64,000 nucleotides of DNA from Lysobacter sp. MMG2 (lineage in GTDB: Bacteria; Pseudomonadota; Gammaproteobacteria; Xanthomonadales; Xanthomonadaceae): the NCBI RefSeq assembly GCF_016735495.2, contig NZ_JAERQY020000002.1:372001-436000 (forward strand), read 5' to 3'. The notes under the pieces were generated by a model. It made no database searches. It was not told the origin of the DNA and saw only the letters and a program-made list of their open reading frames with translations. The translations under genes were made by a program, and so were the position numbers. Positions 1 to 64,000 of the stretch are shown here, one piece after another (the first letter of the stretch is position 1; each line of letters opens with the position of its first letter).

Positions 1-135
1 AGCCCGGCCATGCGCAAGCAAGGATGCTGCTCAGCAATGGATAAGGCCGTCACCGTGAGCAGGTGAGCCAGCTGGGCCGGGGCGCTTTTTCTTCTGGGTC
101 AGGCGTTCACGGGCATTTCCGGGAGGGTTCCAACG

Positions 136-318
136 GTGGCAACGACTCACGCCGACGCCTCCCCGCGAACCCCCTACGCATCGCCGGCCGGCAGCCGTCC
201 AGTCGACTTCCGCCGCAAGCGTGCGCGCCGCGCCGCGTTGCGGCATCTGTTCGTCTGGAGCGCCGTGGCAGCGCTGGCGCTGATCGCACAGGTCGTGGCG
301 CCAGCCGCGGCAACCTGA
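136..318 (+). CDS. Small single-span membrane protein, hypothetical
   Basis: A 60-residue reading frame starting with GTG. The start is supported by a purine-rich ribosome site (GGGAGG at 121-126) nine bases upstream. The N-terminal half is polar and basic, with an arginine-rich patch around residues 23-33. A hydrophobic stretch at about residues 40-57 could form one membrane helix, so the basic side should stay in the cytoplasm. I recognise no family. The next gene is a lipoprotein on the same strand about 110 bases downstream. Short length keeps confidence moderate. Confidence 0.45.
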   Translation: MATTHADASPRTPYASPAGSRPVDFRRKRARRAALRHLFVWSAVAALALIAQVVAPAAAT

Positions 319-425
319 CCCGCCCGCGCGGCATTTCCCTACATCCCCTAGCGGCCACCGGAGTTAGCTGCTGGGCGCACCGTGCGCCGTAGTATGCTCG
401 CCGTCCCATCAGACGGAGCGGCGGC

Positions 426-911
426 ATGAAGGCGATGCACTGGACACGTTGGACGGCCCTGGCGCTGGTCGCGCTGCTGATGGCGGGGTGTTCCAGCGGG
501 CCGGTGCGACGGGTGTCGGAGCCTTCCGCCCGCATCCAGCAACTTACCGTCCGCGCCGATGGCAGCTGGTCGGCTGAACTGCGCATCGAGAACTTCAGCA
601 GCATCCCGATGCGGTTCGAAACCGTCGACCTGGCGGTCAAGATCGCCGATGACGAAGCCGGCCGGCTGCGCGCGCAGCCCAACCTGACCATCGGCCCGGA
701 ATCGGCCGATGTCATCACCGTGACCGTCATGCCCGACGCCGCCGGCAAGCTCGCCGCCGCCGATGCGCTGGCGTCGGGTCGCAGCCTCGCCTACTCCCTC
801 AACGGCCGCATCGACGCCACGCCCGACGAGGGCAAGCTGCGCAGCTTCGACATCGACCGCAACAACAACATGCTCAGCCCCGCGCCCGGCCTGCCCGGCG
901 TGCTGCGCTGA
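426..911 (+). CDS. LEA/WHy-like lipoprotein
   Basis: Predicted outer-membrane lipoprotein of 161 residues. The signal peptide is short and hydrophobic and ends in the lipobox LMAGC with Cys22 as the lipidated residue. The mature part is about 140 residues. Its first half, around the segment ENFSSIPMRFETVDLAVKI, resembles the beta-sandwich LEA-2/WHy fold, in which a residue pair alternates polar and hydrophobic positions. That family assignment comes from pattern, not from a search. It ends about 50 bases before the acyl-CoA dehydrogenase gene on the same strand and may share its transcript. No catalytic residues are evident, so a structural or stress role is only a guess. Confidence 0.8.
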   Translation: MKAMHWTRWTALALVALLMAGCSSGPVRRVSEPSARIQQLTVRADGSWSAELRIENFSSIPMRFETVDLAVKIADDEAGRLRAQPNLTIGPESADVITVTVMPDAAGKLAAADALASGRSLAYSLNGRIDATPDEGKLRSFDIDRNNNMLSPAPGLPGVLR

Positions 912-960
912 CCCACCTCTTCATTCACGACCGCGCAACGCGCGTCTGCCCGGACTTTCC

Positions 961-2745
961 ATGAGCAGCTACAAGGCACCTCTCGACGACATCCGTTTCG
1001 CCCTCTTCGACGTCCTGGGCGCCGAAGGGCAGTTCCAGCGCCTGGGTTTCACCGATGCCACGCGCGACGTGCTCGATGCCGTGCTCGACGAGGCCGGGCG
1101 CTTCACCGAGACCGTGCTCGCGCCGCTCAATCCGGTGGGTGATCGCGAGGGCTGCACGCTCGACCAGGCGACGGGGCGCGTGACCACGCCGGCGGGTTTC
1201 AAGCAGGCCTATGCGCAGTTCGTCGAGGGTGGCTGGGCGGGGCTGACCTCGCCGGCCGAGTTCGGCGGACAGGGCTTGCCGCAGCTCGTCGGCGTGCCGC
1301 TGAAGGAAATGATCGACGCCGCGAACCTGGCGTGGGGCAACTTCCCACTGCTTTCGCACGGCGCCGTCGAAGCGCTGCTGCATCACGGCGAGGCCTGGCA
1401 GCAGGAGGTGTTCCTCAAGCCGCTCGTCGACGGCCGCTGGACCGGCACGATGTGCCTGACCGAGCCGCACTGCGGCAGCGACCTGGGCCTGCTCAAGACG
1501 CGCGCCGAGCCCAACGGCGACGGCAGCTATTCGGTCACGGGCACCAAGATCTTCATCACCGCCGGCGAGCACGACTTCACCGACAACATCGTGCACCTGG
1601 TGCTGGCGCGACTGCCCGACGCACCGGCCGGCAGCCGAGGCATCTCGCTGTTCCTGGTGCCGCGCGAACGCGTCGGCCGTGACGGCGCCACCGGCGCGCG
1701 CAACGAGGTGCGCTGCGGCAGCCTGGAACACAAGATGGGCATCCACGGCTCGGCGACCTGCGTGATGAACTTCGACGGCGCGCAGGGCTGGCTGGTGGGC
1801 GAGCCGCACAAGGGCCTGATGGCGATGTTCACCATGATGAACTCCGCGCGCCTGGGCGTCGGCCTGCAGGGACTGGGACTGTCCGAGCGTGCGTTGCAGA
1901 ATGCGCTTCGCTATTCGCGCGAGCGCCTGCAGATGCGCGCGCTGTCGGGCGCCAAGCGGCCCGACAAGCCGGCCGATCCGATCATCGTGCACCCCGACGT
2001 GCGCCGCATGCTGTTGACCTGCAAAGCGCTGATCGAAGGCGGCCGCCTGATGGGCTACGACGCGGCGCTGCAGGGCGACATTGCCGAACACGCCGCCGAC
2101 GCGGGCGAACGCAAGCAGGCTGACGCCATCGCCGGCTTCCTCACGCCGATCGTCAAGGCGTGCCTGACCGAATGGGGCGTGGAGTGCACCTATCACGCGT
2201 TGCAGTGCTTCGGCGGCCACGGCTACATCGCCGAGCACGGCATGGAACAGCTCGCGCGCGATGCCCGCATCACCACGCTTTATGAGGGCACGACCGGCAT
2301 CCAGGCCCTCGACCTGCTCGGCCGCAAGATCCTGCAGATGCAGGGCGTGGGCCTGAAGGGTTTCCTGGCGCAGGTGACGGCCTTCTGCGAAGAGCATGCG
2401 AACGATGGCGCACTGGCGGAGTTCATCGGCCCGCTGCGCGAAAAGACGGCGCAGTGGCAGCAACTCACGCAGACGGCGACGGGCCGCGCGTGCGAGAACC
2501 CGGACGAGATCGGCGCTGCGTCCTACGACTACCTGATGTATTCCGGCTACGTCGTCCTCGCCTACTGGTGGGCGCGCGCGGTGGTCGCGGCGGAAGCCTC
2601 GTCGCATCCGCAGGCGTTCAAGGCCGACAAGCGCGCGACGGCGCGCTTCTACTTCGCCCGCATCCTGCCGCGCACGCTCGCGCATGCAGCGGCCATGGAG
2701 AGTGGCGTGGCCGGTCTGCCCGAGCTTCCCATCGAAGCGGCATGA
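961..2745 (+). CDS. Acyl-CoA dehydrogenase, long (about 594 aa) form
   Basis: FAD-dependent alpha,beta-dehydrogenation of an acyl-CoA thioester, the first step of a beta-oxidation cycle. The protein has the long architecture: an extra N-terminal segment, the alpha/beta/alpha dehydrogenase core, and an extra C-terminal helical domain from about residue 470. The FAD/substrate signature TGTMCLTEPHCGSDL lies at residues 161-175, and the conserved TLYEGTTGIQ motif near residue 439 carries the glutamate region expected of the catalytic base. The ATG at 961 is chosen because the family N-terminus MSSYKAPLDDIRF starts there; the upstream open frame is unrelated in sequence and overlaps the lipoprotein gene. 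Chain-length specificity cannot be read from the sequence. Xanthomonads usually carry several paralogs. Confidence 0.93.
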   Translation: MSSYKAPLDDIRFALFDVLGAEGQFQRLGFTDATRDVLDAVLDEAGRFTETVLAPLNPVGDREGCTLDQATGRVTTPAGFKQAYAQFVEGGWAGLTSPAEFGGQGLPQLVGVPLKEMIDAANLAWGNFPLLSHGAVEALLHHGEAWQQEVFLKPLVDGRWTGTMCLTEPHCGSDLGLLKTRAEPNGDGSYSVTGTKIFITAGEHDFTDNIVHLVLARLPDAPAGSRGISLFLVPRERVGRDGATGARNEVRCGSLEHKMGIHGSATCVMNFDGAQGWLVGEPHKGLMAMFTMMNSARLGVGLQGLGLSERALQNALRYSRERLQMRALSGAKRPDKPADPIIVHPDVRRMLLTCKALIEGGRLMGYDAALQGDIAEHAADAGERKQADAIAGFLTPIVKACLTEWGVECTYHALQCFGGHGYIAEHGMEQLARDARITTLYEGTTGIQALDLLGRKILQMQGVGLKGFLAQVTAFCEEHANDGALAEFIGPLREKTAQWQQLTQTATGRACENPDEIGAASYDYLMYSGYVVLAYWWARAVVAAEASSHPQAFKADKRATARFYFARILPRTLAHAAAMESGVAGLPELPIEAA

Positions 2746-2753
2746 CCCGCACA

Positions 2754-2779
2754 GCCCGCGGATCGCATGGTCCGCGGGC
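2754..2779 (+). terminator. Stem-loop after the acyl-CoA dehydrogenase gene
   Basis: A perfect 9-bp stem (GCCCGCGGA with TCCGCGGGC) and an 8-base loop begin nine bases after the acyl-CoA dehydrogenase stop codon. No clear T-run follows, so it may end transcription weakly or protect the 3' end. Confidence 0.5.
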
Positions 2780-2785
2780 CTGAAG

Positions 2786-2814
2786 TACACAAAACGTAAA
2801 CAATGGCGTATAAG
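2786..2814 (+). promoter_or_regulatory. Sigma-70-like promoter of the HNH endonuclease gene
   Basis: TACACA (4 of 6 with the -35 consensus), a 17-base spacer, then TATAAG (5 of 6 with the -10 consensus). Transcription should start near 2821, only about five bases before the ATG at 2826, so the message would be nearly leaderless. Confidence 0.5.
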
Positions 2815-2825
2815 CTGGTGTCCCG

Positions 2826-3488
2826 ATGGAGACCGATAGAGCGAAGCTACGCCTGGTCCGAACCGGAACCGATCTGGATCCGGCCCACCCCTCCTTCGCC
2901 CCGCGCGGCGCGATCGACCGTCTCAATTCGGTTCGACTGCTATCACTGGACGCGCACGGGCGCGTACTCGACTGGATGAGCTGGCAGGACGCGACCTGCC
3001 TCTACGTGCGCGGTGCAGTCGCCTGGACACTGGGCGATCCGTGTTTGCAGGTGCACGGCGGCATCAGCCGGCACACCGGCGAGCAGAGCGTGATCGAACT
3101 GCATCCCATCGTGGCTGCGCGCAGCCATGCACGGACGCACGCGCTCGACCCCACCCCTGCCCTGACCAATGCCGCGTTGTTCGCACGCGACGGTTACCTG
3201 TGCCTGTACTGCGGCCACGACTTCAGCCGGCCGCATCTCACGCGCGACCACGTCATGCCCGTATCCAAGGGCGGTCGCGACATCTGGGAGAACGTGGTCG
3301 CGGCCTGCTTCCACTGCAACTCGCGCAAGGGCAACCGCACGCCGCAGCAGGCCGGCATGCCGCTGCTGGCCGTGCCTTACCGGCCGAGCTGGGTCGAGCA
3401 CCTGATCCTGTCCAACCGCAACATCCTCGCCGACCAGATGGCGTTCCTGCGCAGCCAGTTGCCGAAGAACGCGCGCGTGCAAGCGTGA
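2826..3488 (+). CDS. HNH endonuclease family protein
   Basis: Predicted metal-dependent nuclease of 220 residues. The C-terminal half holds a zinc-ribbon HNH module: C126-x2-C129, the core D141-H142 followed by VMPVSKGG, the asparagine in WENVVAAC, then C161-x2-C164-N. This is the McrA/IscB-like HNH_5 pattern also found in small phage-type and housekeeping HNH proteins. The N-terminal 120 residues are not recognised. No methyltransferase or phage gene is adjacent, so nothing supports a restriction or mobile-element role. Proteins of this kind are common single genes in proteobacteria with unknown function. The start lacks a good ribosome site and sits next to the promoter, which fits leaderless translation. 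Confidence 0.88.
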   Translation: METDRAKLRLVRTGTDLDPAHPSFAPRGAIDRLNSVRLLSLDAHGRVLDWMSWQDATCLYVRGAVAWTLGDPCLQVHGGISRHTGEQSVIELHPIVAARSHARTHALDPTPALTNAALFARDGYLCLYCGHDFSRPHLTRDHVMPVSKGGRDIWENVVAACFHCNSRKGNRTPQQAGMPLLAVPYRPSWVEHLILSNRNILADQMAFLRSQLPKNARVQA

Positions 3489-3650
3489 ATGCGGCAGGGA
3501 CGTGACGCGTATCGCGGTTTTGCCGAATCCCGCTTCTCGCGCGCCTACTGCCTGACCTAAAACGCTCAGATGCGACGCTCTGCGCGCGTTGACGACCGAG
3601 AGGGCGTCCGCAACACTCGCCATCCATTGCAAAAATACGACGGATTCTCG

Positions 3651-4748
3651 ATGCGCCTGACCCTCGGCCTGACCGGCATGGACCCGACGACGGAGTCCGC
3701 TCTGCAGGCGGCCTTCCAGTCCGCGAACGACCGTCTTGGCCGCGCCTGGCAGCTGGTCCCCGACGCCGATGCCGACTACGTCATCGTCGACATGGACAGC
3801 ATGTACGGCCCGATGAGCTGGCTGCGCCTGCATGCAGCGGGCAAGAACGTGGTCGCGCTGACCGCTGCGCAGCGCACGCAGGCCGATTACCGGCTGGGCC
3901 AGCCGTTCGATGCCAACAGTGTCGGCAACCTGCTGCGCGACATCGCCTCGCAAGCCGGCATCACGATCGAAGCCCCGGTGGCGGCCGAACCCAAGCCGGC
4001 GGCACCGGCGCCTGTCGCGGCTGCACCTGCACCTCCGGTGCCTGCGCCGACGCCCACACCCACACCCGCGCCCGTCCCGACGCCCGCGCCAGCACCGGTT
4101 GCAGCGCAGCAACCCGTTGCGCCGCCGGCACCGGTCGAGGCGGCCCCGGTGGCCGTCGAGCCCGCGCGTGAAGTCGCGCCGTCGATCGCCGAAGGCACCC
4201 TGCTCGACTGGATCGCCAACGATCGCCTCAAGGGCCGCGTGCGCGTGCGCGGTGCCGACGAAGGCCTGCTGCTCGATCTCGACCAGCGCGTCTATCACGG
4301 CCCTGCCGCGCTGAAGCCGTTGGCACGCCTGTTCGAAGGACGCCTGGAATCCATCGAGTTCGTACCCGTGGACGCAGCGACCTTCGCCAGCGAAAGCGCG
4401 CGACTGGGCGCGCCGATGCCGCTCTCGCGCCTGGTGTGGTTCGGCAGCCTCCTCGCCGGCAAGGGCACGCTGGCCGGCGAACACGACGCCAGCCGCCGCT
4501 ACCTGATGGTCAAGTGGCCGCAGACCGAACGCGAGTACCCCAAGCACTTCCGCATCGCCACGGTGATGATGAAGGGCCCGGCGCTGGTGTCGGAAATCGC
4601 CGAAGCCAGCGGCGTGACGCCGGCCGAAGTGGCCGATTTCATCAATGCCAACCTTGCCACCGGTTTCGCCGAACCCGAGCGCGAACCCGAGCCCGTTGAC
4701 CCGGGCAAGGCCGGAAGCGGCCTGTTCGGACGATTGCGCGGCCGCTGA
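3651..4748 (+). CDS. Receiver-like protein with Pro/Ala linker and C-terminal domain
   Basis: A 365-residue cytoplasmic protein without a signal peptide. Residues 1-105 look like a degenerate response-regulator receiver: alternating strands and helices, with DADYVIVDMDSM in the position of the usual phosphorylation-site strand. Residues about 109-178 form a low-complexity linker of proline, alanine, valine and threonine. The last 185 residues form a separate domain beginning TLLDWIANDRLKGRVRVRG, with a basic, aromatic stretch RYLMVKWPQ and a helix-rich end that may be a winged helix (GPALVSEIAEASGVTPAEV). The ATG at 3651 is preferred because the receiver-like fold begins there; upstream codons lack this pattern. 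No partner kinase is adjacent and the function is unknown. Confidence 0.8.
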   Translation: MRLTLGLTGMDPTTESALQAAFQSANDRLGRAWQLVPDADADYVIVDMDSMYGPMSWLRLHAAGKNVVALTAAQRTQADYRLGQPFDANSVGNLLRDIASQAGITIEAPVAAEPKPAAPAPVAAAPAPPVPAPTPTPTPAPVPTPAPAPVAAQQPVAPPAPVEAAPVAVEPAREVAPSIAEGTLLDWIANDRLKGRVRVRGADEGLLLDLDQRVYHGPAALKPLARLFEGRLESIEFVPVDAATFASESARLGAPMPLSRLVWFGSLLAGKGTLAGEHDASRRYLMVKWPQTEREYPKHFRIATVMMKGPALVSEIAEASGVTPAEVADFINANLATGFAEPEREPEPVDPGKAGSGLFGRLRGR

Positions 4749-4850
4749 GCCGACACAGCGGCGCTCATTGCGCCGCCATCTGAACAGGGTGTCGACGACA
4801 CGCGGGGCGCGATCCTTGCCCGCCCCCGACGACGGCGGGACAATGGCGTG

Positions 4851-6758
4851 ATGATCGACCCGCAACGTTATCCGCGCCTGTCCCGTATCCAGGTTCCCGC
4901 CGACCTGCGCCAGTTCCCCGAAGAGGAACTGTCCGCGATCGCCGAGGAGCTGCGCGCCTACCTGATCGAGCAGGTCGCCCTCGTCGGCGGCCACTTCGGC
5001 GCGGGTCTGGGCGTGATCGAACTCACCGTCGCCCTGCACTGGCTGTTCGAAACGCCGGTGGACCGCCTGGTGTGGGACGTGGGCCACCAGACCTACCCGC
5101 ACAAGATCCTCACCGGCCGTCGCGACATCATCCACACGGTCAAGCAGAAGGACGGCGTCGCGCCGTTCCCCAAGCGCGAGGAAAGCGAATACGACACCTT
5201 CGGCGTAGGCCATTCGTCCACGTCGATCTCCGCCGCGCTGGGCATGGCGATCGCGCTGCAGCAGATGGGCGACGACCGCAAGGTCGTGGCCGTGATCGGC
5301 GACGGCGCGATGACCGCCGGCATGGCGTTCGAGGCGCTGAACCACGGCGGCGGCATGGATCCCGAGCCGAACCTGCTGGTGATCCTCAACGACAACCAGA
5401 TGTCGATTTCCGAGAACGTCGGCGGCCTGACTCAGATGCTCGGGCGCCTCACCGGCAGCCGCACGCTCAACGCGATCCGCGAAGGCGGCAAGCGCCTGCT
5501 GGGCGACAAGAACAAGCCGGCGGCGAAGTTCGTCAAGCGCTGGGAAGAGCACTGGAAGGGCATGTTCGTGCCGTCCACGCTGTTCGAGGAAATGGGCTTC
5601 CATTACACCGGCCCGATCGACGGCCACGACCTGCCCGCGTTGCTGTCGGCGCTGAAGACGCTCAAGACCCTCAAGGGCCCGCAGCTGCTCCACATCATCA
5701 CCACCAAGGGCAAGGGCTACGAGCTCGCCGAGGGCGACCAGATCGGCTACCACGCCGTCGGGCCGTTCGATCCCGAGAAGGGCCTGGTGAGCAAGCCCGG
5801 CGCGAAGAAGCCCACCTACACCGACGTCTTCGGCGAGTGGCTGTGCGACATGGCGGCCGTCGAACCGAAGCTGCTGGGCATCACCCCGGCGATGCGCGAA
5901 GGCTCCGGCCTGGTGCGCTTCAGCAAGGAATACCCGCAGCGCTACTTCGACGTCGCCATCGCCGAGCAACACGCCGTGACGCTGGCGGCGGGCATGGCGT
6001 GCGAAGGCGCAAAGCCCGTCGTCGCGATCTATTCGACGTTCCTGCAGCGCGGCTACGACCAGCTCGTGCACGACGTGGCGATCCAACACCTCGACGTGCT
6101 GTTCGCCATCGACCGCGGCGGCGTGGTCGGCCCCGACGGCGCTACGCACGCGGGCAACCTCGACCTGAGCTACCTGCGCTGCGTGCCGAACATGGTCGTG
6201 ATGGCGCCGGCCGACGAGAACGAATGCCGGCAGATGCTGAGCACCGGCTACCACCATGTTGGCCCCGCCGCCGTGCGTTATCCGCGTGGCACGGGCCCGG
6301 GCGTTGCGGTGCAGTCCACGCTCGACACGTTGCCCATCGGCAAGGCCGAAGTGCGTCGCAGTGGCTCGAAGATCGCGTTGCTCGCCTTCGGCGCGGTCAC
6401 GCCGGCGGCGGAAGCCGTCGGTGCGGAGCTGGGCCTCACCGTCGTCAACATGCGTTTCGTGAAGCCGCTGGATCGCGCGCTCCTCCTCGAACTCGCGCGC
6501 AGCCATGAGGGCTTCGTCACGATCGAGGACAACGTGGTCGCCGGTGGCGCGGGATCGGGCGTGGCGGAACTGCTCGCCTCTGAAAACATCGTGCTGCCGA
6601 TCCTGCATCTGGGCCTGCCCGACGAGTTCCAGCACCACGCCAGCCGCGAGCAGCTGCTGTCCGAATCGGGGCTGGATGTGGCGGGCATTCGCGACGCGGT
6701 ACTCAAGCGCTGGCCGGATCTGGGGCGCGCGAGCATCGCGGTGAGCGCCGCGGGGTAA
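4851..6758 (+). CDS. dxs: 1-deoxy-D-xylulose-5-phosphate synthase
   Basis: Thiamine-diphosphate enzyme that condenses pyruvate with glyceraldehyde 3-phosphate, the entry step of the MEP isoprenoid pathway; DXP also feeds thiamine and pyridoxal synthesis. Length (635 residues) matches the family. Visible motifs: [13 protein letters not shown], the ThDP/Mg site starting GDGAMTAGM at residue 150, and AIAEQHAV with the catalytic Glu372. The transketolase-like pyrimidine-binding and C-terminal domains follow in order. A GTG at 4848 is an alternative start one codon earlier. The gene appears to be a single transcription unit on the + strand; the other MEP genes are not in this window. Confidence 0.98.
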
Positions 6759-6819
6759 GTTGTGTGCGGACGACGCGGGAGCGCCGTTACCTCGCGAAGT
6801 TCGTCAGCCCCGCCATGCT

Positions 6820-6917
6820 GTCATTCCCGCGAAGGCGGGAATCCAACTGTCCGTCGCCTCACCCTACGTCGCGCGTGACACCTCTGCGCCTTGGAACCCC
6901 GCCTTCGCGGGGATGAC
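6820..6917. repeat. Inverted REP-like repeat pair
   Basis: Two 27-base arms (6820-6846 and 6891-6917) are near-perfect inverted copies around a 44-base spacer, and each arm also folds on itself around CCCGCgaaGGCGGG. The element lies between the converging dxs and TraB-like genes. A single related arm occurs at 49577-49602. This looks like the dispersed intergenic palindromes of Xanthomonadales and could stabilise or end both messages. Confidence 0.75.
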
Positions 6918-6951
6918 GGCATATGGGCATGACGGCACGGACGTGGCGCGG

Positions 6952-8031
6952 CTACCGGCCCGCCGGTGTTCGTTCTGGCGCCTTCTCTGCCTTCACGTCT
7001 GACGCCTCTACCGGCGCCGCAGCCGACGGCTCCTCCACCGCATACCCCTTCGCCCGCAACTTCGCGACATAGCCATCGGGCTTGAGCAACTCCCGCATCG
7101 GCAACACCGCGAACGTCACCCGGTTCTTCGCCAGCGCCGCTTCCGCCACGCCGATCCAGCGCGCTGCCACCTGCCCTTCGATGTCGCTCGTGCGCTTGCG
7201 CAGCACGCCGGACTGCGCGGCCGCACGCAGGCAGGCTTCGTTCTGATCGGTGTAGGGCAGCGCCCTCAGCGCTTCCAGATCGCCCACCGCCCATGCATTG
7301 GCGCGCTCGCGCATCGTGCCCAGGTCGGACTCCAACCGCTGCAGCGTCTTGGCGAAACAGTCCAGGTCCTCCAGCTTCGAGCTGCGGAACTCGTTCAGCG
7401 CCGCCTTCGGGTCCTGGATCATCACCGTCACCATGGTTTCGGTGCGCGGCACGTCATGGCGCTTCGCCAGTTTTTTCACGACGGGCCACACCACGCCACC
7501 CTGCCGCAGACCGATGTCCTCTATCGCTTCGTTGTACAGCTCCATCGCCGCCAGGATCGGGCGATAGAACTCCACCGAACGGTCATCGCCGATGTACTTG
7601 TCCTTGAGGACGAGCCATCGCGCGTACATTTCCGGCGGCACCACCTGCTGTAAGGTCTGCCCATCGGGATTCTTGCGCGCACCGAACGCCTTCGGCGCCA
7701 GCGCCAACTTGCCGAAGAACCCGAGGTCCGCATCAATACGCACGCCCGGGCCTTCGATCACCTCCTGCGACTGCGCGATCACCTTCTCGACATCGCGCGA
7801 TTCCCATTCCATGCGACGTGGCAACGGCGAAACCGTGCCGAGGATCCATAGCGTGTTCTCGCCGCGTCGCACCTTCCACAGACCCGGCCCGGGCTGGATG
7901 CCGCTGACCACGAGCGGCGCGAGATCCCGTATCGGCGGTTCGGCTGGAAATGCCGGCGCGCCTTGCGCAGCGGTCGTTCCGGCGAAGGTAATGAACATTC
8001 CCGACAGCAGCATCGCGACCCGGTGACGCAT
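6952..8031 (-). CDS. TraB/GumN-type protein, catalytic motif degenerate
   Basis: Secreted protein of 359 residues with a signal peptide (cleavage probably after about residue 22). It follows the TraB/GumN (PF01963, Tiki-like) layout: the early beta-strand LWILGTVSPLP, a helical middle, and a final strand-loop with LKPDGYVAKLRAKGY. Active members carry GTxH in the first motif and a histidine in the last; here they read GTVS (Ser68) and AVLPMREL, so both histidines are absent. The protein is therefore probably a non-enzymatic relative, or uses other residues. The ATG at 8031 is chosen because the signal peptide starts there with GGAG seven bases upstream; 45 earlier in-frame bases add no signal. 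Confidence 0.8.
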   Translation of the reverse strand: MRHRVAMLLSGMFITFAGTTAAQGAPAFPAEPPIRDLAPLVVSGIQPGPGLWKVRRGENTLWILGTVSPLPRRMEWESRDVEKVIAQSQEVIEGPGVRIDADLGFFGKLALAPKAFGARKNPDGQTLQQVVPPEMYARWLVLKDKYIGDDRSVEFYRPILAAMELYNEAIEDIGLRQGGVVWPVVKKLAKRHDVPRTETMVTVMIQDPKAALNEFRSSKLEDLDCFAKTLQRLESDLGTMRERANAWAVGDLEALRALPYTDQNEACLRAAAQSGVLRKRTSDIEGQVAARWIGVAEAALAKNRVTFAVLPMRELLKPDGYVAKLRAKGYAVEEPSAAAPVEASDVKAEKAPERTPAGR

Positions 8032-8115
8032 CTGCACTCCCTGTAGAAACATGGCGCGACGCATGCCGCGTCGCACGGGATGAATAGGACCGCGTCGCGC
8101 GGCGCTCGTTCCCGT

Positions 8116-8589
8116 TCAGTCCAGGCCCCGCGCGCCGGCACGTCGCAACGCAGCTTCGACATTGCCGCCCGGCTCAAGCAATGCGAACCCGTCCCACACG
8201 AACCCCGGCGCCACGGTGCACGCAACCAACGTGTACGCGGACAACGGACGCGCGGATTGCCAGCGCCCCGCCCGCACCACATGCATCGCCGGCCCACCGC
8301 GCGCCGCGCTGTCCAGGCGCATCGTATCGAGTCGACCGCTTTCCACGTCGAACTCCTGCAGTTCCAGGGCACCGCCGTCCTGCCAGTGCCAGGTCTCGTC
8401 GGCATCGACACGGTGCCAGCGACTGACCTCGCCTTGCGACAGCAGGAACTGGATCGCGGTGAGCGCGGGGCGGCGGTGACCCGCGTGCTCCACCGTCACG
8501 GCCGATTCGTAGACACGCCGGTAGTGGCCGCCTTCGGGGTGCGGCGCCAGGTGCAGTTGCGCGATGAGACGGTCGGCGGTCGGATCCAT
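8116..8589 (-). CDS. Cupin_5 (DUF985) family protein
   Basis: A 157-residue single-domain cupin. It begins ADRLIAQLHLAPHPEGGHYR, the usual opening of the DUF985 family, then SRWHRVDADETWHWQDGGAL, in which the histidines and glutamate form the cupin metal-site pattern, and ends with the conserved tail VAPGFVWDGFALLEPG. Cupins of this group are thought to bind a small sugar-like or amino-acid ligand; none can be inferred here. The internal ATG at 8589 is preferred over an upstream frame because the domain begins within three residues of it. It follows the TraB-like gene on the same strand at a distance of 85 bases but reads first, so the two could be co-transcribed. Confidence 0.88.
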   Translation of the reverse strand: MDPTADRLIAQLHLAPHPEGGHYRRVYESAVTVEHAGHRRPALTAIQFLLSQGEVSRWHRVDADETWHWQDGGALELQEFDVESGRLDTMRLDSAARGGPAMHVVRAGRWQSARPLSAYTLVACTVAPGFVWDGFALLEPGGNVEAALRRAGARGLD

Positions 8590-8769
8590 CGGCGGATCGT
8601 AACGCCGTGCGCGGGGAGGTTCATGCGATGCACGAATCTGCGGTATCGCCGGATCGTTCAGCCTCACCCGCGACGCGCCACCCTGTCTGAGCTCCAGACG
8701 CGCCGGCCGCATCCATTTGGGTGACTTCACCGGTTCCTAACCCCACTTGCCACAGATTCCGCAGCTCAT

Positions 8770-8973
8770 GTGCATGAGGGGTGGAAGATGGAGAAGTCGG
8801 CCGAACGAAACGTGCTGATCCAGGACCATGTCACCGTTGGCTTCGATGTCGTCAACCGCGACGGCATCCTGAATGGCTACGCCTGCAGTGCACCCTTTGT
8901 GATTGGATCGATGGCCGGCGAACCAACTCGGGAAAGCGTCGTCGCCGCGAGAGAGGCGCCGGTGATTTCCTGA
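8770..8973 (+). CDS. Possible small protein, hypothetical
   Basis: A 67-codon frame (or 61 codons from the ATG at 8788, MEKSAERNVLIQ) in the 470-base space between the divergent cupin and DUF1801 genes. Third codon positions are fairly GC-rich, as in real genes here, but no domain, signal peptide or strong ribosome site is visible. It may be a chance frame. Apart from it I see nothing in 8590-9060. Confidence 0.3.
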   Translation: MHEGWKMEKSAERNVLIQDHVTVGFDVVNRDGILNGYACSAPFVIGSMAGEPTRESVVAAREAPVIS

Positions 8974-9060
8974 GCGGTGCTATCCTCGCCCGCGCACCGC
9001 CCCAAGGACCAGGATGGCGCGCCGGCATGATGCCGCCCGCGCTCGAGAGGACGAGCCCGC

Positions 9061-9633
9061 ATGCCCGGCAAAACGACGCCCAGGAAGCCGGTGAAAGCCG
9101 CGACGAAGAAGACCGCAGCGAAAGTCACATTGCCGCGCAAGGCCGCCACTCCCTCTGCTCGCAAGGTTGCGAAAAGTCCTACCAAAAAAACGGCGCGTTC
9201 GACGAAGCGTGATGCCACGACGTCCGCAGACGCCGTCCCCCTGCTCTCCGGCGGCAATCCGCAGATCCCCAAGGGGTTCGGTGATGCTCCCGTGCAGGCG
9301 TACATCGCGGCGATGCCGGGGTGGAAGAGCGCAGCCTGGCGTCGCCTCGACGCCCTCATCGAAGAAGCCGTTCCCGGCCTGCACAAGGCAGTGAAGTGGA
9401 ACTCGCCGCTCTACGGCGTCACCGAGGGCACCTGGTTCCTCGGCGTCCACTGCTTCACGCGCTACATCAAAGTGTCGTTCTTCAACGGCGCTGCGCTGCG
9501 CCCGGTTCCGCCCGGCAAGTCGAAGATGCCGCGCGTGCGCTACCTCGACATCCACGAAGACGACGCGATCGACGAGACGCAATTCGTCGCGTGGGTAAAG
9601 CAGGCCAGCAAGCTTCCCGGCGAACGGATGTGA
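9061..9633 (+). CDS. DUF1801 protein with histone H1-like N-terminal tail
   Basis: A 190-residue protein in two parts. Residues 1-55 are almost only Lys, Ala, Thr, Pro and Arg, with repeats such as KKTAAKV and KKTARST, like the C-terminal tail of histone H1 or the bacterial histone-like Hc1/AlgP proteins; this would bind DNA or RNA without specificity. Residues 75-190 are a DUF1801 (PF08818, YdhG-like) domain: YIAAMPGW, then VKWNSPLYG, then YLDIHEDDAIDE. The DUF1801 fold has no established activity. A second DUF1801 gene follows after 26 bases, so they probably form an operon. The fusion suggests the domain is brought to the nucleoid. Confidence 0.85.
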   Translation: MPGKTTPRKPVKAATKKTAAKVTLPRKAATPSARKVAKSPTKKTARSTKRDATTSADAVPLLSGGNPQIPKGFGDAPVQAYIAAMPGWKSAAWRRLDALIEEAVPGLHKAVKWNSPLYGVTEGTWFLGVHCFTRYIKVSFFNGAALRPVPPGKSKMPRVRYLDIHEDDAIDETQFVAWVKQASKLPGERM

Positions 9634-9659
9634 CACGGACGAAGGATCACAACACCTCC

Positions 9660-10118
9660 ATGACGAAGGCCACGACCATGAAGAAGACCAACGGCACCGC
9701 GAAGGACGCGCACGGCGAAGGCGATGCATCGCAGCTCATCGACGCCAGGATCAACGAGTTGGACGACTGGCGCGGCAAGACGCTCGCACGCGTGCGCAAG
9801 CTCATCCGCCAGGCGGATCCCGAAGTGGTCGAGGAATGGAAGTGGCGCGGCGTTCCCGTGTGGTCGCACGCCGGCATCATCTGCACCGGCGAGACGTACA
9901 AGAACTACGTGAAGATGACCTTCGCCAAGGGCGCATCGCTCGACGATCCCGCAGGCCTGTTCAACTCCAGCCTGGACGGCAACACGCGACGCGCCATCGA
10001 CATCCACGAGGATGATGAGATCGACGAGGCGGCGCTGAAGGCGCTGATCAAGGCAGCTGTGGCGTTGAATGCTTCCGGCAAGGCGAAAGCGAAGAGCACC
10101 GCGAAAGCTGCGAAGTAG
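9660..10118 (+). CDS. DUF1801 protein with C-terminal lysine/alanine tail
   Basis: A 152-residue paralog of the preceding protein. The DUF1801 domain spans about residues 25-130 (LDDWRGKTLARVRKLIR, VEEWKWRGVPVW, AIDIHEDDEIDEAALKAL). Unlike its neighbour the basic tail is at the C-terminus (ASGKAKAKSTAKAAK), with only a short charged N-terminus. ATG codons at 9660 and 9678 are both possible; 9660 is used because GAAGGA lies 13 bases upstream. The shared HEDDxIDE box and adjacent position point to a tandem duplication, with basic tails gained or kept at opposite ends. Confidence 0.83.
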   Translation: MTKATTMKKTNGTAKDAHGEGDASQLIDARINELDDWRGKTLARVRKLIRQADPEVVEEWKWRGVPVWSHAGIICTGETYKNYVKMTFAKGASLDDPAGLFNSSLDGNTRRAIDIHEDDEIDEAALKALIKAAVALNASGKAKAKSTAKAAK

Positions 10119-10323
10119 GTGCCGACCGAACCGCCGGCTGGGCCGCCCCGCCGATTCGCAATAAGAAAAATTCAGATTGCTCTGATGTTCTGACAGGAGC
10201 TGTCCCGCGATCCTGTGCCCTGACGGACCTGCTTTCCCCGGACTTCTCCGGCCAGGCCTGTCCTCGCCGCCCGACACAGGGCGGCGATCCAATCCAAGGC
10301 GCACACACGCGCAGGGACAGGAC

Positions 10324-10644
10324 ATGAAGCGGACCTACATTGCGATTCTCGCCGTGGCATGCACGGCGATGATGGCGAGCGCGCACGCCTCCGGCGGCCA
10401 CATCACATTCGTCGGCAGTGTCATGTCACCGACGTGCGCGCCGACCGCCATCGAGATTCCCACCCATGAGGTACCGAAGGACATCCGCACACAGTGTCCG
10501 AAGAGCCCGGCCCCCACCCACTACACCTTGCACCTGCAGCCCGCCCCATCGTTGAAGTCGGCCCTGCTTGCGTACTACGACGGCTACGTCCGGGCCAGCG
10601 GCAACGGCCAACCGGCGTGGATCGCCACGCAGACTTATGAGTAA
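10324..10644 (+). CDS. Small secreted protein resembling a fimbrial-pilin N-terminus
   Basis: A 106-residue protein with a clear signal peptide ending SAHA-SG. The mature N-terminus GGHITFVGSVMSPTCA resembles the first beta-strand of chaperone-usher pilins, where a strand of the form G-x-I-x-F-x-G-x-V and a cysteine are conserved. A second cysteine (TQCP) could form the typical disulfide. Pilins are about 150-180 residues, so this one is too short for a complete pilin fold and lacks the usual C-terminal beta-zipper strand. No usher or chaperone gene is nearby. CAGGAC just before the ATG is a plausible ribosome site. It may be a small pilin-like secreted protein or a decayed remnant. Confidence 0.7.
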   Translation: MKRTYIAILAVACTAMMASAHASGGHITFVGSVMSPTCAPTAIEIPTHEVPKDIRTQCPKSPAPTHYTLHLQPAPSLKSALLAYYDGYVRASGNGQPAWIATQTYE

Positions 10645-10755
10645 GCACGGTGCGGGACGCCTGAAGGCAGGCGCGCAACGACCCTACAGCCGGTGATGCG
10701 GAAGGAATTTCCAGACTGCTCCGCAGACCGCGGAGAGAAGTTTGACTGCAACGAT

Positions 10756-10832
10756 TGGTCGGGACGGCCGGATTTGAACCGACGACCCTCTGCCCCCCAG
10801 GCAGATGCGCTACCAGGCTGCGCTACGCCCCG
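10756..10832 (-). tRNA. tRNA-Pro (GGG)
   Basis: A 77-base cloverleaf on the minus strand with the 3' CCA encoded. The acceptor stem is CGGGGCG with CGTCCCG (one G-U pair), the T-arm contains GGTTCAAATCC, and the anticodon loop CTGGGGG gives anticodon GGG. It follows merR in the order usual for Xanthomonadales. Confidence 0.97.
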
Positions 10833-10926
10833 ACGTGTTGCTTGTGCCGCCCTTGCGAGCGGGCGGCAAGTATAACGGTTGAACAGCGGCCACGGCCACC
10901 GCGGCGTTTTCCTCGCGGCGGCGGGT

Positions 10927-11283
10927 TCAGCGCCGCAGCAGCTGCAGGACTTCTTCCAGCTCCATCCGCACCTGGCGGATGATCTGCGAACTCAGCGCGG
11001 ACTCGTCCTTCGCTGTCTCGCCTTCCAGGCGCAGGCGCGCGCCGCCGATGGTGTAGCCCTGCTCGTACAGCAGGCCGCGGATCTGGCGCACCATAAGCAC
11101 CTCGTGGCGCTGGTAGTAGCGGCGGTTGCCGCGGCGTTTGACCGGGTTGAGCATCGGGAACTCCGTCTCCCAATAGCGCAGCACGTGCGGCTTGACGTCG
11201 CACAGCTCGCTGACCTCACCGATGGTGAAGTAGCGCTTGGCCGGGATCGGCGGGAGTTCTCGATTGCTGCCGGGATCAAGCAT
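10927..11283 (-). CDS. MerR-family regulator next to ihfA
   Basis: A 118-residue DNA-binding protein with an N-terminal MerR winged helix: [20 protein letters not shown] (helix-turn-helix), the wing with [12 protein letters not shown], then a short dimerisation helix. There is no metal-binding cysteine pair at the C-terminus, so a metal sensor of the MerR/CueR sort is unlikely. This short protein follows ihfA in most gammaproteobacterial pheST-ihfA operons; its targets are not known. The start codon lies inside the last codons of ihfA (8-base overlap), which indicates translational coupling. Confidence 0.93.
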
Positions 11284-11578
11284 GCTCGGCTCCGGAATAG
11301 GCTTCGACGCGTTCCTTCAGTTTCTGGCCGGGGCGGAAGGTCACCACGGTGCGGGCGGAGATCGGGATCTCCTCGCCGGTCTTCGGGTTGCGGCCCGGGC
11401 GCTGGTTCTTGCGGCGCAGGTCGAAGTTGCCGAAACCGGACAGCTTCACCTGACGGCCGTGCTCCAACGCCTCGCGCAGCGCGTCGAAGAACGCGTCAAC
11501 GAACTCCTTCGCCTCTCGCTTGTTCAGTCCGACTTCGTCGAACAGGCGTTCGGCCATCTCGGCCTTGGTCAATGCCAT
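11276..11578 (-). CDS. ihfA: Integration host factor subunit alpha
   Basis: A 100-residue DNA-bending protein of the HU/IHF family that forms a heterodimer with IhfB and shapes promoters, recombination sites and the nucleoid. The sequence opens [20 protein letters not shown], and the signature [20 protein letters not shown] with [12 protein letters not shown] forms the beta-arm whose proline inserts into the minor groove. Length equals that of E. coli IHF-alpha. It is the sixth gene of the infC/rpmI-to-merR block, 16 bases after pheT. Confidence 0.98.
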
Positions 11579-11594
11579 CGTTGCGTCCTCAACC

Positions 11595-13982
11595 TCAGCC
11601 GCGGATCGTTGCCCCGTACTCCCGCTGCAGCGCGCCGGCCACCGAAGCCACTACGGTGTCGACGTCACGGTCAGTCAGGGTGCGTGATTCATCCTGCAGA
11701 ATCAAGCCCATAGCAAGACTTTTGAAACCCGGTTCAACCCCCTTGCCCTGGTAGCGGTCAAACAGCACCAGATCGCGCAGGGACGGGCCCGCGGCGGCAC
11801 GCAGCGCCCGCTCGATGGAGGCCCATTCCACGTTTTCCGGGACGACGAACGCGAGGTCCCGACGGACGGACGGATACTTCGAAAGCGGGGTCGCACGCGG
11901 CACTGCGCGGCTGAACAGGGGAGCCAGGTCCAGCTCGAAGGCGACCACGTCGACATCCAGCTCCAACCCGCGTTGCAGGCGGGGATGCAGCTGGCCGATC
12001 CAGCCCAGGCGCTCGCCGTCACGGTACACATCGGCCGAACGGCCCGGGTGCGCCCAGGCGGGCTGCGAGGCGCGGTATTCGAGCTTCGCGCCGGAGAGTG
12101 CAGCCAGACTGTCCAGGTCGCCCTTGAGGTCGTGGAAACCGACCGCGCGACCCGCTACGCCCCACTGCTCGGCACCGGCCTCGCCGCAGGCGACACCTGC
12201 GATTCGCGGCGTCTCGATCGGTGCGTCGCCGGCATTGGCGCGGAACACGTTGCCCAGCTCGAACAGGCGCACGCGCGGCTGCTGGCGCGCGGCGTTGCGC
12301 GCCAGCGCGGCGACCAGCCCCGGCAGCAAGCCGGTGCGCATCACGCCCAGTTCGCCGCTCAGCGGATTGGCCAGCGGCACGCTGCCGTCGGTCAGGCCCC
12401 ACTTGGCCAGCAGGTCGCCGTCGACGAAGGCGTAGTTCACCGCTTCCAGATAATCACGGGAGGCGAACTGGCGACGCACCGTCGCCTCCTCCACGCGCGT
12501 TTCGCTGGGCGCGACCAGGCGCGCGGCGCCGGCCGGCAACGTCGTCGGGATCGCGTCGTAGCCGTGGATGCGGGCGATTTCCTCGATCAGGTCCTCTTCG
12601 ATCTCCAGATCGAAGCGGCGGCTCGGCGGCACCACGCGCCAGCCGTCGGCCATGTTTTCCACCGCCAGGCCGAGCGCGCGCAAGATACGCTCGACTTCGC
12701 TGTCGGCAACCGTCAGTCCCAACACGCGCGCCAGGCGCGCGCGGCGCAGCACGATCGGCTGCGGCGCGTGCAGGTGCTGCGCGAGCGTGACGTCCAGCGT
12801 CGGGCCCGGCACGCCGCCGGCGATGTCGACGATCAACTTCGTCGCGTACTCAACGGCAATGCGCGGCAACTCCGGATCGACGCCGCGCTCGAAGCGATGA
12901 CCCGCGTCGGTGTGCAGGCCTAGCTTGCGGCTGCGGCCGATGATGGCCGCCGGGATCCAGTGCGCGGCTTCCAGGAACACGTTGCGCGTGGCATCGGTCA
13001 CGCGCGTGTCGAAGCCGCCCATGATGCCGCCCAGCGCGACCGCGCGTGCGCCCTGCCCGCCCTTGCTGTCGGAGACGACGAGGAACTCCTCGTCCAGCGC
13101 CACCGTGCGGCCGTCGAGCAACTTGAGTTCTTCGCCCGAGCGCGCAGCGCGCACGACGACCTCGCCTTCCAGCGTGTCTTTGTCGAAGGCGTGCATCGGC
13201 TGGCCGAGTTCGAGCATCACGTACTGCGTGACGTCGACAAGGAAACTGATCGGACGCACGCCGCTGCGGCGCAGGCGCTCGGCCATCCACACGGGCGTGG
13301 GCACGTTCGCGTTGACGCCATCGATCACGCGGCCGGCAAAACGCGGCACGCGCGGACCGGCGTCGAGCCGGATCGCGATGGTCGCGTCGCTCTGCGCGGG
13401 CACCGGTGCGGCGTCGAGCGGCCGCACTTCGCCGGACAGCGAAGCAGCCACGTCGTAGGCGATGCCGCGCACGCTGAAGCAGTCGGCGCGATTGGGTGTC
13501 AGCTTGATCTCGATGCTCGCATCCGGCAGCGACAGGTACTGCGCCAGCGGCGTTCCGACCGGCGCATCGGCCGGCAGTTCGAGCAGACCCGACGCATCCG
13601 GATCCACGCCCAGTTCCTTGGCCGAGCAAAGCATGCCGAACGACTCCACGCCGCGCAGCTTGGCCGCCTTGATGGCGATGCCGCCGGGCAGGTTCGCGCC
13701 CACGGTCGCCAGCGGCGCGATCAGTCCCGCGCGCGCGTTGGGCGCGCCGCAGACGATCTGCACCGTGCCGTTGCCGGTGTCGACTTCGCACACCTGCAGG
13801 CGGTCGGCTTCGGGGTGTTTGCTCGCGTTGACGATGCGCGCCACGACGACGCCGTCGAGCGACTCGCCCAGCGGCGTGACCTCTTCCACCTCCAGGCCGA
13901 TCGCGGTCAGCGTCGCGGCGAGTTCGTCACGCGTAGCGGTGGTCGGAACGTGGTGGCGCAGCCAGTTTTCGGAGAATTTCAT
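11595..13982 (-). CDS. pheT: Phenylalanine-tRNA ligase beta subunit
   Basis: Beta subunit of the alpha2-beta2 phenylalanyl-tRNA synthetase; it binds tRNA and edits mischarged Tyr-tRNA. The 795-residue order is standard: N-terminal region [14 protein letters not shown], the tRNA-binding EMAP-like domain ([16 protein letters not shown], then [10 protein letters not shown]), the B3/B4 editing domain, the B5 domain, the catalytic-like core, and the C-terminal ferredoxin-fold anticodon-binding domain ending in [11 protein letters not shown]. Its ATG is 108 bases downstream of pheS, a longer gap than is usual for this pair, and the gap holds an inverted repeat. No defect is seen. Confidence 0.98.
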
Positions 13983-13990
13983 TTGAATGC

Positions 13991-14086
13991 CGGGATTCGG
14001 GATTCGGAAGTGGGGATTCGCAACAGCACGGGGCGGGAATCGGAGCGGGCTCTTATCGAATCCCGAATCTCGAATGCCGAATCCCG
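13991..14086. repeat. Inverted GGATTCG-type repeat between pheS and pheT
   Basis: Left arm 13991-14020 and right arm 14057-14086 are imperfect inverted copies built from repeated GGGATTCG / CGAATCCC units, with a 36-base loop. It fills most of the gap between two genes that must be made in equal amounts. Similar dispersed elements are common in Xanthomonadaceae. Confidence 0.7.
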
Positions 14087-14090
14087 CTCC

Positions 14091-15122
<1,032 letters not shown>

Positions 15123-15166
15123 TCACGGAAGCGCACGACCGCAGGAAACCAAACTCCAAAACGAAA

Positions 15167-15196
15167 CATGGGGAAGGACTTGCGCCCTTCCCCATG
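15167..15196 (-). promoter_or_regulatory. Hairpin between rplT and pheS, possible attenuator
   Basis: Perfect 11-bp arms (15167-15177 and 15186-15196, CATGGGGAAGG with CCTTCCCCATG) and an 8-base loop, followed on the minus strand by TTTCGTTTTGG. It lies in the leader of pheS, where enterobacteria place an attenuator. No phenylalanine-rich leader peptide precedes it: the only short frame across it has one Phe and two Trp codons. It may simply be a partial terminator after rplT. Confidence 0.55.
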
Positions 15197-15258
15197 CGTG
15201 TATTGCGTTGTGCATCCAACCGTCGCCGACCTTCGGCCGGCGTGGTGGAGCGAGCAAC

Positions 15259-15618
15259 TTACGCCGCGAGCGCGCTCTTCGCCTTCTCTGCCAGCGCCGC
15301 AAAACCCTGCGCGTCGTGCACGGCGATGTCCGCCAGCACCTTACGGTCGAGGGTGATGCCGGCCTTCATCAGGCCGTTGATGAAACGGCTGTAGCTCATG
15401 CCGTTGATGCGGGCCGCCGCGTTGATACGCGTGATCCACAGCGAACGGAAATGACGCTTCTTCTGCTTACGACCGATGTAGGCGTACTGCAGGGCCTTCG
15501 TCACCGCCTGCTTGGCGACGCGGAAGACCTTGCGACGGGCGTGATAGTAGCCCTTGGCCTGCTTCAGGATTTTCTTGTGACGGCGGCGCGCCGTAACACC
15601 ACGCTTAACTCGTGCCAT
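15259..15618 (-). CDS. rplT: 50S ribosomal protein L20
   Basis: Early-assembly protein of the large ribosomal subunit that binds 23S rRNA; in E. coli it also represses its own operon through the rpmI leader. The 119-residue sequence is typical: [20 protein letters not shown] at the start, then [17 protein letters not shown], and the globular C-terminal domain with [15 protein letters not shown]. It follows rpmI after 13 bases in the usual order. Confidence 0.99.
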
Positions 15619-15631
15619 TGTTCAATCCTCC

Positions 15632-15829
15632 TCAGAGATACGGAAGCATGCGGTCCAGACGGCCCGCGTCCTCGGCACGAACATGGTTCGTCTGCCGCAG
15701 GTTGCGCTTCCGCTTGGTCGCCTTCTTGGTGAGGATGTGGCTCTTGTTGGCATGGCCGCACTTGTACTTGCCGGAAGCGGTCTTCCGGAAGCGCTTGGCT
15801 GCCGCCCGATTGGTCTTGATCTTGGGCAT
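15632..15829 (-). CDS. rpmI: 50S ribosomal protein L35
   Basis: Small basic large-subunit protein of 65 residues, full length for the family. It begins [20 protein letters not shown] and continues with the conserved [17 protein letters not shown]. It is the first gene after a 148-base leader that carries its own promoter, so rpmI-rplT (and probably pheST) can be expressed independently of infC. Confidence 0.99.
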
Positions 15830-15963
15830 TGCGATGTCCTTTCGGATGGTTTGGTCACTGGCCTGGGCGGTGGCGTAGCCACTCTTTCCGTCCTGCCCTG
15901 CCGGCTTGTAAGTCGTTGATCCTCAAGGAATCACGACAGGTCCGTGATGCAGCAAACAACAAA

Positions 15964-15977
15964 CCCGGCGAACCGGG
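15964..15977 (-). promoter_or_regulatory. Hairpin at the 5' end of the rpmI leader
   Basis: CCCGG-TTCG-CCGGG tetraloop hairpin read on the minus strand, followed by TTTGTTGTTTG. It can serve as a terminator for transcripts arriving from infC. Because it coincides with the predicted start point of the rpmI promoter, it would also form the first bases of the rpmI message. Confidence 0.5.
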
Positions 15978-15983
15978 CCGCAC

Positions 15984-16012
15984 ATTATGCGTGCCTGGCG
16001 GCCGGGTTGCAA
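15984..16012 (-). promoter_or_regulatory. Sigma-70 promoter ahead of rpmI-rplT-pheST
   Basis: On the minus strand TTGCAA (16012-16007), a 17-base spacer, then CATAAT (15989-15984): four of six and five of six matches to consensus. The predicted start near 15977 gives a leader of about 148 bases before rpmI. The rest of the 371-base gap between infC and rpmI holds the hairpin at 15964-15977 and the palindrome at 16148-16163; I see no gene in it. Confidence 0.6.
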
Positions 16013-16147
16013 TCTTTTCGTTGAAAATCAGCGGGTTTGGCGCCTCTGCGGCCTCCGGAGGGCCTCGCCGCCCGCCCCGGGTCCACGGCCAAGGCCAGAG
16101 CTCCGGAAAGCAAAAGGCGCCTCGCGGCGCCCTTTCCGACTCACCCC

Positions 16148-16163
16148 CTCCCGCACGCGGGAG
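16148..16163. repeat. CTCCCGC/GCGGGAG palindrome after infC
   Basis: CTCCCGC and GCGGGAG arms around two bases, followed by AGGG, about 40 bases after the infC stop codon. A related, longer palindrome with the same core lies at 37641-37666, so this belongs to a small dispersed family, probably acting as a 3'-end structure. Confidence 0.55.
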
Positions 16164-16200
16164 AGGGCGAAGGCGCGCTCGCCATGCGGCGCGCGTCGGG

Positions 16201-16722
16201 TTACTTCTTCTTCGGCGCGATCATCATGACCATCTGCCGGCCTTCCAGGCGCGGGCGGGACTCGATCACGATGTCCTCGCCGAGGTCGGCCTCGATGCGC
16301 GCGGCCATCTCGCGACCCAGCTCCTGGTGGCTCATTTCACGGCCACGGAAGCGGATGTTGACCTTGACCTTGTCGCCCTCTTCCAGGAAGCGGCGCATGT
16401 TGCGCAGCTTGATCTGGTAGTCGCCCTCGTCGGTCACAGGACGGAACTTGAGTTCCTTGATCTCGACCTGCTTCGTCTTCTTCTTGGCCTCGTTGGCCTT
16501 CTTCTGCTGCTCGAAGCGGAACTTGCCGAAGTCCATGATCTTGCAGACCGGCGGATCGGCATTGGGCTGGATCTCGACGAGATCCAGATCCTCGTCCTCG
16601 GCCATGCGCAGGGCTTCGTCGCGCGTAAGCACGCCGATCATTTCGCCGTCGCTGCCGATCACGCGCACGCGGGGGACGCGGATTTCCTGGTTCTTCCGAT
16701 TGGGCTTCTCGGGGGTACTGAT
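16201..16722 (-). CDS. infC: Translation initiation factor IF-3 (ATC start codon)
   Basis: IF-3 binds the 30S subunit, blocks early 50S joining and rejects wrong start codons and initiator tRNAs. The 173-residue form begins at a rare ATC codon (16722-16720): the frame then reads [20 protein letters not shown], the conserved IF-3 N-terminus, and CGGAG lies eight bases upstream. The first conventional start (GTG, 16668) would remove 18 conserved residues. The N-domain, the lysine-rich linker [20 protein letters not shown] and the C-domain ending [10 protein letters not shown] follow. Rare start codons let IF-3 repress its own synthesis in E. coli (AUU there); the same control is inferred here. 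The gene is 66 bases after thrS. Confidence 0.95.
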
Positions 16723-16788
16723 GTTGCAATCTCCGGTATGGAACGTGCCGGCCGCCGGGGCGGCCGGGGTCTGGTCTGGCTGCGGGCG

Positions 16789-18690
16789 TTACTGTACGCC
16801 CTCACTGCGCAAACGCGAGGCGAATTCGGCGACGGTCATCGTCCCCAGATCCTCCCCTCCCCGCGTGCGGACGGCGACTTGGCCGTTTTCCTTCTCGCGG
16901 TCGCCGACCACCAGCAGGTAGGGCACGCGCTGCAGGGTGTGCTCGCGGATCTTATAGCCGATCTTCTCGTTGCGCAAATCGGAATGGACCCGGAAGCCTT
17001 GATTTGCAAGGGATTTCCGGACTTCATCCACATAGTCGGCCTGGGCGTCGGTGATGTTCATGGCCACGGCCTGGATCGGGGCCAGCCAGGCCGGGAACTG
17101 GCCGGCGTGGTGCTCGATCAGGATGCCGATGAAGCGCTCCATCGAGCCGACGATGGCCCGGTGCAGCATCACCGGGTGGCGGCGCTGGCTGCTCTCGTCC
17201 ACGTACTCGGCGCCGAGGCGGCCGGGCATCATGAAGTCCACCTGCATCGTGCCCAGCTGCCAGGTGCGGCCGATGGCGTCCTGCAGGTGGTATTCGATCT
17301 TCGGGCCGTAGAAGGCGCCCTCGCCCGGCAGCTCCTGCCACTGCACGCCGGCGGCGCTCAGGGCCGAGCGCAGGGCGTTCTCGGCCTTGTCCCAGGTGGC
17401 GTCGTCGCCCAGACGCGAATCCGGGCGCAGGGCGATCTTGATCTGGATGTCGGTGAAGCCGAAATCGCCGTAGACCTTCAGCGCCTGCTCGTGGAAGGCG
17501 CGGACCTCGGACTCGATCTGGTCTTCGGTGCAGAAGATGTGGCCGTCGTCCTGGGTGAAGCCGCGCACGCGCAGGATGCCGTGCAGCGCGCCGGAGGGCT
17601 CGTTGCGATGGCAGGCGCCGAATTCGCCGTAACGGATCGGCAGGTCGCGGTAGCTGTGCAGGCCCTGGTTGAACACCTGCACGTGACCGGGGCAGTTCAT
17701 GGGCTTCAGCGCGTACGTCCGCTTCTCGGACTCGGTGAAGAACATGTTGTCCTTGTAGTTGTCCCAGTGGCCCGACTTCTGCCACAGCGACACGTCGAGG
17801 ATCTGCGGGCAGCGCACTTCGCCATAGCCCGTCTCGCGATAGACGCGGCGCATGTACTGCTCCACGACCTGCCAGATCGACCAGCCCTTGGGATGCCAGA
17901 AGATCAGGCCCGGGCCCTCTTCCTGCAGGTGGAACAGGTCCTGCGCCTTGGCGATCTTGCGGTGGTCGCGCTTCTCGGCTTCCTCCAGCTGCGTGAGGTA
18001 GGCCTTGAGGTCCTTGTCGTTGAGCCACGCCGTGCCGTAGATGCGGCTGAGCATCTCGTTGTTGTGGTCGCCGCGCCAATACGCGCCGGCCACCTTCATC
18101 AGCTTGAACGCGCGCAGCTTGTCGGTCGACGGCACGTGCGGGCCGCGGCACAGGTCGGTGAACTCGCCCTGGTTGTAGAGGGAAAGATCCTCGTTGGCCG
18201 GAATCGACTCGATGATCTCGGCCTTGTACTTCTCACCCATGCCACGGAAGAACGCCACGGCGTCGTCGCGCGACTTCACGCTGCGCGACACCGGCAGCGA
18301 TTCCTTCACGATCTTCTGCATCTCCGCCTCGATGGCGGGCAGATCCTCGGGCGTGAACGGGCGCTCGTAGGCGAAGTCGTAGTAGAAGCCGTTGTCGATC
18401 ACCGGACCGATGGTGACCTGCGCGCCCGGATACAGGCGCTGCACGGCCTGCGCCAGCAGGTGCGCCGTGGAGTGACGCAGCACGTCGAGCGCGTCGGGAT
18501 GCTTGTCGGTGACGATTTCGAGCGAGGCGTCGCGGTCGATGCGGAAGCTCGTGTCGACGAGCTTGCCGTCGACCTTGCCGGCGAGCGCGGCCTTGGCCAG
18601 GCCGGCACCGATGGAGGCGGCGATCTCGCCGACGGAAACGGGTTGTTCGAATTCGCGGCGGCTGCCGTCGGGAAGCGTGATTGCGATCAT
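16789..18690 (-). CDS. thrS: Threonine-tRNA ligase
   Basis: Class II synthetase that charges tRNA-Thr and edits Ser-tRNA-Thr. The 633 residues follow the bacterial order: TGS domain (1-60), N2 editing domain with [11 protein letters not shown] (the HxxxH motif), catalytic core with the zinc-site segment [10 protein letters not shown], motif 2 around [19 protein letters not shown], motif 3 [14 protein letters not shown], and the anticodon-binding domain with [20 protein letters not shown]. It is the first gene of the thrS-infC block. A perfect palindrome in its leader may control transcription. Confidence 0.98.
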
Positions 18691-18781
18691 GGGAGGCGGG
18701 CGCGCGGAGCGCGGCTGGCAGAGGGGCGAAGGGGCGGTCGCCGGCGCACGGCGTCCAGGAAGTACCGTCCAGAAACGGAAA

Positions 18782-18799
18782 ACGGCGCCGCGGCGCCGT
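18782..18799 (-). promoter_or_regulatory. Perfect palindrome with T-run in the thrS leader
   Basis: An exact 18-base palindrome (ACGGCGCCGCGGCGCCGT) followed on the minus strand by TTTCCGTTT, about 90 bases ahead of the thrS ATG. In RNA it can fold as a GC-rich stem with a T-rich tail, like an intrinsic terminator, so it may attenuate thrS. The remainder of the 362-base gap 18691-19052 between the divergent thrS and cytochrome genes shows nothing else I can name. Confidence 0.5.
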
Positions 18800-19052
18800 C
18801 AGGAGGGGGCGTCGTCGGCGTTCAGCGGTGGGCGATGGTAGTGCTCATGTCGCACGCTCGGCCGGCGAAATTGCCGCGGGCCACCTCAATCCTGCCTCCG
18901 GCCGTTTGCCGGAGCACGGTAGGAAGTGTTGGGGCTGCGCATGGCCAAGTCAACGCCTGCGCGGCCGCGACGCGCTCGCCCCCCTACAATCGACCTGCTC
19001 CGGCGCTCCGGCAAGGCACGCCGCCGCTGCGAACGAAAGGGACAGGTGATCG

Positions 19053-20750
19053 ATGCGCAAGCGCAGGTGGTTTGGCGGACTGGTCCTCGTACTCGCGGCG
19101 ACGGTGGGCCTGATGGTCGCCCTCGACGGCGACGTGGCCGGCATGGTGCATGGCCGCGCATCGGCGACGTCGCAGCGCCATGCGGCGATCCCGGCGGCGG
19201 ATCTCGAACGCGCCGGCCCCGGCCTCGCCTACTTCGCCTTCGGCGACTTTTCGTCCCTCGACACGGACACGCTGCGGGTCTCCGCGGCACCGTGGACGCT
19301 GACCAGCGCGCTTCTGGCGTTGCAGGAGACCGGCGGCGATCCGGCAACGGTGAGTCCGCGGCATGTCGAAGCGGCCCTGCGGCGTTGGGGCTTCCTCTAC
19401 CCGGAGCGGATCGGCAACTGGCCATCGAACACCTTGCCGCCCGCGCAGCCGGCGCAGCCACTCGGGCAGAACCTCGGCCATGCGGAGCGCCTGCTGCCGC
19501 CTATGGCGCTGACCATCGGCAACCTGGGTTGCGCGGCCTGCCACGCCGGCGTGATGTACGACGCCCGGGGCCGTCCCGACCCGGATCGCGCATGGCTCGG
19601 TACGCCCAACACATCGCTGAACCTGGGCGCCTACACCCGGGGCCTGTACCGCGCCATGCGCGATCAGGGTGGCGACGACGCCCGCGTATGGGCCGCCATC
19701 GATCGCCTGTATCCGGACCTGGATCCGCGAGAGCGACTCACGCTGCGCTTCGTCGTCCTGCCGGAGCTGCGACGTCGCACCGCGGAACTCGGGGCCGCTG
19801 GCGCCGACGACCTGCTGCCCTTCGTCTCGGGCACGCCGGGCGCGACCAACGGCTTCGATTCACTGCGCCGCCGCCTGGGGCTGATCCCAACGGGAGAGCA
19901 CGTGCCCCTCAGTGCGCTCAATTCCATTCCCGAACTCGGCGACCGCGTGATGCGCAGCCGCCTGCTCAACACCGGCGCCTATGGCGTTCCCGGCGAATCG
20001 GACGCACGACCGCTGACGCGCGACGACCTGGATGACGAACACCTGCAGGACCTCGCCGGCATCGTGGCGTACTTCACCGTGCCCAGCATGGGGGTCACTC
20101 CGGAAGCGGCGGCCTCGCACATCGGCGACGTCGCCGGGATCATGCACTGGTTGCGCGACTATCGCCCGCAGCCCTTCCCTGCCCGCGTGGATCGCACCGT
20201 CGCGGCGAACGGGCACACGCTGTACGCCGCGAACTGCGAGCGCTGCCACGGCCGCTACGACGACTCGCTGCAGCGGCCGCGACTGGTGGCGTTCCCGAAC
20301 TGGGAAGGCGACGTCGGTACCGATCGCGTGCGCGCGGCGCAGTTCACGCCGCAGGTCGCGGGGGCGATCAACCGGTCCAGCTACGGCCGCCACCTCGATG
20401 TGCGCGTGGCGCAGCGCTACAGCGCACCTCCGCTGGCCGGACTCTGGTCGAGCGCGCCGTACCTGCATAACGGCAGCATTCCGACGCTGTGGCAGCTCAT
20501 GACGCCGGCCGAGCGGGCCGTCGAGTTTCCGGTGGGCGGGCACGCCCTCGACTTCACCGCGATCGGCATCGCGCTGCACTGCGATGCGCAGCGGCACTGC
20601 CGCTATCCGTCGGGATACACGCCGTTCTCGGAACCGGTGGTGTTCGACACGCGTCGCCCGGGCCTGGCCAACGCCGGGCACGAGCGCGAGTTCGACGGCA
20701 TGAGCGACGCGGACAAGCGCGCGCTCATCGAGTACCTCAAGCTGCTGTAA
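19053..20750 (+). CDS. Di-heme c-type cytochrome, exported
   Basis: A 565-residue periplasmic or membrane-anchored protein with an N-terminal hydrophobic segment (residues 7-24). Two heme c sites are visible: C160-A-A-C163-H164 and C395-E-R-C398-H399. The later block SSAPYLHNGSIPTLWQLM is typical of the di-heme cytochrome c peroxidase/MauG/RoxA superfamily. A rubber-oxygenase-type dioxygenase (RoxA/RoxB) is one possible relative because of length and spacing, but I cannot confirm the key residues, so the substrate is left open. Its 3' end overlaps the converging nitroreductase-like gene by 14 bases. No dedicated partner cytochrome or cytochrome-maturation gene is nearby. Confidence 0.85.
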   Translation: MRKRRWFGGLVLVLAATVGLMVALDGDVAGMVHGRASATSQRHAAIPAADLERAGPGLAYFAFGDFSSLDTDTLRVSAAPWTLTSALLALQETGGDPATVSPRHVEAALRRWGFLYPERIGNWPSNTLPPAQPAQPLGQNLGHAERLLPPMALTIGNLGCAACHAGVMYDARGRPDPDRAWLGTPNTSLNLGAYTRGLYRAMRDQGGDDARVWAAIDRLYPDLDPRERLTLRFVVLPELRRRTAELGAAGADDLLPFVSGTPGATNGFDSLRRRLGLIPTGEHVPLSALNSIPELGDRVMRSRLLNTGAYGVPGESDARPLTRDDLDDEHLQDLAGIVAYFTVPSMGVTPEAAASHIGDVAGIMHWLRDYRPQPFPARVDRTVAANGHTLYAANCERCHGRYDDSLQRPRLVAFPNWEGDVGTDRVRAAQFTPQVAGAINRSSYGRHLDVRVAQRYSAPPLAGLWSSAPYLHNGSIPTLWQLMTPAERAVEFPVGGHALDFTAIGIALHCDAQRHCRYPSGYTPFSEPVVFDTRRPGLANAGHEREFDGMSDADKRALIEYLKLL

Positions 20751-21738
20751 GCACGTCCACCGGAAGCCGCACGCGGGCGGGCGCGGTGCCGGCGGACTTG
20801 CCGACGCGCAGCGCCGCCAGCAGGCGGCGCTGCGCGGGAAGGGACAGACGCGAGGCGATTTCCTCTGCAGCGGACGGGTCGTCGATTGCCGCCGACATCG
20901 GCCACGCGGCGAACCCCAGCGACGTGAGTTCGAGCCAACGCCGGTAGAGCACGCGCCCGGACTGGAGTGGCGATTCCTCCGCCGGACGATGCAGCAGCAC
21001 GATCGCGCTGGCCGTGACACTGCGCGCGCGCTCGCCCACCAGCGCCGTCGCCAATCCCAGGCGATCCAGCCACGGGAACGCACCGCCCAGCACCGCATGC
21101 GCGCCCGCGGCTTCCAGCACGCCCATGTGCAACGCCTCGCGATTCATGCCGTCGCGTTCGTACTGCGGATGCCGGCGCGACAGCCGCATCCAGCGGCACA
21201 GCTCCTTGCGCCATTCGCGGTCGCGCAGGAAGCCCACCGTCGCGCGATCGGCAAGGTCCGCGAGCCATGCACGATCGTGCGGAACGGTGACGAGATGCGT
21301 GTCGTCGACGGTCGATGCCCAGCGTCCCAGCGCCTGCGTCGCCTCGTGGCCCGGATCGGCGAATCCGCCCCGCCAGGTGTGTCGGTCATCGATCCATCGG
21401 GCGAGCGGATCCGCCGTCGTGGCCCCATGGGCGATCAGGCGCGCCATCGGACGCAACGCCGGCGAGGCATCCGGTCCCGGTGCCTCCTCCACCGCAGCGA
21501 CGCCGATGCCCAGCGCACCCAGCGCGAGCACCGTGCCTTCCAGTGCGGCGCCGCAGGACAGGGCGAAGTCCCGATCGGTGGGATCGGCACAGGGCAAACG
21601 GCGTGCGACGTCGCCCATCAGCAGGATCGAGCCGTCGCCCTCGAAGCGCCAGCGCGCCGGCTGCGTGTTGTGCGCAGACGGCGCCAGCCTCGCCATCTCG
21701 ACCACGCGCCGCCGGGCGTCCATATCCAGCACGTTCAT
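20737..21738 (-). CDS. Nitroreductase-like protein (Acg/Rv1355c C-terminal type)
   Basis: A 333-residue flavoprotein-like protein. The N-terminal motif LAPSAHNTQPARW (S21-x2-N24-x-Q26-P27) is the FMN-phosphate-binding signature of the nitroreductase fold, and HPQYERDGMNREAL with later helices fits the long Acg/Rv3131-like branch, which is a fused two-repeat nitroreductase. Many members of that branch have an altered FMN site and may not be reductases. In mycobacteria this type of domain is fused to a ThiF-like domain (Rv1355c); here the ThiF-like gene lies in the same operon, which supports a joint role. The ATG at 21738 overlaps the end of the previous gene by four bases. Confidence 0.75.
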   Translation of the reverse strand: MNVLDMDARRRVVEMARLAPSAHNTQPARWRFEGDGSILLMGDVARRLPCADPTDRDFALSCGAALEGTVLALGALGIGVAAVEEAPGPDASPALRPMARLIAHGATTADPLARWIDDRHTWRGGFADPGHEATQALGRWASTVDDTHLVTVPHDRAWLADLADRATVGFLRDREWRKELCRWMRLSRRHPQYERDGMNREALHMGVLEAAGAHAVLGGAFPWLDRLGLATALVGERARSVTASAIVLLHRPAEESPLQSGRVLYRRWLELTSLGFAAWPMSAAIDDPSAAEEIASRLSLPAQRRLLAALRVGKSAGTAPARVRLPVDVLTAA

Positions 21739-22847
21739 GCCCGCAACGCCTTGCGGAACAGGTGCAGCCGATGCAACGCCGTGGCACCCATCTTCCGCTT
21801 CTGCGCGAGGCTGGCGTGGTTGGTGTCCGAGATCCAGGTGCCGCCCAGCGTCGCGTAGCCGGCACGCTGCATGGCGCCGAGGATCCGATGCAGCACCACG
21901 GCGTTGACGCCCTGCCCCTGCAGACGGCTGATGACACCCGAGAAGATCAGCACCGCGCGGTCGCGACGCATGCGGTGGCGAAGGAAGTGCCAGGGCGTGG
22001 CCAGGCCGAGCCGCGAGCGCGTGGCACGCAGGAACGGATTGAGGTCCGGAATGCAGATGATGCAGGCGGCCGGTTCGCCGCGATGATGGAGCACGGCGGA
22101 GATGCGCGGATCCATGATCCACTTCATTTCCTTCGCCTGGAAATGGAACTCCTCCGCCGACACGGGCACGAACATCGGATTCTTCGCGAACGCGTCGTTG
22201 AGGATCACACGCGCGTCCTCCATGCGCTGGTCGATCGTGCTCCAGGTCACCGGCGCGAAGGAGAACTCCGGCGAGTCGAGGATCGCGCGCTGCGCCGGCC
22301 CCGTGAGCGACTCCAGCGCGATCGAGCCGACGCGGTTCTCGAAGGTGCTCATGGGGAAGAAGGCGGTGTAGCCGTTCTCTTCCAGCAGGCGCGGGATGTG
22401 CGGCGGATTGTGGATGAGGTCGGTGTAAGGCGGATGCTCAAAACCGCCGGTCTGCACGCCGATCTGTTGCATGGCGGTGAGGTTGAAGTTGCCGGCGATC
22501 TCGGCGAATCCACGGTTCCTTGCCCAGTCTTCGGCCGCGCCCAGCAGCGCGCGCGCCGCATCAGCGTCGTCGGCGCAGTCGAAATAGCCGAAATAGGCCC
22601 GGTCGAAGCCATGCAGCGCGTTCGACGCGGCGTGAACGTGCGCCGTGATGCGACCGAGCACGCGACCGTCCCGATGCGCGGTGAACCAGGTGAACGTCGC
22701 ATCGTCCGGGAACAGCGGGTTGATGCCCGCGGCAAGGAAGCGCCGCAGGTCGCTCTTCATCGGCGAGACGTACAGGCTGTCCGGCCCGTAGGCCGAAAAC
22801 GGCGCTTCGAAGAAGGCCTCGAAATCACGCTCCCTGAGCTGCAGCAC
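21735..22847 (-). CDS. GNAT-like protein of the YghO family
   Basis: About 370 residues. The first part carries the family pattern of YghO-like acetyltransferase-fold proteins: DFEAFFEAPFSAYGPDSLYV, then NPLFPDDATFTWF, then RDGRVLGRITAHVH, then FGYFDCADDADAARALL, then GFEHPPYTDLIHNPPHIPRL. The second half (VILNDAFAKNPMFVPVSAEE onward) is a second GNAT-like repeat. Substrate unknown; related genes often sit in lipid or secondary-metabolite clusters. The GTG at 22847 is chosen because GGGAGG lies just upstream and the family N-terminus begins there; the spacing is short, so a start a few codons earlier is possible. It overlaps the preceding membrane-protein gene by 23 bases, which suggests translational coupling. 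Confidence 0.72.
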   Translation of the reverse strand: MLQLRERDFEAFFEAPFSAYGPDSLYVSPMKSDLRRFLAAGINPLFPDDATFTWFTAHRDGRVLGRITAHVHAASNALHGFDRAYFGYFDCADDADAARALLGAAEDWARNRGFAEIAGNFNLTAMQQIGVQTGGFEHPPYTDLIHNPPHIPRLLEENGYTAFFPMSTFENRVGSIALESLTGPAQRAILDSPEFSFAPVTWSTIDQRMEDARVILNDAFAKNPMFVPVSAEEFHFQAKEMKWIMDPRISAVLHHRGEPAACIICIPDLNPFLRATRSRLGLATPWHFLRHRMRRDRAVLIFSGVISRLQGQGVNAVVLHRILGAMQRAGYATLGGTWISDTNHASLAQKRKMGATALHRLHLFRKALRA

Positions 22848-24045
22848 ATTCCCTCCCGCGTTCCGAAACGAGTTGCACCATGCGCTGCACGGCGGCCAGT
22901 TCGACCTCCGCACCCGGTGCAGCGGCAAGCACCGGCATGTTCAGCGCGGCCAGCGTCAGCGGCTCGCGCGCGATGTGCATCAGATGGCTGGCGCCGTAGC
23001 GCTGCATCAGGCTGTCGACCTGTTCGCGCGCGTTTTCGTCCAGGCCCGCTGCGTCCAGCTGCCCCGCGCGCAGCAGCGGCCGCCGCGCGAACACCCCCTG
23101 GAGCAGCGCGTGGTCGAAGTCCCGCAATTCGCCGGCGCGCAGGATCAGCAGGCCGTCGACCTGCGCGTGACGCTGCAGCCCGCCGAGGAAGGCATCCGTC
23201 CCGGACAGGTCGCCTTCCGCGAGCAGACGCAACATGCCGCGACGCCGCTCTTCCGCGCGCAGCTCGAAGCCGTCGTTGGCGATCGCGGCCAGCAGCGTGG
23301 CCGCGCTGCACACGGCCAGCGCCTGCACCGTCTGCGTCGGATCGAAGCCGGCCAACCATGCCACCGCGCCGCCAGCCGCCAGTCCGCAACCGATGAACGC
23401 AAGGAATGCACGGATGCTGTCGCGATGCGCTCGCTGACCGCGACCCAGGCCCAGCGCCAACCAGCAGAACGCGAGGATCGCGATGCCGGCCAGGCGGACC
23501 GGAATCGGAAATCCGGGGAAGCGGAAATCGGTGGCGAGCAGCGGCACGATCAACAACAGCGACAGCGCGATGCGGTCGATGCTGCGGTTCTCCAGCGCGG
23601 ACAATGATGCGCGGTCGCGACCGAGCAGCAACCACGCCATCGCCAGGAATCCCAGCAACTGGAAGGCCAGCAGCGCAATCGTCCGCCACGGATACGCCCA
23701 CGGCGTCGGCACCCACGCCAGCACCGCGAACACGACCGCCCCGACCACGGCAAGCGCCTTCAGAGTCGTCGGCGAATGCCGGCGCAACAGCCCTTCACAG
23801 AACAGCAGTACCGCCAGCGGCACCAGTCCGGCGGTCGTCAGCGTGAGCGCGTTGAACGGCGATGGCGCGCCCCACCACACCAGCACGCGACTGACCAGAA
23901 TGACGGCCAGCACGCCCAGCCCGAACGACAGCCGCATGACCAGCCCGTCGCCGGGATGCCGGCGACGCAAGGCACTGATGAGCACCAGCAACCCGAGCGC
24001 CCCGGCAACAGAGACGAAACTGTCGGCGATCAGGTAGGCGCTCAT
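22825..24045 (-). CDS. Multi-spanning membrane protein with cytosolic C-terminal domain
   Basis: A 406-residue protein of unknown family. Eight or nine hydrophobic helices cover residues 5-270, for example SVAGALGLLVLISAL, GLGVLAVILVSRVLVWW, LAVVGAVVFAVLAWV and IALLAFQLLGFLAMAW. The last 130 residues are soluble, beginning around ELRAEERRRGMLRLLAEGDL, and predicted mostly helical. No transporter signature, histidine kinase or catalytic motif is visible. Its ATG overlaps the stop of the ThiF-like gene (ATGA), and its own 3' end overlaps the YghO-like gene, so all three are probably translated in concert. A membrane scaffold or carrier for the operon's product is possible but unproven. Confidence 0.72.
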   Translation of the reverse strand: MSAYLIADSFVSVAGALGLLVLISALRRRHPGDGLVMRLSFGLGVLAVILVSRVLVWWGAPSPFNALTLTTAGLVPLAVLLFCEGLLRRHSPTTLKALAVVGAVVFAVLAWVPTPWAYPWRTIALLAFQLLGFLAMAWLLLGRDRASLSALENRSIDRIALSLLLIVPLLATDFRFPGFPIPVRLAGIAILAFCWLALGLGRGQRAHRDSIRAFLAFIGCGLAAGGAVAWLAGFDPTQTVQALAVCSAATLLAAIANDGFELRAEERRRGMLRLLAEGDLSGTDAFLGGLQRHAQVDGLLILRAGELRDFDHALLQGVFARRPLLRAGQLDAAGLDENAREQVDSLMQRYGASHLMHIAREPLTLAALNMPVLAAAPGAEVELAAVQRMVQLVSERGRECAAAQGA

Positions 24046-24935
24046 GCCGCCGCTCCGTCGAGCAGCTTGCGGATCCCATGACGCACCAGCGGCCGCAGCA
24101 CGGCGGCCGCCAGCGCATTGCGCGGGTGCTCGACGCGCGCGGTGTACGGATTGAAGAACCAGCCGCGGCAATCGCAGGCGGTCGTGCGTCCCAGCAGCAG
24201 CGCGATCGTCTCGTACGCCATCAGCATGCCGGTGGTGATGACCATGGGCGCGAACGACATGCGGCTTCGTCGCCCGGCCGCGACGTCGGCCGCCAGGCCC
24301 ATGTCGATGTAGTTGCGCGACGACGAGTGCAGCAGCACATGCTCCGCCTCGCACAGGAACGCGGCGCGGCGCTGCGCCTCGTCGACCCGGTCCCAGGCGG
24401 TGTCCCGCGTGGGATAGCCCAGGCGCTCTTCCGGCATGGGCTCGTGCGGCCGTGTGACGTACACCGACGGCAGCGGCGATGCGTAGGCATCCACGACGCT
24501 GCGCTCCAGCCGGCGCGATGTGCGGTACAGCAGCAGCGACGCCGCCAGGTCGTCGGTGCCGTTCACCACCGCACCGCTACGGCGCACCGCCGCCTCGACA
24601 TGGTCCGGCCAGTCCCCGTGCAGGACCGTGAGGTCGAGTTGCGGATTGATGCGACGGCACCGTTCCGCCGTCGCTTCGGCCTTGTGTTCGCCCACCGTGT
24701 CGGTGAACGCGAACACCTGCCGGTTGAGATTGGACATCTCGAAATGGTCGATGTCGGCCAGCACGAGCCGCCCGACGCCCGCCCGGGCCAGCGCGAGCAC
24801 GCATGCGCCGCCCATGCCGCCGACACCGCAGACGAACACGGTCGACTCGCGCAGGCGCTGCTGTTCCTGTGCACTGACGAAACCCAGGTTGCGATCGCTG
24901 AACGTCGCGTAGTCGAATGCCTCTAGCGATTCCAT
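24042..24935 (-). CDS. ThiF/MoeB-family (E1-like) adenylyltransferase
   Basis: A 297-residue Rossmann-fold protein of the E1-like superfamily, which activates a carboxylate by adenylation. The nucleotide loop G37-V-G-G-M-G42, the acidic D61-I-D63 and the signature SNLNRQVF (N69, R72) are intact, followed by K86-x-EATAERCRRINP and the ATP-side motif NGTDDLAAS. Unlike ThiF, MoeB and eukaryotic E1s it has no pair of zinc-binding CxxC motifs: only CDCRGWF near the C-terminus. There is no ubiquitin-like or ThiS-like partner in the window, so the acceptor is likely a small molecule or another protein. The ATG at 24935 is chosen because GGGGAAGG lies eight bases upstream. Confidence 0.85.
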   Translation of the reverse strand: MESLEAFDYATFSDRNLGFVSAQEQQRLRESTVFVCGVGGMGGACVLALARAGVGRLVLADIDHFEMSNLNRQVFAFTDTVGEHKAEATAERCRRINPQLDLTVLHGDWPDHVEAAVRRSGAVVNGTDDLAASLLLYRTSRRLERSVVDAYASPLPSVYVTRPHEPMPEERLGYPTRDTAWDRVDEAQRRAAFLCEAEHVLLHSSSRNYIDMGLAADVAAGRRSRMSFAPMVITTGMLMAYETIALLLGRTTACDCRGWFFNPYTARVEHPRNALAAAVLRPLVRHGIRKLLDGAAA

Positions 24936-25873
24936 GGACGCAGCCTTCCCCATTCGCGATCGCTGTCGAACCAGTGCAGCACCGGCAACGCCAGCCGCTG
25001 GACGACCAGCACGCCGGCCGACAGCAGCACCTGCGCCCACGCGGCGCGCGGCACGCTGTGCCGCAGGTAACGCACGGCGGCCTCCAGGTCCATGCGACCG
25101 AGCTGCAGGACATCGTCGCCGCGCGCGTAGTCGAGCTCGCGCGCGCAGAAGTCGTTGTAGGCCGGCTTGCGGTGCTTCTGGGCCTCGTCGAAGGTCTTCT
25201 TCAGCGCGTCCGAGCCGCCGGTGTAGGCGTTGGTGATGACGAAGCGCTGCTCGTCGAATACGGCGTCCGCGCCCACGCCGAACACGTGCCGATGGCCGGC
25301 CATGATCTGCCGCGCCGCGAGCAGCTGCACGAAACGCCGGCGCGCACCGGGATGCGGCCCCGGGAACACGTCGGAAAAAGTCTCCGCGACCATGCCGACG
25401 ATGGCCGGCACCTGCGTCACGTTGGAGACCCACAGCGGCCGCATCTGCTTGCGCACCAGCAACAGGAAGCACGACAGGCCGTACAGCACCCACGACAGCC
25501 CCTGGCTGCGTACGTCGGGATCGACCATCACCAGGCCCAGGTGCAGCACTTCCTCCGGACGGCCATCGACCTCCAGCGCCATCGCGGCCATCGCGTTGAA
25601 CGCCACGGGCCGGCGATCGGATCGACGGTAGACGACGGTGACGATGCTGTGCGCCAGTCGTGTGCGGTCGCCGGAGAAGACGCCGTAGGTCAGGCTGCCC
25701 GCCGGGAGGGTGCGGGATGCCACCTCGCGCAGCTCCGCGGACAGGGTGTCGAGCTCGGCCGCCGGCATCCAGCAACCGGGGCGCTCGAGAATGCGGGTGT
25801 CGAAGTCGCGGCCGGCGCGCAGGCGCACGTCCAGATACCGCTGCGCGATCGATTTAAGCCACACGCTCAGCAC
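24923..25873 (-). CDS. GNAT-like acyltransferase-fold protein, first gene of the operon
   Basis: A 316-residue protein. The segment LHLGLVMVDPDVRSQGLSWV is the beta4-alpha3 acetyl-CoA motif of GNAT enzymes (R/Q-x2-G-x), preceded by strand-rich VFNAMAAMALEVD. The C-terminal 60 residues include a hydrophobic stretch (AWAQVLLSAGVLVVQRLA), so the protein may be membrane-attached. GTG at 25873 is preferred as start because GGAGG lies seven bases upstream; GTG 25891 is six codons earlier with no ribosome site. It opens a five-gene operon in which adjacent genes overlap or touch, so the product probably works with the E1-like and nitroreductase-like proteins. Substrate unknown. Confidence 0.7.
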   Translation of the reverse strand: MLSVWLKSIAQRYLDVRLRAGRDFDTRILERPGCWMPAAELDTLSAELREVASRTLPAGSLTYGVFSGDRTRLAHSIVTVVYRRSDRRPVAFNAMAAMALEVDGRPEEVLHLGLVMVDPDVRSQGLSWVLYGLSCFLLLVRKQMRPLWVSNVTQVPAIVGMVAETFSDVFPGPHPGARRRFVQLLAARQIMAGHRHVFGVGADAVFDEQRFVITNAYTGGSDALKKTFDEAQKHRKPAYNDFCARELDYARGDDVLQLGRMDLEAAVRYLRHSVPRAAWAQVLLSAGVLVVQRLALPVLHWFDSDREWGRLRPWNR

Positions 25874-26010
25874 GTCTGCCCCTCCGGACACTCCCCGGCA
25901 CTTGCGGGCCGTCCCGTCCTTGCGGCCCAGCGTGTATCTGTATCACGCCGGCCTGGGACTGTCGCCCCGGCCCCTCGGGTCCCGGCGCCAATGCGCCCTC
26001 CGGAAAAACA

Positions 26011-26038
26011 AACGGCGCGATCCGGAGATCGCGCCGTT
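26011..26038 (-). terminator. Rho-independent terminator after tRNA-Val
   Basis: Perfect 12-bp arms (AACGGCGCGATC with GATCGCGCCGTT) and a CGGA loop, followed on the minus strand by TTTGTTTTT, start 13 bases after the tRNA-Val gene. A textbook intrinsic terminator. Confidence 0.9.
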
Positions 26039-26050
26039 CGACCACATAAG

Positions 26051-26125
26051 TGGTGGGCGGTACAGGGTTCGAACCTGTGACCCCTACCATGTCAAGGTAG
26101 TGCTCTACCGCTGAGCTAACCGCCC
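26051..26125 (-). tRNA. tRNA-Val (GAC)
   Basis: 75-base cloverleaf with encoded CCA on the minus strand. The acceptor stem is GGGCGGT with ACCGCCC, the D-arm begins TAGCTCAG, the T-arm contains GGTTCGAACCC, and the anticodon loop TTGACAT gives GAC. Confidence 0.97.
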
Positions 26126-26154
26126 GGAATCCGGGAATCCTTCGCCGCAAACCG

Positions 26155-26196
26155 CTCGACGAGGGGCGCGCAGTGCTCGACGAGGGGCGCGCAGTG
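26155..26196. repeat. Tandem 21-bp duplication
   Basis: Two exact, adjacent copies of a 21-base unit (CTCGACGAGGGGCGCGCAGTG), 26155-26175 and 26176-26196, lie between tRNA-Val and the end of uvrB. They read like a recent slippage or duplication event. No regulatory role is evident. Confidence 0.8.
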
Positions 26197-26256
26197 TAGC
26201 CCGTCGACGCGACGGCGGCAACAGGTCCGCGTGCATCCGTCCGCCGGCGCGCCGGT

Positions 26257-28290
<2,034 letters not shown>

Positions 28291-28439
28291 CGGCACGGCT
28301 CCGGAGAATCCTTCAGTGTAGACCGGCTAATGGATGGGGGCTGGAACGGCATTTCCCTACCCTGCCGATAGGCATGGCGCGATGCCGACGTCCGCGTGCA
28401 ATGGCCACGCTGGAGCCCTCTCTCCGGCTTGCCACGCTC

Positions 28440-28970
28440 ATGCACCATTCGAAAGGCCTGACCCTTCCTGAACTGATCGTCGCACTCGCGGTGCTGGCGA
28501 TCGGCGCGACGCTGGCATGGCCGGGGTTCAGCGCGCTCATCCTGCGCACCAAGGGAACCACCGCGCTGCACCTGCTCGGCACCGCATTGGCCAGCGCGCG
28601 CATGGCCGCCGTCTCGCGGCGCGTGCCGATGACGGTGTGCCCCAGCGCGGACGGGCGGCAATGCCGGAAGGATCCGGTGTGGGAGGACGGCTGGATCGTG
28701 TACCGCGACCGGCTGGCCCGCGACCAACCCCAGTCGCAGGCGGACGTCCTCCAGCGGTTCACCATCGATCGGGACGCATTCACACTGCGCAGCACGCCCG
28801 GACGCCTGCGCGTGCGCTACATCCCCAGCGGCGCGACGGCGACCAACAACCTCACCATCCTGCTGTGCGAGCGCCGCGCACAACGCGAGGTGGGCCGGGT
28901 CGTGGTCAGCCGCCCGGGCCGCATCCGCACGCAGCGGCCCCGCGCGCTGGCGCCGGGATGCATCTTCTGA
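28440..28970 (+). CDS. Orphan GspH/FimT-type pseudopilin
   Basis: A 176-residue type IV pilin-like protein. The short basic leader MHHSKG is followed by LTLPELIVALAVLAIGATLA: cleavage after Gly6 and Glu11 at mature position +5 fit prepilin peptidase processing, although the first mature residue is leucine rather than phenylalanine. The long C-terminal part contains two cysteine-bearing blocks (VCPSADGRQC and ILLCERR) and SGATATNNLTI, typical of FimT/GspH. It is divergent from uvrB and separated from the main pilus operon by tRNA-Asn. An earlier ATG at 28401 would give an unusually long leader. It may be a minor pilin or DNA-binding pseudopilin used in uptake. Confidence 0.85.
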   Translation: MHHSKGLTLPELIVALAVLAIGATLAWPGFSALILRTKGTTALHLLGTALASARMAAVSRRVPMTVCPSADGRQCRKDPVWEDGWIVYRDRLARDQPQSQADVLQRFTIDRDAFTLRSTPGRLRVRYIPSGATATNNLTILLCERRAQREVGRVVVSRPGRIRTQRPRALAPGCIF

Positions 28971-29019
28971 GCGGCCATGTCTTGACCTTCCCTCACGAGG
29001 CTTTACAATGCCGGTCCCC

Positions 29020-29096
29020 GCCCGAATAGCTCAGCCGGTTAGAGCACTTGACTGTTAATCAGGGGGTCGTTGGTTCGAGTCCAACTTCGGGCGCCA
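29020..29096 (+). tRNA. tRNA-Asn (GTT)
   Basis: 77-base cloverleaf with encoded CCA. Acceptor stem GCCCGAA with TTCGGGC, T-arm GGTTCGAGTCC, anticodon loop CTGTTAA giving GTT. It starts 49 bases after the pseudopilin gene on the same strand. Confidence 0.97.
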
Positions 29097-29102
29097 AATT
29101 CG

Positions 29103-29133
29103 AAAAGGGCTGCGAGAAATCGCGGCCCTTTTT
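29103..29133 (+). terminator. Terminator after tRNA-Asn
   Basis: AAAAGGGCTGCG pairs with CGCGGCCCTTTTT around a 6-base loop (one G-T pair) and ends in a T-run, seven bases after the tRNA. Confidence 0.9.
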
Positions 29134-29226
29134 CTTTGCCCATCCGCGGCCGGGCGCATGCGCCGCACGCCTGCTCCGCGCGTCCGTGCTTGGCCGGACG
29201 AATCTTTCGCAGCCCTCAAAGACGAA

Positions 29227-29246
29227 GGCCGCGCTTGCGCGCGGCC
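29227..29246 (-). terminator. Terminator of the fimT-pilE operon
   Basis: Read on the minus strand, perfect 8-bp arms GGCCGCGC and GCGCGGCC with a GCAA loop, followed by TTCGTCTTTG, begin 25 bases after the pilE stop codon. Confidence 0.75.
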
Positions 29247-29271
29247 CTCGGTCGATCATCCGCCGGTCGAT

Positions 29272-29727
29272 TCACCAGCAGGTGATCGGATCGGTTCCTG
29301 TCGATTCCTTCTTGCCCGTCGCATCGATCTTCAGGGTCTTGCACTTGTCCTTGTCCTGGCCGCCGCCGGCGGTCGGAACCGCCTCCAGGACCAGGGTGTT
29401 GGCGTTGTGCGTCGTCGCCTTGATCGCGTAGTACTGCGTGCCGTTGCGCGGGGACTTGCCCCACGCGCCGTCCAACGTGCCGTCTCCGCCGGGCTTGCCG
29501 AAGTCCTTGTACGTGTTGTTGACCGTGCGATAGCGCTCGGCCATCTGCATCAGCTCGATCATGTCCGCCTTCGCCTGACCACGGCGGCTCTTGCGCACCG
29601 CGTCGTTGTAGGCGGGGTATGCGATGCCCGCCAGGATGGCGACCACCGCAACCACGATCATCAGCTCGATCAGGGTGAAACCGCGTGCCGATTTCTTACC
29701 GGCCCGGCGGGACGCCACGATGCTCAT
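29272..29727 (-). CDS. pilE: Type IV pilin-like protein PilE
   Basis: Pilin of the type IV pilus, 151 residues. The leader ends at Gly16 and the mature chain begins F17-T-L-I-E21, followed by the hydrophobic helix LMIVVAVVAILAGIAYPAY. The globular part is short, with Cys residues in KDKCKTL and DPITCW near the C-terminus forming the usual D-loop disulfide. The gene is last in a six-gene operon and its ATG overlaps the pilY1 stop (ATGA). In this order (fimT-pilVWXY1-pilE) it is a minor pilin that primes assembly rather than the major subunit, which is encoded elsewhere. Confidence 0.95.
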   Translation of the reverse strand: MSIVASRRAGKKSARGFTLIELMIVVAVVAILAGIAYPAYNDAVRKSRRGQAKADMIELMQMAERYRTVNNTYKDFGKPGGDGTLDGAWGKSPRNGTQYYAIKATTHNANTLVLEAVPTAGGGQDKDKCKTLKIDATGKKESTGTDPITCW

Positions 29728-32700
29728 CGGATCTGTCTCCAGGATTGACGACCGCAGGGTCGCACACGATACAGCGGCTGCGAACCGGCAACCGAGACGA
29801 TCGCCATGCAGTATTGGTCGCCCTGTGCGTCGTACTTGGCGATGGCGGCGTCGTCCGGGTTGCCGTCGAGGCCACCCTGCTTGCCGGTGGTGAACACGCT
29901 GACATCCTTGACCGGAGCCGAGCCGTCGGTCGCGAGCGACAGGCGACCGGTGCCCTCGCCCAGGCCCGTCGCCGTCGGCGAGCCCACCTTGACGATGCCG
30001 AGCGCGCCGCCGCCGCTGAGCGTGGAGAGGCCGTACAGGTAGTTGGAGCCGCCACCGGTACATGCATCGCCGCCGCTCGGTGCGTACGAGGTGAAGTACA
30101 GGATGCCGCCCTCGATCTTCGGATAGCCGACCATGCGCTCACCTTCCTTGGTGAAGGTGCCGTCGCCCTTGGTCACGCCCAGGTCGAGGTACCAGCCGCG
30201 CTGGGTGAAGTAGTTCACCTGCGTCGACGTGATGACGAACTTGTCGTTCATCGTCTGCGCCTGCAGGTTGGCGCGGGTCAGCGGAAGGGTGATCGACTCG
30301 CTCGGCATGTCCAGCACGCCGTACATGGTCTGCAGGTCGGTGTTGAGCTTGTCGTTGTTGAACGAGAAGCTGCCGGTGCCGAACAGCACCATCACGCCGC
30401 CACGCGGTCCCACGGCCGCCTCGAAGCCACCGGTGATCGGCTGGCGCGTGGTGCCATTGGTCGCACGGAACAGCGGCTTGCCGCCCAGGCCGACGCGCTT
30501 GGTGCCGGTCTCGTTGAGGTCGAAGCGCCACACGTTGCCCTGCAGGTCGCCGCCGTACACGGTGTCGACCATGCCGTCGGAACCCTGCGTGTAGCCATTG
30601 GCCGTGCTGTTGTACTGATAGCGGTCGATGGCGACGATGTTGCCCAGGCCGTTGGCGAGGTTGTAGTTGTCTTCCTTGGCGTCGATGTATTCGACATCGC
30701 CGCTGGCCATGTCGACGATGAACAGCGTCACCGTACCGCGCGTGCCGTCGTTGGCAGCGCCGTCCGCGTTCAGGCGATTGCCGTAGCCGCCGCCGAAGAT
30801 CGCCTTCCACACCGGCCTGCCGTCGGTGCCGCGCACCGGAACGATGACCGGCTTGCCCAGCACGTAGCCGATGCGGTTGCCGGCCTCGGTGGTCATCTTG
30901 TCGTTGACTTCCCACAACACGTCGCTGGCCGAGAAGCTCGACGGCGACGTCACGTTCAATCCGAACACGCTGCGGCCGCCGGCGCCGGCGGTGCCGACCA
31001 GGACCGTGTTCCAGTTCGTGCCCAGGCGCGCGTCGGAGACGACGACCGGACCGTCCACGTAGTAGCGGTGTTCGAAGTTCGGGCTCGCCGGGAACAGCAG
31101 GTTGCCCATGTAGCCGACCGAGGTCGCCGGGATGTAACCGAACTGCTCGACGCCGGTGTCGCCGTGGAAGGCGTGCAGCATGCCGTCGTTGGCGCCGACG
31201 AAGACCGTGCGCTTGCGGGTCTTCTTGGTGTCCAGGTACTTGGTGTAGCCGTAGGGGTCGTACTCGAAGCCGCCGTCGGCCTTGCGGATCAGCGTGTAGC
31301 CGTAATCGTCCGTCGGCGCCGCCACGATGGGCGTGGAGTTGATGATGTCGCCCAGCACCGTGGTGCGCGTGCGCAGCTTGGTGCCTTCCAGCGAGCGGTC
31401 ACCGGCGAGGTAATGCACCGCCTCGCTGGCGCTCACGCCCAGTGCGTTGATGTCGGCGCCGGAGAGCGGGCCGCAGGTATTGGCCGCGTAGTTGGCGCAC
31501 AGGGCCGCCAGCGTGCCCGGACCCGAGGTGTAGAAGTCCGCCACGGCCGGCGTGCTGTCGCCGTCGGTGGTGGCATAGAACAGCTTGCGGTCCGCCGCGG
31601 CCGGCACCTTCTGGCTGGCCGTCCAGGTGGTGGTGTAGGTGAAGGTGACCTTGCCGTCGGTGTCGGTCTGCTTGGCCGGCTTGGAGGCGACCACGTCGCC
31701 ATACCAGTCCACGCCGTTGCGGTTGAAGCGCGGCGTGACCGAGAGCGAGTTGTCGCCCAGTCGCGAACCGGTGATCGCCAGGCTGCCCGACACGCCGCCG
31801 CCCACGCCCACCGAGGCGAGCACGTTGCGCATCGCGGTGGTGATGTCGGCCGGCGTCTGCGCGTTGATGTACTGGCCGCGCGCGTTCATCGTCGCGTGCC
31901 AGATCTCGTCGACGGTGTTTTCGTTGTCGTCGGTGCGCTGCTCCCATGCCGGCGAGGACGTCAGCGCCAGCGCTTCCTTCGTGGCCAGGGCGCCGTTGTT
32001 GGTGCCGTCGGCCTTCACGCCGTACGTCACACCGAACAGCTTGCCCTTCGCGCCGAGCGTGATGCCGTAGAAGTTCATGTGCAGGTTGGTGTTGCAGTCC
32101 AGCCCGCGCTTGTCGCCCGTGCCTTCGCACAGCGTCGGGTTGGCGGTCGGCACCTTGCCCGCAGCATACGTGCCCGAGCGCAGACGCGTGTTGTAGAAGT
32201 AGGCAGCGATGTCGGCCATCGTGCTGCTGTGGCCATCGTTGAACGGCGTGCCCATGGCGCTGTCGGCGTTGCCGTACGCGGTCGTGGTGTCCTTGAAGCC
32301 GCCCTTGCCGTCGGGCACCTGGGTGTAGGTCGGGCCGCCCTGGTTGCTGTAGCCGTCGGTGAACAGCATGCCGGCGTTCTTCTGGCAGGCATTCTGGATG
32401 ATCGACGTATTGGTCTCGAACTGGTTGCCGATGTGCGCGACCGCCCTGCGGTTGGGCGTGCTGCCGTCGGCGGCGAGCTTGACCACCTCGGTGTACAACG
32501 CCTTCTTGTCCGCGAGCGTGTCCATGTCACGCATCGTCAAGTCTTTCAGCGTCGCGTTGATCGTGAAATAGCCGACGCGCAGCTTCTCGGTGTCCTTCAG
32601 CGAGCGCGTCAGGCCCGCCACCATCGCGCGATTGCGGTTGCCGTAGAAGCTGAACCAGTTGGCGAAGTTCTGCTTGGCTGCCGCGTCGACGGGAACGTAC

Positions 32701-33530
32701 TTGTACAGCGAGCAATTCGTGCCGCACGCGTCCTTGACCTCGACGGCCGCCGTGTACCCCGTGATCGTGCGGTTTTCCTTGAGGAAGACGACGGCCGGCG
32801 TGTATTCGATGGCGATCGGCTGCGCGCCGCTGTTCCAGGTCAGGTCCGTGGCGCCGACGGTGTAGCTCTTGTCCACGCCGCCATTCCAGCGCGTGCAGTT
32901 ACCGTTGTTCCACTGGTCGCACTTGAAGGTGGTGTAGTTCGTGCCCGCCGGCAGCTTCATGTCGTTCTGGATGAAGAAGCTCTCGCCGACGGTCTTCTCG
33001 TAGCGAGCCTCGAACAGCTTCACCTTGTCCGTCTTGCGCGGGTCGACCAGCGTTTCGCTGGTACTGGCATTGTCGTAGTCCGTCAGCGTGTCGCCCACAT
33101 ACTTGACCCAGCGATCGTAGGTCACGTCCGGATTGAAGTACGTCGGGTTATAGGCCGGCGAGCGCGCGAAGCCGTAGATATCGAACGGCGGAATGCCGTA
33201 GTAGTTGTTGATGCGAGGCCCCGGCAGCACGTACAGGTAATCGCAGGTGCCGGACTTACGCAGCGCGGTTCCGTCGAAGAAGCTCTTGGCACTGGTGCTC
33301 CAGCAGCCCTCGCCGTCCTTGCCGGGGAACATGGTCTGGAAGGTCATCGAACCGGAATCGTCGATGGCCATGATGAAGTTCGGGGACACCGTGGCGCCCA
33401 GGTGCATCGGCTCCTGCGCCAGCGTGCCGTCGCCCTGGCGCGTGGCGTTGGCGTCCACGTGACTCAGGACCAGCAGGCCTGCTGCGCCGGCGGCGGCTAC
33501 GGAAACGATGAGCAATCGTTCGAGGTTCAT
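29724..33530 (-). CDS. pilY1: Type IV pilus tip adhesin/assembly factor PilY1
   Basis: Large secreted protein (1268 residues) at the tip or base of the type IV pilus, needed for extension, adhesion and surface sensing. A signal peptide (residues 1-30) is followed by NFIMAIDDSGSM, in which D57-x-S59-x-S61 is a von Willebrand A metal site. The C-terminal half is the PilY1 beta-propeller with VFVGANDGMLHAFHGDTG near residue 780, then blade repeats such as FGGGYGNRLNADG. The C-terminus RVRPCGRQSWRQIR is also seen in other xanthomonads. It is co-transcribed between pilX and pilE. I did not find a clean calcium loop of the D-x-D-x-N-x-D type. Confidence 0.96.
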   Translation of the reverse strand: MNLERLLIVSVAAAGAAGLLVLSHVDANATRQGDGTLAQEPMHLGATVSPNFIMAIDDSGSMTFQTMFPGKDGEGCWSTSAKSFFDGTALRKSGTCDYLYVLPGPRINNYYGIPPFDIYGFARSPAYNPTYFNPDVTYDRWVKYVGDTLTDYDNASTSETLVDPRKTDKVKLFEARYEKTVGESFFIQNDMKLPAGTNYTTFKCDQWNNGNCTRWNGGVDKSYTVGATDLTWNSGAQPIAIEYTPAVVFLKENRTITGYTAAVEVKDACGTNCSLYKYVPVDAAAKQNFANWFSFYGNRNRAMVAGLTRSLKDTEKLRVGYFTINATLKDLTMRDMDTLADKKALYTEVVKLAADGSTPNRRAVAHIGNQFETNTSIIQNACQKNAGMLFTDGYSNQGGPTYTQVPDGKGGFKDTTTAYGNADSAMGTPFNDGHSSTMADIAAYFYNTRLRSGTYAAGKVPTANPTLCEGTGDKRGLDCNTNLHMNFYGITLGAKGKLFGVTYGVKADGTNNGALATKEALALTSSPAWEQRTDDNENTVDEIWHATMNARGQYINAQTPADITTAMRNVLASVGVGGGVSGSLAITGSRLGDNSLSVTPRFNRNGVDWYGDVVASKPAKQTDTDGKVTFTYTTTWTASQKVPAAADRKLFYATTDGDSTPAVADFYTSGPGTLAALCANYAANTCGPLSGADINALGVSASEAVHYLAGDRSLEGTKLRTRTTVLGDIINSTPIVAAPTDDYGYTLIRKADGGFEYDPYGYTKYLDTKKTRKRTVFVGANDGMLHAFHGDTGVEQFGYIPATSVGYMGNLLFPASPNFEHRYYVDGPVVVSDARLGTNWNTVLVGTAGAGGRSVFGLNVTSPSSFSASDVLWEVNDKMTTEAGNRIGYVLGKPVIVPVRGTDGRPVWKAIFGGGYGNRLNADGAANDGTRGTVTLFIVDMASGDVEYIDAKEDNYNLANGLGNIVAIDRYQYNSTANGYTQGSDGMVDTVYGGDLQGNVWRFDLNETGTKRVGLGGKPLFRATNGTTRQPITGGFEAAVGPRGGVMVLFGTGSFSFNNDKLNTDLQTMYGVLDMPSESITLPLTRANLQAQTMNDKFVITSTQVNYFTQRGWYLDLGVTKGDGTFTKEGERMVGYPKIEGGILYFTSYAPSGGDACTGGGSNYLYGLSTLSGGGALGIVKVGSPTATGLGEGTGRLSLATDGSAPVKDVSVFTTGKQGGLDGNPDDAAIAKYDAQGDQYCMAIVSVAGSQPLYRVRPCGRQSWRQIR

Positions 33531-33542
33531 AGGGTGCAGCCC

Positions 33543-34043
33543 TTAAGGCATGAAGACGGTTTCGATCGCGGCGTCCGAACTCGGAGCGGCCTTCTGATCG
33601 GTCGAAAATGCGGAGACCTGCCAGATCATCGGCTTCTCGTTCACCGGCGCGGTGCCCTGCGCGATGGAGAAACCGGGCGTGCATTCGTTCAGGCGCGTGG
33701 CGACGAGCGCGGTGTCCGGATCGTCGTCATTGGCGCGCAGGTCCGCCCAGGAGCTGCCGCGGACGGGATTGGGATCGTCGCAACGACGCTCCTCGTCGCG
33801 CTCGCCGGCGCGGGGCGAGAAGCGGCTGTCCGCATTGACCTGCACTTCGACCTGGCGCGCCAGGCCTTCGGCGCGCTGGAAGGCGATGTTGACGGCGCGA
33901 TAGTTGGACGCCATGCGTTCCTGCAGCGCCGCCACCTGCATGCCGACGACGCCCAGCAGCGAGAGCAGCACCAGGAAGATCAGCGCGACATACAGCACGG
34001 CGCCGCGCTGGCGATTGGGGAAGTTGTAGGAAGAACGATGCAT
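33543..34043 (-). CDS. pilX: Minor pilin assembly protein PilX
   Basis: Minor pilin-like protein of 166 residues. The leader-helix region is RQRGAVLYVALIFLVLLSLLGVVG, which has the hydrophobic helix but lacks the canonical Phe-Thr-Leu-Ile-Glu start, as is usual for PilX. Then QERMASNYRAVNIAFQRAEG, the conserved opening of the PilX N-terminal domain. The C-terminal part ends AIETVFMP. It lies between pilW (11 bases away) and pilY1 (12 bases away). PilX works with PilV, PilW, FimT and PilY1 to start pilus fibres. Confidence 0.92.
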   Translation of the reverse strand: MHRSSYNFPNRQRGAVLYVALIFLVLLSLLGVVGMQVAALQERMASNYRAVNIAFQRAEGLARQVEVQVNADSRFSPRAGERDEERRCDDPNPVRGSSWADLRANDDDPDTALVATRLNECTPGFSIAQGTAPVNEKPMIWQVSAFSTDQKAAPSSDAAIETVFMP

Positions 34044-34054
34044 GGGTGGCAGCC

Positions 34055-35353
34055 TCAGTTGCCAAACAGTCGGTTGCGCAGCACCACCGTCGTCTCGTAG
34101 ACGGAGCGGTAGTGGCCATCGCGGCGGGTGTCGCCGGCGCCACGCTGCATCTTCACGCCCAGCACCACGGGCGTGACGGTGGCCTGGTCGGAGGCGGAGC
34201 GGTCGGAGCTGCGCATCAGCAGGCCGACCTGCAGTGCGCCGACGCGGCGCCACTCATCGGACTGCGCATTGGTGGGGTTGTTGTTCGGCGCGGCGTTCAC
34301 CGTGCCGGCGGTGCGCACGCGCTCGATGTTGCCGCGCGGCAGGTTGGCGGGCAGGTTCTCGTCCATGCCGTAGAGCAGCTGCATGGAGTCGACGCCTTCG
34401 ACGAGTTCTTCCGTCACGAACTTCACGTTGGCGCCGTCCACGAGCGCGCGCGCACGATACAGCGCCGGCGGCTGGGTTCCGTCGACATTGGTGCCGGCAC
34501 CGACACCGACGTAGTAGACGACCGTCTCCGCGCGGTAGAGCACCGGCTTGTTCGTGGCGCCGTCGAAGCTCCACTCGTCGCCGATCAGGCCGCTGGCGTT
34601 GAGGCCGGCCACCTTGACGTCCATGACGCCGGTGGTCGCGTCGACCGCGTCGGTGGCGAAGATGCTCACCTGCTGGCAGTCCGCCAGTGCGAACAGCCCC
34701 GTGGAATCGGCGGTGGCCACCGTCGAGCCGTAGCTGTCCGGGGTGATCTTGTAGGCCGTCGTCGAGGTCGCGGTCAGCGTGGCGGGCACGCCGTCGCGCG
34801 AGAGGAAGCGCACAACCACGATGTCACTGCCCGGAACCGGCTTCAGGTCCGCGATGGGCTTGGGCAGCGCCGGCACCCACTGGTTGGCATTGCCGGCGAC
34901 CGGCGTGCCTTCGGCAAGCGTCACGGTGTCCGCGGGACCGGTGGCCTGTGCTTCGAAGCCCTGCACACCCAGGTCGAAACGCAGCTGGAACTTGGTGTCG
35001 TTGAGCGCGGTGAAGGCGCGGTTGTCGCGCTGCGTCTTGTCCAGGAACCACAGGTTCATGCCCTGGCGGCTGGCGTCGGTGGAGCCCGGGCTTTCCGGCG
35101 CCATGTGCGACTGGTCGTTGACGCAGCCCATGTGGCCGGCCATGCGCAGGTCGCGCTGCAGGAAGTCCACGGCGAAGCGCGCGTTTTCCTGCGTGCGCGC
35201 AACACCGGTGGAGAGCTGGTAGGCGGCGCGCGAGGCGCTCATCACCTGCACCAGGCCCAGCAGCAGGATCAGGCCGATGACCATGGCGATCATCAGTTCG
35301 ATCAGCGAAAGACCGGCGGCGTTGCGTCGGCTCGACGGATACAGGTTCTTCAT
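34055..35353 (-). CDS. pilW: Minor pilin PilW
   Basis: Minor pilin of 432 residues. The prepilin site is AAG14-LSLIE19-LMIAMVIGLILLLG, with glutamate at mature +5, then the PilW domain SRAAYQLSTGVARTQENARF and DLRMAGHMGCVN with the conserved cysteine. The long C-terminal globular domain resembles other PilW proteins in length and ends VLRNRLFGN. Its start overlaps the end of pilV (ATGA at 35350-35353), so the two are translationally coupled. Confidence 0.93.
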   Translation of the reverse strand: MKNLYPSSRRNAAGLSLIELMIAMVIGLILLLGLVQVMSASRAAYQLSTGVARTQENARFAVDFLQRDLRMAGHMGCVNDQSHMAPESPGSTDASRQGMNLWFLDKTQRDNRAFTALNDTKFQLRFDLGVQGFEAQATGPADTVTLAEGTPVAGNANQWVPALPKPIADLKPVPGSDIVVVRFLSRDGVPATLTATSTTAYKITPDSYGSTVATADSTGLFALADCQQVSIFATDAVDATTGVMDVKVAGLNASGLIGDEWSFDGATNKPVLYRAETVVYYVGVGAGTNVDGTQPPALYRARALVDGANVKFVTEELVEGVDSMQLLYGMDENLPANLPRGNIERVRTAGTVNAAPNNNPTNAQSDEWRRVGALQVGLLMRSSDRSASDQATVTPVVLGVKMQRGAGDTRRDGHYRSVYETTVVLRNRLFGN

Positions 35354-35874
35354 AGCAGCGTCACCACCTGGAACGTCACCTTCTGGCCGGTGCCCTTTGC
35401 GTTTTCGGCGGCGTTGTCCTCACGACCCACGTCGTCCACCCAGGTCAGATCGACTGTGGCGGTGTAGCCGATGGCGTCGTTGCCCGCGACCTGGACCCTG
35501 CCGACGCCGCCCGGCAGCTGCGAAACCACGTCGCAGCGCCAGCGTTCGATGTTCTTCTGTGCGGTCGCTTCGCCTTCCCCGAGCTTGCTGCAGCCGCCGG
35601 CCGGCGGGGTCACGCCGGCGAAGGAGGCCTCGTCCAGACGGTTGTAGACGACCAGATGGCGCGGATTGGAGCGCATCATGTCGATGACCTCCGTCGCCAG
35701 GTTCGTGGCCATCGTGCGGTGCTCGGCGCTGCTGGTGTAACGCACGTTCAACACCTGCAGGAACGCCAGGCCGAGCAGGCCCAGCGCGAGCACGAGCAAC
35801 GCGATGAGCACTTCGATGAGGGAGAAACCCGCTTGTCCGCGGGGGGCCGAAGGAGGACGTCGGATCACGCGCAC
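35350..35874 (-). CDS. pilV: Minor pilin PilV
   Basis: Minor pilin of 174 residues with the prepilin sequence QAG16-FSLIE21-VLIALLVLALGLLGLA. The next part, LQVLNVRYTSSAEHRTMATN, matches the region PilV shares with ComP-like pseudopilins. A cysteine pair (GGCSKLGEG and RWRCDV) may form a disulfide in the small globular domain. It starts ten bases inside the end of fimT and overlaps pilW, which fits a single polycistronic message. Confidence 0.93.
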   Translation of the reverse strand: MRVIRRPPSAPRGQAGFSLIEVLIALLVLALGLLGLAFLQVLNVRYTSSAEHRTMATNLATEVIDMMRSNPRHLVVYNRLDEASFAGVTPPAGGCSKLGEGEATAQKNIERWRCDVVSQLPGGVGRVQVAGNDAIGYTATVDLTWVDDVGREDNAAENAKGTGQKVTFQVVTLL

Positions 35875-36404
35875 GCTTGCTTCTCCAGTCGGGTTTGGCC
35901 GGGCTTGGTGACCTTGAGCTGGCGCTGGTACTGCTCACCCGTCTTGCACTTGGTGGCCTTCACGGTGAAATCGACCGCATGGGCGGCGCGACCGGAGCGG
36001 CCGAACACGACCACGTCGACGTTGCCCGCCGGCTCGTTGGCGCCCGGCGCCGCGGTGAAGGTCAGCGCCTCGTTGCCCTCGAAGAAGCGCAGCACGCTGT
36101 CGCCGGCGGACCAGCCGCCGCTGCCGTCCTGGTCGGTGAAGGCGATGAAGCCGGTGCTCCAGTCGCTGCCCTCGCACGCAGTGCCGGCCTTGGACGGACA
36201 CACGCCCGCGCCGCGATTGCTGCGGATGGCTTCGCTGCGCGCCAGGTTGAAGGCCGCGATCAGGCTGTTGGTCGACGTGGCGACGCGGTTGGACTTGATC
36301 ACGTTCGAAAACGACGGATACGCAAGCATCGACCCGACGGCGAGCACGGCGATCGTGATCATGAGCTCGACGAGGGTGAACCCTCGGCTCGTGGATCTGG
36401 TCAT
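35865..36404 (-). CDS. fimT: FimT/GspH-family pseudopilin
   Basis: First gene of the minor-pilin operon, 179 residues. The leader is only MTRSTSRG8, then FTLVE13-LMITIAVLAVGSMLAYP, followed by the GspH/FimT domain SNRVATSTNSLIAAFNLARS and EAIRSNRGAGVCPSKAGTAC, whose cysteines resemble those of FimT. FimT-like proteins bind DNA in natural transformation or nucleate pili. No sigma-54 -24/-12 promoter was recognised in the 206-base divergent gap to the kinase gene (36405-36610), where I see no other feature. Confidence 0.92.
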   Translation of the reverse strand: MTRSTSRGFTLVELMITIAVLAVGSMLAYPSFSNVIKSNRVATSTNSLIAAFNLARSEAIRSNRGAGVCPSKAGTACEGSDWSTGFIAFTDQDGSGGWSAGDSVLRFFEGNEALTFTAAPGANEPAGNVDVVVFGRSGRAAHAVDFTVKATKCKTGEQYQRQLKVTKPGQTRLEKQACA

Positions 36405-36610
36405 GGACTGGAATTCCCCTTACACCCCGAGGGCCATCGTTCCCCGCCTGCCGCCCGGGCACAAGCGCACCCGGGACGAGCGGTCGTATCGGCCGATGGG
36501 CGTCGAAGCGGTTGTGATGCCCGTCTCCCCCGGCCTGCCGGCGCTATGGCCCCCGCCACGGGCCGGCAGGCAATATGGTGGCCCGGCGCCCGCGCGACTG
36601 CAGTGCTCCA

Positions 36611-37633
36611 ATGCCCAATTCGCAACCCGCACACAGCCCGCTGGATGCTTTGTGGCAGCCGTCCGCCATCGTCTGGACCATGTTGTCCGGCGAGGCGCTG
36701 GCGCTGCTGCTGGCACTGGCCCCGGGACTGGACGAGCAGCGCCTGCGCTATTTCGTCCTGATGTCGGTGGCGATCCAGTGGGTGCTGCTGTGGAGCATCG
36801 CGACGCTGTACCTGGTGCGCAAACCGATCCGGTCACTGCCGCCGCAGCGCATCGCCTACGTGGTGCTGGCGATCCTGTTGATCAGCACCTGGGTGATCAC
36901 CGCCGCGATCGGCTTCTTCTTCCGTGAAGGCTGGGGCATGGACCTGAGCGAGTGGCATTGGGCCCAGTGGCGCCTGATCGGGATGGTCATGACGGTGGGC
37001 GTGATCGGCATCGCGGTGTTCCAGAGCCAGTGGCGCGCGCGGCAGCTCGCGCTGCGCGCGAAGCAACTGGAGTTGGAAGCGCTGCAGGCCAGGATCCGCC
37101 CGCACTTCCTGTTCAACACGCTGAACACGGGCGCGGCCCTGGTCCATCGACGACCGGAGGAAGTCGAGCGTCTGCTGCTGGACCTGGCCGACCTGTTCCG
37201 CGCCGCGCTCGCCGGGCCGCGCGACATTACGCTGGAAGAGGAACTCGCCCTCGCCCGCCGTTACCTGGAGATCGAATCGCTGCGCTTCGGCGAGCGCCTG
37301 CGCATCGTGTGGAAACTGCCTCGCGAGATGCCCGCGGTGATGGTGCCCGCACTGTCGATCCAGCCGCTGGTCGAAAACGCCATTCGCCACGGCATCGAAC
37401 GCCGGCCGGACGGCGGCGAGCTGGAGATTTCCGTGTCGACGATGCCCGAGACGGTGGTCGTGCGGATCGTGAATCCACTGCCCAGCGGCGGCGAGAACCG
37501 CCCCGGCCACCACGTCGGCCTCAATGCCTCGCAGGTGCGGATCGAAGCACTGACCGGCGGGCGTGGCAGCGTGCTCACGCAACTGGAAGGCAAGCGGTTC
37601 ATCGCAACCGTGCGTCTGCCGGCAAACCCTTGA
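36611..37633 (+). CDS. AlgZ/FimS-type (LytS-like) sensor histidine kinase
   Basis: Membrane kinase of 340 residues. Four hydrophobic helices cover residues 15-140, then the His_kinase (PF06580) module: IRPHFLFNTLNTGAALV with phospho-acceptor region at H165, then the N-box QPLVENAIRHGIERR and the glycine-rich end VGLNASQVRIEALTGG. The resemblance is to AlgZ/FimS, which in Pseudomonas works with AlgR to control twitching and alginate. No response regulator gene is adjacent: the next gene downstream is a minus-strand nucleosidase. The divergent fimT operon is a likely target by position, and the partner regulator must lie elsewhere. The ATG at 36611 was chosen as it directly precedes the conserved N-terminal membrane segment. 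Confidence 0.88.
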   Translation: MPNSQPAHSPLDALWQPSAIVWTMLSGEALALLLALAPGLDEQRLRYFVLMSVAIQWVLLWSIATLYLVRKPIRSLPPQRIAYVVLAILLISTWVITAAIGFFFREGWGMDLSEWHWAQWRLIGMVMTVGVIGIAVFQSQWRARQLALRAKQLELEALQARIRPHFLFNTLNTGAALVHRRPEEVERLLLDLADLFRAALAGPRDITLEEELALARRYLEIESLRFGERLRIVWKLPREMPAVMVPALSIQPLVENAIRHGIERRPDGGELEISVSTMPETVVVRIVNPLPSGGENRPGHHVGLNASQVRIEALTGGRGSVLTQLEGKRFIATVRLPANP

Positions 37634-37640
37634 AACAAAC

Positions 37641-37666
37641 GCCCTCTCCCGCGCTCGGGAGAGGGC
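37641..37666. repeat. GCCCTCTCCC/GGGAGAGGGC palindrome
   Basis: Perfect 10-bp arms around a 6-base loop, between the 3' ends of the convergent kinase and nucleosidase genes. It shares its core with the palindrome at 16148-16163. Probably works as a bidirectional 3'-end structure. Confidence 0.65.
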
Positions 37667-37678
37667 TGGGGTTCGGCC

Positions 37679-39064
37679 TTACGCCACCACGCGATAGCAG
37701 GGCTTGTACTCGCCCGCGATCTTCATGCGGCGCTGTTCGACGAAGGCGCGAAGCAGTGCGTCGAGCGACTGCATCATGTCCGGATCGCCGTGGATTTCGA
37801 ACGGTCCGAACTGCTCGATGCGACGCATGCCGTCTTCCTTCACGTTGCCGGCGACGATGCCGGAGAACGCGCGGCGCAGGTCCGCCGCCAGTTCGTGCGG
37901 CCTGCGGCCGTGGTGCAGGTCGAGCGCCGCCATCGCCTCGTGCGTGGGCACGAAGGGACGCTGGAACGTCAGCGGGATGTCGATCGACCAGTTGAAGAAG
38001 AACGAGTCCTTCTGCGCGATGCGGTGCTCGCGAACTTTGCGGATGCCGGTGGCCATGTGCTTGGCCACCTTGTCCGGATCGCCGATGACGATCTCGTAGC
38101 GCTGCGTCGCCGCCTCGCCCAGCGTGAGGCGGATGAACTTGTCGATCTGCTCGAAATACGGCGCCGCGCCGGTCGGGCCGGTGAGGATCAGCGGGAACGG
38201 CAGGTGCGCGTTCTCTTCGCGCAGCAGGATGCCGAGCAGGTAGAGGATCTCTTCCGCCGTGCCGACGCCGCCCGGGAACACGATGATGCCGTGGCCCAGG
38301 CGCACGAACGCTTCGAGACGTTTCTCGATGTCCGGCATGATCACCAGGTGGTTGACGATCGGGTTCGGCGATTCGGCCGCGATGATGCCCGGCTCGGTGA
38401 TGCCGATGTAGCGCGTCTTGAATCGACGCTGCTTGGCGTGCGCGATCGTCGCGCCCTTCATCGGCCCCTTCATCGCGCCCGGGCCGCAGCCGGTGCAGAT
38501 GTCCAGGCCGCGCAGGCCCAGTTCGTACCCGACCTGCTTGGTGTAGACGTATTCGTCGCGCGAAATGGAATGTCCGCCCCAGCACACGACCAGGTTCGGA
38601 TCGGTCGGGTGCAGGATTCGCGCATTGCGCAGCAGGCCGAACACGCCGTCGGTGATGCCGTCGGTGCTGTCGAGGTCGCGCTTGGCGTCGGGGCCCAGCT
38701 CGATCACGGTGTAGGCCAGGTCGCGCACGACGGCGAAGAGCAGTTCGGCGACGCCGCGGATGATCTCGCCGTCGACGAAGGCCATTGCGGGCGCATGGTG
38801 CAGGTCGATGCGCATGCCGCGATCCTGCTGGTGCACTTCGATGTCGAATTCGGGGTACAGCTCGCGCGCGGCACGCGGGTCGTCGGACGCGCTGCCGCTG
38901 GTCAGCACCGCCAGCGCACAGCGGCGCAGCAGGTCGTGCATGCCGGTGGAAACATCGCGCAGACGGGCGACCTCGTCGCGTGAAAGGACATCCAGTCCGC
39001 CCTTCGGGTAGATGCGCGCGTTCACGGTGGGAAGGGTGGTTTCGATGGGGGTTGCGGTGCTCAT
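37679..39064 (-). CDS. ppnN: PpnN-like nucleotide 5'-monophosphate nucleosidase (LOG family)
   Basis: 461-residue protein of the LOG/YgdH family. E. coli PpnN cleaves purine and pyrimidine monophosphates to ribose 5-phosphate plus base and is controlled by (p)ppGpp. The core has the LOG motifs GCGPGAMKGPMKG and FPGGVGTAEEILYLLGILL, which include the catalytic glutamate and phosphate loop, and the extra N-terminal domain seen in PpnN (ARIYPKGGLDVLSRDEVARL). The C-terminal extension is also typical of this long form. It is a single gene; the terminator of the upstream receptor gene lies before its start. Confidence 0.93.
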   Translation of the reverse strand: MSTATPIETTLPTVNARIYPKGGLDVLSRDEVARLRDVSTGMHDLLRRCALAVLTSGSASDDPRAARELYPEFDIEVHQQDRGMRIDLHHAPAMAFVDGEIIRGVAELLFAVVRDLAYTVIELGPDAKRDLDSTDGITDGVFGLLRNARILHPTDPNLVVCWGGHSISRDEYVYTKQVGYELGLRGLDICTGCGPGAMKGPMKGATIAHAKQRRFKTRYIGITEPGIIAAESPNPIVNHLVIMPDIEKRLEAFVRLGHGIIVFPGGVGTAEEILYLLGILLREENAHLPFPLILTGPTGAAPYFEQIDKFIRLTLGEAATQRYEIVIGDPDKVAKHMATGIRKVREHRIAQKDSFFFNWSIDIPLTFQRPFVPTHEAMAALDLHHGRRPHELAADLRRAFSGIVAGNVKEDGMRRIEQFGPFEIHGDPDMMQSLDALLRAFVEQRRMKIAGEYKPCYRVVA

Positions 39065-39140
39065 TGCCTTCTCTGTGTTCTTCTCGTTACGTGCTTGTCG
39101 TTCTTTGGCCCTGCGACTCTAGCCCCCTGCCCCACAAAAA

Positions 39141-39170
39141 GAAAACGGCCGGGAGGTCCCGGCCGTTTTC
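39141..39170 (-). terminator. Terminator of the TonB-dependent receptor gene
   Basis: Perfect 14-bp inverted arms (GAAAACGGCCGGGA with TCCCGGCCGTTTTC) with a 2-base centre, followed on the minus strand by TTTTTGTGG. It begins 24 bases after the receptor stop codon. Confidence 0.9.
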
Positions 39171-39193
39171 GACAACGCATCAAGTCCGCTGGA

Positions 39194-42100
39194 TCAGAAC
39201 TCGTAGCGCACGCCCACCGACATCGACCACTGCGAGATGCCGTTGGTCTGGCCGTCCGCGTTGGTCGGGATACCCTTCGCGGTCGTCTGGCCGAACTCCT
39301 GGCCATTCGGGCCGTTGCCGCGGTAGCTGTACACGTACTTGCCGGTCGCCGGGTCGATGCCGACCAGGGTGGCGGCTGCGACGTTGGCGTTGAAGCCGTA
39401 GTCGATGACGTGGCCCCAATCCTTGTTCAACAGGTTGCCGATGTTCTGGATGTCGAACCAGATCTGCGACTTGTGGCCCTTGAAGAAGCCCGGCAGCTCC
39501 TGGCTGATGCGCACGTCGAAGGTGTTGACCCAGCTGGCGCGGAAGGCGTTCTCCGGAGCCACCTGACCCTTGTAGGCGTTCAGGTCCGTCTGCGTGCCCA
39601 GCCAGGTCCAGAACGCCTGCTCCATCGCCGGGTTCGCCACGAAGCGGTTCTGCGCGTTGAACGAACCGAACAGCACATCGCCCGGGCCCGCCGGCACGTA
39701 GAACAGGTCGTTGAAGGTGCGAGCGTCGCCGTTCGCGTCGCCGTTGAAGATGTAGCTGTACGGACGACCGCTGCGGCCTTCGTAGAACAGGCCGACGTGG
39801 GTGTTGTAGTCACCGAAGAACTTGTGGTCCCAGTTCAACGTGCCGGCGATGCGGTCGCGGATCTCGTAACGGGCGGTCGAGCTGGTCGGCTCGTTGATGT
39901 TGAAGCCCAGCTGCGAGCCGTAGCCCGAACCCGCGGTCGAGCTGGTCAGCGCCGACACTTCCTCGGCGTTGGTGTAGGTGTAGTACAGGCTCCACGACCA
40001 GTCGGTGTCGTCGCTGAAGGGCTTGCTCAGGCCGACGGTGAACTGCTGGCCCTTGCCCTTGCCGGTGTTCTCCAGCTGGTAGACGTCACCGAAGTAGCTG
40101 TTGTTGCCGAAGCGCGGCGTGGCGTTCTTGAGCGGCGAGTTCGGGTTGAAGTACAGCGTGCGGCCATCGGGGCCGGTGAAGCCGGGGCCGACGTTGAGCG
40201 AGCGGTAGAACAGGCCGTTCTTGACGTCGGTCATCAGCAGCTCGGCCGACGCGACGATGCCGTCCCACGGCGTCTCGACGTCCATGGCCAGGTTCGCCTT
40301 CCACACCGACGGCAGATCGAAGTCTTCCGAGATGAGGTTGACGTTGCGGATGCCGGTGCCCGTCGCCGGGATCGGCTGGTTCAGGCCGTCACCGCTGAAG
40401 TTCACGCCGTTGTTGCAACCGGTGGTGGGGTTCCAGCCGTTGGCGCCGGTGCCCATGCAGTTGATGACCTGCGTGTTCGTGGCCGACCACGTGCCCGGGG
40501 TGCCGTAGGCGACGTAGTTCATGCCCGTGCTGCTGTACGAGTTGCCGACCCACACCTGCGGCGCATCACCCTGGAACAGGCCCACGCCACCGCGCAGCTG
40601 CGCCGGACGCTCCCAGTCGAAGGTGTAGTTGAAGCCGAAGCGCGGCTGGATGATGTAGTCGTCGCTGTACGTGCTGGTGTTGTCCAGACCGAAGCCGCCG
40701 TTCGGGCAGCTGGTCGGGCCGGTGCCGTTGGCCACGCGCGGCGAGGCGAAGCACGGGTTGAACGGCGGAGCCGGCGTCGCTTCCGGACGGTCGGCGCGCA
40801 CGCCGGCACTCAGCGTCAGGTTCGGCGAGACATACCACGTGTCCTGCACGAAGAAGGCCAGGCGCTTGTCCTTGTAGCGCGCGGCGATCGCGTCCGGATC
40901 GGCCGGGTTGGTCTGCAGGTCGTAGTCGAAGTACTGGCCGCGACGCAGGTTGCCGAAGTCGGAGACACCGTTCACCTTCGGCACGTAGAAGCTGTAGTTG
41001 CCCCACGAGTCCTGCAGGAAGAAGTTGTAGATCTCGTTTTCGCTGTACTCGGCGCCGACCTTGAGGTCGTGGTCGCCCAGCGACCAGGTGCCGGCCGCGA
41101 AGTAGTTCCAGGTTTCGGTCAGCAGCGTGTTGCCCGGCGAGCTGCGCTCGGTGCCCAGGCGGATGGCGTCACCGGTGTTGATGGCCGTGGCCGGGTTGCC
41201 GTCGTCGAAGAAGACGCTGATGCTCGGCGCGGTGGTCGGGCTGACGCGGATCGCCGAGTAGTCGCGGTAGGAGGCCTTGAACTCGGTGGAGAAGGTGTCG
41301 GTCCAGTCGCTGAAGAGCTGGCCGACGTAGCTTTCCACGGTCTTGACGTGGTTGTACCAGTTGGAGCTCAGCGCCAGCACGCTGGCGGTGGAGGCTTCCG
41401 GACGCACGCGGTTCTGCTCGAGCTTGCTGTAACGCAGGCTGGCACGGTGGGCGTCGTTGATGTTCCAGTCGATCTTGAGCGCGTACTCCTCCAGCTCCGT
41501 GTCGCCGGTGCCGCTGGTGCTGCCCGGGTCGAAGCCCCACACGCTGCGCGCGATGTCCTGCACGGTGCCGACGTCGGCGGCGGTGAAGTCCGCGCCCACG
41601 GCCAGCGGGTTGGTGCCCTGGTCCTTGCCGGCCGGGCCGATGTCGGTCTGCTTGAACTTCTCGTAGTTGGCGAAGAAGAACAGCTTGTCCTTGATCAGCG
41701 GACCACCGAAGGTCATGCCGTAGGTCGTCTCGTCCTTGAACTCGTCGAACGGCAGGCCGGTGATGTCCAGCGTGCTGCCCGCAACGCGGGCCGGGTAGTC
41801 GCCGAACCAGTCGCCATCACGGTAGTAACCGTAGATGGTGCCGTGGAATTCGTTGGTGCCCGACTTGGTGACGGCGTTGACGTTGGCGCCTGCAGCGCCC
41901 GAGAACGACACGTCGTAGTTGGACACGTTGACGTCGATGGCCTCGATCGCGTCCATCGACACCGGCTGGCGCTGGGTCGGCATGTTGTTGCCTTCCAGGC
42001 CGAAGGTGTCGCTGGCCGAGACGCCGTCGATGGTGATCTTGTTGAAGCGCGGGTTCTGGCCGCCGGCGGAGATGGAGCCCGACGCGCGGTCGGTGACCGC

Positions 42101-42613
42101 CAGGCGCGGATCCAGGCGCATGTAGTCCTGGATGTTGCCGTTGACCGATGGCAGCGACTCGATGGTCTGGCGGCTGACGCTCGTGCCCGCGCCCATCTTG
42201 GTCGCGCTGAAGACGTCGGAGCCGCCGACCGCAACCGCGGTAACGGCGTCGAGCGTGGTGAGGTCGCCGGTAAGCGCGGCGTTGATCGTGTTGACCTTGT
42301 TCAGATCGAGGAAGACGTTGTCCTCGGTCTTGGTGCCCTCACCCGGCTTGGTGATGTTGACCGTGTACGGGCCGCCGACGCGCAGGCCGCGCGCGGAGTA
42401 GCGGCCGCTCGCGTCGGTGGTCGCGCGGCTCACGGTTCCGGATTCGACGTGAGTGATGGTGACTTCGGCGCCGGCGACGGGCTGGCCGTCGGTGCGGGTC
42501 ACCATGCCGCCGACGCCGGCGGACGTGGCCTGCGCGAACACCGGTGCGGATGCGAGTGCGGCGAGCAGGCCAAGCGTGAGCTTGGACATGCGGACGCGGT
42601 TGGTCTGGGTCAT
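39194..42613 (-). CDS. Oar-like TonB-dependent receptor
   Basis: Outer-membrane beta-barrel receptor of 1139 residues with a signal peptide ending VFAQA. An N-terminal carboxypeptidase-regulatory-like (Ig-fold) domain covers about residues 30-110 (GMVTRTDGQPVAGAEVTITH, with SGRYSARGLRVGGPYTV), then the plug (TGDLTTLDAVTAV onward), then a long barrel whose C-terminus SMSVGVRYEF ends in the usual aromatic OMP signal. This layout matches the Oar/OmpA-related receptors of Xanthomonadales and Myxococcus, for which the substrate is generally unknown. The upstream region holds a Pho-box-like direct repeat, which hints at phosphate control. The ATG has GAGG seven bases upstream. Confidence 0.93.
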   Translation of the reverse strand: MTQTNRVRMSKLTLGLLAALASAPVFAQATSAGVGGMVTRTDGQPVAGAEVTITHVESGTVSRATTDASGRYSARGLRVGGPYTVNITKPGEGTKTEDNVFLDLNKVNTINAALTGDLTTLDAVTAVAVGGSDVFSATKMGAGTSVSRQTIESLPSVNGNIQDYMRLDPRLAVTDRASGSISAGGQNPRFNKITIDGVSASDTFGLEGNNMPTQRQPVSMDAIEAIDVNVSNYDVSFSGAAGANVNAVTKSGTNEFHGTIYGYYRDGDWFGDYPARVAGSTLDITGLPFDEFKDETTYGMTFGGPLIKDKLFFFANYEKFKQTDIGPAGKDQGTNPLAVGADFTAADVGTVQDIARSVWGFDPGSTSGTGDTELEEYALKIDWNINDAHRASLRYSKLEQNRVRPEASTASVLALSSNWYNHVKTVESYVGQLFSDWTDTFSTEFKASYRDYSAIRVSPTTAPSISVFFDDGNPATAINTGDAIRLGTERSSPGNTLLTETWNYFAAGTWSLGDHDLKVGAEYSENEIYNFFLQDSWGNYSFYVPKVNGVSDFGNLRRGQYFDYDLQTNPADPDAIAARYKDKRLAFFVQDTWYVSPNLTLSAGVRADRPEATPAPPFNPCFASPRVANGTGPTSCPNGGFGLDNTSTYSDDYIIQPRFGFNYTFDWERPAQLRGGVGLFQGDAPQVWVGNSYSSTGMNYVAYGTPGTWSATNTQVINCMGTGANGWNPTTGCNNGVNFSGDGLNQPIPATGTGIRNVNLISEDFDLPSVWKANLAMDVETPWDGIVASAELLMTDVKNGLFYRSLNVGPGFTGPDGRTLYFNPNSPLKNATPRFGNNSYFGDVYQLENTGKGKGQQFTVGLSKPFSDDTDWSWSLYYTYTNAEEVSALTSSTAGSGYGSQLGFNINEPTSSTARYEIRDRIAGTLNWDHKFFGDYNTHVGLFYEGRSGRPYSYIFNGDANGDARTFNDLFYVPAGPGDVLFGSFNAQNRFVANPAMEQAFWTWLGTQTDLNAYKGQVAPENAFRASWVNTFDVRISQELPGFFKGHKSQIWFDIQNIGNLLNKDWGHVIDYGFNANVAAATLVGIDPATGKYVYSYRGNGPNGQEFGQTTAKGIPTNADGQTNGISQWSMSVGVRYEF

Positions 42614-42756
42614 ACGATGGCCTCGGTATTGTTCACAAGAGGAAAGCGAGGCACGACCCCGGTCGTACCCGCGCGAGAAGTTCTTGGTTTCGCCCCCTGG
42701 GGCGCCGGGGCCGGAGCCCCGCCGTTAACAGCAGTTTAACAGGCTAGGTAGGGTCT

Positions 42757-42774
42757 GTGACAGAGACGTGACGG
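42757..42774 (-). promoter_or_regulatory. Pho-box-like direct repeat upstream of the receptor gene
   Basis: On the minus strand CCGTCAC-GTCT-CTGTCAC: two 7-base half-sites, differing at one position, with an exact 4-base spacer, the 11-base period of PhoB sites. Ten bases further downstream is TAGCCT as a possible -10 element. The site is 144 bases ahead of the receptor ATG. A TGTTAA repeat pair lies between (42722-42740). A chance match is possible. Confidence 0.45.
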
Positions 42775-42852
42775 CCGTCAACAACCGCCATAAACCGTCA
42801 ACCCGTTCTTCACGCGGCCTACGGGCAATTCGGCCCCATGGGCGTCACAAAA

Positions 42853-42882
42853 AACCCGACCGGCGGCAGGCGCGGGTCGGGT
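42853..42882 (-). terminator. Terminator of the marC-like gene
   Basis: Arms AACCCGAC and GTCGGGTT (minus strand) around a 14-base loop, followed by TTTTG. It begins 27 bases after the marC stop codon. Confidence 0.8.
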
Positions 42883-42909
42883 TCGGGCCGGGGCCGGCGA
42901 GGGGCGGCG

Positions 42910-43506
42910 TCAGGGCGGGGAGATCTTGAGGTAGGTGCCCAGGCCGTCGAGGAACATCTGCACCGAGATTGCCACCAGCAGCATGCCCATCAGGCGTTCG
43001 ATGGCGGTCAGCGCGCGGCGGCCGAGCAGTTTGTAGAGCAGCGTGGCCGAGAACAGGATCGCGGCCGTCGCGCCCCAGGCGACGAGCAGGGCGATGCTCC
43101 AGTCGGTCAGGCGAGCGGGCTCGTTGCTGCCCATCAGCATCACCGCCGCCATGCCGGACGGGCCGGCCACCAGCGGGATCGCCATCGGGACGATGAAAGG
43201 CTCGCCGTCCGGGAGCTCACCCATCAGACCTTCCGGTGGCGGAAAGATCATGCGGATGCCGATGAGGAACAGCACGATGCCGCCGGCGATGGAGACCGAC
43301 TCCTGGCGCAGATGCATCAGCTCCAGCGCGTACTTGCCGCCCCACAGGAACAGCATCAGCACCGCCAGCGCGATCAGCAGCTCGCGCGCCAGCACGATGC
43401 GCTGCCGCTTGGGCGGCAGACCGCGCAGCAGGCTCAGGAATACCGGAACGTTGCCCAGCGGGTCGAGGATCAGGAACAGCAGCAGCGCGGCAGAAGCGAT
43501 GGTCAT
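42910..43506 (-). CDS. MarC-family integral membrane protein
   Basis: A 198-residue membrane protein with six predicted helices and the MarC (YhgN/YchE) pattern: LILDPLGNVPVFLSLLRGL near the N-terminus, VSIAGGIVLFLIGIRMIF in the middle, then PLVAGPSGMAAVMLM, and the C-terminal ERLMGMLLVAISVQMFLDGL. Despite the name, no drug-export role is established for these proteins. It is followed in transcription by nothing on this strand except its terminator. It starts 10 bases after the SDR gene ends and may share its message. Confidence 0.93.
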   Translation of the reverse strand: MTIASAALLLFLILDPLGNVPVFLSLLRGLPPKRQRIVLARELLIALAVLMLFLWGGKYALELMHLRQESVSIAGGIVLFLIGIRMIFPPPEGLMGELPDGEPFIVPMAIPLVAGPSGMAAVMLMGSNEPARLTDWSIALLVAWGATAAILFSATLLYKLLGRRALTAIERLMGMLLVAISVQMFLDGLGTYLKISPP

Positions 43507-43516
43507 CGGCGTGGCG

Positions 43517-44284
43517 TCACTGCAACTGGGTCAGGGAGACGGCGGCGGGCGACGGTGCCCAGACCTTGCCACGGTGCGCGGCGCCGTCCGGCGACAGCAG
43601 CGTCACGCACGCGGCGGCATAGGCGATCGGCTCCATCGCGACGCGATCGTTCTCTTCCACGTACGCCTTGGCGCGCAGCGGCGTACGCATCGGGCCGGGC
43701 TGCAGGCCCGACACGCGCACGGGCGAATTGGCGAGTTCGGCATGGAGCATGCGCACCAGGCCTTCGAGCCCCTGCTTGGCGAGACCGTAACCGCCCCAGT
43801 ACGCCTGGCCGATGCGCGAGGCATCGTCCACCACGAACACCACGGCAGCATCCTCCGCCTTCGCCAGCAGCGGCAGGCAGGCCTGCGTCAGCCACCACGG
43901 TGCGGTGAGGTTGACGTGCAACGCGCGCGCGAACACCGCCGGATCGGTCTGCGCCAGCGGCGTGAGCCCGGCGAAGTCGGCGGCGCAATGCAGCACGCCG
44001 TCCAGACGGCCGAGTTCGCTTTCGATGCGCTGCGCCAGTTCGGCGTAGTCGTCGGCGGACGCGCCTTCCAGGTCGAGCGGATACAGCAGCGGCTCCGGCC
44101 CGATCTGCGCCAGCGCGTCGTACACGCGGTTCAACTTCGGCACCTTGCGGCCGAGCAGCACGACCGTCGCACCGGCACGCGCGCATGCCTGCGCAGCGGC
44201 GCTGCCGAGTCCACCGTGCGCGCCGGTCACCAGAACGACACGGCCTTCGAGCGAACGGGCGCCCGGTGCTTCGGACCCGATCAC
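43517..44284 (-). CDS. Short-chain dehydrogenase/reductase, YciK-like
   Basis: NAD(P)-binding oxidoreductase of 255 residues. The Rossmann loop is VLVTGAHGGLGSAAA, the segment LDGVLHCAADFAGLTPLAQT takes the place of NNAG with CAAD, and the catalytic Y-x3-K is in YWGGYGLAKQGLEG. The order and WGGYGLAK match E. coli YciK. GTG at 44284 is chosen because it overlaps the stop of grxD (GTGA), which implies coupled translation. The change of NNAG to CAAD leaves the adenine-binding role uncertain. Substrate unknown. Confidence 0.88.
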   Translation of the reverse strand: MIGSEAPGARSLEGRVVLVTGAHGGLGSAAAQACARAGATVVLLGRKVPKLNRVYDALAQIGPEPLLYPLDLEGASADDYAELAQRIESELGRLDGVLHCAADFAGLTPLAQTDPAVFARALHVNLTAPWWLTQACLPLLAKAEDAAVVFVVDDASRIGQAYWGGYGLAKQGLEGLVRMLHAELANSPVRVSGLQPGPMRTPLRAKAYVEENDRVAMEPIAYAAACVTLLSPDGAAHRGKVWAPSPAAVSLTQLQ

Positions 44285-44601
44285 TGGCGCTGCGTCTCGC
44301 TGATCATGCGTGCCAGCTCGCCGGACTCGAACAGTTCCAGCGTGATGTCGCACCCGCCGATCAGCTCGCCATGGATGAAGAGCTGCGGGAACGTCGGCCA
44401 GTTGGAGTAACGCGGCAGGTTCGCGCGAATCTCCGGGTCCTCCAGCACGTTGACCGTGTGCAGTTCGTTCGCACCGGCGGCCTTGAGCGCCTGCACGGCG
44501 CGGCTGGAGAAGCCGCACATCGGGAACTGCGCGGTGCCCTTCATGAAAAGGACGATCGGGTGGCTTTCGACTTCGGCCTGGATCCGCTCCATCACGGACA
44601 T
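44281..44601 (-). CDS. grxD: Monothiol glutaredoxin (Grx4 type)
   Basis: 106-residue monothiol glutaredoxin that binds and passes on [2Fe-2S] clusters with glutathione and helps deliver them. The active site is C29-G-F-S32 in [16 protein letters not shown], preceded by the KGT motif, and later [16 protein letters not shown] has the GSH-binding TFP and GG motifs. The ATG at 44601 has AGGAG eight bases upstream; frame sequence further upstream is not family-like. It is divergent from sodB, which also depends on iron. It leads into the YciK-like gene by a four-base overlap. Confidence 0.96.
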
Positions 44602-44758
44602 GGATGCAACTCCTGCAATGGTGCGTTGCCCTGCGATTGACGGCACGGCAACGGAACGTGGGGATAGAATGTCCAATTGTAAGCCTTCCCGAGCCGCGGA
44701 CGCGCTCAAGTCCAGGACGCCGCCCGGCATTCCCCTAGCCAGCCCCCAGGAGCCCGCA

Positions 44759-45337
44759 ATGGCCATCGAACTGCCCCCCCTGCCCTACGACCGCACCGCG
44801 CTGGAACCGCACATCTCCGGCGAGACGCTGGACTACCACTACGGCAAGCATCACAAGACCTACGTGGACAACCTCAACAAGATGATCGAGGGCACGGAGT
44901 TCGCGAGCCTGTCGCTGGAAGAGATCATCCGCAAGTCGCAGGGCGGCATGTTCAACAACGCCGCGCAGGTGTGGAACCACACCTTCTACTGGAACTGCCT
45001 CTCGCCCAAGGGCGGCGGTGAGCCGACTGGCGCGCTGGCCGATCTGATCAACAAGGCGTTCGGCGATTTCGCCAAGTTCAAGGAAGAGTTCACGAAGGTC
45101 TCCGTGGGCACCTTCGGTTCGGGCTGGGGCTGGCTGCTGCAGCGCCCGGACGGCTCGCTGGGCCTGGTGAGCACCTCCAACGCCGCCACGCCGCTGACCG
45201 GCGAGGACACCGCGCTGCTGACCTGCGACGTGTGGGAACACGCCTACTACATCGATTACCGCAACGCCCGTCCGAAGTACCTGGAAGCGTTCTGGAACCT
45301 GGTCAACTGGGACTTCGTGGCGTCGAACCTGAAGTAA
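44759..45337 (+). CDS. sodB: Superoxide dismutase, iron type
   Basis: Cytoplasmic dismutase of 192 residues that turns superoxide into peroxide and oxygen. Metal ligands are visible: H27 in [13 protein letters not shown], the histidine in [12 protein letters not shown], and the Asp and His of [25 protein letters not shown] and [11 protein letters not shown] are characteristic of the Fe/cambialistic group. Start ATG at 44759 has AGGAG ten bases upstream. The terminator that follows is shared with purK. The short upstream region contains TAGAAT at 44665-44670 as a possible -10, but no matching -35 was found. Confidence 0.97.
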
Positions 45338-45360
45338 GGGTCGATCCGCGCGCAACAAAA

Positions 45361-45386
45361 AAACGGCCGGCGAAACCCGGCCGTTT
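45361..45386. terminator. Bidirectional terminator between sodB and purK
   Basis: AAACGGCCGG pairs perfectly with CCGGCCGTTT around CGAAAC. An A-run precedes it and a T-rich run follows it, so it can end transcription from sodB (+) and from purK (-). Confidence 0.9.
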
Positions 45387-45410
45387 TCGTTTCCGCCGCG
45401 ACGTCGGCGA

Positions 45411-46550
45411 TCAGCGCAACGCTTCGATCACCGGCGCGACCTGCGCCTGCCGGCCCAGCGCTTCGCCGACGCGCTCCAGCGAGAGCGCCAGCACGTGCGC
45501 ATTGTCGGCGCGCAGCGTCGCGTGCCCGACCTTGCGGCCTTCGCGCGGCTGCTTGCCGTAGTCGTGCCAGTGGCCGCCGGGTTCGCGCAGCATCGGCAAC
45601 GCGTCGGGCATCTGCCCGATCCAGTTGAGCATGCACGCCAGTCCGAGCATGCGCGTATCGCCCAGCGGCAGGCCGAGCACGGCGCGCAGGTGGTTCTGGA
45701 ACTGGCTGGTCTCGCTGCCTTCGATGGTCCAGTGGCCGGAGTTGTGCACGCGCGGGGCGAGTTCGTTGGCAAGCAGCTCATCGTCGCGGCAGAACAGCTC
45801 CAGCGCGAACACGCCGACATAGTCCATCGCTTCGCCCAGGCGGCGCGCGTAGTCGTAGGCGATCTCGCTCAATGCGCTGTCCACGGTGGCAGGCGCCAGG
45901 CTCGCCGACAGCACGCCGTCGACGTGCCAGTTCTCGGTGAGCGGCCAGGCGCGGAATTCGCCGTCGCGGCCGCGCACGGCGACCACCGACAGCTCGCGCT
46001 GGAAATGCACGAAGCCTTCCAGGATCAGCCCGACCTTGCCCGCCTGCGCGCCCAGCGCGTCCCACGCCGCGTCGGCATCGGCGGGCGTCTTGATGCGGAA
46101 CTGGCCCTTGCCGTCGTAGCCGAGCCGGCGCGTCTTGAGGATGCAAGGCGTGCCGATCTCCAGGAGTGCCGCATCGAGCTGCTCACGCGTGTCGATGGCC
46201 GCAAACGGCGGCACGGGAATGCCGAGCTGCTGGAACAAGGTCTTTTCCGCCAGGCGATCCTGCGCGGTCGCCAGCGCACCGGGGTTCGGGAACACCGACA
46301 CCCGCTCGCTCAACCATTGCGCCGATTCGGCGGGCACGTTCTCGAAGTCGAACGTCGCCACGTCCACGCGCGAGGCGAACTCGGCCAACGCGGCCTCGTC
46401 CCGGTAGTCGCCCACCACCATCGGCGCAAACTGCCCGGCGCAGGCATCGGCGACGTTGTCCATCACCAGGAAGCGCAAGCCGAGCGGCGCGCCGGAAAGC
46501 GCGAGCATGCGGGCCAGCTGCCCGCCACCGAGGATGCCGACCGTGGTCAT
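45411..46550 (-). CDS. purK: 5-(carboxyamino)imidazole ribonucleotide synthase
   Basis: ATP-grasp enzyme that carboxylates AIR to N5-CAIR in purine synthesis, 379 residues. The N-terminal Rossmann-like domain starts [18 protein letters not shown], the ATP-grasp lobes include [17 protein letters not shown] and [13 protein letters not shown], and metal-binding [20 protein letters not shown] with [15 protein letters not shown] is conserved. It overlaps the end of purE by four bases (ATGA), so the two enzymes of this step are translated together. Confidence 0.97.
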
Positions 46551-47050
46551 CGGCGCGGGTCGTCGTTGGCCAGCACGTCGTCGGTCTGGCGGGTGCGGAA
46601 GGCCTCCAGGGCCTGGCCGATGGCGGGCTGTTCGTTCGCCAGCATGGCCGCGGCGAACAGAGCCGCATTGGCCGCGCCGGCGTTGCCGATGGCGAATGTG
46701 GCGACCGGGATGCCGGCGGGCATCTGCACGATCGACAGCAGCGAATCCATGCCGTTGAGCGCCTTGCTCTGCACCGGCACGCCCAGCACCGGAACGGCGG
46801 TCTTGGACGCCAGCATGCCCGGCAGGTGGGCCGCACCGCCGGCGCCGGCGATGATCGCGCGCAGGCCGCGCGACTTCGCCGTGGCGGCGTAGTCGAACAG
46901 CACGTCCGGCGTGCGATGCGCCGACACGACGCGCACTTCGTGCGGGACGCCCAGCGCCTCCAGCTTCGCGGCGGCATGCTGCATCGTCTCCCAGTCGGAG
47001 CGCGAGCCCATCACGATGCCCACGAGCGGGGCGGCGGCGGTGTCGGACAT
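46547..47050 (-). CDS. purE: N5-carboxyaminoimidazole ribonucleotide mutase
   Basis: Class I PurE, which moves the carboxyl group from N5 to C4 of CAIR. 167 residues, homo-octamer in relatives. Motifs: [17 protein letters not shown], the catalytic-histidine region [12 protein letters not shown], and [20 protein letters not shown]. The ATG at 47050 is chosen as the domain begins a few residues later and AAGG is eight bases upstream. A TAGAAT box (47081-47076, minus strand) is a possible -10 about 25 bases upstream of the ATG. Confidence 0.97.
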
Positions 47051-47112
47051 TGGTCGAGCCTTGGGACAAAGACGTATTCTACCGTCCCGCATTCCCCCCG
47101 GCACCGCATTCC

Positions 47113-47382
47113 ATGGACCGCAAGCTGCTCGACCTGCTCGTCTGCCCCACCACGCGCCAGCCGCTGCAACTGCTGGACAGCCGAGGTTTGCAGGCGTTGA
47201 ACGCCGCCATCCAGGCCGGCGGGCTGCAGCGCGCCGACGGCAGCACCCAGACCGAAACCCTACGCGAGGCCCTGGTCACGCGCGATCGCAAGACGGTCTA
47301 CCGCGTCGACGACGGCATCCCGGTCCTGCTGGCCGAAGAGGCCTTCGTTACCGCGCAGGTCCCGGACTTCCCCGGCGCATGA
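47113..47382 (+). CDS. Trm112-like small protein (YcaR/UPF0434 type)
   Basis: An 89-residue protein beginning [21 protein letters not shown], the usual start of the bacterial Trm112/YcaR family. The C-terminal segment [15 protein letters not shown] is the family's second conserved block. Only one cysteine of the metal knuckle pattern (VCPTT) is kept, so zinc binding is doubtful. Longer than E. coli YcaR by about 30 residues because of a middle insert. Its stop codon overlaps the nadC start (ATGA), so both are probably translated from one message. In related systems Trm112 activates methyltransferases, but this is not shown for the bacterial forms. Confidence 0.88.
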
Positions 47383-48248
47383 GGTCCGACCTCGCCCCGC
47401 CGCCGGCCGAGGTCGTCGCGCAGGACGTGGCGCGCGCACTGGCCGAGGACCTGGGCAGCGGCGACGTCACCGCGGCACTGCTGCCGGACATCGCCGACAG
47501 CGCCTACCTGCTGTGCAAGGAAGACGCCGTGGTGTGCGGGCGCCCGTGGTTCGACGCCTGCCACTTCACGCTCGACCCGCAGGTGCGCATCGATTGGCGC
47601 GTGGCCGAAGGCGACCACGTGAAGGCCGGCACCGTGCTGGCGACGCTGCAGGGCCGCGCACGCGCCCTCGTCAGCGCCGAACGCGCCTCGCTCAATTTCC
47701 TGCAGACGCTGTCGGGCACGGCGACCACGACGGCCGCCTACGTCGAGGCGGTGCGTGGCACCGCGGCGAAGATCCTCGACACGCGCAAGACGATCCCCGG
47801 CCTTCGCCAGGCGCAGAAGTACGCCGTGCGCGTCGGCGGCGGCGTGAACCACCGCATCGGCCTGTTCGATGCGGTGATGCTCAAGGAAAACCACGTGCGC
47901 GCCGCGGGTTCGCTCACGGCCGCCATCCGTGCCGCGCGCGCGATGCATCCGACGCTGCCGCTGATCGTGGAAGTCGAGTCCATCGAACAATTGCGCGAAG
48001 CCCTGCAGGCAGGCTGCGATCGCATCCTCATCGACGACTTCGATGCCACGATGCGGCGCGAGGCCGTGCGCATCGCGCACGAGCGTCCGCCTGCGCAGCG
48101 CATTCCGCTGGAAGTGTCGGGCGGTGTGGACATGGCGACCCTGCGCGCCATCGCCGAGGACGGCGTGGACTGCATCTCGATCGGCGGACTGACCAAGCAT
48201 GTCCGGGCGATCGACCTATCGCTCAAGCTCGGGCCGCCGCCCGCCTGA
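47379..48248 (+). CDS. nadC: Nicotinate-nucleotide pyrophosphorylase (quinolinate PRTase)
   Basis: Converts quinolinate and PRPP to nicotinate mononucleotide with loss of CO2, the last committed step of de novo NAD synthesis. 289 residues: N-terminal helical domain (EVVAQDVARALAEDLGSGDVT), the substrate-binding core SAERASLNFLQTLSG, the arginine-rich TRKTIPGLRQAQKYAVRVGG, and the phosphate-binding end VSGGVDMATLRAIAEDGVDC. NadA and NadB are not in this window. The start overlaps the preceding Trm112-like gene. Confidence 0.98.
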   Translation: MRSDLAPPPAEVVAQDVARALAEDLGSGDVTAALLPDIADSAYLLCKEDAVVCGRPWFDACHFTLDPQVRIDWRVAEGDHVKAGTVLATLQGRARALVSAERASLNFLQTLSGTATTTAAYVEAVRGTAAKILDTRKTIPGLRQAQKYAVRVGGGVNHRIGLFDAVMLKENHVRAAGSLTAAIRAARAMHPTLPLIVEVESIEQLREALQAGCDRILIDDFDATMRREAVRIAHERPPAQRIPLEVSGGVDMATLRAIAEDGVDCISIGGLTKHVRAIDLSLKLGPPPA

Positions 48249-48298
48249 CCTACTGCGCCCTTGCGATCCGCGCGCCTTTCAGCGCGCGGATCGGCGCG

Positions 48299-49090
48299 TC
48301 ACGGCAGCAGGGTGACCGCAGCCGCCGCGCCCGCGCCCAGCACGACGATCGCCGCGAGCCAGGGCCACGCCGACCGCTTCGGCCTGGAGGCACGCATCGA
48401 GGTGGCCACCACCTGCACGGGCTGCTGTACCGCGGTGCCCGCGACGCGGAACTTCAGTACGTCGAAGGCGATCTCGTCGCCCACCTTGGCCTCGGCGCGC
48501 AGGACGCGCTTGCCGTTGAGGTAGGTGCCGTTGCTGGAGCCCAGATCCTCGACCTGCACGCCGGTTTCGGTCGGCATCAGGCGCGCATGCGAGCGCGACA
48601 GGCCGGGGGCTTCGAACCGCAGGTTGCACTCCGGCCCGCGACCGATGGTGATCACGCCGACCAGCGCGTCGCTGCGATTGCCGACCTCCGGCGATACCCC
48701 GCGCAGGAAGAAGCGCGGAAGCACCGGACGCACGGCGGTGACGCCGGGGTCGTCGTTGGCCGATGGGAGCTCGGGCCCGGTGCCCGGCTGGCGGGCAACG
48801 ACCGGCGGCGGGCCGAGTGCCGCCAGCTTGGCCTCGACCTGGTCGAAACCGACGCTGTCGCCGGGGCGCAGCGTGATGAGTCCCTGCACCAGCCGGCCGT
48901 TGACGCTGACCGCCGTGCCCTGCGGCACGTCGAGCATCACACCCTGCGCGGTGACGTGCAGCTGGCAGTGCTGTGGCAGCACGCCGGGCCGGTCGATGAC
49001 GATGGTGGAACGCGGATCGGAGCCGACCCGGTTCACACCATGGCCGAGCAATACCTGCGGGTGTTCGCCACCCGGGAAGACGAGTTTCAC
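48299..49090 (-). CDS. Tandem-FHA membrane protein
   Basis: A 263-residue protein with two forkhead-associated domains and a C-terminal membrane anchor. FHA1 (about residues 15-85) is divergent: RVGSDPRSTIVIDRPGVLPQ then HCQLHV. FHA2 (about residues 140-215) keeps the phosphothreonine pocket: ITIGRGPECNLRF, LSRSHARLM and EDLGSSNGTYLNGKRV. The hydrophobic C-terminus AWPWLAAIVVLGAGAAAAV would place the FHA domains in the cytoplasm. FHA domains read phosphothreonine from Ser/Thr kinases, so partners probably lie elsewhere. GTG 49090 is chosen with AGGGGG ten bases upstream. Confidence 0.88.
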   Translation of the reverse strand: MKLVFPGGEHPQVLLGHGVNRVGSDPRSTIVIDRPGVLPQHCQLHVTAQGVMLDVPQGTAVSVNGRLVQGLITLRPGDSVGFDQVEAKLAALGPPPVVARQPGTGPELPSANDDPGVTAVRPVLPRFFLRGVSPEVGNRSDALVGVITIGRGPECNLRFEAPGLSRSHARLMPTETGVQVEDLGSSNGTYLNGKRVLRAEAKVGDEIAFDVLKFRVAGTAVQQPVQVVATSMRASRPKRSAWPWLAAIVVLGAGAAAAVTLLP

Positions 49091-49161
49091 GCGGGATCTG
49101 CCCCCTGCAGCTTTCCCTACGACCCCTTGCGAGCGACGCTGCGCGTCGCCACAGTGATCGG

Positions 49162-49485
49162 ATGCCGACTCTACTGATTCTGATGATCGTCGCTGCGATG
49201 GCGTTCGCATTCTGGAGCTCCGGTCGCGCCGCCGCCGAACGGGCCGAAGCGGTCGGCCGGGACGCCTGCCGCGCCGCCGGGGTGCAATGGCTGGACCAGA
49301 GCGTGCACGCGATCGGCCTGCGCCTGTGCCGCCACGAAAGCGGCTGGCTGGGCTTCGAGCGCACGTTCCGCTTCGACTATTCCATCGACGGACAGGACCG
49401 CCACATCGGCAAGCTGGTGCTGCGCGGCGACCGGCTGGTGGCGTTCACCGGACCGGTGACCCGGGGGCCGACGCTGCTGCATTGA
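49162..49485 (+). CDS. DUF3301 family protein
   Basis: A 107-residue protein with a single N-terminal membrane helix (LLILMIVAAMAFAFW) followed by a small domain: ERAEAVGRDACRAAGVQWLD, then RLCRHESGWLGFERTFRFDY and the tail KLVLRGDRLVAFTGPVT. The R-E-C-x7-W-x-W-like block is typical of DUF3301 proteins, which have no known function. It is divergent from the FHA gene. Confidence 0.85.
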   Translation: MPTLLILMIVAAMAFAFWSSGRAAAERAEAVGRDACRAAGVQWLDQSVHAIGLRLCRHESGWLGFERTFRFDYSIDGQDRHIGKLVLRGDRLVAFTGPVTRGPTLLH

Positions 49486-49576
49486 GGTCAGGCGTTCGCG
49501 AACGCAGTGCGCGCGGCGGTGCGCATGACGGCGTTCGTCGGAGCGACGAAACCATCGTCTGGCGGCGCTACGGGCG

Positions 49577-49602
49577 TGGATCCCGGCCTTCGCCGGGATG
49601 AC
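49577..49602. repeat. Single REP-like arm
   Basis: TGGATCCCGGCCTTCGCCGGGATGAC, with a CCCGGC/GCCGGG hairpin, matches one arm of the inverted pair at 6820-6917 (about 80 percent by eye). It lies between the 3' ends of convergent DUF3301 and sspB genes. No partner arm is nearby. Confidence 0.65.
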
Positions 49603-49644
49603 GCAAGGATGAGGGCGGCGGGCGCTTCCCGCCGCGTCATTGCC

Positions 49645-50139
49645 TCACTTCACGATGCGCAGATGCGCACCGCGTCGCGGCGTCGGAGGCTGCGGGCCTT
49701 CGTCGTCGCCATCCGGTGCGGGTTCGCTCGGCACGGCACTGAGCGGGGTCACGGGACTCTCGTCGGCGAGCTCGACTTCCACCTCGCCCTCCTCGCCCGC
49801 CGCGTGGATGTCCTCCGGCAGCGCCATGCCCTGCCCCGTCTCGCGCGCGTAGATGGCCAGCACCGCCTGCACGGGGACGGCCACCGGATAGCTCACGCCG
49901 CCGAAGCGGGCGCTGAAGCGGATGGCGTCGTTGCCCATCTCCAGGCGCGACACGGCGCGTTCGGCGATGTTGAGCACGATCTTGCCGTCCTTCACCGCGT
50001 GGGTTGGGACCTGCACACCGGGGCGCGTCGCATCGACCAGCAAGTGCGGTGTCATGCCGTTGTCGGCGATCCACTCGTACAACGCCCGCAGCAGATACGG
50101 GCGGTGGCTGGTCATCGAAGAATTGCTTTCCTGACTCAT
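49645..50139 (-). CDS. sspB: ClpXP protease specificity-enhancing factor SspB
   Basis: Adaptor of 164 residues that delivers ssrA-tagged and RseA-like substrates to ClpXP. The substrate-binding domain spans about residues 9-115: SHRPYLLRALYEWIADNGMT, IVLNIAERAVSRLEMGNDAI and VPVQAVLAIYARETGQGM. A flexible acidic linker follows, and the C-terminus RGAHLRIVK is the XB motif that docks on the ClpX zinc domain. It lies downstream of sspA, as in E. coli; a terminator separates the two. Confidence 0.95.
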   Translation of the reverse strand: MSQESNSSMTSHRPYLLRALYEWIADNGMTPHLLVDATRPGVQVPTHAVKDGKIVLNIAERAVSRLEMGNDAIRFSARFGGVSYPVAVPVQAVLAIYARETGQGMALPEDIHAAGEEGEVEVELADESPVTPLSAVPSEPAPDGDDEGPQPPTPRRGAHLRIVK

Positions 50140-50234
50140 GGCCGGAGTTTAGCGCCGCGCGGTCGCTGACAGGTACACACGGGCGAAGCGCGTGCAGCCG
50201 GACAGGGCGCGCGCACCCGATCCCGAAAAACGGA

Positions 50235-50254
50235 AACGGGCCCGAAGGCCCGTT
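50235..50254 (-). terminator. Terminator between sspA and sspB
   Basis: On the minus strand AACGGGCC-TTCG-GGCCCGTT followed by TCCGTTTTTC, 24 bases after the sspA stop codon. It could reduce expression of sspB from the sspA message, so sspB may also have its own promoter. Confidence 0.75.
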
Positions 50255-50277
50255 CGTCGCATCCGGATGCGGGGCCC

Positions 50278-50913
50278 TCAGGCCGGCATTTCGCGCAGCT
50301 TGCGCTCCTGCTCGGTGAGGCTGCGGGTGAACCCGGGGTTGCGGAAGATGCGGTTGCCGTAGTCCTCGATGGCCTTTCCATCCTTGGGCAGCGGCACACC
50401 CAGCGCGTCCAGACGCCAGATGATCGGCGCCATCGCGCAATCGGCCAGGCTCATTTCGGGATTGAGGAAGAACTTGCTCGCCTTGAACAGCGGGACCGAG
50501 GCGGTCAGCAGCTCCTTCAGACGCTTGCGGCCGGCTTCGGCCTGGGCCTTGTTGCCCAGCTGGATGGCCTGCACCTGCGGCACCCAGTCGTGTTCCAAGC
50601 GCAGCATCGCCAAGCGCAGGCGGGCGCGCGAGAGCGGGTCCACCGGCATCAGCGGCGGGTGCGGATAGCGCTCGTCGAGGTATTCACTGACGACGCTGGC
50701 CGCGTACAGGACCAGGTCGCGCTCCACCAGCGTGGGCACCGAATGGTACGGGTTGAGGTCGACGAGGTCTTCCGGCGGGTTCTGCGGGTCGACCGGCACC
50801 AGATCGTACGTGACGCCTTTGGCCGCCAACACCAGGCGCACCCGGTGGCACAACACGCAATCGGTGGAAGAAAACAGCGTCAGGGCATTGCGCATACGTG
50901 GACTCGCCGCCAT
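50278..50913 (-). CDS. sspA: Stringent starvation protein A (GST-fold)
   Basis: RNA polymerase-associated protein of 211 residues with a glutathione S-transferase fold: N-terminal thioredoxin-like domain (NALTLFSSTDCVLCHRVRLV, VDLNPYHSVPTL) and C-terminal helical domain from LARLRLAMLR. E. coli SspA binds RNA polymerase and represses H-NS under starvation; it is not a working GST. It lies directly downstream of petC in transcription order but with a terminator hairpin between, an arrangement common in gammaproteobacteria. Confidence 0.95.
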   Translation of the reverse strand: MAASPRMRNALTLFSSTDCVLCHRVRLVLAAKGVTYDLVPVDPQNPPEDLVDLNPYHSVPTLVERDLVLYAASVVSEYLDERYPHPPLMPVDPLSRARLRLAMLRLEHDWVPQVQAIQLGNKAQAEAGRKRLKELLTASVPLFKASKFFLNPEMSLADCAMAPIIWRLDALGVPLPKDGKAIEDYGNRIFRNPGFTRSLTEQERKLREMPA

Positions 50914-51014
50914 TCGACCTCTCCGGCCACCGGAATCCGCCGGTGGTTAGACGCCATCCACCCCGTGTGGACGGTCGTCGCGGCCTCGATCAGCTGCACC
51001 TGCCTGCAAACCAA

Positions 51015-51042
51015 GGAGCCCGTACATTCCTGTACGGGCTCC
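51015..51042 (-). terminator. Hairpin after petC
   Basis: Perfect 12-bp arms (GGAGCCCGTACA with TGTACGGGCTCC) and a 4-base loop, 18 bases after the petC stop codon, followed on the minus strand only by TTGGTTTG. It marks the end of the petABC operon. Confidence 0.8.
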
Positions 51043-51060
51043 AAGGGATACAACATGCGA

Positions 51061-51807
51061 TCAGTGCTTGTCCACGTCTCGCCAGTATTCGTGCTTGAGC
51101 AGGTAGGCCAGGAGGGTGAACACCGCCAGGAACAGGATCACCCAGACGCCCAGGCTCTGGCGCTTGAGGGCGGCCGGTTCACCGGCGTACTCGAGGAAAG
51201 CCGTGATGTCGCGCACCGACTGCTGGAACTCCTCGGCGTTCTGGTGACCCGGCTGGGTCACCTTCAGCGCCAGGACCGGGCGCTCGCCGGTGGCCTTGTT
51301 GGCCTCGCCGAACTCGGCGTGCTGCAGGCCCTGCAGCTCCCACAGCGGGTTCGGCATGGAAGCGTTCGGGAACAGCTTGTTGTTCCAGCCCAGCGGACGC
51401 GCCTCGTCCAGGTAGAACGAGTTGAGGTAGGTGTAGATCCAGTCGCTGCCACGGACGCGGGCGATCAGGCTGAGATCCGGCGGCATCTTGCCGAACCACT
51501 GGTTGGCATGCTCCGGGGTCAGGCTGACCTGGATCTGCTCGCCGATCTTGGCACCGGTGAAGTTGAGGTTGTTCATCACCTCGTCTTCGGTCAGGCCCAG
51601 GTCCTCGGCCATGCGCGAGTAACGCAGGTACTTCAGCGAGTGGCAGCCGGAGCAGTAGTTCATGTACAGCTTGGCGCCGCGCTGCAGCGACGCGCGGTCG
51701 CCCAGGTCGGTGCCCGACTGCATGAGGTGGCCGCCTTCGGCCGCGAAGGCACCGAAGGAGACCAGCAGGCCGGCGGCGAAGGTGGCGAGCTTCTTCACGA
51801 TACGCAT
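51061..51807 (-). CDS. petC: Ubiquinol-cytochrome c reductase, cytochrome c1
   Basis: Heme c subunit of the bc1 complex, 248 residues. Signal peptide MRIVKKLATFAAGLLVSFGAF, heme motif C52-S-G-C55-H56, the PDLSLIARVRG block near residue 140 that is typical of cytochrome c1, and a C-terminal membrane anchor LGVWVILFLAVFTLLAYLL. ATG 51807 is chosen because the signal peptide starts there; an in-frame ATG at 51852 would add 15 non-signal residues. The gene follows petB in the usual order, with overlapping ends if the upstream start is used. Confidence 0.93.
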   Translation of the reverse strand: MRIVKKLATFAAGLLVSFGAFAAEGGHLMQSGTDLGDRASLQRGAKLYMNYCSGCHSLKYLRYSRMAEDLGLTEDEVMNNLNFTGAKIGEQIQVSLTPEHANQWFGKMPPDLSLIARVRGSDWIYTYLNSFYLDEARPLGWNNKLFPNASMPNPLWELQGLQHAEFGEANKATGERPVLALKVTQPGHQNAEEFQQSVRDITAFLEYAGEPAALKRQSLGVWVILFLAVFTLLAYLLKHEYWRDVDKH

Positions 51808-51844
51808 CTTCTGTACGGGTCGGTGGCTAACGTGAGCGATCAGG

Positions 51845-53104
51845 TCAGTCATGCATCGTCACCCGTTGCGGTACCGGCTTGGTTTTGTCGAGCTTGGTCC
51901 AAAGCGGCATGGTGATGAAGAAGGCGAAGTACAGGAAGGTCAGCACGCGGCCGATGATCGTCTCCACCGGATCCGTACCCGGGCCGGCGCCGATCTTGCC
52001 CAGCCACAGGAAGCAGACGGCCAGGATGCCGAGCATCACCTTGGTGATCCAGCCACGGTAGCGGTGCGACTTGACCGGCGACTTGTCCAGCCACGGCACG
52101 AAGAACAGCACCGCGATCGCCGCGAACATCACGATCACGCCGCTGAGCTTGTGCGGAATGACGCGCAGCATCGCGTAGTACGGGGTGTAGTACCAAACCG
52201 GCTTGATGTGCTCCGGCGTCACCAGGCGGTTGGCCTCGGTGAAGTTGTCATGCTCCAGGAACCAGCCACCGAAGGCCGGCGCGAAGAAGATGACGAACGC
52301 GCACAGGATCAGGAAGAAACCGACGCCGAACAGGTCCTTCACCGTGTAGTACGGGTGGAACGGAATGCCGTCGGCCGGCTTGTTCGGATCCCAGCGGTTG
52401 CCCTTCGGGCCCTTCTTGATGTCGACGCCGTCGGGGTTGTTGGAACCCACTTCGTGCAGGGCGCCCAGGTGCAGGACGACCAGCAGCAGCAGGACCAGCG
52501 GCAGCGCGATCACGTGCAGCGCGAAGAAGCGGTTCAGCGTCGCGTCGCCCGGCAGATAGTCACCCATGATCCATTCGGTCAGGCCGTTGCCGATGACCGG
52601 AATCGCGCCGAACAGCGAGATGATGACCTTCGCGCCCCAGAACGACATCTGGCCCCACGGCAGCACATAGCCCATGAAGGCTTCGGCCATCAGGACCAGG
52701 TAGATCAGCATGCCCAGGATCCACACCAGCTCGCGCGGCTTCTGGTACGAGCCGTACATCAGGCCGCGGAACATGTGCAGGTAGACGACGATGAAGAACA
52801 TCGACGCGCCGGTGGAGTGCATGTAGCGGATCAGCCAACCCCACTCCACGTCGCGCATGATGTATTCGACCGACGAGAACGCTTCGGCCGCGGACGGCTT
52901 GAAGTGCATCGTCAGGAAGATGCCGGTGACGATCTGGTTGACCAGCACCAGCAGCGCGAGCGAACCGAAGTAGTACCAGAGGTTGAAGTTCTTCGGCGCG
53001 TAGTACTCGGTCATGTGCTTGCGGTACGCCGGCATCATCGCCGGGGCCCGCTCGTTGACCCAATCCCAGACGCCATTAGCGGTACGGGTGAAGATGTTCG
53101 CCAT
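51845..53104 (-). CDS. petB: Ubiquinol-cytochrome c reductase, cytochrome b
   Basis: Membrane core of the bc1 complex, 419 residues and about eight helices, holding two b hemes and the Qo and Qi quinone sites. The N-terminal part includes MHSTGASMFFIVVYLHMFRG (heme ligand region) and GYVLPWGQMSFWGAKVI; the C-terminal part has TPEHIKPVWYYTPYYAMLR. The Qo motif reads P302-V303-W304-Y305, so the glutamate of the common PEWY is replaced by valine, a variant reported in beta- and gammaproteobacteria. It is 3 bases downstream of petA. Transcribed as petA-petB-petC. Confidence 0.97.
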   Translation of the reverse strand: MANIFTRTANGVWDWVNERAPAMMPAYRKHMTEYYAPKNFNLWYYFGSLALLVLVNQIVTGIFLTMHFKPSAAEAFSSVEYIMRDVEWGWLIRYMHSTGASMFFIVVYLHMFRGLMYGSYQKPRELVWILGMLIYLVLMAEAFMGYVLPWGQMSFWGAKVIISLFGAIPVIGNGLTEWIMGDYLPGDATLNRFFALHVIALPLVLLLLVVLHLGALHEVGSNNPDGVDIKKGPKGNRWDPNKPADGIPFHPYYTVKDLFGVGFFLILCAFVIFFAPAFGGWFLEHDNFTEANRLVTPEHIKPVWYYTPYYAMLRVIPHKLSGVIVMFAAIAVLFFVPWLDKSPVKSHRYRGWITKVMLGILAVCFLWLGKIGAGPGTDPVETIIGRVLTFLYFAFFITMPLWTKLDKTKPVPQRVTMHD

Positions 53105-53107
53105 GGC

Positions 53108-53731
53108 TTACGCCGCTCCCTTGCTGCTGGAGGTCGGATCGACACCGATGATGATGGTGTTGTCGTTCTCGTAGTGGTGCGGCGGCACGACCAGGTTGGT
53201 CGGCGCCGGAACGCCCTGGAACACGCGACCGGCCATGTCGAAACGCGACTTGTGGCAGGGGCAGAAGTAGCCGCCCTTCCACTCCGGATCGAACGGCTCG
53301 GGGCGGATCTCGGCCTTCATTTCCGGCGAGCAGCCCAGGTGCGTGCACAGGCCGACCAGCACGGAGATCTCCGGCTTGATCGAACGCAGCTCACCGGTGA
53401 TGTACGCCGGCTGCTGGTCCTTGTTCTCGGACTTGGGATCGCGCAGGTGCGCGTCCAGCGTGGGCAGCGCTTCGAGGATCGCCTTGGAGCGCTTGACGAT
53501 CCAGATCGGCTGGCCGCGCCACTCCATGATCAGGCGCTGGCCCTCCTCCAGTGCGCTGATGTCGGCGGTCACCGGGGCACCGGCGAGCTTGGCTCGCGTG
53601 CTCGGATTCCACGACTTGATGAACGGCACCGCCACGAAACCGGCACCGACCGCACCGACCACAGCAGTGGTCGCGGTCAGGAACCGACGGCGGCCCTGGT
53701 TGACAGGATCGTTGACCCCTTGGTTGGCCAT
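53108..53731 (-). CDS. petA: Ubiquinol-cytochrome c reductase, Rieske iron-sulfur subunit
   Basis: Rieske protein of 207 residues, first gene of petABC. The N-terminus has a twin-arginine signal-anchor (GRRRFLTATTAVVG) that inserts the protein through the Tat pathway. The [2Fe-2S] ligands lie in box 1 CTHLGC and box 2 CPCHKSRFDMAG, with the flexible hinge before them. The ATG at 53731 is chosen because the anchor begins soon after; the open frame upstream has no signal features. Confidence 0.97.
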   Translation of the reverse strand: MANQGVNDPVNQGRRRFLTATTAVVGAVGAGFVAVPFIKSWNPSTRAKLAGAPVTADISALEEGQRLIMEWRGQPIWIVKRSKAILEALPTLDAHLRDPKSENKDQQPAYITGELRSIKPEISVLVGLCTHLGCSPEMKAEIRPEPFDPEWKGGYFCPCHKSRFDMAGRVFQGVPAPTNLVVPPHHYENDNTIIIGVDPTSSSKGAA

Positions 53732-53915
53732 CCGGCACTCCGCAAAGCTGGAACGAAGTAAAGCCGCAAAGCCAAACGCCACTGGCGACGGCTCGCGGCA
53801 CAAAAGACGGGGAAGTGTAACGGAACGGTGAATGGCCCGACAATCCGCTCCACGTCGCACAACGAGGCCGCAGCCCGGTGCGGCTGGACGCCCCGCGGCG
53901 CCCGGCAGGGATAAA

Positions 53916-54833
53916 TCAGCGCATCACGCCCATCGACCGGTAGCGGTCGGCGAGCAGCCCGACGCGCTGGACGTACAGCTGGGTTTCGCTGTAGGGCGGC
54001 ACACCCTTGTACTTGTCCACCGCGCCCTCGCCCGCGTTGTAGCCCGCGGCGGCCAGCGTCAGGTTGTTGTTGAAGCGCTTGAGCAACCAGGCCAGGTACT
54101 GCACGCCGCCCTGGATGTTTTGGCTGGCATCGAAGGCGTTGCTGACACCGAAGCGCCGCGCCGTGGCCGGCATCAGCTGCATCAGCCCCTGCGCGCCAGC
54201 GCGCGAGAGCGCGTTGGGGTTGTAGGCGGACTCAGCATGGATGATCGCCCGCACGATGGCTTCGTCCACGCCGTGCTGGCGGGCGGCGGATGAGATTTCG
54301 TCGCGGTACGCATCCGTGTTGAGCCGGACCGTGCCGAAGTTCACGCCCGACCGCTTCGAGCAGGCGTAGCAGGTTTCGATGTAGCTGTAGCGGATGGTCC
54401 GCACCGCCGAGGCGTTGGCCACGCCCTGCGGCTTGCGGCTGGTGTAGTGGCGCACGCCGTCCTTGATGTACGAGTACACCTGACCCTGCACCACGCGCGG
54501 GGCCTTGGAAGCCGGCGCGGGCATGGGAGTCGGCGCGATCGGGGCGGACGTCATGACCGTCGGCACCGGCGCGACCGGCGCCGAAGCGGCGGCTGTCACG
54601 GACGAAGCGGCCGTTACACCGCCCATTGCGGCGGCGGGCGTCGGAGTCGGGGTCGACTTGCGGGCGGGCCTGTCATTGCTCTGGCTGACGGCGGTGCACT
54701 TGGCGCCCGGCGTGCGCTTGCTCACGTAGCTGCGGCTGCCGTCCGGGGAATCGCAACGGTACAGCGTGCCGGCCACGGTCGGTCCGGCGGCCAACAGGCA
54801 AACGATCCCCAGTAGCAGTGAGCCCCCCCTCAT
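53916..54833 (-). CDS. Secreted lytic transglycosylase (SLT family), DUF4124-type N-terminus
   Basis: Predicted soluble or envelope lytic transglycosylase of 305 residues that cuts the glycan strands of peptidoglycan. The signal peptide is followed by a DUF4124-like segment (TLYRCDSPDGSRSYVSKRTP), a Pro/Ala/Thr linker (about residues 55-110), a second short domain (SYIKDGVRHYTSRKPQG), a CYAC motif, and the SLT domain with the catalytic glutamate in [20 protein letters not shown] and MPATARRFG. It is the upstream member in coordinates of a tandem pair; the paralog at 54958 is about half identical in the SLT part by eye. Confidence 0.92.
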   Translation of the reverse strand: MRGGSLLLGIVCLLAAGPTVAGTLYRCDSPDGSRSYVSKRTPGAKCTAVSQSNDRPARKSTPTPTPAAAMGGVTAASSVTAAASAPVAPVPTVMTSAPIAPTPMPAPASKAPRVVQGQVYSYIKDGVRHYTSRKPQGVANASAVRTIRYSYIETCYACSKRSGVNFGTVRLNTDAYRDEISSAARQHGVDEAIVRAIIHAESAYNPNALSRAGAQGLMQLMPATARRFGVSNAFDASQNIQGGVQYLAWLLKRFNNNLTLAAAGYNAGEGAVDKYKGVPPYSETQLYVQRVGLLADRYRSMGVMR

Positions 54834-54957
54834 GGCCGCGAGTGTGTCCTGTCTCCTGCCCCTTCACAAGTCCTTGATTGCGCTGGCTACGTGAAACGTG
54901 ACGTTGCCCGCAACCGCCCCGTGCGACGGAGTCCCACCGCCCCGCCGCGCCCGAACC

Positions 54958-55764
54958 TCACCGTCCCATCGCCGTCGCCGATCGATAGCGCTCGGCCAGC
55001 ACGGCGACCCGCTGCACGTAGCGCTGCGTCTCGTCGTAGGGCGGCACGCCCCGGTAGCGGTCGACCGCCCCCTCGCCCGCGTTGTAGCCGGCGGCGGCCA
55101 GCGTCAGGTTGCCGTCGAAACGGCGCAGCAGCCACGCCAGGTACTGCACGCCGCCGCGGATGTTCTGGCCGATGTCGAACACGTTGGCCACGCCGAACCG
55201 CCGCGCCGTGGCCGGCATCAACTGCATCAGGCCCTGCGCGCCCACGCGCGAGATCGCGTTGGGGTTGTAGGCCGATTCGGCATGGATGATCGCCCGGACC
55301 ACTGCCTCGTCCACGCCGAAATCGCGCGACGCGGCGGCAATCTCCTTGCGGTACGACTCGGTGTTGAGGCGGATCGTGGCGAAGTCCACGTCCGGCTGCA
55401 GCGCACACGCGTAGCAGGTTTCCATATACGTATAGGTGAGCCGGGCGACAGCGCCGAGCCCCGCTCGCGGCGTCGGCCGCTGGCTGGCGTAGTGGACTAC
55501 GCCGTCTTCCTCGAAGCGGTACACCTGTCCCTGGGCGACCCGCATCGGCGCGGTGATGCCCGCTGCCTCACTGTCCTGGACGACGGGCCCCGGCGAAGCG
55601 TCGCCTGGCCCGCCCGCCGAGAATCCCAGCGCACGCCCCGGCGCGGCCGGGCGGCTGGGCTGCGCGAGCCCCGCGGACGAGGATTGGGCGGACACGACCG
55701 GCACCACCGCCAGCAGCAGCCCCGCCAACCCCAGCGATGCAAAGCCAACCCTCAGGGAGTTCAC
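54958..55764 (-). CDS. Second secreted lytic transglycosylase, paralog
   Basis: 268 residues, with signal peptide [20 protein letters not shown]. It lacks the first DUF4124 part and most of the linker but keeps [36 protein letters not shown] and the catalytic region [20 protein letters not shown]. The similar order in both proteins, including the CYAC block, shows a tandem duplication. It is transcribed ahead of the other copy, 124 bases away, and divergently from miaB. Why two copies are kept is not evident. Confidence 0.92.
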
Positions 55765-55906
55765 GTACGGTGGGGCCTGCCGGCGCGGCCCGCGCGCCCT
55801 CCTGTGCTGCCCTTACGGAAGCAAACGCGGTCCGCGACCCGTCCCGGCCTGTAGAATGCGCCCCCTCCGGCGCGGAATAACCGCCGCCCCTCCCGGACCG
55901 AGCCAG

Positions 55907-57316
55907 ATGAGCCAGACCGACACGACCCTCGCCGCCGAAGGCGGCACCGACGCTGCCGTCGCCACCGCGCCGCGCAAGCTCTACATCCAGACCCACGGTT
56001 GCCAGATGAACGAGTACGACTCGGCCAAGATGGCCGACGTGCTCGCCGCCAGCGACGGCCTGGAACTGACCGACAACGCCGAAGAGGCCGACGTCATCCT
56101 GATCAACACCTGCTCGATCCGCGAGAAGGCACAGGAGAAGGTCTTCAGCCAGCTCGGCCGCTGGAAGTCGTTGAAGCAGGGTGGCAAGCCAGTCGTGATC
56201 GGCGTCGGTGGCTGCGTGGCGTCGCAGGAAGGCGAGGCGATCGTGAAGCGCGCGCCGTTCGTCGATCTGGTCTTCGGCCCGCAGACCCTGCACCGCCTGC
56301 CCGAACTCATCCAGGCCCGCCGCGACACCGGCCTGCCGCAGGTCGACATCTCCTTCCCCGAGATCGAGAAGTTCGACCGCCTGCCCGAACCGCGCGCCGA
56401 AGGCCCCAGCGCCTTCGTCTCGATCATGGAAGGCTGCAGCAAGTACTGCTCGTTCTGCGTGGTGCCGTACACGCGCGGCGAGGAAATCAGCCGCCCGTTC
56501 GAGGACGTGCTGGTGGAAGTGGCCGACCTGGCCTCGCAAGGCGTGCGGGAGATCAACCTGCTCGGCCAGAACGTCAATGCCTATCGCGGACCGTATGGCG
56601 AAGACGGCGAGATCGCCGACCTCGGCCTGCTGATCCGCGCCATCGCCGAGATCGAAGGCGTCGGCCGCATCCGCTTCACCACCTCCCACCCGCTGGAGTT
56701 CTCCGACTCGCTGGTGGAGGCCTATCGCGACGTGCCCAAGCTCGCCAACTACCTGCACCTGCCGGTGCAGGCGGGCAGCGATCGCATCCTGGCCGCGATG
56801 AAGCGCGGCTACACCGCGCTGGAGTTCAAGCAGAAGATCCGCAAGCTGCGCGCGGTGCGTCCGGACATTTCGATCAGCTCGGATTTCATCGTCGGCTTCC
56901 CCGGCGAAACCGACGCCGACTTCGACAAGACCATGAAGCTGATCGAGGACGTCGGTTTCGACCAGTCGTTCTCCTTCATCTACTCGCGCCGCCCGGGAAC
57001 GCCGGCCGCCGACCTGGAAGACAACGTCTCCAGTGAGGAAAAGCACGCACGCCTGTCGCGCCTGCAGGCGCACATCAACGCGCATGCGCGATCGATCTCG
57101 GATGCAATGGTCGGCAGCACGCAGACCGTGCTGGTGGAAGGCCCGTCGAAGAAGAACCCCAACGAGCTCACCGGCAAGACCGAGAACATGCGCTCGGTGA
57201 ACTTCCCCGGCCACGCGCGCCTGATCGGCCAGTTCGTGGATGTCGTCATCACCGAAGCGATGAGCAACTCGCTGCGCGGCCGCGTGGCGACGACCGGCGA
57301 CAACGCGGCGGCCTGA
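55907..57316 (+). CDS. miaB: tRNA-2-methylthio-N6-dimethylallyladenosine synthase
   Basis: Radical-SAM methylthiotransferase that adds a methylthio group to i6A37 in tRNAs reading UNN codons, 469 residues. The N-terminal domain holds the first cluster ligands ([29 protein letters not shown]), the radical SAM motif CSKYCSFC, and a TRAM domain near the C-terminus ([17 protein letters not shown]). The N-terminal 20 residues are alanine-rich and variable. ATG 55907 is used because only a poor upstream extension exists. MiaA is not in this window. Confidence 0.96.
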
Positions 57317-57459
57317 TCGTCCCGCACGCTTGAGGCGGACGCGGCGCTGCCGCGATACTCCCGCCGTGGCAATCGCGCGTCTGGGGAGGCGCGCGACGTA
57401 GCGGGTGGACCCGCCGCGGGCAATGTGCCGGCCACGATCTCCAAGGGGAACTCCGCTGG

Positions 57460-57963
57460 ATGAACCGCCGTCCGTTGGCAGCCCTCGCGCTGTCCTTCGT
57501 GCTCCCGCTCGCGCTGACGTCGTGCGCGACCGGCTACCACAGCGCCACCAATCCCATCCTCGGCTACAGCGGCGGCTACTGGGACACCAAGGGTCCTGGC
57601 CAGCTGCTCAAGGTCGGCTTCGCCGGCAACGGCTTCATCTCGCCCGACAAGGTCGGCACTTACCTGCTCTACCGCTGCGCCGAAGTCGCCCAGCGCGAAG
57701 GCGGCACGCACTTCGTGCTCTACGCCAACCTGCCGGCGGCGATCGCCGATGCGCGCAGCAGCGACCGCACGGTGGCCTCGCTCGGCGGCAAGCCTTCAAC
57801 CTACGCCTACATCCTCGTGGTGCCCGCCGACGCGCGCGACGCGCTGTCGGTGCAGGACCTGCTCACACGCCTCGGACCGGAAGTGAAGCCTGCCGCGACC
57901 CGCCAGGCCGACAGCAAGCCCGGCAACGGTGGATCGGCCCCCGACAAGGAAGTGAAGTCGTGA
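57460..57963 (+). CDS. CC0125/CC1285-type lipoprotein
   Basis: A 167-residue lipoprotein. The lipobox is LTSC with Cys22, then ATGYHSATNPILGYSGGYWD and GLLKVGFAGNGFIS-like text, which is the usual start of the CC0125/CC1285 family found in Caulobacter and xanthomonads. The family binds no known ligand; a stress or envelope role is suspected. GGGGAACTC lies ahead of the ATG. It overlaps the second lipoprotein gene by four bases, so both are translated together. Confidence 0.82.
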   Translation: MNRRPLAALALSFVLPLALTSCATGYHSATNPILGYSGGYWDTKGPGQLLKVGFAGNGFISPDKVGTYLLYRCAEVAQREGGTHFVLYANLPAAIADARSSDRTVASLGGKPSTYAYILVVPADARDALSVQDLLTRLGPEVKPAATRQADSKPGNGGSAPDKEVKS

Positions 57964-58388
57964 ATCGCCTGCTGCCCCTCACCCTGTCCTGCCTCGTCGC
58001 CACCGGCCTTACCGGCTGCATGAGCATCTACAAGCTGCCGCCCGGCAAGCCGACGGCGAAGCTCGAAGTGGCCCGCGCCGGCACCGCGTGGATCTGCGCC
58101 AACACGCCGTCGCAGATCCTGCAGAAGGACAAGAACGGACGCGCGAGCATCCCGGCCGGCGAGCGCGTCACCATCGGCATGAACTTCGCCACCTCCGACG
58201 GCTACATGAACTACACGTGCACCCACAGCGTGAGCCTGGTGCCCGTCGCCGGCGCGGAGTACCTGCAGGACTTCGAGTCCGAAGGCTCGCGTTGCAGTGC
58301 GCTCGTCTACCTCAAGACCGACGACAAGCGCGTCGGCCTGGACATGGAACCCACGCTCGGCTACGGCGGGGCGGGCTGCACGCAATGA
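57960..58388 (+). CDS. Lipoprotein, hypothetical
   Basis: A 142-residue lipoprotein starting with GTG at 57960, inside the stop of the previous gene (GTGA). The lipobox LTGC places the lipidated cysteine at about residue 20. The mature part (KLEVARAGTAWICAN to YMNYTCTHSVSLVP) has four cysteines in pairs and is rich in beta-strand pattern. I recognise no family. Its coupling to the CC0125-type lipoprotein suggests a common role, possibly as a complex at the outer membrane. Confidence 0.78.
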   Translation: MNRLLPLTLSCLVATGLTGCMSIYKLPPGKPTAKLEVARAGTAWICANTPSQILQKDKNGRASIPAGERVTIGMNFATSDGYMNYTCTHSVSLVPVAGAEYLQDFESEGSRCSALVYLKTDDKRVGLDMEPTLGYGGAGCTQ

Positions 58389-58394
58389 AGTTGC

Positions 58395-58423
58395 GACGCC
58401 TGCCGGGCGACCCGGCAGGCGTC
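58395..58423. terminator. Bidirectional stem-loop between convergent genes
   Basis: Perfect 13-bp arms (GACGCCTGCCGGG with CCCGGCAGGCGTC) around CGA, seven bases after the lipoprotein stop codon and 37 bases from the end of the converging gene. No T-run on either side. Confidence 0.7.
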
Positions 58424-58459
58424 ATGGCGTGATGGGTGGTTGCGTTTGCTGCGCGCCGA

Positions 58460-59236
58460 TCAGCTGTCGATGCGTTTGAACACGCTGTCGCTGGCGATCT
58501 GATGATCCTGCGCGCCGCGCAACTTGCGGCAGGCATCGGTCCGGGCGTCGTCTGCGCGCATCTCGGCGTCGAGTTTGTCCAACTCTCCCTCCTCCGCCCA
58601 GCGCTGCTCGACGGTGGCTTCCACGCGCGTGGCGGTGGCAACGCCGTCGATCAGTTCCGGCCTGTAGTGGAAGCCCTTCATGTACTCGCGCTGGTCACGT
58701 GACCACAGCTGGCCGTAGCGCGCCTGCAGCGCCGGATCGTCGAGCACCGCCTTTTCCAGCGTGACCGAACCGTCCGGCTTGACGAGATAGGTGATCTTGC
58801 CGCCGTACCGGCTCACGCCTTCGCTCATGAGCGTATCGATGGGCATCGCGGGCATGTGCATCTTGCGTGGCGGCCGATAGGTACCGGACGGGCCGTTGCC
58901 CGCGTACGAGAAGGTGTAGTCGATGCCTGCCGCACTGGGCACCAGGCAGGTCTGCAGCGTCGCATAGGTGCGGCCGCTGACCGCCTTTCCGTCCTTCCGC
59001 GGCGGCTGGAAACGCCACGACTGCGCCAGCCGCTCCGCCTCGCGCCGCAGCGCGTCGGGCACCTTCGCTTCATCGATGAAGCTCACCGCCGAGACGTTTC
59101 CCTGCACATCGATATCGAGCGCGGCCTTCAACTGGACGAGGATCGGCTGATACCCGGTCTCCTCCTTCGCATGCACCGACGTGGCCAGCAATACACAGGC
59201 GAGCGACACGGCCCGCACGGCAAGCGAACGCTTCAT
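58460..59236 (-). CDS. Secreted protein with TonB_C-like repeats
   Basis: A 258-residue exported protein with signal peptide ending SVHA. Two segments resemble TonB C-terminal (energy transducer) strand-helix-strand units: VQLKAALDIDVQGNVSAVSF with VPDALRREAERLAQSWRFQP, and YGGKITYLVKPDGSVTLEKA with FHYRPELIDG. The rest is charged. Free-standing TonB_C-like proteins are common in Xanthomonadaceae and mostly of unknown role. It is convergent with the lipoprotein pair. Confidence 0.78.
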   Translation of the reverse strand: MKRSLAVRAVSLACVLLATSVHAKEETGYQPILVQLKAALDIDVQGNVSAVSFIDEAKVPDALRREAERLAQSWRFQPPRKDGKAVSGRTYATLQTCLVPSAAGIDYTFSYAGNGPSGTYRPPRKMHMPAMPIDTLMSEGVSRYGGKITYLVKPDGSVTLEKAVLDDPALQARYGQLWSRDQREYMKGFHYRPELIDGVATATRVEATVEQRWAEEGELDKLDAEMRADDARTDACRKLRGAQDHQIASDSVFKRIDS

Positions 59237-59431
59237 CTCCGACCCCCTCCATGTCCCCGCGCCGAGCTTAGGGCGACCCGCGGCGCCTTCGCAACGCCGG
59301 CCGGACGAGCGGAACGATGTTGAGCACGCGCGTCGGGCTGCGCACAGAAGGGTTCGCGGCGCCGGCGGGCATCACCTGTACTTGACCGGCCGCCAGTACG
59401 CTGCGGCTGCATCCCTTGGAGGTGCTGCGCG

Positions 59432-60718
59432 GTGAACCCATCCCCACGGCAACGTCCTGCTCCACGCCTGTTGTGGCCGCTCATGATGCTGCTCGTCAGC
59501 ATCAGCGCAACCGCGCAAACGCCGGACTGCAAGACGCGGCTGCTGCGCGAGCTGGGTTGGCGCTTTGTTCCATCCGAGGAACACAGTGCAAAGATCCTGC
59601 CCGGCACGCCGTGCGAGCGCGCCGACCTCGCACAGGCGCAGGCCGCTGGCGATCTGGTCGTGCGTTTTCCCGCGCGACTGGACGCCGCCTCCCGCGCGCG
59701 CCTGGAAGATGAATTGCTCCGGCATCCCGCCACCGCTTGCGCCTATTCGTTCGCGCTGGGCGCGGCGACGCGTCGCGCGGTCGATCGACTCGCAGGCAAC
59801 CCGGGCTACCGGTTTTCCGCGTTGCAGATGGGATGGATCGGGTTCGGGCCGACGGGATCGGCGCGCGATGGCTGGAAGCCCATCGCGCTGTTCGGACGCG
59901 GCTACCAGCCGCGCGGCAGCAACATGCGCGCGATCGAAGCGTTCTACGCCGGCCAGGTGCGCAGCGAGTGCGGCGTGGGCCGGCAGATCGCGCAGTACGC
60001 CACGCAGGCGGAGCTGTACGGCGGCGAAGCGTTCGACACCGAATTCGACCCCGACGAGATCGTGATCGGCACCTTCAACCGCCTGCATTCCACGCGCAGC
60101 ATCCTGCTGGGATCGTCCGCCGGCACGTTCACGCGCGATGGCCGCGCGGTAGCCGCCTCGCGCACCGGACGCCAGGCTTTCATGGGCCTGCCCGGTTTCA
60201 TCTTCCACGTCTTCGACCGCAGCACGCTGGACGATCTGAACAACCAGGCCGAGAACTTCGTCGTCTACGACGTGAGCGCCGATGCCGCCGCCGTGTTGCG
60301 CGAACACGAAGGCTTCGAGTACTACAACGATCGCAACCGCGCGATCTGGTCGCTGGCGCGCACGCTCCCGGGACGCAAGCCGTCGCGCTATTTCGAACGC
60401 CTGCTGCACGAACGCGACCCCGTCTTGCGCGCCGCGTTGCCGGCGCAATCACAGGCAACGCTGGCGCGCCTGGACGCCGAACTCGCCGATCCGTTCTACC
60501 GCGGCTTCGACATCTACGTGCACCGGCAGGGCGTCAAACCCGTCGGCTTCCACATCGCCCGCCTGCTCGACCGCAATCCGCGCACGCCGTTCCGCATCGA
60601 ACTGGCGCTGCACAATCTGCATACCACGCTATACGAACGCTTCGTGGCTTCGCGGCTGGAAGCATGCACAAGCCAGGCGCCTCGCGATGCCGTGGAAGGC
60701 ACGCTTCGGGGCCGATGA
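59432..60718 (+). CDS. Secreted protein of unknown function
   Basis: A 428-residue exported protein with a hydrophobic signal (LLWPLMMLLVSISATAQ). The mature part has cysteines in TPDCKTRLL and TPCERADL near the start and ATACAYSFAL and SECGVGRQIA later. A conserved-looking core reads GSNMRAIEAFYAGQVRSE, EFDPDEIVIGTFNRL and GLPGFIFHVFDRS, and the end is PVGFHIARLLDRNPRTPFRI. I do not recognise the family, and no catalytic motif is clear. Gene neighbours do not point to a pathway. Confidence 0.75.
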   Translation: MNPSPRQRPAPRLLWPLMMLLVSISATAQTPDCKTRLLRELGWRFVPSEEHSAKILPGTPCERADLAQAQAAGDLVVRFPARLDAASRARLEDELLRHPATACAYSFALGAATRRAVDRLAGNPGYRFSALQMGWIGFGPTGSARDGWKPIALFGRGYQPRGSNMRAIEAFYAGQVRSECGVGRQIAQYATQAELYGGEAFDTEFDPDEIVIGTFNRLHSTRSILLGSSAGTFTRDGRAVAASRTGRQAFMGLPGFIFHVFDRSTLDDLNNQAENFVVYDVSADAAAVLREHEGFEYYNDRNRAIWSLARTLPGRKPSRYFERLLHERDPVLRAALPAQSQATLARLDAELADPFYRGFDIYVHRQGVKPVGFHIARLLDRNPRTPFRIELALHNLHTTLYERFVASRLEACTSQAPRDAVEGTLRGR

Positions 60719-60747
60719 GTCGCGCCTGGCACGTGCCGGCGCATCGG

Positions 60748-61245
60748 TCATTTCCGTCCGATCTCCAGGTGCGTCAGATACAGGCGCAGGTCGAATTCCA
60801 GCTGGTGGTAGTCGGGCGTCATGTGCGTGCACAGTTGGTAGAACGCCTTGTTGTGCTCGGCTTCCTTCAGATGAGCCAGCTCATGCACCGCGATCATCTC
60901 CAGGAACTCGGCGGGCGCGTCGCGGAACACGCTGGCGATGCGGATCTCGCGAGAGGCCTTGAGCCGGCCGCCGTGCACGCGCGAGATGGCCGTGTGCGTG
61001 CCCAGCGCGTGCTTCATCACCTGCAGCTTGCTGTCGTAGAGCACCTTGCCCAGCGGCACGGACTTGCGCAGATGCCGGTCCTTGAGCGCCTGCACGTAAT
61101 CGTAGAGCTGGCCGTCGGTTCGCACGGCATGGGACTGGCCGTACTTGTCCGCCAGCATCGCGCCCAGCCGATCCTGCACGATCAGCTCGCGCACCCGCGC
61201 CTGCAGGGATTCGGGGTAGCCGGAGAGGTATTTCAGGGGATCCAT
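60748..61245 (-). CDS. YgjP-like (DUF45) metallopeptidase
   Basis: A 165-residue protein with the zinc motif H121-E122-x2-H125-x5-H131 in VHELAHLKEAEHNKAF and a C-terminal YHQLEFDLRLYL, which match the YgjP/WLM-like metallopeptidases (DUF45, SprT-related fold). Substrate unknown; SprT relatives cut DNA-protein crosslinks, but this is not shown for YgjP. ATG 61245 is preferred as the domain begins shortly after and the upstream 28 codons are proline-rich and non-conserved. Divergent from the DUF2058 gene 76 bases away. Confidence 0.88.
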   Translation of the reverse strand: MDPLKYLSGYPESLQARVRELIVQDRLGAMLADKYGQSHAVRTDGQLYDYVQALKDRHLRKSVPLGKVLYDSKLQVMKHALGTHTAISRVHGGRLKASREIRIASVFRDAPAEFLEMIAVHELAHLKEAEHNKAFYQLCTHMTPDYHQLEFDLRLYLTHLEIGRK

Positions 61246-61321
61246 CGGCGGTGGCGGGCGGGCGCGGGCGGCGGGGTCGGGAGGTATGATGGGCCTGAAA
61301 TCCCCAGCAAGAAACCGCGAC

Positions 61322-61876
61322 ATGGCCAAGGCGAATCCCCTTCAGGAACAACTGCTCAAAGCGGGCCTCGTCAAGAAGTCCAAGGTGGCCGAGGTCGCGC
61401 GTGAGCAGAACAAGGCCCGGCACGCCAAGGCGCCGTCCGGGCCCAGCGAAATCCAGCTCGAAGCCGAGCGCGCCCGCGCCGAGAAGGCCGACCGCGACCG
61501 CGCACTCGCCGCGGAGCGCAAGGAGCAGGCCCGCATCGCCGAACTTCGCGCGCAGGCGCGGCAGATCATCGAGGATCGAAAAGTGCCGCGCGCCGGTGAA
61601 AGCGAGTACCGCTTCACCGAGAGCGGCGCCATCCGCACCGTGCTCGTCAACGACGACCTGCGCAGGAAGCTCTCGTCCGGTGCGCTGGTGATCGCCCGCA
61701 TCGACGAGCGTTACGAGCTGCTGCCGCGTGTCGCCGCCGACAAGGTGCGCGAACGCGACGCGACCATGATCGTGCTCGATCACGGCCAGGATGCGGGCGC
61801 CGAACCCTCTGCGACGACCTCCGAAGACGATGCGTACTACGCGCAGTTCAAGGTGCCGGACGATCTGATCTGGTGA
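61322..61876 (+). CDS. DUF2058 (YaiL) family nucleoid-associated-like protein
   Basis: A 184-residue protein with the YaiL layout: MAKANPLQEQLLKAGLVKKS at the N-terminus, a long basic-acidic coiled coil (residues 25-80), and the C-terminal domain EYRFTESGAIRTVLVNDDLR with ending DAYYAQFKVPDDLIW. E. coli YaiL was found with ribosomes or nucleoid in proteomics; no activity is known. The ATG at 61322 is the family start. Confidence 0.9.
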   Translation: MAKANPLQEQLLKAGLVKKSKVAEVAREQNKARHAKAPSGPSEIQLEAERARAEKADRDRALAAERKEQARIAELRAQARQIIEDRKVPRAGESEYRFTESGAIRTVLVNDDLRRKLSSGALVIARIDERYELLPRVAADKVRERDATMIVLDHGQDAGAEPSATTSEDDAYYAQFKVPDDLIW

Positions 61877-61901
61877 TGGCGTACCGTCGGGTGCGCTTCA
61901 C

Positions 61902-63566
61902 TCACTTGGCCTTGTAGACCGCCTCGCCGTCCACGTACGTCGCCTGCACGGTGAGGTTGCGCAGGCCCGAGGGCGAAATCGCCAGCGGGTCCTCGCTGAG
62001 CACCACGAAATCCGCGCGCTTGCCGATGGCCAGGCTTCCCACCTGCGCTTCGGCGAAACCCGCGTACGCCGCATCGAGCGTGAAGCCGCGCAGCGCCTCG
62101 AACGCCGTCAGCTTCTCTTGCGGAAACCAGCCGCCTGCGGGCAGCCCCTGTGCATCGGCGCGCGTGGCGGCGGCGTACAGGCCGAAGCGCGGATCGACCG
62201 ACTCCACCGGGAAATCCGATCCCAGCGCCAGGCGCGCGCCGCTGTCGCGCAGCTGCCGCCACGCGTACGCGCCGATGATGCGCTGCGGGCCGACGCGGTC
62301 CTGAGCCCACGGCATGTCGCTGGTCGCGTGCGTGGGCTGCATCGAGGCGATCACATGCAGTTGCGCCAGGCGCGGCAGGTCCTGCGGCGACAGCACTTGC
62401 GCATGCTCGATACGCCAGCGGTGGTCGGTGGTCGCGGCCTCGCCGCGCAGCGCCTTCGCGTAAGCCTCCAGCACGACGTGGTTGCCGCGATCGCCGATCG
62501 CATGCGTGGCGACCTGCACCTTGCAGCGCTTCGCCTTGGCGACGGCGACGGCGATCTGTTCCGGCGACATCACCATCAGGCCGAGGTTGCCGTGGTCGTC
62601 GCTGTATTCCTTGAGCATCGCTGCGCCACGACTGCCGAGCGCACCATCCGCGTACAGCTTCACCGTGCGCATCTGCAATCGGCCGGAGGGATGCGTGTAC
62701 AGGCCGTCGCGGCACAGCGATTCCAGTGCATCGCTGTTGCCGTCGGCCATCGCGGTGATGCGCAGCGGCATCGCGCCGCGGTCGGCCAGGCGCTGGTAGC
62801 GCTTGAGCTCGGCCAGGCTCACGCCCGCGTCGTGCACGCCGGTGAGACCGTGTTCGACCGCCGACTGCATGCCCAGCGACAGCGCGCGTTCGGCGGTGGC
62901 TTCGTCCATCGGCGGACGCGACTGGTCGACCAGCGCCATCGCGCCGTCGACGAAAATGCCCGTCGGCTGTTTGCGCGCATCGCGTTCGATGCGGCCGCCG
63001 TCGGGTTGCCAATCTCCGGACAGGTCGCGCTTCACGCCGCGCATCGCCGCCGTGTTGGCCCAGCCGGCGTGGCCGTCGATGCGCTCCAGCCATACGGGGC
63101 GATCGGGGAACGCGGCGTCCAGGTCGGCGGCCGTCGGGAAGGTCTTCTCCGGCCAGTCGTTCTGGTCCCAGCCGCGACCGATCAGCCATGCGCCCGCAGG
63201 CAGCTGCTTTTCGAACGCCTGCAGCCGCTGCAGCACTTCCTGCTTGCTGGCCGCATCGACGAGGTCCGCGCTGAGCATCGTCATGCCCAGGCCCGAGACG
63301 TGCGCATGCGCATCGATGAGGCCGGGGATGACGGTCGCCTGCCCGGCATCGATGCGCTGGGCCTTCGGGTAGCGCTTGAGCAGCGCGTCGGTGCTGCCGA
63401 GCGCGAGGATGCGGCCGGATTCGTCGAAGGCCATCGCCTGCACCTTCGGCTGCGCGGTCTCCATCGTGTGGATGCGCGCGGCGCTGAGCACCGTCACTTC
63501 CGCCGCGACGGCCGGCCCCGACATCGCGAGCAGCGTCGCCGCCATCACCCAAACCGGATTGCGCAT
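61902..63566 (-). CDS. YtcJ-like amidohydrolase, exported
   Basis: A 554-residue metal-dependent hydrolase with a signal peptide (MRNPVWVMAATLLAMSGPAVAA). Motifs: VIPGLIDAHAHVSGLG (HxH metal pair), VKLYADGALGSRGAAML (the lysine/aspartate region of YtcJ/NfdA), VATHAIGDRGNHVVL, MQPTHATSDMPWAQDRVG and ALGSDFPVE with the late metal aspartate. Members of this family act on N-substituted formamides, amides or cyclic imides; the periplasmic location fits peptide-like or xenobiotic substrates. Start ATG 63566 begins the signal peptide. Confidence 0.93.
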   Translation of the reverse strand: MRNPVWVMAATLLAMSGPAVAAEVTVLSAARIHTMETAQPKVQAMAFDESGRILALGSTDALLKRYPKAQRIDAGQATVIPGLIDAHAHVSGLGMTMLSADLVDAASKQEVLQRLQAFEKQLPAGAWLIGRGWDQNDWPEKTFPTAADLDAAFPDRPVWLERIDGHAGWANTAAMRGVKRDLSGDWQPDGGRIERDARKQPTGIFVDGAMALVDQSRPPMDEATAERALSLGMQSAVEHGLTGVHDAGVSLAELKRYQRLADRGAMPLRITAMADGNSDALESLCRDGLYTHPSGRLQMRTVKLYADGALGSRGAAMLKEYSDDHGNLGLMVMSPEQIAVAVAKAKRCKVQVATHAIGDRGNHVVLEAYAKALRGEAATTDHRWRIEHAQVLSPQDLPRLAQLHVIASMQPTHATSDMPWAQDRVGPQRIIGAYAWRQLRDSGARLALGSDFPVESVDPRFGLYAAATRADAQGLPAGGWFPQEKLTAFEALRGFTLDAAYAGFAEAQVGSLAIGKRADFVVLSEDPLAISPSGLRNLTVQATYVDGEAVYKAK

Positions 63567-63662
63567 TTCCCCGTCCCCTGCTAGCGAAAGCCGGACTGTG
63601 CGCAAACGCGGGGCGGCAGGCAAGTGGCGGCGCGAGTCACGCCAGAAAGCGACAGGTCGCGC

Positions 63663-64000
63663 TCAGTCCAGCCGCTTGTGGAACCGCGCGATCGCCAGCG
63701 TCATCATCACCGCGATGAAGGCCAGCAGCGCGAGCACGTCCGGCCACAGTTCCTGCAGTCCGGCCCCGCGCAGCATGATGCCGCGCACCAGGCGCAGGAA
63801 ATGCGTCAGCGGCAGCAGCTCTGCCAGCCACTGCACGACCTTCGGCATGCCGGCGAAGGGGAACATGAAGCCCGACAGCAGGATCGACGGCAGGAACACG
63901 AAGAACGTCATTTGCATCGCCTGGAACTGCGATTGCGCCTTCGTCGAGATCAACAGCCCCAGCGCGAGGTTGGCCAGGATGAGCAGCACGCCGGCCAGGT
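63663..64000 (-). CDS. ABC-2 type transporter permease, C-terminal part (cut by window end)
   Basis: The last 112 codons of a membrane protein gene that runs off the right edge of the window. The sequence LLILANLALGLLISTKAQS and FLPSILLSGFMFPFAGMP, then LLPLTHFLRLVRGIMLRGAG, is the C-terminal block of ABC-2 permeases of the YhhJ/YbhR type, in which LTHF-x-R-x-RG is conserved. It ends in a last helix ALLAFIAVMMTLAIARF. Probably part of a drug or polysaccharide efflux transporter with an ATPase and fusion protein upstream, outside the window. Confidence 0.9.
   Translation of the reverse strand, partial: LAGVLLILANLALGLLISTKAQSQFQAMQMTFFVFLPSILLSGFMFPFAGMPKVVQWLAELLPLTHFLRLVRGIMLRGAGLQELWPDVLALLAFIAVMMTLAIARFHKRLD

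Follow-up and report, generated by a model that had tools for sequence, protein, structure and literature searches.

What product is made by an operon that encodes a GNAT-fold protein, a ThiF/E1-like adenylating enzyme, a multi-pass membrane protein and an Acg-like flavoprotein? The question is raised by five overlapping minus-strand genes at 20737-25873 of the 64-kb window (the whole stretch of DNA that was analysed), which encode the proteins P1 to P5. The original prediction had named their products as GNAT-like, ThiF/E1-like, membrane, YghO-like and Acg-like, and all five were confirmed, the membrane protein having nine helices. With the gene of a dihaem protein, CYT, they make up a block of six neighbouring genes.

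P1 (gene 1), 24923..25873, minus strand: GNAT-fold protein (316 aa) whose C-terminal helix (residues ~276-301) is hydrophobic
P2, 24042..24935, minus strand: ThiF/E1-like adenylating enzyme of 297 aa, without CxxC, adenylation residues conserved
P3, 22825..24045, minus strand: membrane protein with nine hydrophobic helices and a cytosolic alpha/beta C-terminal domain (predicted)
P4, 21735..22847, minus strand: YghO-like GNAT protein of 370 aa, an optional member
P5, 20737..21738, minus strand: 333-aa Acg-like FMN oxidoreductase, a member of the nitroreductase superfamily
CYT, 19053..20750, plus strand: RoxA/cytochrome-c-peroxidase-like dihaem protein with two CxxCH motifs, convergent with P5 and within the insert
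Inserted block, 18960..25990, no strand: ~7.0 kb, edges good to a few tens of bases
tRNA-Val (GAC), 26051..26125, minus strand: upstream of the operon, adjoining the insertion site
Terminator-like hairpin, 26009..26040, minus strand: 3' of tRNA-Val, 14 pairs followed by a T run

Transfer and distribution of the gene block

The gene set is mobile, and the block was transferred horizontally. The genes for P1-P5 and CYT occupy the gap between tRNA-Val and thrS, which measures ~0.3 kb in seven of eight genomes of the same genus, and P1 is present in this genome alone among 250 sampled from the order of the window. Beyond the genus, a single match to P1 (G036, E 5e-4) overlaps another gene and contains an internal stop, and was therefore taken as chance and left uncounted. 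The identical gene order was found again in Alphaproteobacteria; as the genes are co-located beyond close relatives, the objection that the set might be conserved only among these does not hold. In a search for attachment repeats, the left edge of the block showed no repeat of the tRNA end, and the four pattern matches to P1 in viral contigs included no relative. Given the hairpin behind tRNA-Val, the operon is probably transcribed from a promoter of its own; no promoter consensus was found inside the block.

Searches with P1, P3 or P4 yielded 86 loci (the best 80 of 243 P1 relatives plus six plasmid loci), that is, 85 distinct ones, since L036 and L045 are one record. P1 is present in 86/86 by construction, because every collected locus holds it. 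P1-P5 and CYT were counted by tblastn and neighbouring genes were called with our own script, which missed P1 in L066; as some contigs are short (less than 4.2 kb for L077 and L098), absences at contig ends are uncertain. P2 and P5 are gained and lost as a pair. Within this set of best-ranking and plasmid loci, they occur together in 50 of the 53 loci that have either, and P1 and P3 stand alone in 33 of the 86. When the genomes of 30 of these 33 were searched for P2 at any position, 29 had none at E 1e-40. P3 accompanies P1 wherever P1 was examined, and CYT is adjacent in 10 of the 86 loci.

Affiliation of the ThiF-like enzyme and the flavoprotein

On sequence grounds, P2 is assigned to the oxazolone-type ThiF proteins by its tree position, a shared motif and the absence of CxxC. 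In the tree, which excluded the window's own copy (L139) and a 539-aa protein of L119, P2 and seven oxazolone-type ThiFs split from 24 references with a branch support of 97/87, at a node that joins long branches and for which the tool warns of false joins. The seven were recognised by model score and neighbours, with no characterised OxzB, TyzB or TrzS in the tree, and their loci were found with a permissive limit that admits nearly every ThiF; the references were named by eye as MoeB/TcdA-like, and 130 residues were trimmed from two that are fused to rhodanese. An N-terminal RN-x-G motif, a pattern defined post hoc from the alignment, is present in 34 of 35 P2 family members, in all seven oxazolone-type ThiFs and in none of the 24 references. 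The ATP-binding glycines, R15, K85 and D128 of P2 are invariant over 35 rows. Its best NCBIfam model is PRK08223, with 114 bits (below the cut-off of 266), followed by thiazole ThiF with 90 bits. The same model was applied to two of the seven oxazolone-type ThiFs, and both exceed its cut-off (406 and 455 bits); the neighbour of one is an N-acyl amino acid synthase of the FeeM family (183.9 bits), that of the other a PF13444/FeeM acyltransferase. A ThiF protein on C1 (L004, L119), considered as a candidate for another oxazolone locus of the host, was set aside; it is 539 aa long and carries an additional N-terminal region.

P2 might instead adenylate small proteins or peptides at their C-termini in a conjugation or RiPP-type system, like MoeB, ThiF, MccB or the phage-defence E1 proteins. 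Its matches to structures of ThiF (the best, E 3e-18), TcdA, MoeB, E1 and MccB and to E1-E2 models in PADLOC-DB (best E 9e-17) would suit such a role. We nevertheless consider it very improbable, because CxxC is lacking in 35/35 family members, Pfam assigns no ubiquitin-like or ThiS family to any of the five proteins, in line with the absence of such a partner in the original prediction, and P2 groups with the oxazolone-type ThiFs and not with the MoeB/TcdA-like proteins. The missing zinc CxxC pair, which also sets P2 apart from the MoeB type, had been presented as an oddity. The absence stands, yet it is unremarkable, since five of the seven oxazolone-type ThiFs lack the motif too. A defence system was likewise rejected: P1, P3, P4 and P5 have no match in PADLOC-DB at E 1, and the E1-E2 matches of P2 were read as general ThiF similarity.

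The best match of P5 is the Acg model NF047509, which aligns end to end (residues 12-328) with 150.5 bits, below its cut-off of 199; by profile, P5 also matches MsAcg (2ymv) with E 8e-18. Its scores against the ThiF-oxidase fusion models are 43 bits (PRK14851) and 42 bits (PRK07877), compared with 50 bits for the Acg model, 46 for PRK14851 and 70 for PRK07877 obtained with one OxzB-type oxidase. This single comparison points towards an Acg-type (FDO-B) enzyme, whereas FDO-A would be the subgroup expected in an oxazolone cluster; a search of plasmids for FDO-A references found none. Current data are reported to assign FDO-B enzymes no role in oxazolone formation, and none of the three FDO-B genes of M. 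tuberculosis is near oxazolone genes (PMC10404671).

The acyltransferase-fold proteins, the membrane protein and their neighbours

Comparison against listed folds showed that P1 has a GNAT fold and belongs to that superfamily; its HLGLVM and DP motifs (residues 111-119) are invariant across 44 rows. P1 matches no Pfam family at E 1, including FeeM (PF21926), PF13444, Acetyltransf_5 and Autoind_synth, and hhalign detected no profile kinship with five FeeM/NasY-type enzymes (probability 0.1). P1 is thus not recognised as FeeM/NasY-type by PF21926 or PF13444, which do match, singly or together, four acyltransferases of other loci. P4 belongs to the YghO family, with end-to-end similarity to E. 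coli YghO in a single comparison (25% identity over 375 aa, E 7e-33); no kinship was found between P4 and FeeM-type enzymes or between P4 and P1.

In 49 of the 86 loci (again the best 80 of 243 relatives and six plasmid loci), the cassette has PspA, YiaAB, TetR and/or LplT-PlsC-Aas-like genes in its vicinity, with PspA upstream in 22 and downstream in 21, and loci with P1 and P3 only often adjoin PspA, YiaAB or TetR genes. These neighbours, as well as the hydrophobic C-terminal helix of P1, would agree with a remodelling of membrane lipids, in which an inner-membrane aminolipid or lipid head group receives acyl groups from P1 and P4 and is modified by P2 and P5, the product being a structural envelope-stress lipid and not a free oxazolone. 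Yet no such gene is present in the inserted block of the window or in the fetched stretch of 37 of the 86 loci in this ranked set, and gene adjacency is no proof of a common substrate. As we also know of no part played by ThiF cyclisation in structural lipids, we regard this explanation as unlikely.

The nine hydrophobic helices of P3, with the N terminus outside by the positive-inside rule, give a topology that presumably resembles that of LuxN; a loop with E84, H90 and K96 is conserved. P3 could be imagined as the receptor of an acyl-amino-acid signal made by P1 and refined by P2 and P5 in some strains, its cytosolic domain acting on a partner encoded elsewhere. This arrangement is distinctly improbable, given that the match of P3 to 7TMR-DISM in Pfam is weak (E 0.0012, under the family cut-off), its fold match to a 7TM receptor is, according to the tool, within the chance range for helical bundles, Foldseek returned nothing at E 0.001, and a search for a kinase or other output domain in P3 found none. 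P3 as a PrsK-type sensor was rejected, as hhalign revealed no kinship to the PrsK kinase (probability 2.6).

Proposed chemistry and known systems

We tentatively propose that the transferred operon makes a small acylated metabolite at the inner membrane by oxazolone-like chemistry. The proposal builds on gene order, conservation, folds, co-occurrence, transfer and the ThiF grouping; the reactions, substrate and product, and the parts given to P3, P4 and CYT, would be as follows. P1, anchored to the membrane through its C-terminal helix and through P3, would transfer an acyl group to the amino nitrogen of an amino acid or a comparable amine. P2 would then adenylate the free carboxylate with ATP, and attack by the amide oxygen would release a five-membered oxazolone (azlactone) ring, without a ubiquitin-like partner or catalytic cysteine. 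Before or after cyclisation, P5 with FMN and O2 may remove two hydrogens to give a conjugated (dehydro) product. P4, found in some loci only, may attach or replace a second acyl group; P3, the constant partner of P1, may sense, hold or move the product; and CYT, probably periplasmic, may have as its target either the product after export or the same redox stress. The original suggestion that a lipid or small molecule may be adenylated and acylated at the membrane, with a flavin-type oxidation to follow, agrees with this best reading, in which the reactions themselves are proposed ones.

The tree grouping and RN-x-G motif of P2, the pairing of P2 with P5, the GNAT fold of P1 and the membrane-lipid context make oxazolone formation quite possible, if held with reserve. 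Against it are the dissimilarity of P1 to FeeM, the Acg-like character of P5, the lack of a P3 counterpart in described oxazolone pathways and the long-branch join in the tree. In a bolder version, which is rather doubtful, P1 and P3 would be the core of an undescribed membrane system, a GNAT synthase and a multi-pass partner that make and sense or place an acyl-amino-acid under envelope stress, with PspA, YiaAB and TetR as usual neighbours and the ThiF and Acg-type oxidase as a removable pair converting the product to an oxazolone. If so, a defined class of substrates could be assigned to Acg-type (FDO-B) oxidases, and oxazolones would have a membrane partner of their own.

What oxazolones do physiologically has been called a major unresolved question (PMC12856293). 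In the present loci, oxazolone-type gene logic occurs in free-living Alphaproteobacteria of soil and sea, Ensifer and Shinella among the carriers, and could therefore be studied in harmless strains; it is accompanied by a conserved membrane protein and, in many cases, by envelope-stress genes. Loci with P1 and P3 only are natural controls for the contribution of P2 and P5, and the gene set would make the function of Acg-type flavoproteins testable.

The described oxazolone set comprises an acyltransferase, a ThiF cyclase and a flavin-dependent oxidase (PMC10404671, PMC12856293), and Rv1355c, the parallel drawn in the original prediction, is now TrzS, an N-acyl oxazolone (tryptazolone) synthase (PMC12856293). 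In view of TrzS and the grouping of P2, the chemistry is not wholly undescribed, and the original prediction of an undescribed system is only partly right; what remains of that claim is the lineage of P1, the Acg-like P5 and P3. As in OxzAB of Pseudoalteromonas rubra, TyzACB and TrzAS of mycobacteria, genes for an acyltransferase, an ATP-dependent ThiF-type cyclase and a flavin-dependent oxidase lie together here, and P2 groups with the oxazolone-type ThiFs and keeps the adenylation aspartate. In contrast to these systems, P3, P4 and CYT are additional, P1 and P3 may stand alone, P5 is Acg-like by HMM score, and the acyltransferase beside the ThiF is not of the OxzA/TyzA/FeeM type, P1 representing another GNAT lineage. 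The ThiF is fused to the oxidase in OxzB and TrzS, whereas the two are separate here, as in TyzB/TyzC. For P4, the closest known counterpart is yghO of E. coli K-12, a gene flanked by glcC and an IS5 element; its annotation is that of a putative regulator.

The clusters for N-acyl (dehydro)tyrosines (stieleriacine, thalassotalic and kyonggic acids) combine NasY, ThiF and nitroreductase, the same three kinds of enzymes as here, although P1 is not NasY/FeeM-like. According to PMC12479983, these three compound families have so far included no oxazolone, so that the enzyme trio alone does not prove one. The paper's text does not contain the term 'membrane protein', whereas P3 is present here. Among the kyonggic acid producers it describes, ThiF and nitroreductase are both absent from one that makes saturated compounds only (PMC12479983), a joint absence that parallels the loci with P1 and P3 alone.

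The operon and its insertion site

The five overlapping minus-strand genes of the original prediction were borne out, with overlaps of 13, 4, 23 and 4 bases. Downstream lies a gene for a cytochrome (CYT) that is convergent with P5 and overlaps its end, and whose product resembles RoxA and dihaem cytochrome c peroxidases.

Features of the operon and its surroundings
25873-20737, minus strand: operon of P1 (GNAT-fold protein, 316 aa), P2 (ThiF/E1-like enzyme, 297 aa), P3 (membrane protein, 406 aa), P4 (YghO-like GNAT, 370 aa) and P5 (Acg-like oxidoreductase, 333 aa)
26051-26125: tRNA-Val, on the upstream side of the operon, after uvrB
26040-26009: strong terminator-like hairpin behind tRNA-Val
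19053-20750: CYT, 565 aa, two CxxCH haem motifs, on the downstream side of the operon

The spacing from thrS to tRNA-Val/uvrB is 7350 bases in the window, 302-352 bases in seven of eight same-genus genomes and 3412 in the eighth, a comparison that leaves out five genomes of other families, where uvrB lies farther away or elsewhere. Similarity to empty sites stops at ~18960 on the left and starts again at ~25990 on the right, indicating that the insert consists of the five genes and the cytochrome gene. P1 was detected in one of 250 genomes of the order, the window's own, and in 8/398 genomes of the phylum, the window's own included (E 1e-15 in both cases). Across the GTDB genomes scanned, P1 has relatives at 243 places, the best 80 of which are presumably alphaproteobacterial, going by record titles. 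In a tree with 46 other P1 proteins, that of the window had no supported sister group.

The tRNA-Val/thrS gap of a same-genus genome, G003 (L181, C1:2476650-2480400), holds a different insert of ~3.1 kb, whose proteins, judged by eye only, look like copper nitrite reductase, formylglycine-type and Sco-type proteins. Given this second insert, the gap may be an insertion hotspot.

Gene content and neighbors of related loci

We compared 86 loci, i.e., the best 80 of the 243 P1 relatives and 6 plasmid loci (L036 and L045 being one record). P1 is present in all by construction, P3 in 85 by tblastn and in the remaining one, L035, by family, P2 in 52, P5 in 51 and P4 in 36. As to whether the gene set holds together across distant taxa, a check proposed with the original prediction, P1, P2, P4 and P5 are all present in 35 loci; P1 and P3 only are found in 33. 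P2 and P5 are joint in 50 of the 53 loci having either one, and the three exceptions include L098, a short contig, and L046. Thirty of the 33 P1+P3-only genomes were searched for P2 (E 1e-40), which was absent anywhere in 29 and present at a separate place in one. In the phylum sample, the P2 family occurs in 3/398 genomes, beside P1 every time (E 1e-60). Besides the window's own genome, seven in the phylum sample carry P1: two with the six-gene form that includes the cytochrome, three with P1+P3 and TetR-PspA-YiaAB, one with P1+P3 and one with a P1 fragment.

In Mesorhizobium sp. ES1-1 (L046:12263-12864), the P4 and P5 matches are shortened and P2 is missing, and genome G724 (L197) has a P1 fragment on its own. 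The cassette thus seems to decay in some genomes.

CYT is adjoining and convergent in 10/86 loci, all of which have P1, P2, P4 and P5, and a homologue lies at 2.7 and 5.1 kb in two further loci. PspA, YiaAB, a TetR_C_33 regulator and/or a large acyltransferase (~1130 aa, combining MFS, PlsC-like and AMP-binding domains) are encoded in the stretch fetched for 49/86 loci, named from one representative identified per family. PspA is upstream in 22 loci and downstream in 21; PspA and the cytochrome occur together in 0/86. These neighbor counts owe part to common descent, many loci being from Bradyrhizobium or Rhodobacterales.

P2 and oxazolone-type ThiF proteins

The oxazolone-type set was drawn from L152-L158, the seven loci that score highest with PRK14851. 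Two of its ThiFs were scanned, and both exceed the PRK08223 cut-off of 266 (406 and 455 bits). The acyltransferase, scanned in three of the seven loci, matches FeeM and/or PF13444 in all three, adjoining ThiF in L152 and L158 and lying ~4 kb off in L154; L158 additionally encodes an oxidase resembling that of ThiF-oxidase fusions. A ThiF tree of 67 rows, which carried a long-branch warning, separated P2 (35), the seven oxazolone-type proteins and one Rhodococcus protein from 24 references judged MoeB- or TcdA-like by eye (split 97/87). An RN-x-G motif near the N-terminus, a pattern defined only after inspection of the alignment, is present in 34/35 P2, 7/7 oxazolone-type and 0/24 reference proteins. 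R15, K85, D128 and the glycine loop do not vary within the P2 family, and we take them to be counterparts of MoeB residues studied by others.

By the wording of parts of PMC12856293, the P2 aspartate would correspond to that of TrzS (an N-acyl oxazolone synthase, and the Rv1355c that the original prediction cited), and P2 relatives may fall inside the ThiF network of 24 subclusters outlined there.

On Rhodococcus qingshengii plasmid pN9T4-3 (L120:9840-12723), an IS256 transposase gene lies between GNAT N-acyltransferase and ThiF genes, and this ThiF is placed close to the oxazolone-type proteins; the layout recurs on another Rhodococcus plasmid (L121). Outside the window (G000, contig C1, L119:7521-9140), the host genome encodes a further ThiF-like protein, 539 aa long, which carries additional N-terminal sequence and may be of E2-E1 type.

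Comparison with described pathways

OxzAB is reportedly the system of de Rond et al. 2021. TyzACB yields N-acyl tyrazolones through three activities, one per separate protein (PMC10404671, in part). Related N-acyl dehydrotyrosine clusters also have NasY, ThiF and nitroreductase genes, and in the sections consulted of PMC12479983 an oxazolone is unseen so far for their compounds. In sections of PMC6199490, yghO figures only as a plasmid in the strain listing. Among the entries listed by searches of the open-licence literature, none describes the P1-P5 gene set.

Sequence kinship of P1 with FeeM-type acyltransferases was not found. For P5, the Acg model reaches 150 bits versus 42-43 for the fusion models (PRK14851 and PRK07877); the one OxzB-type oxidase tested gave 50 bits with the former and 46 and 70, respectively, with the latter, and Acg-type proteins tested beside it gave 130-338 bits with the Acg model. 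FDO-B enzymes, i.e., Acg-type oxidases, have no part in oxazolone formation on current data, according to portions of PMC10404671. P3 is a feature without counterpart in the described oxazolone pathways. Because P1 is not FeeM-like, P5 is Acg-like and P3 lacks a counterpart, we do not assign the operon to the oxazolone clusters; that it nevertheless works like one is the reading that we consider most likely, at odds a little below even.
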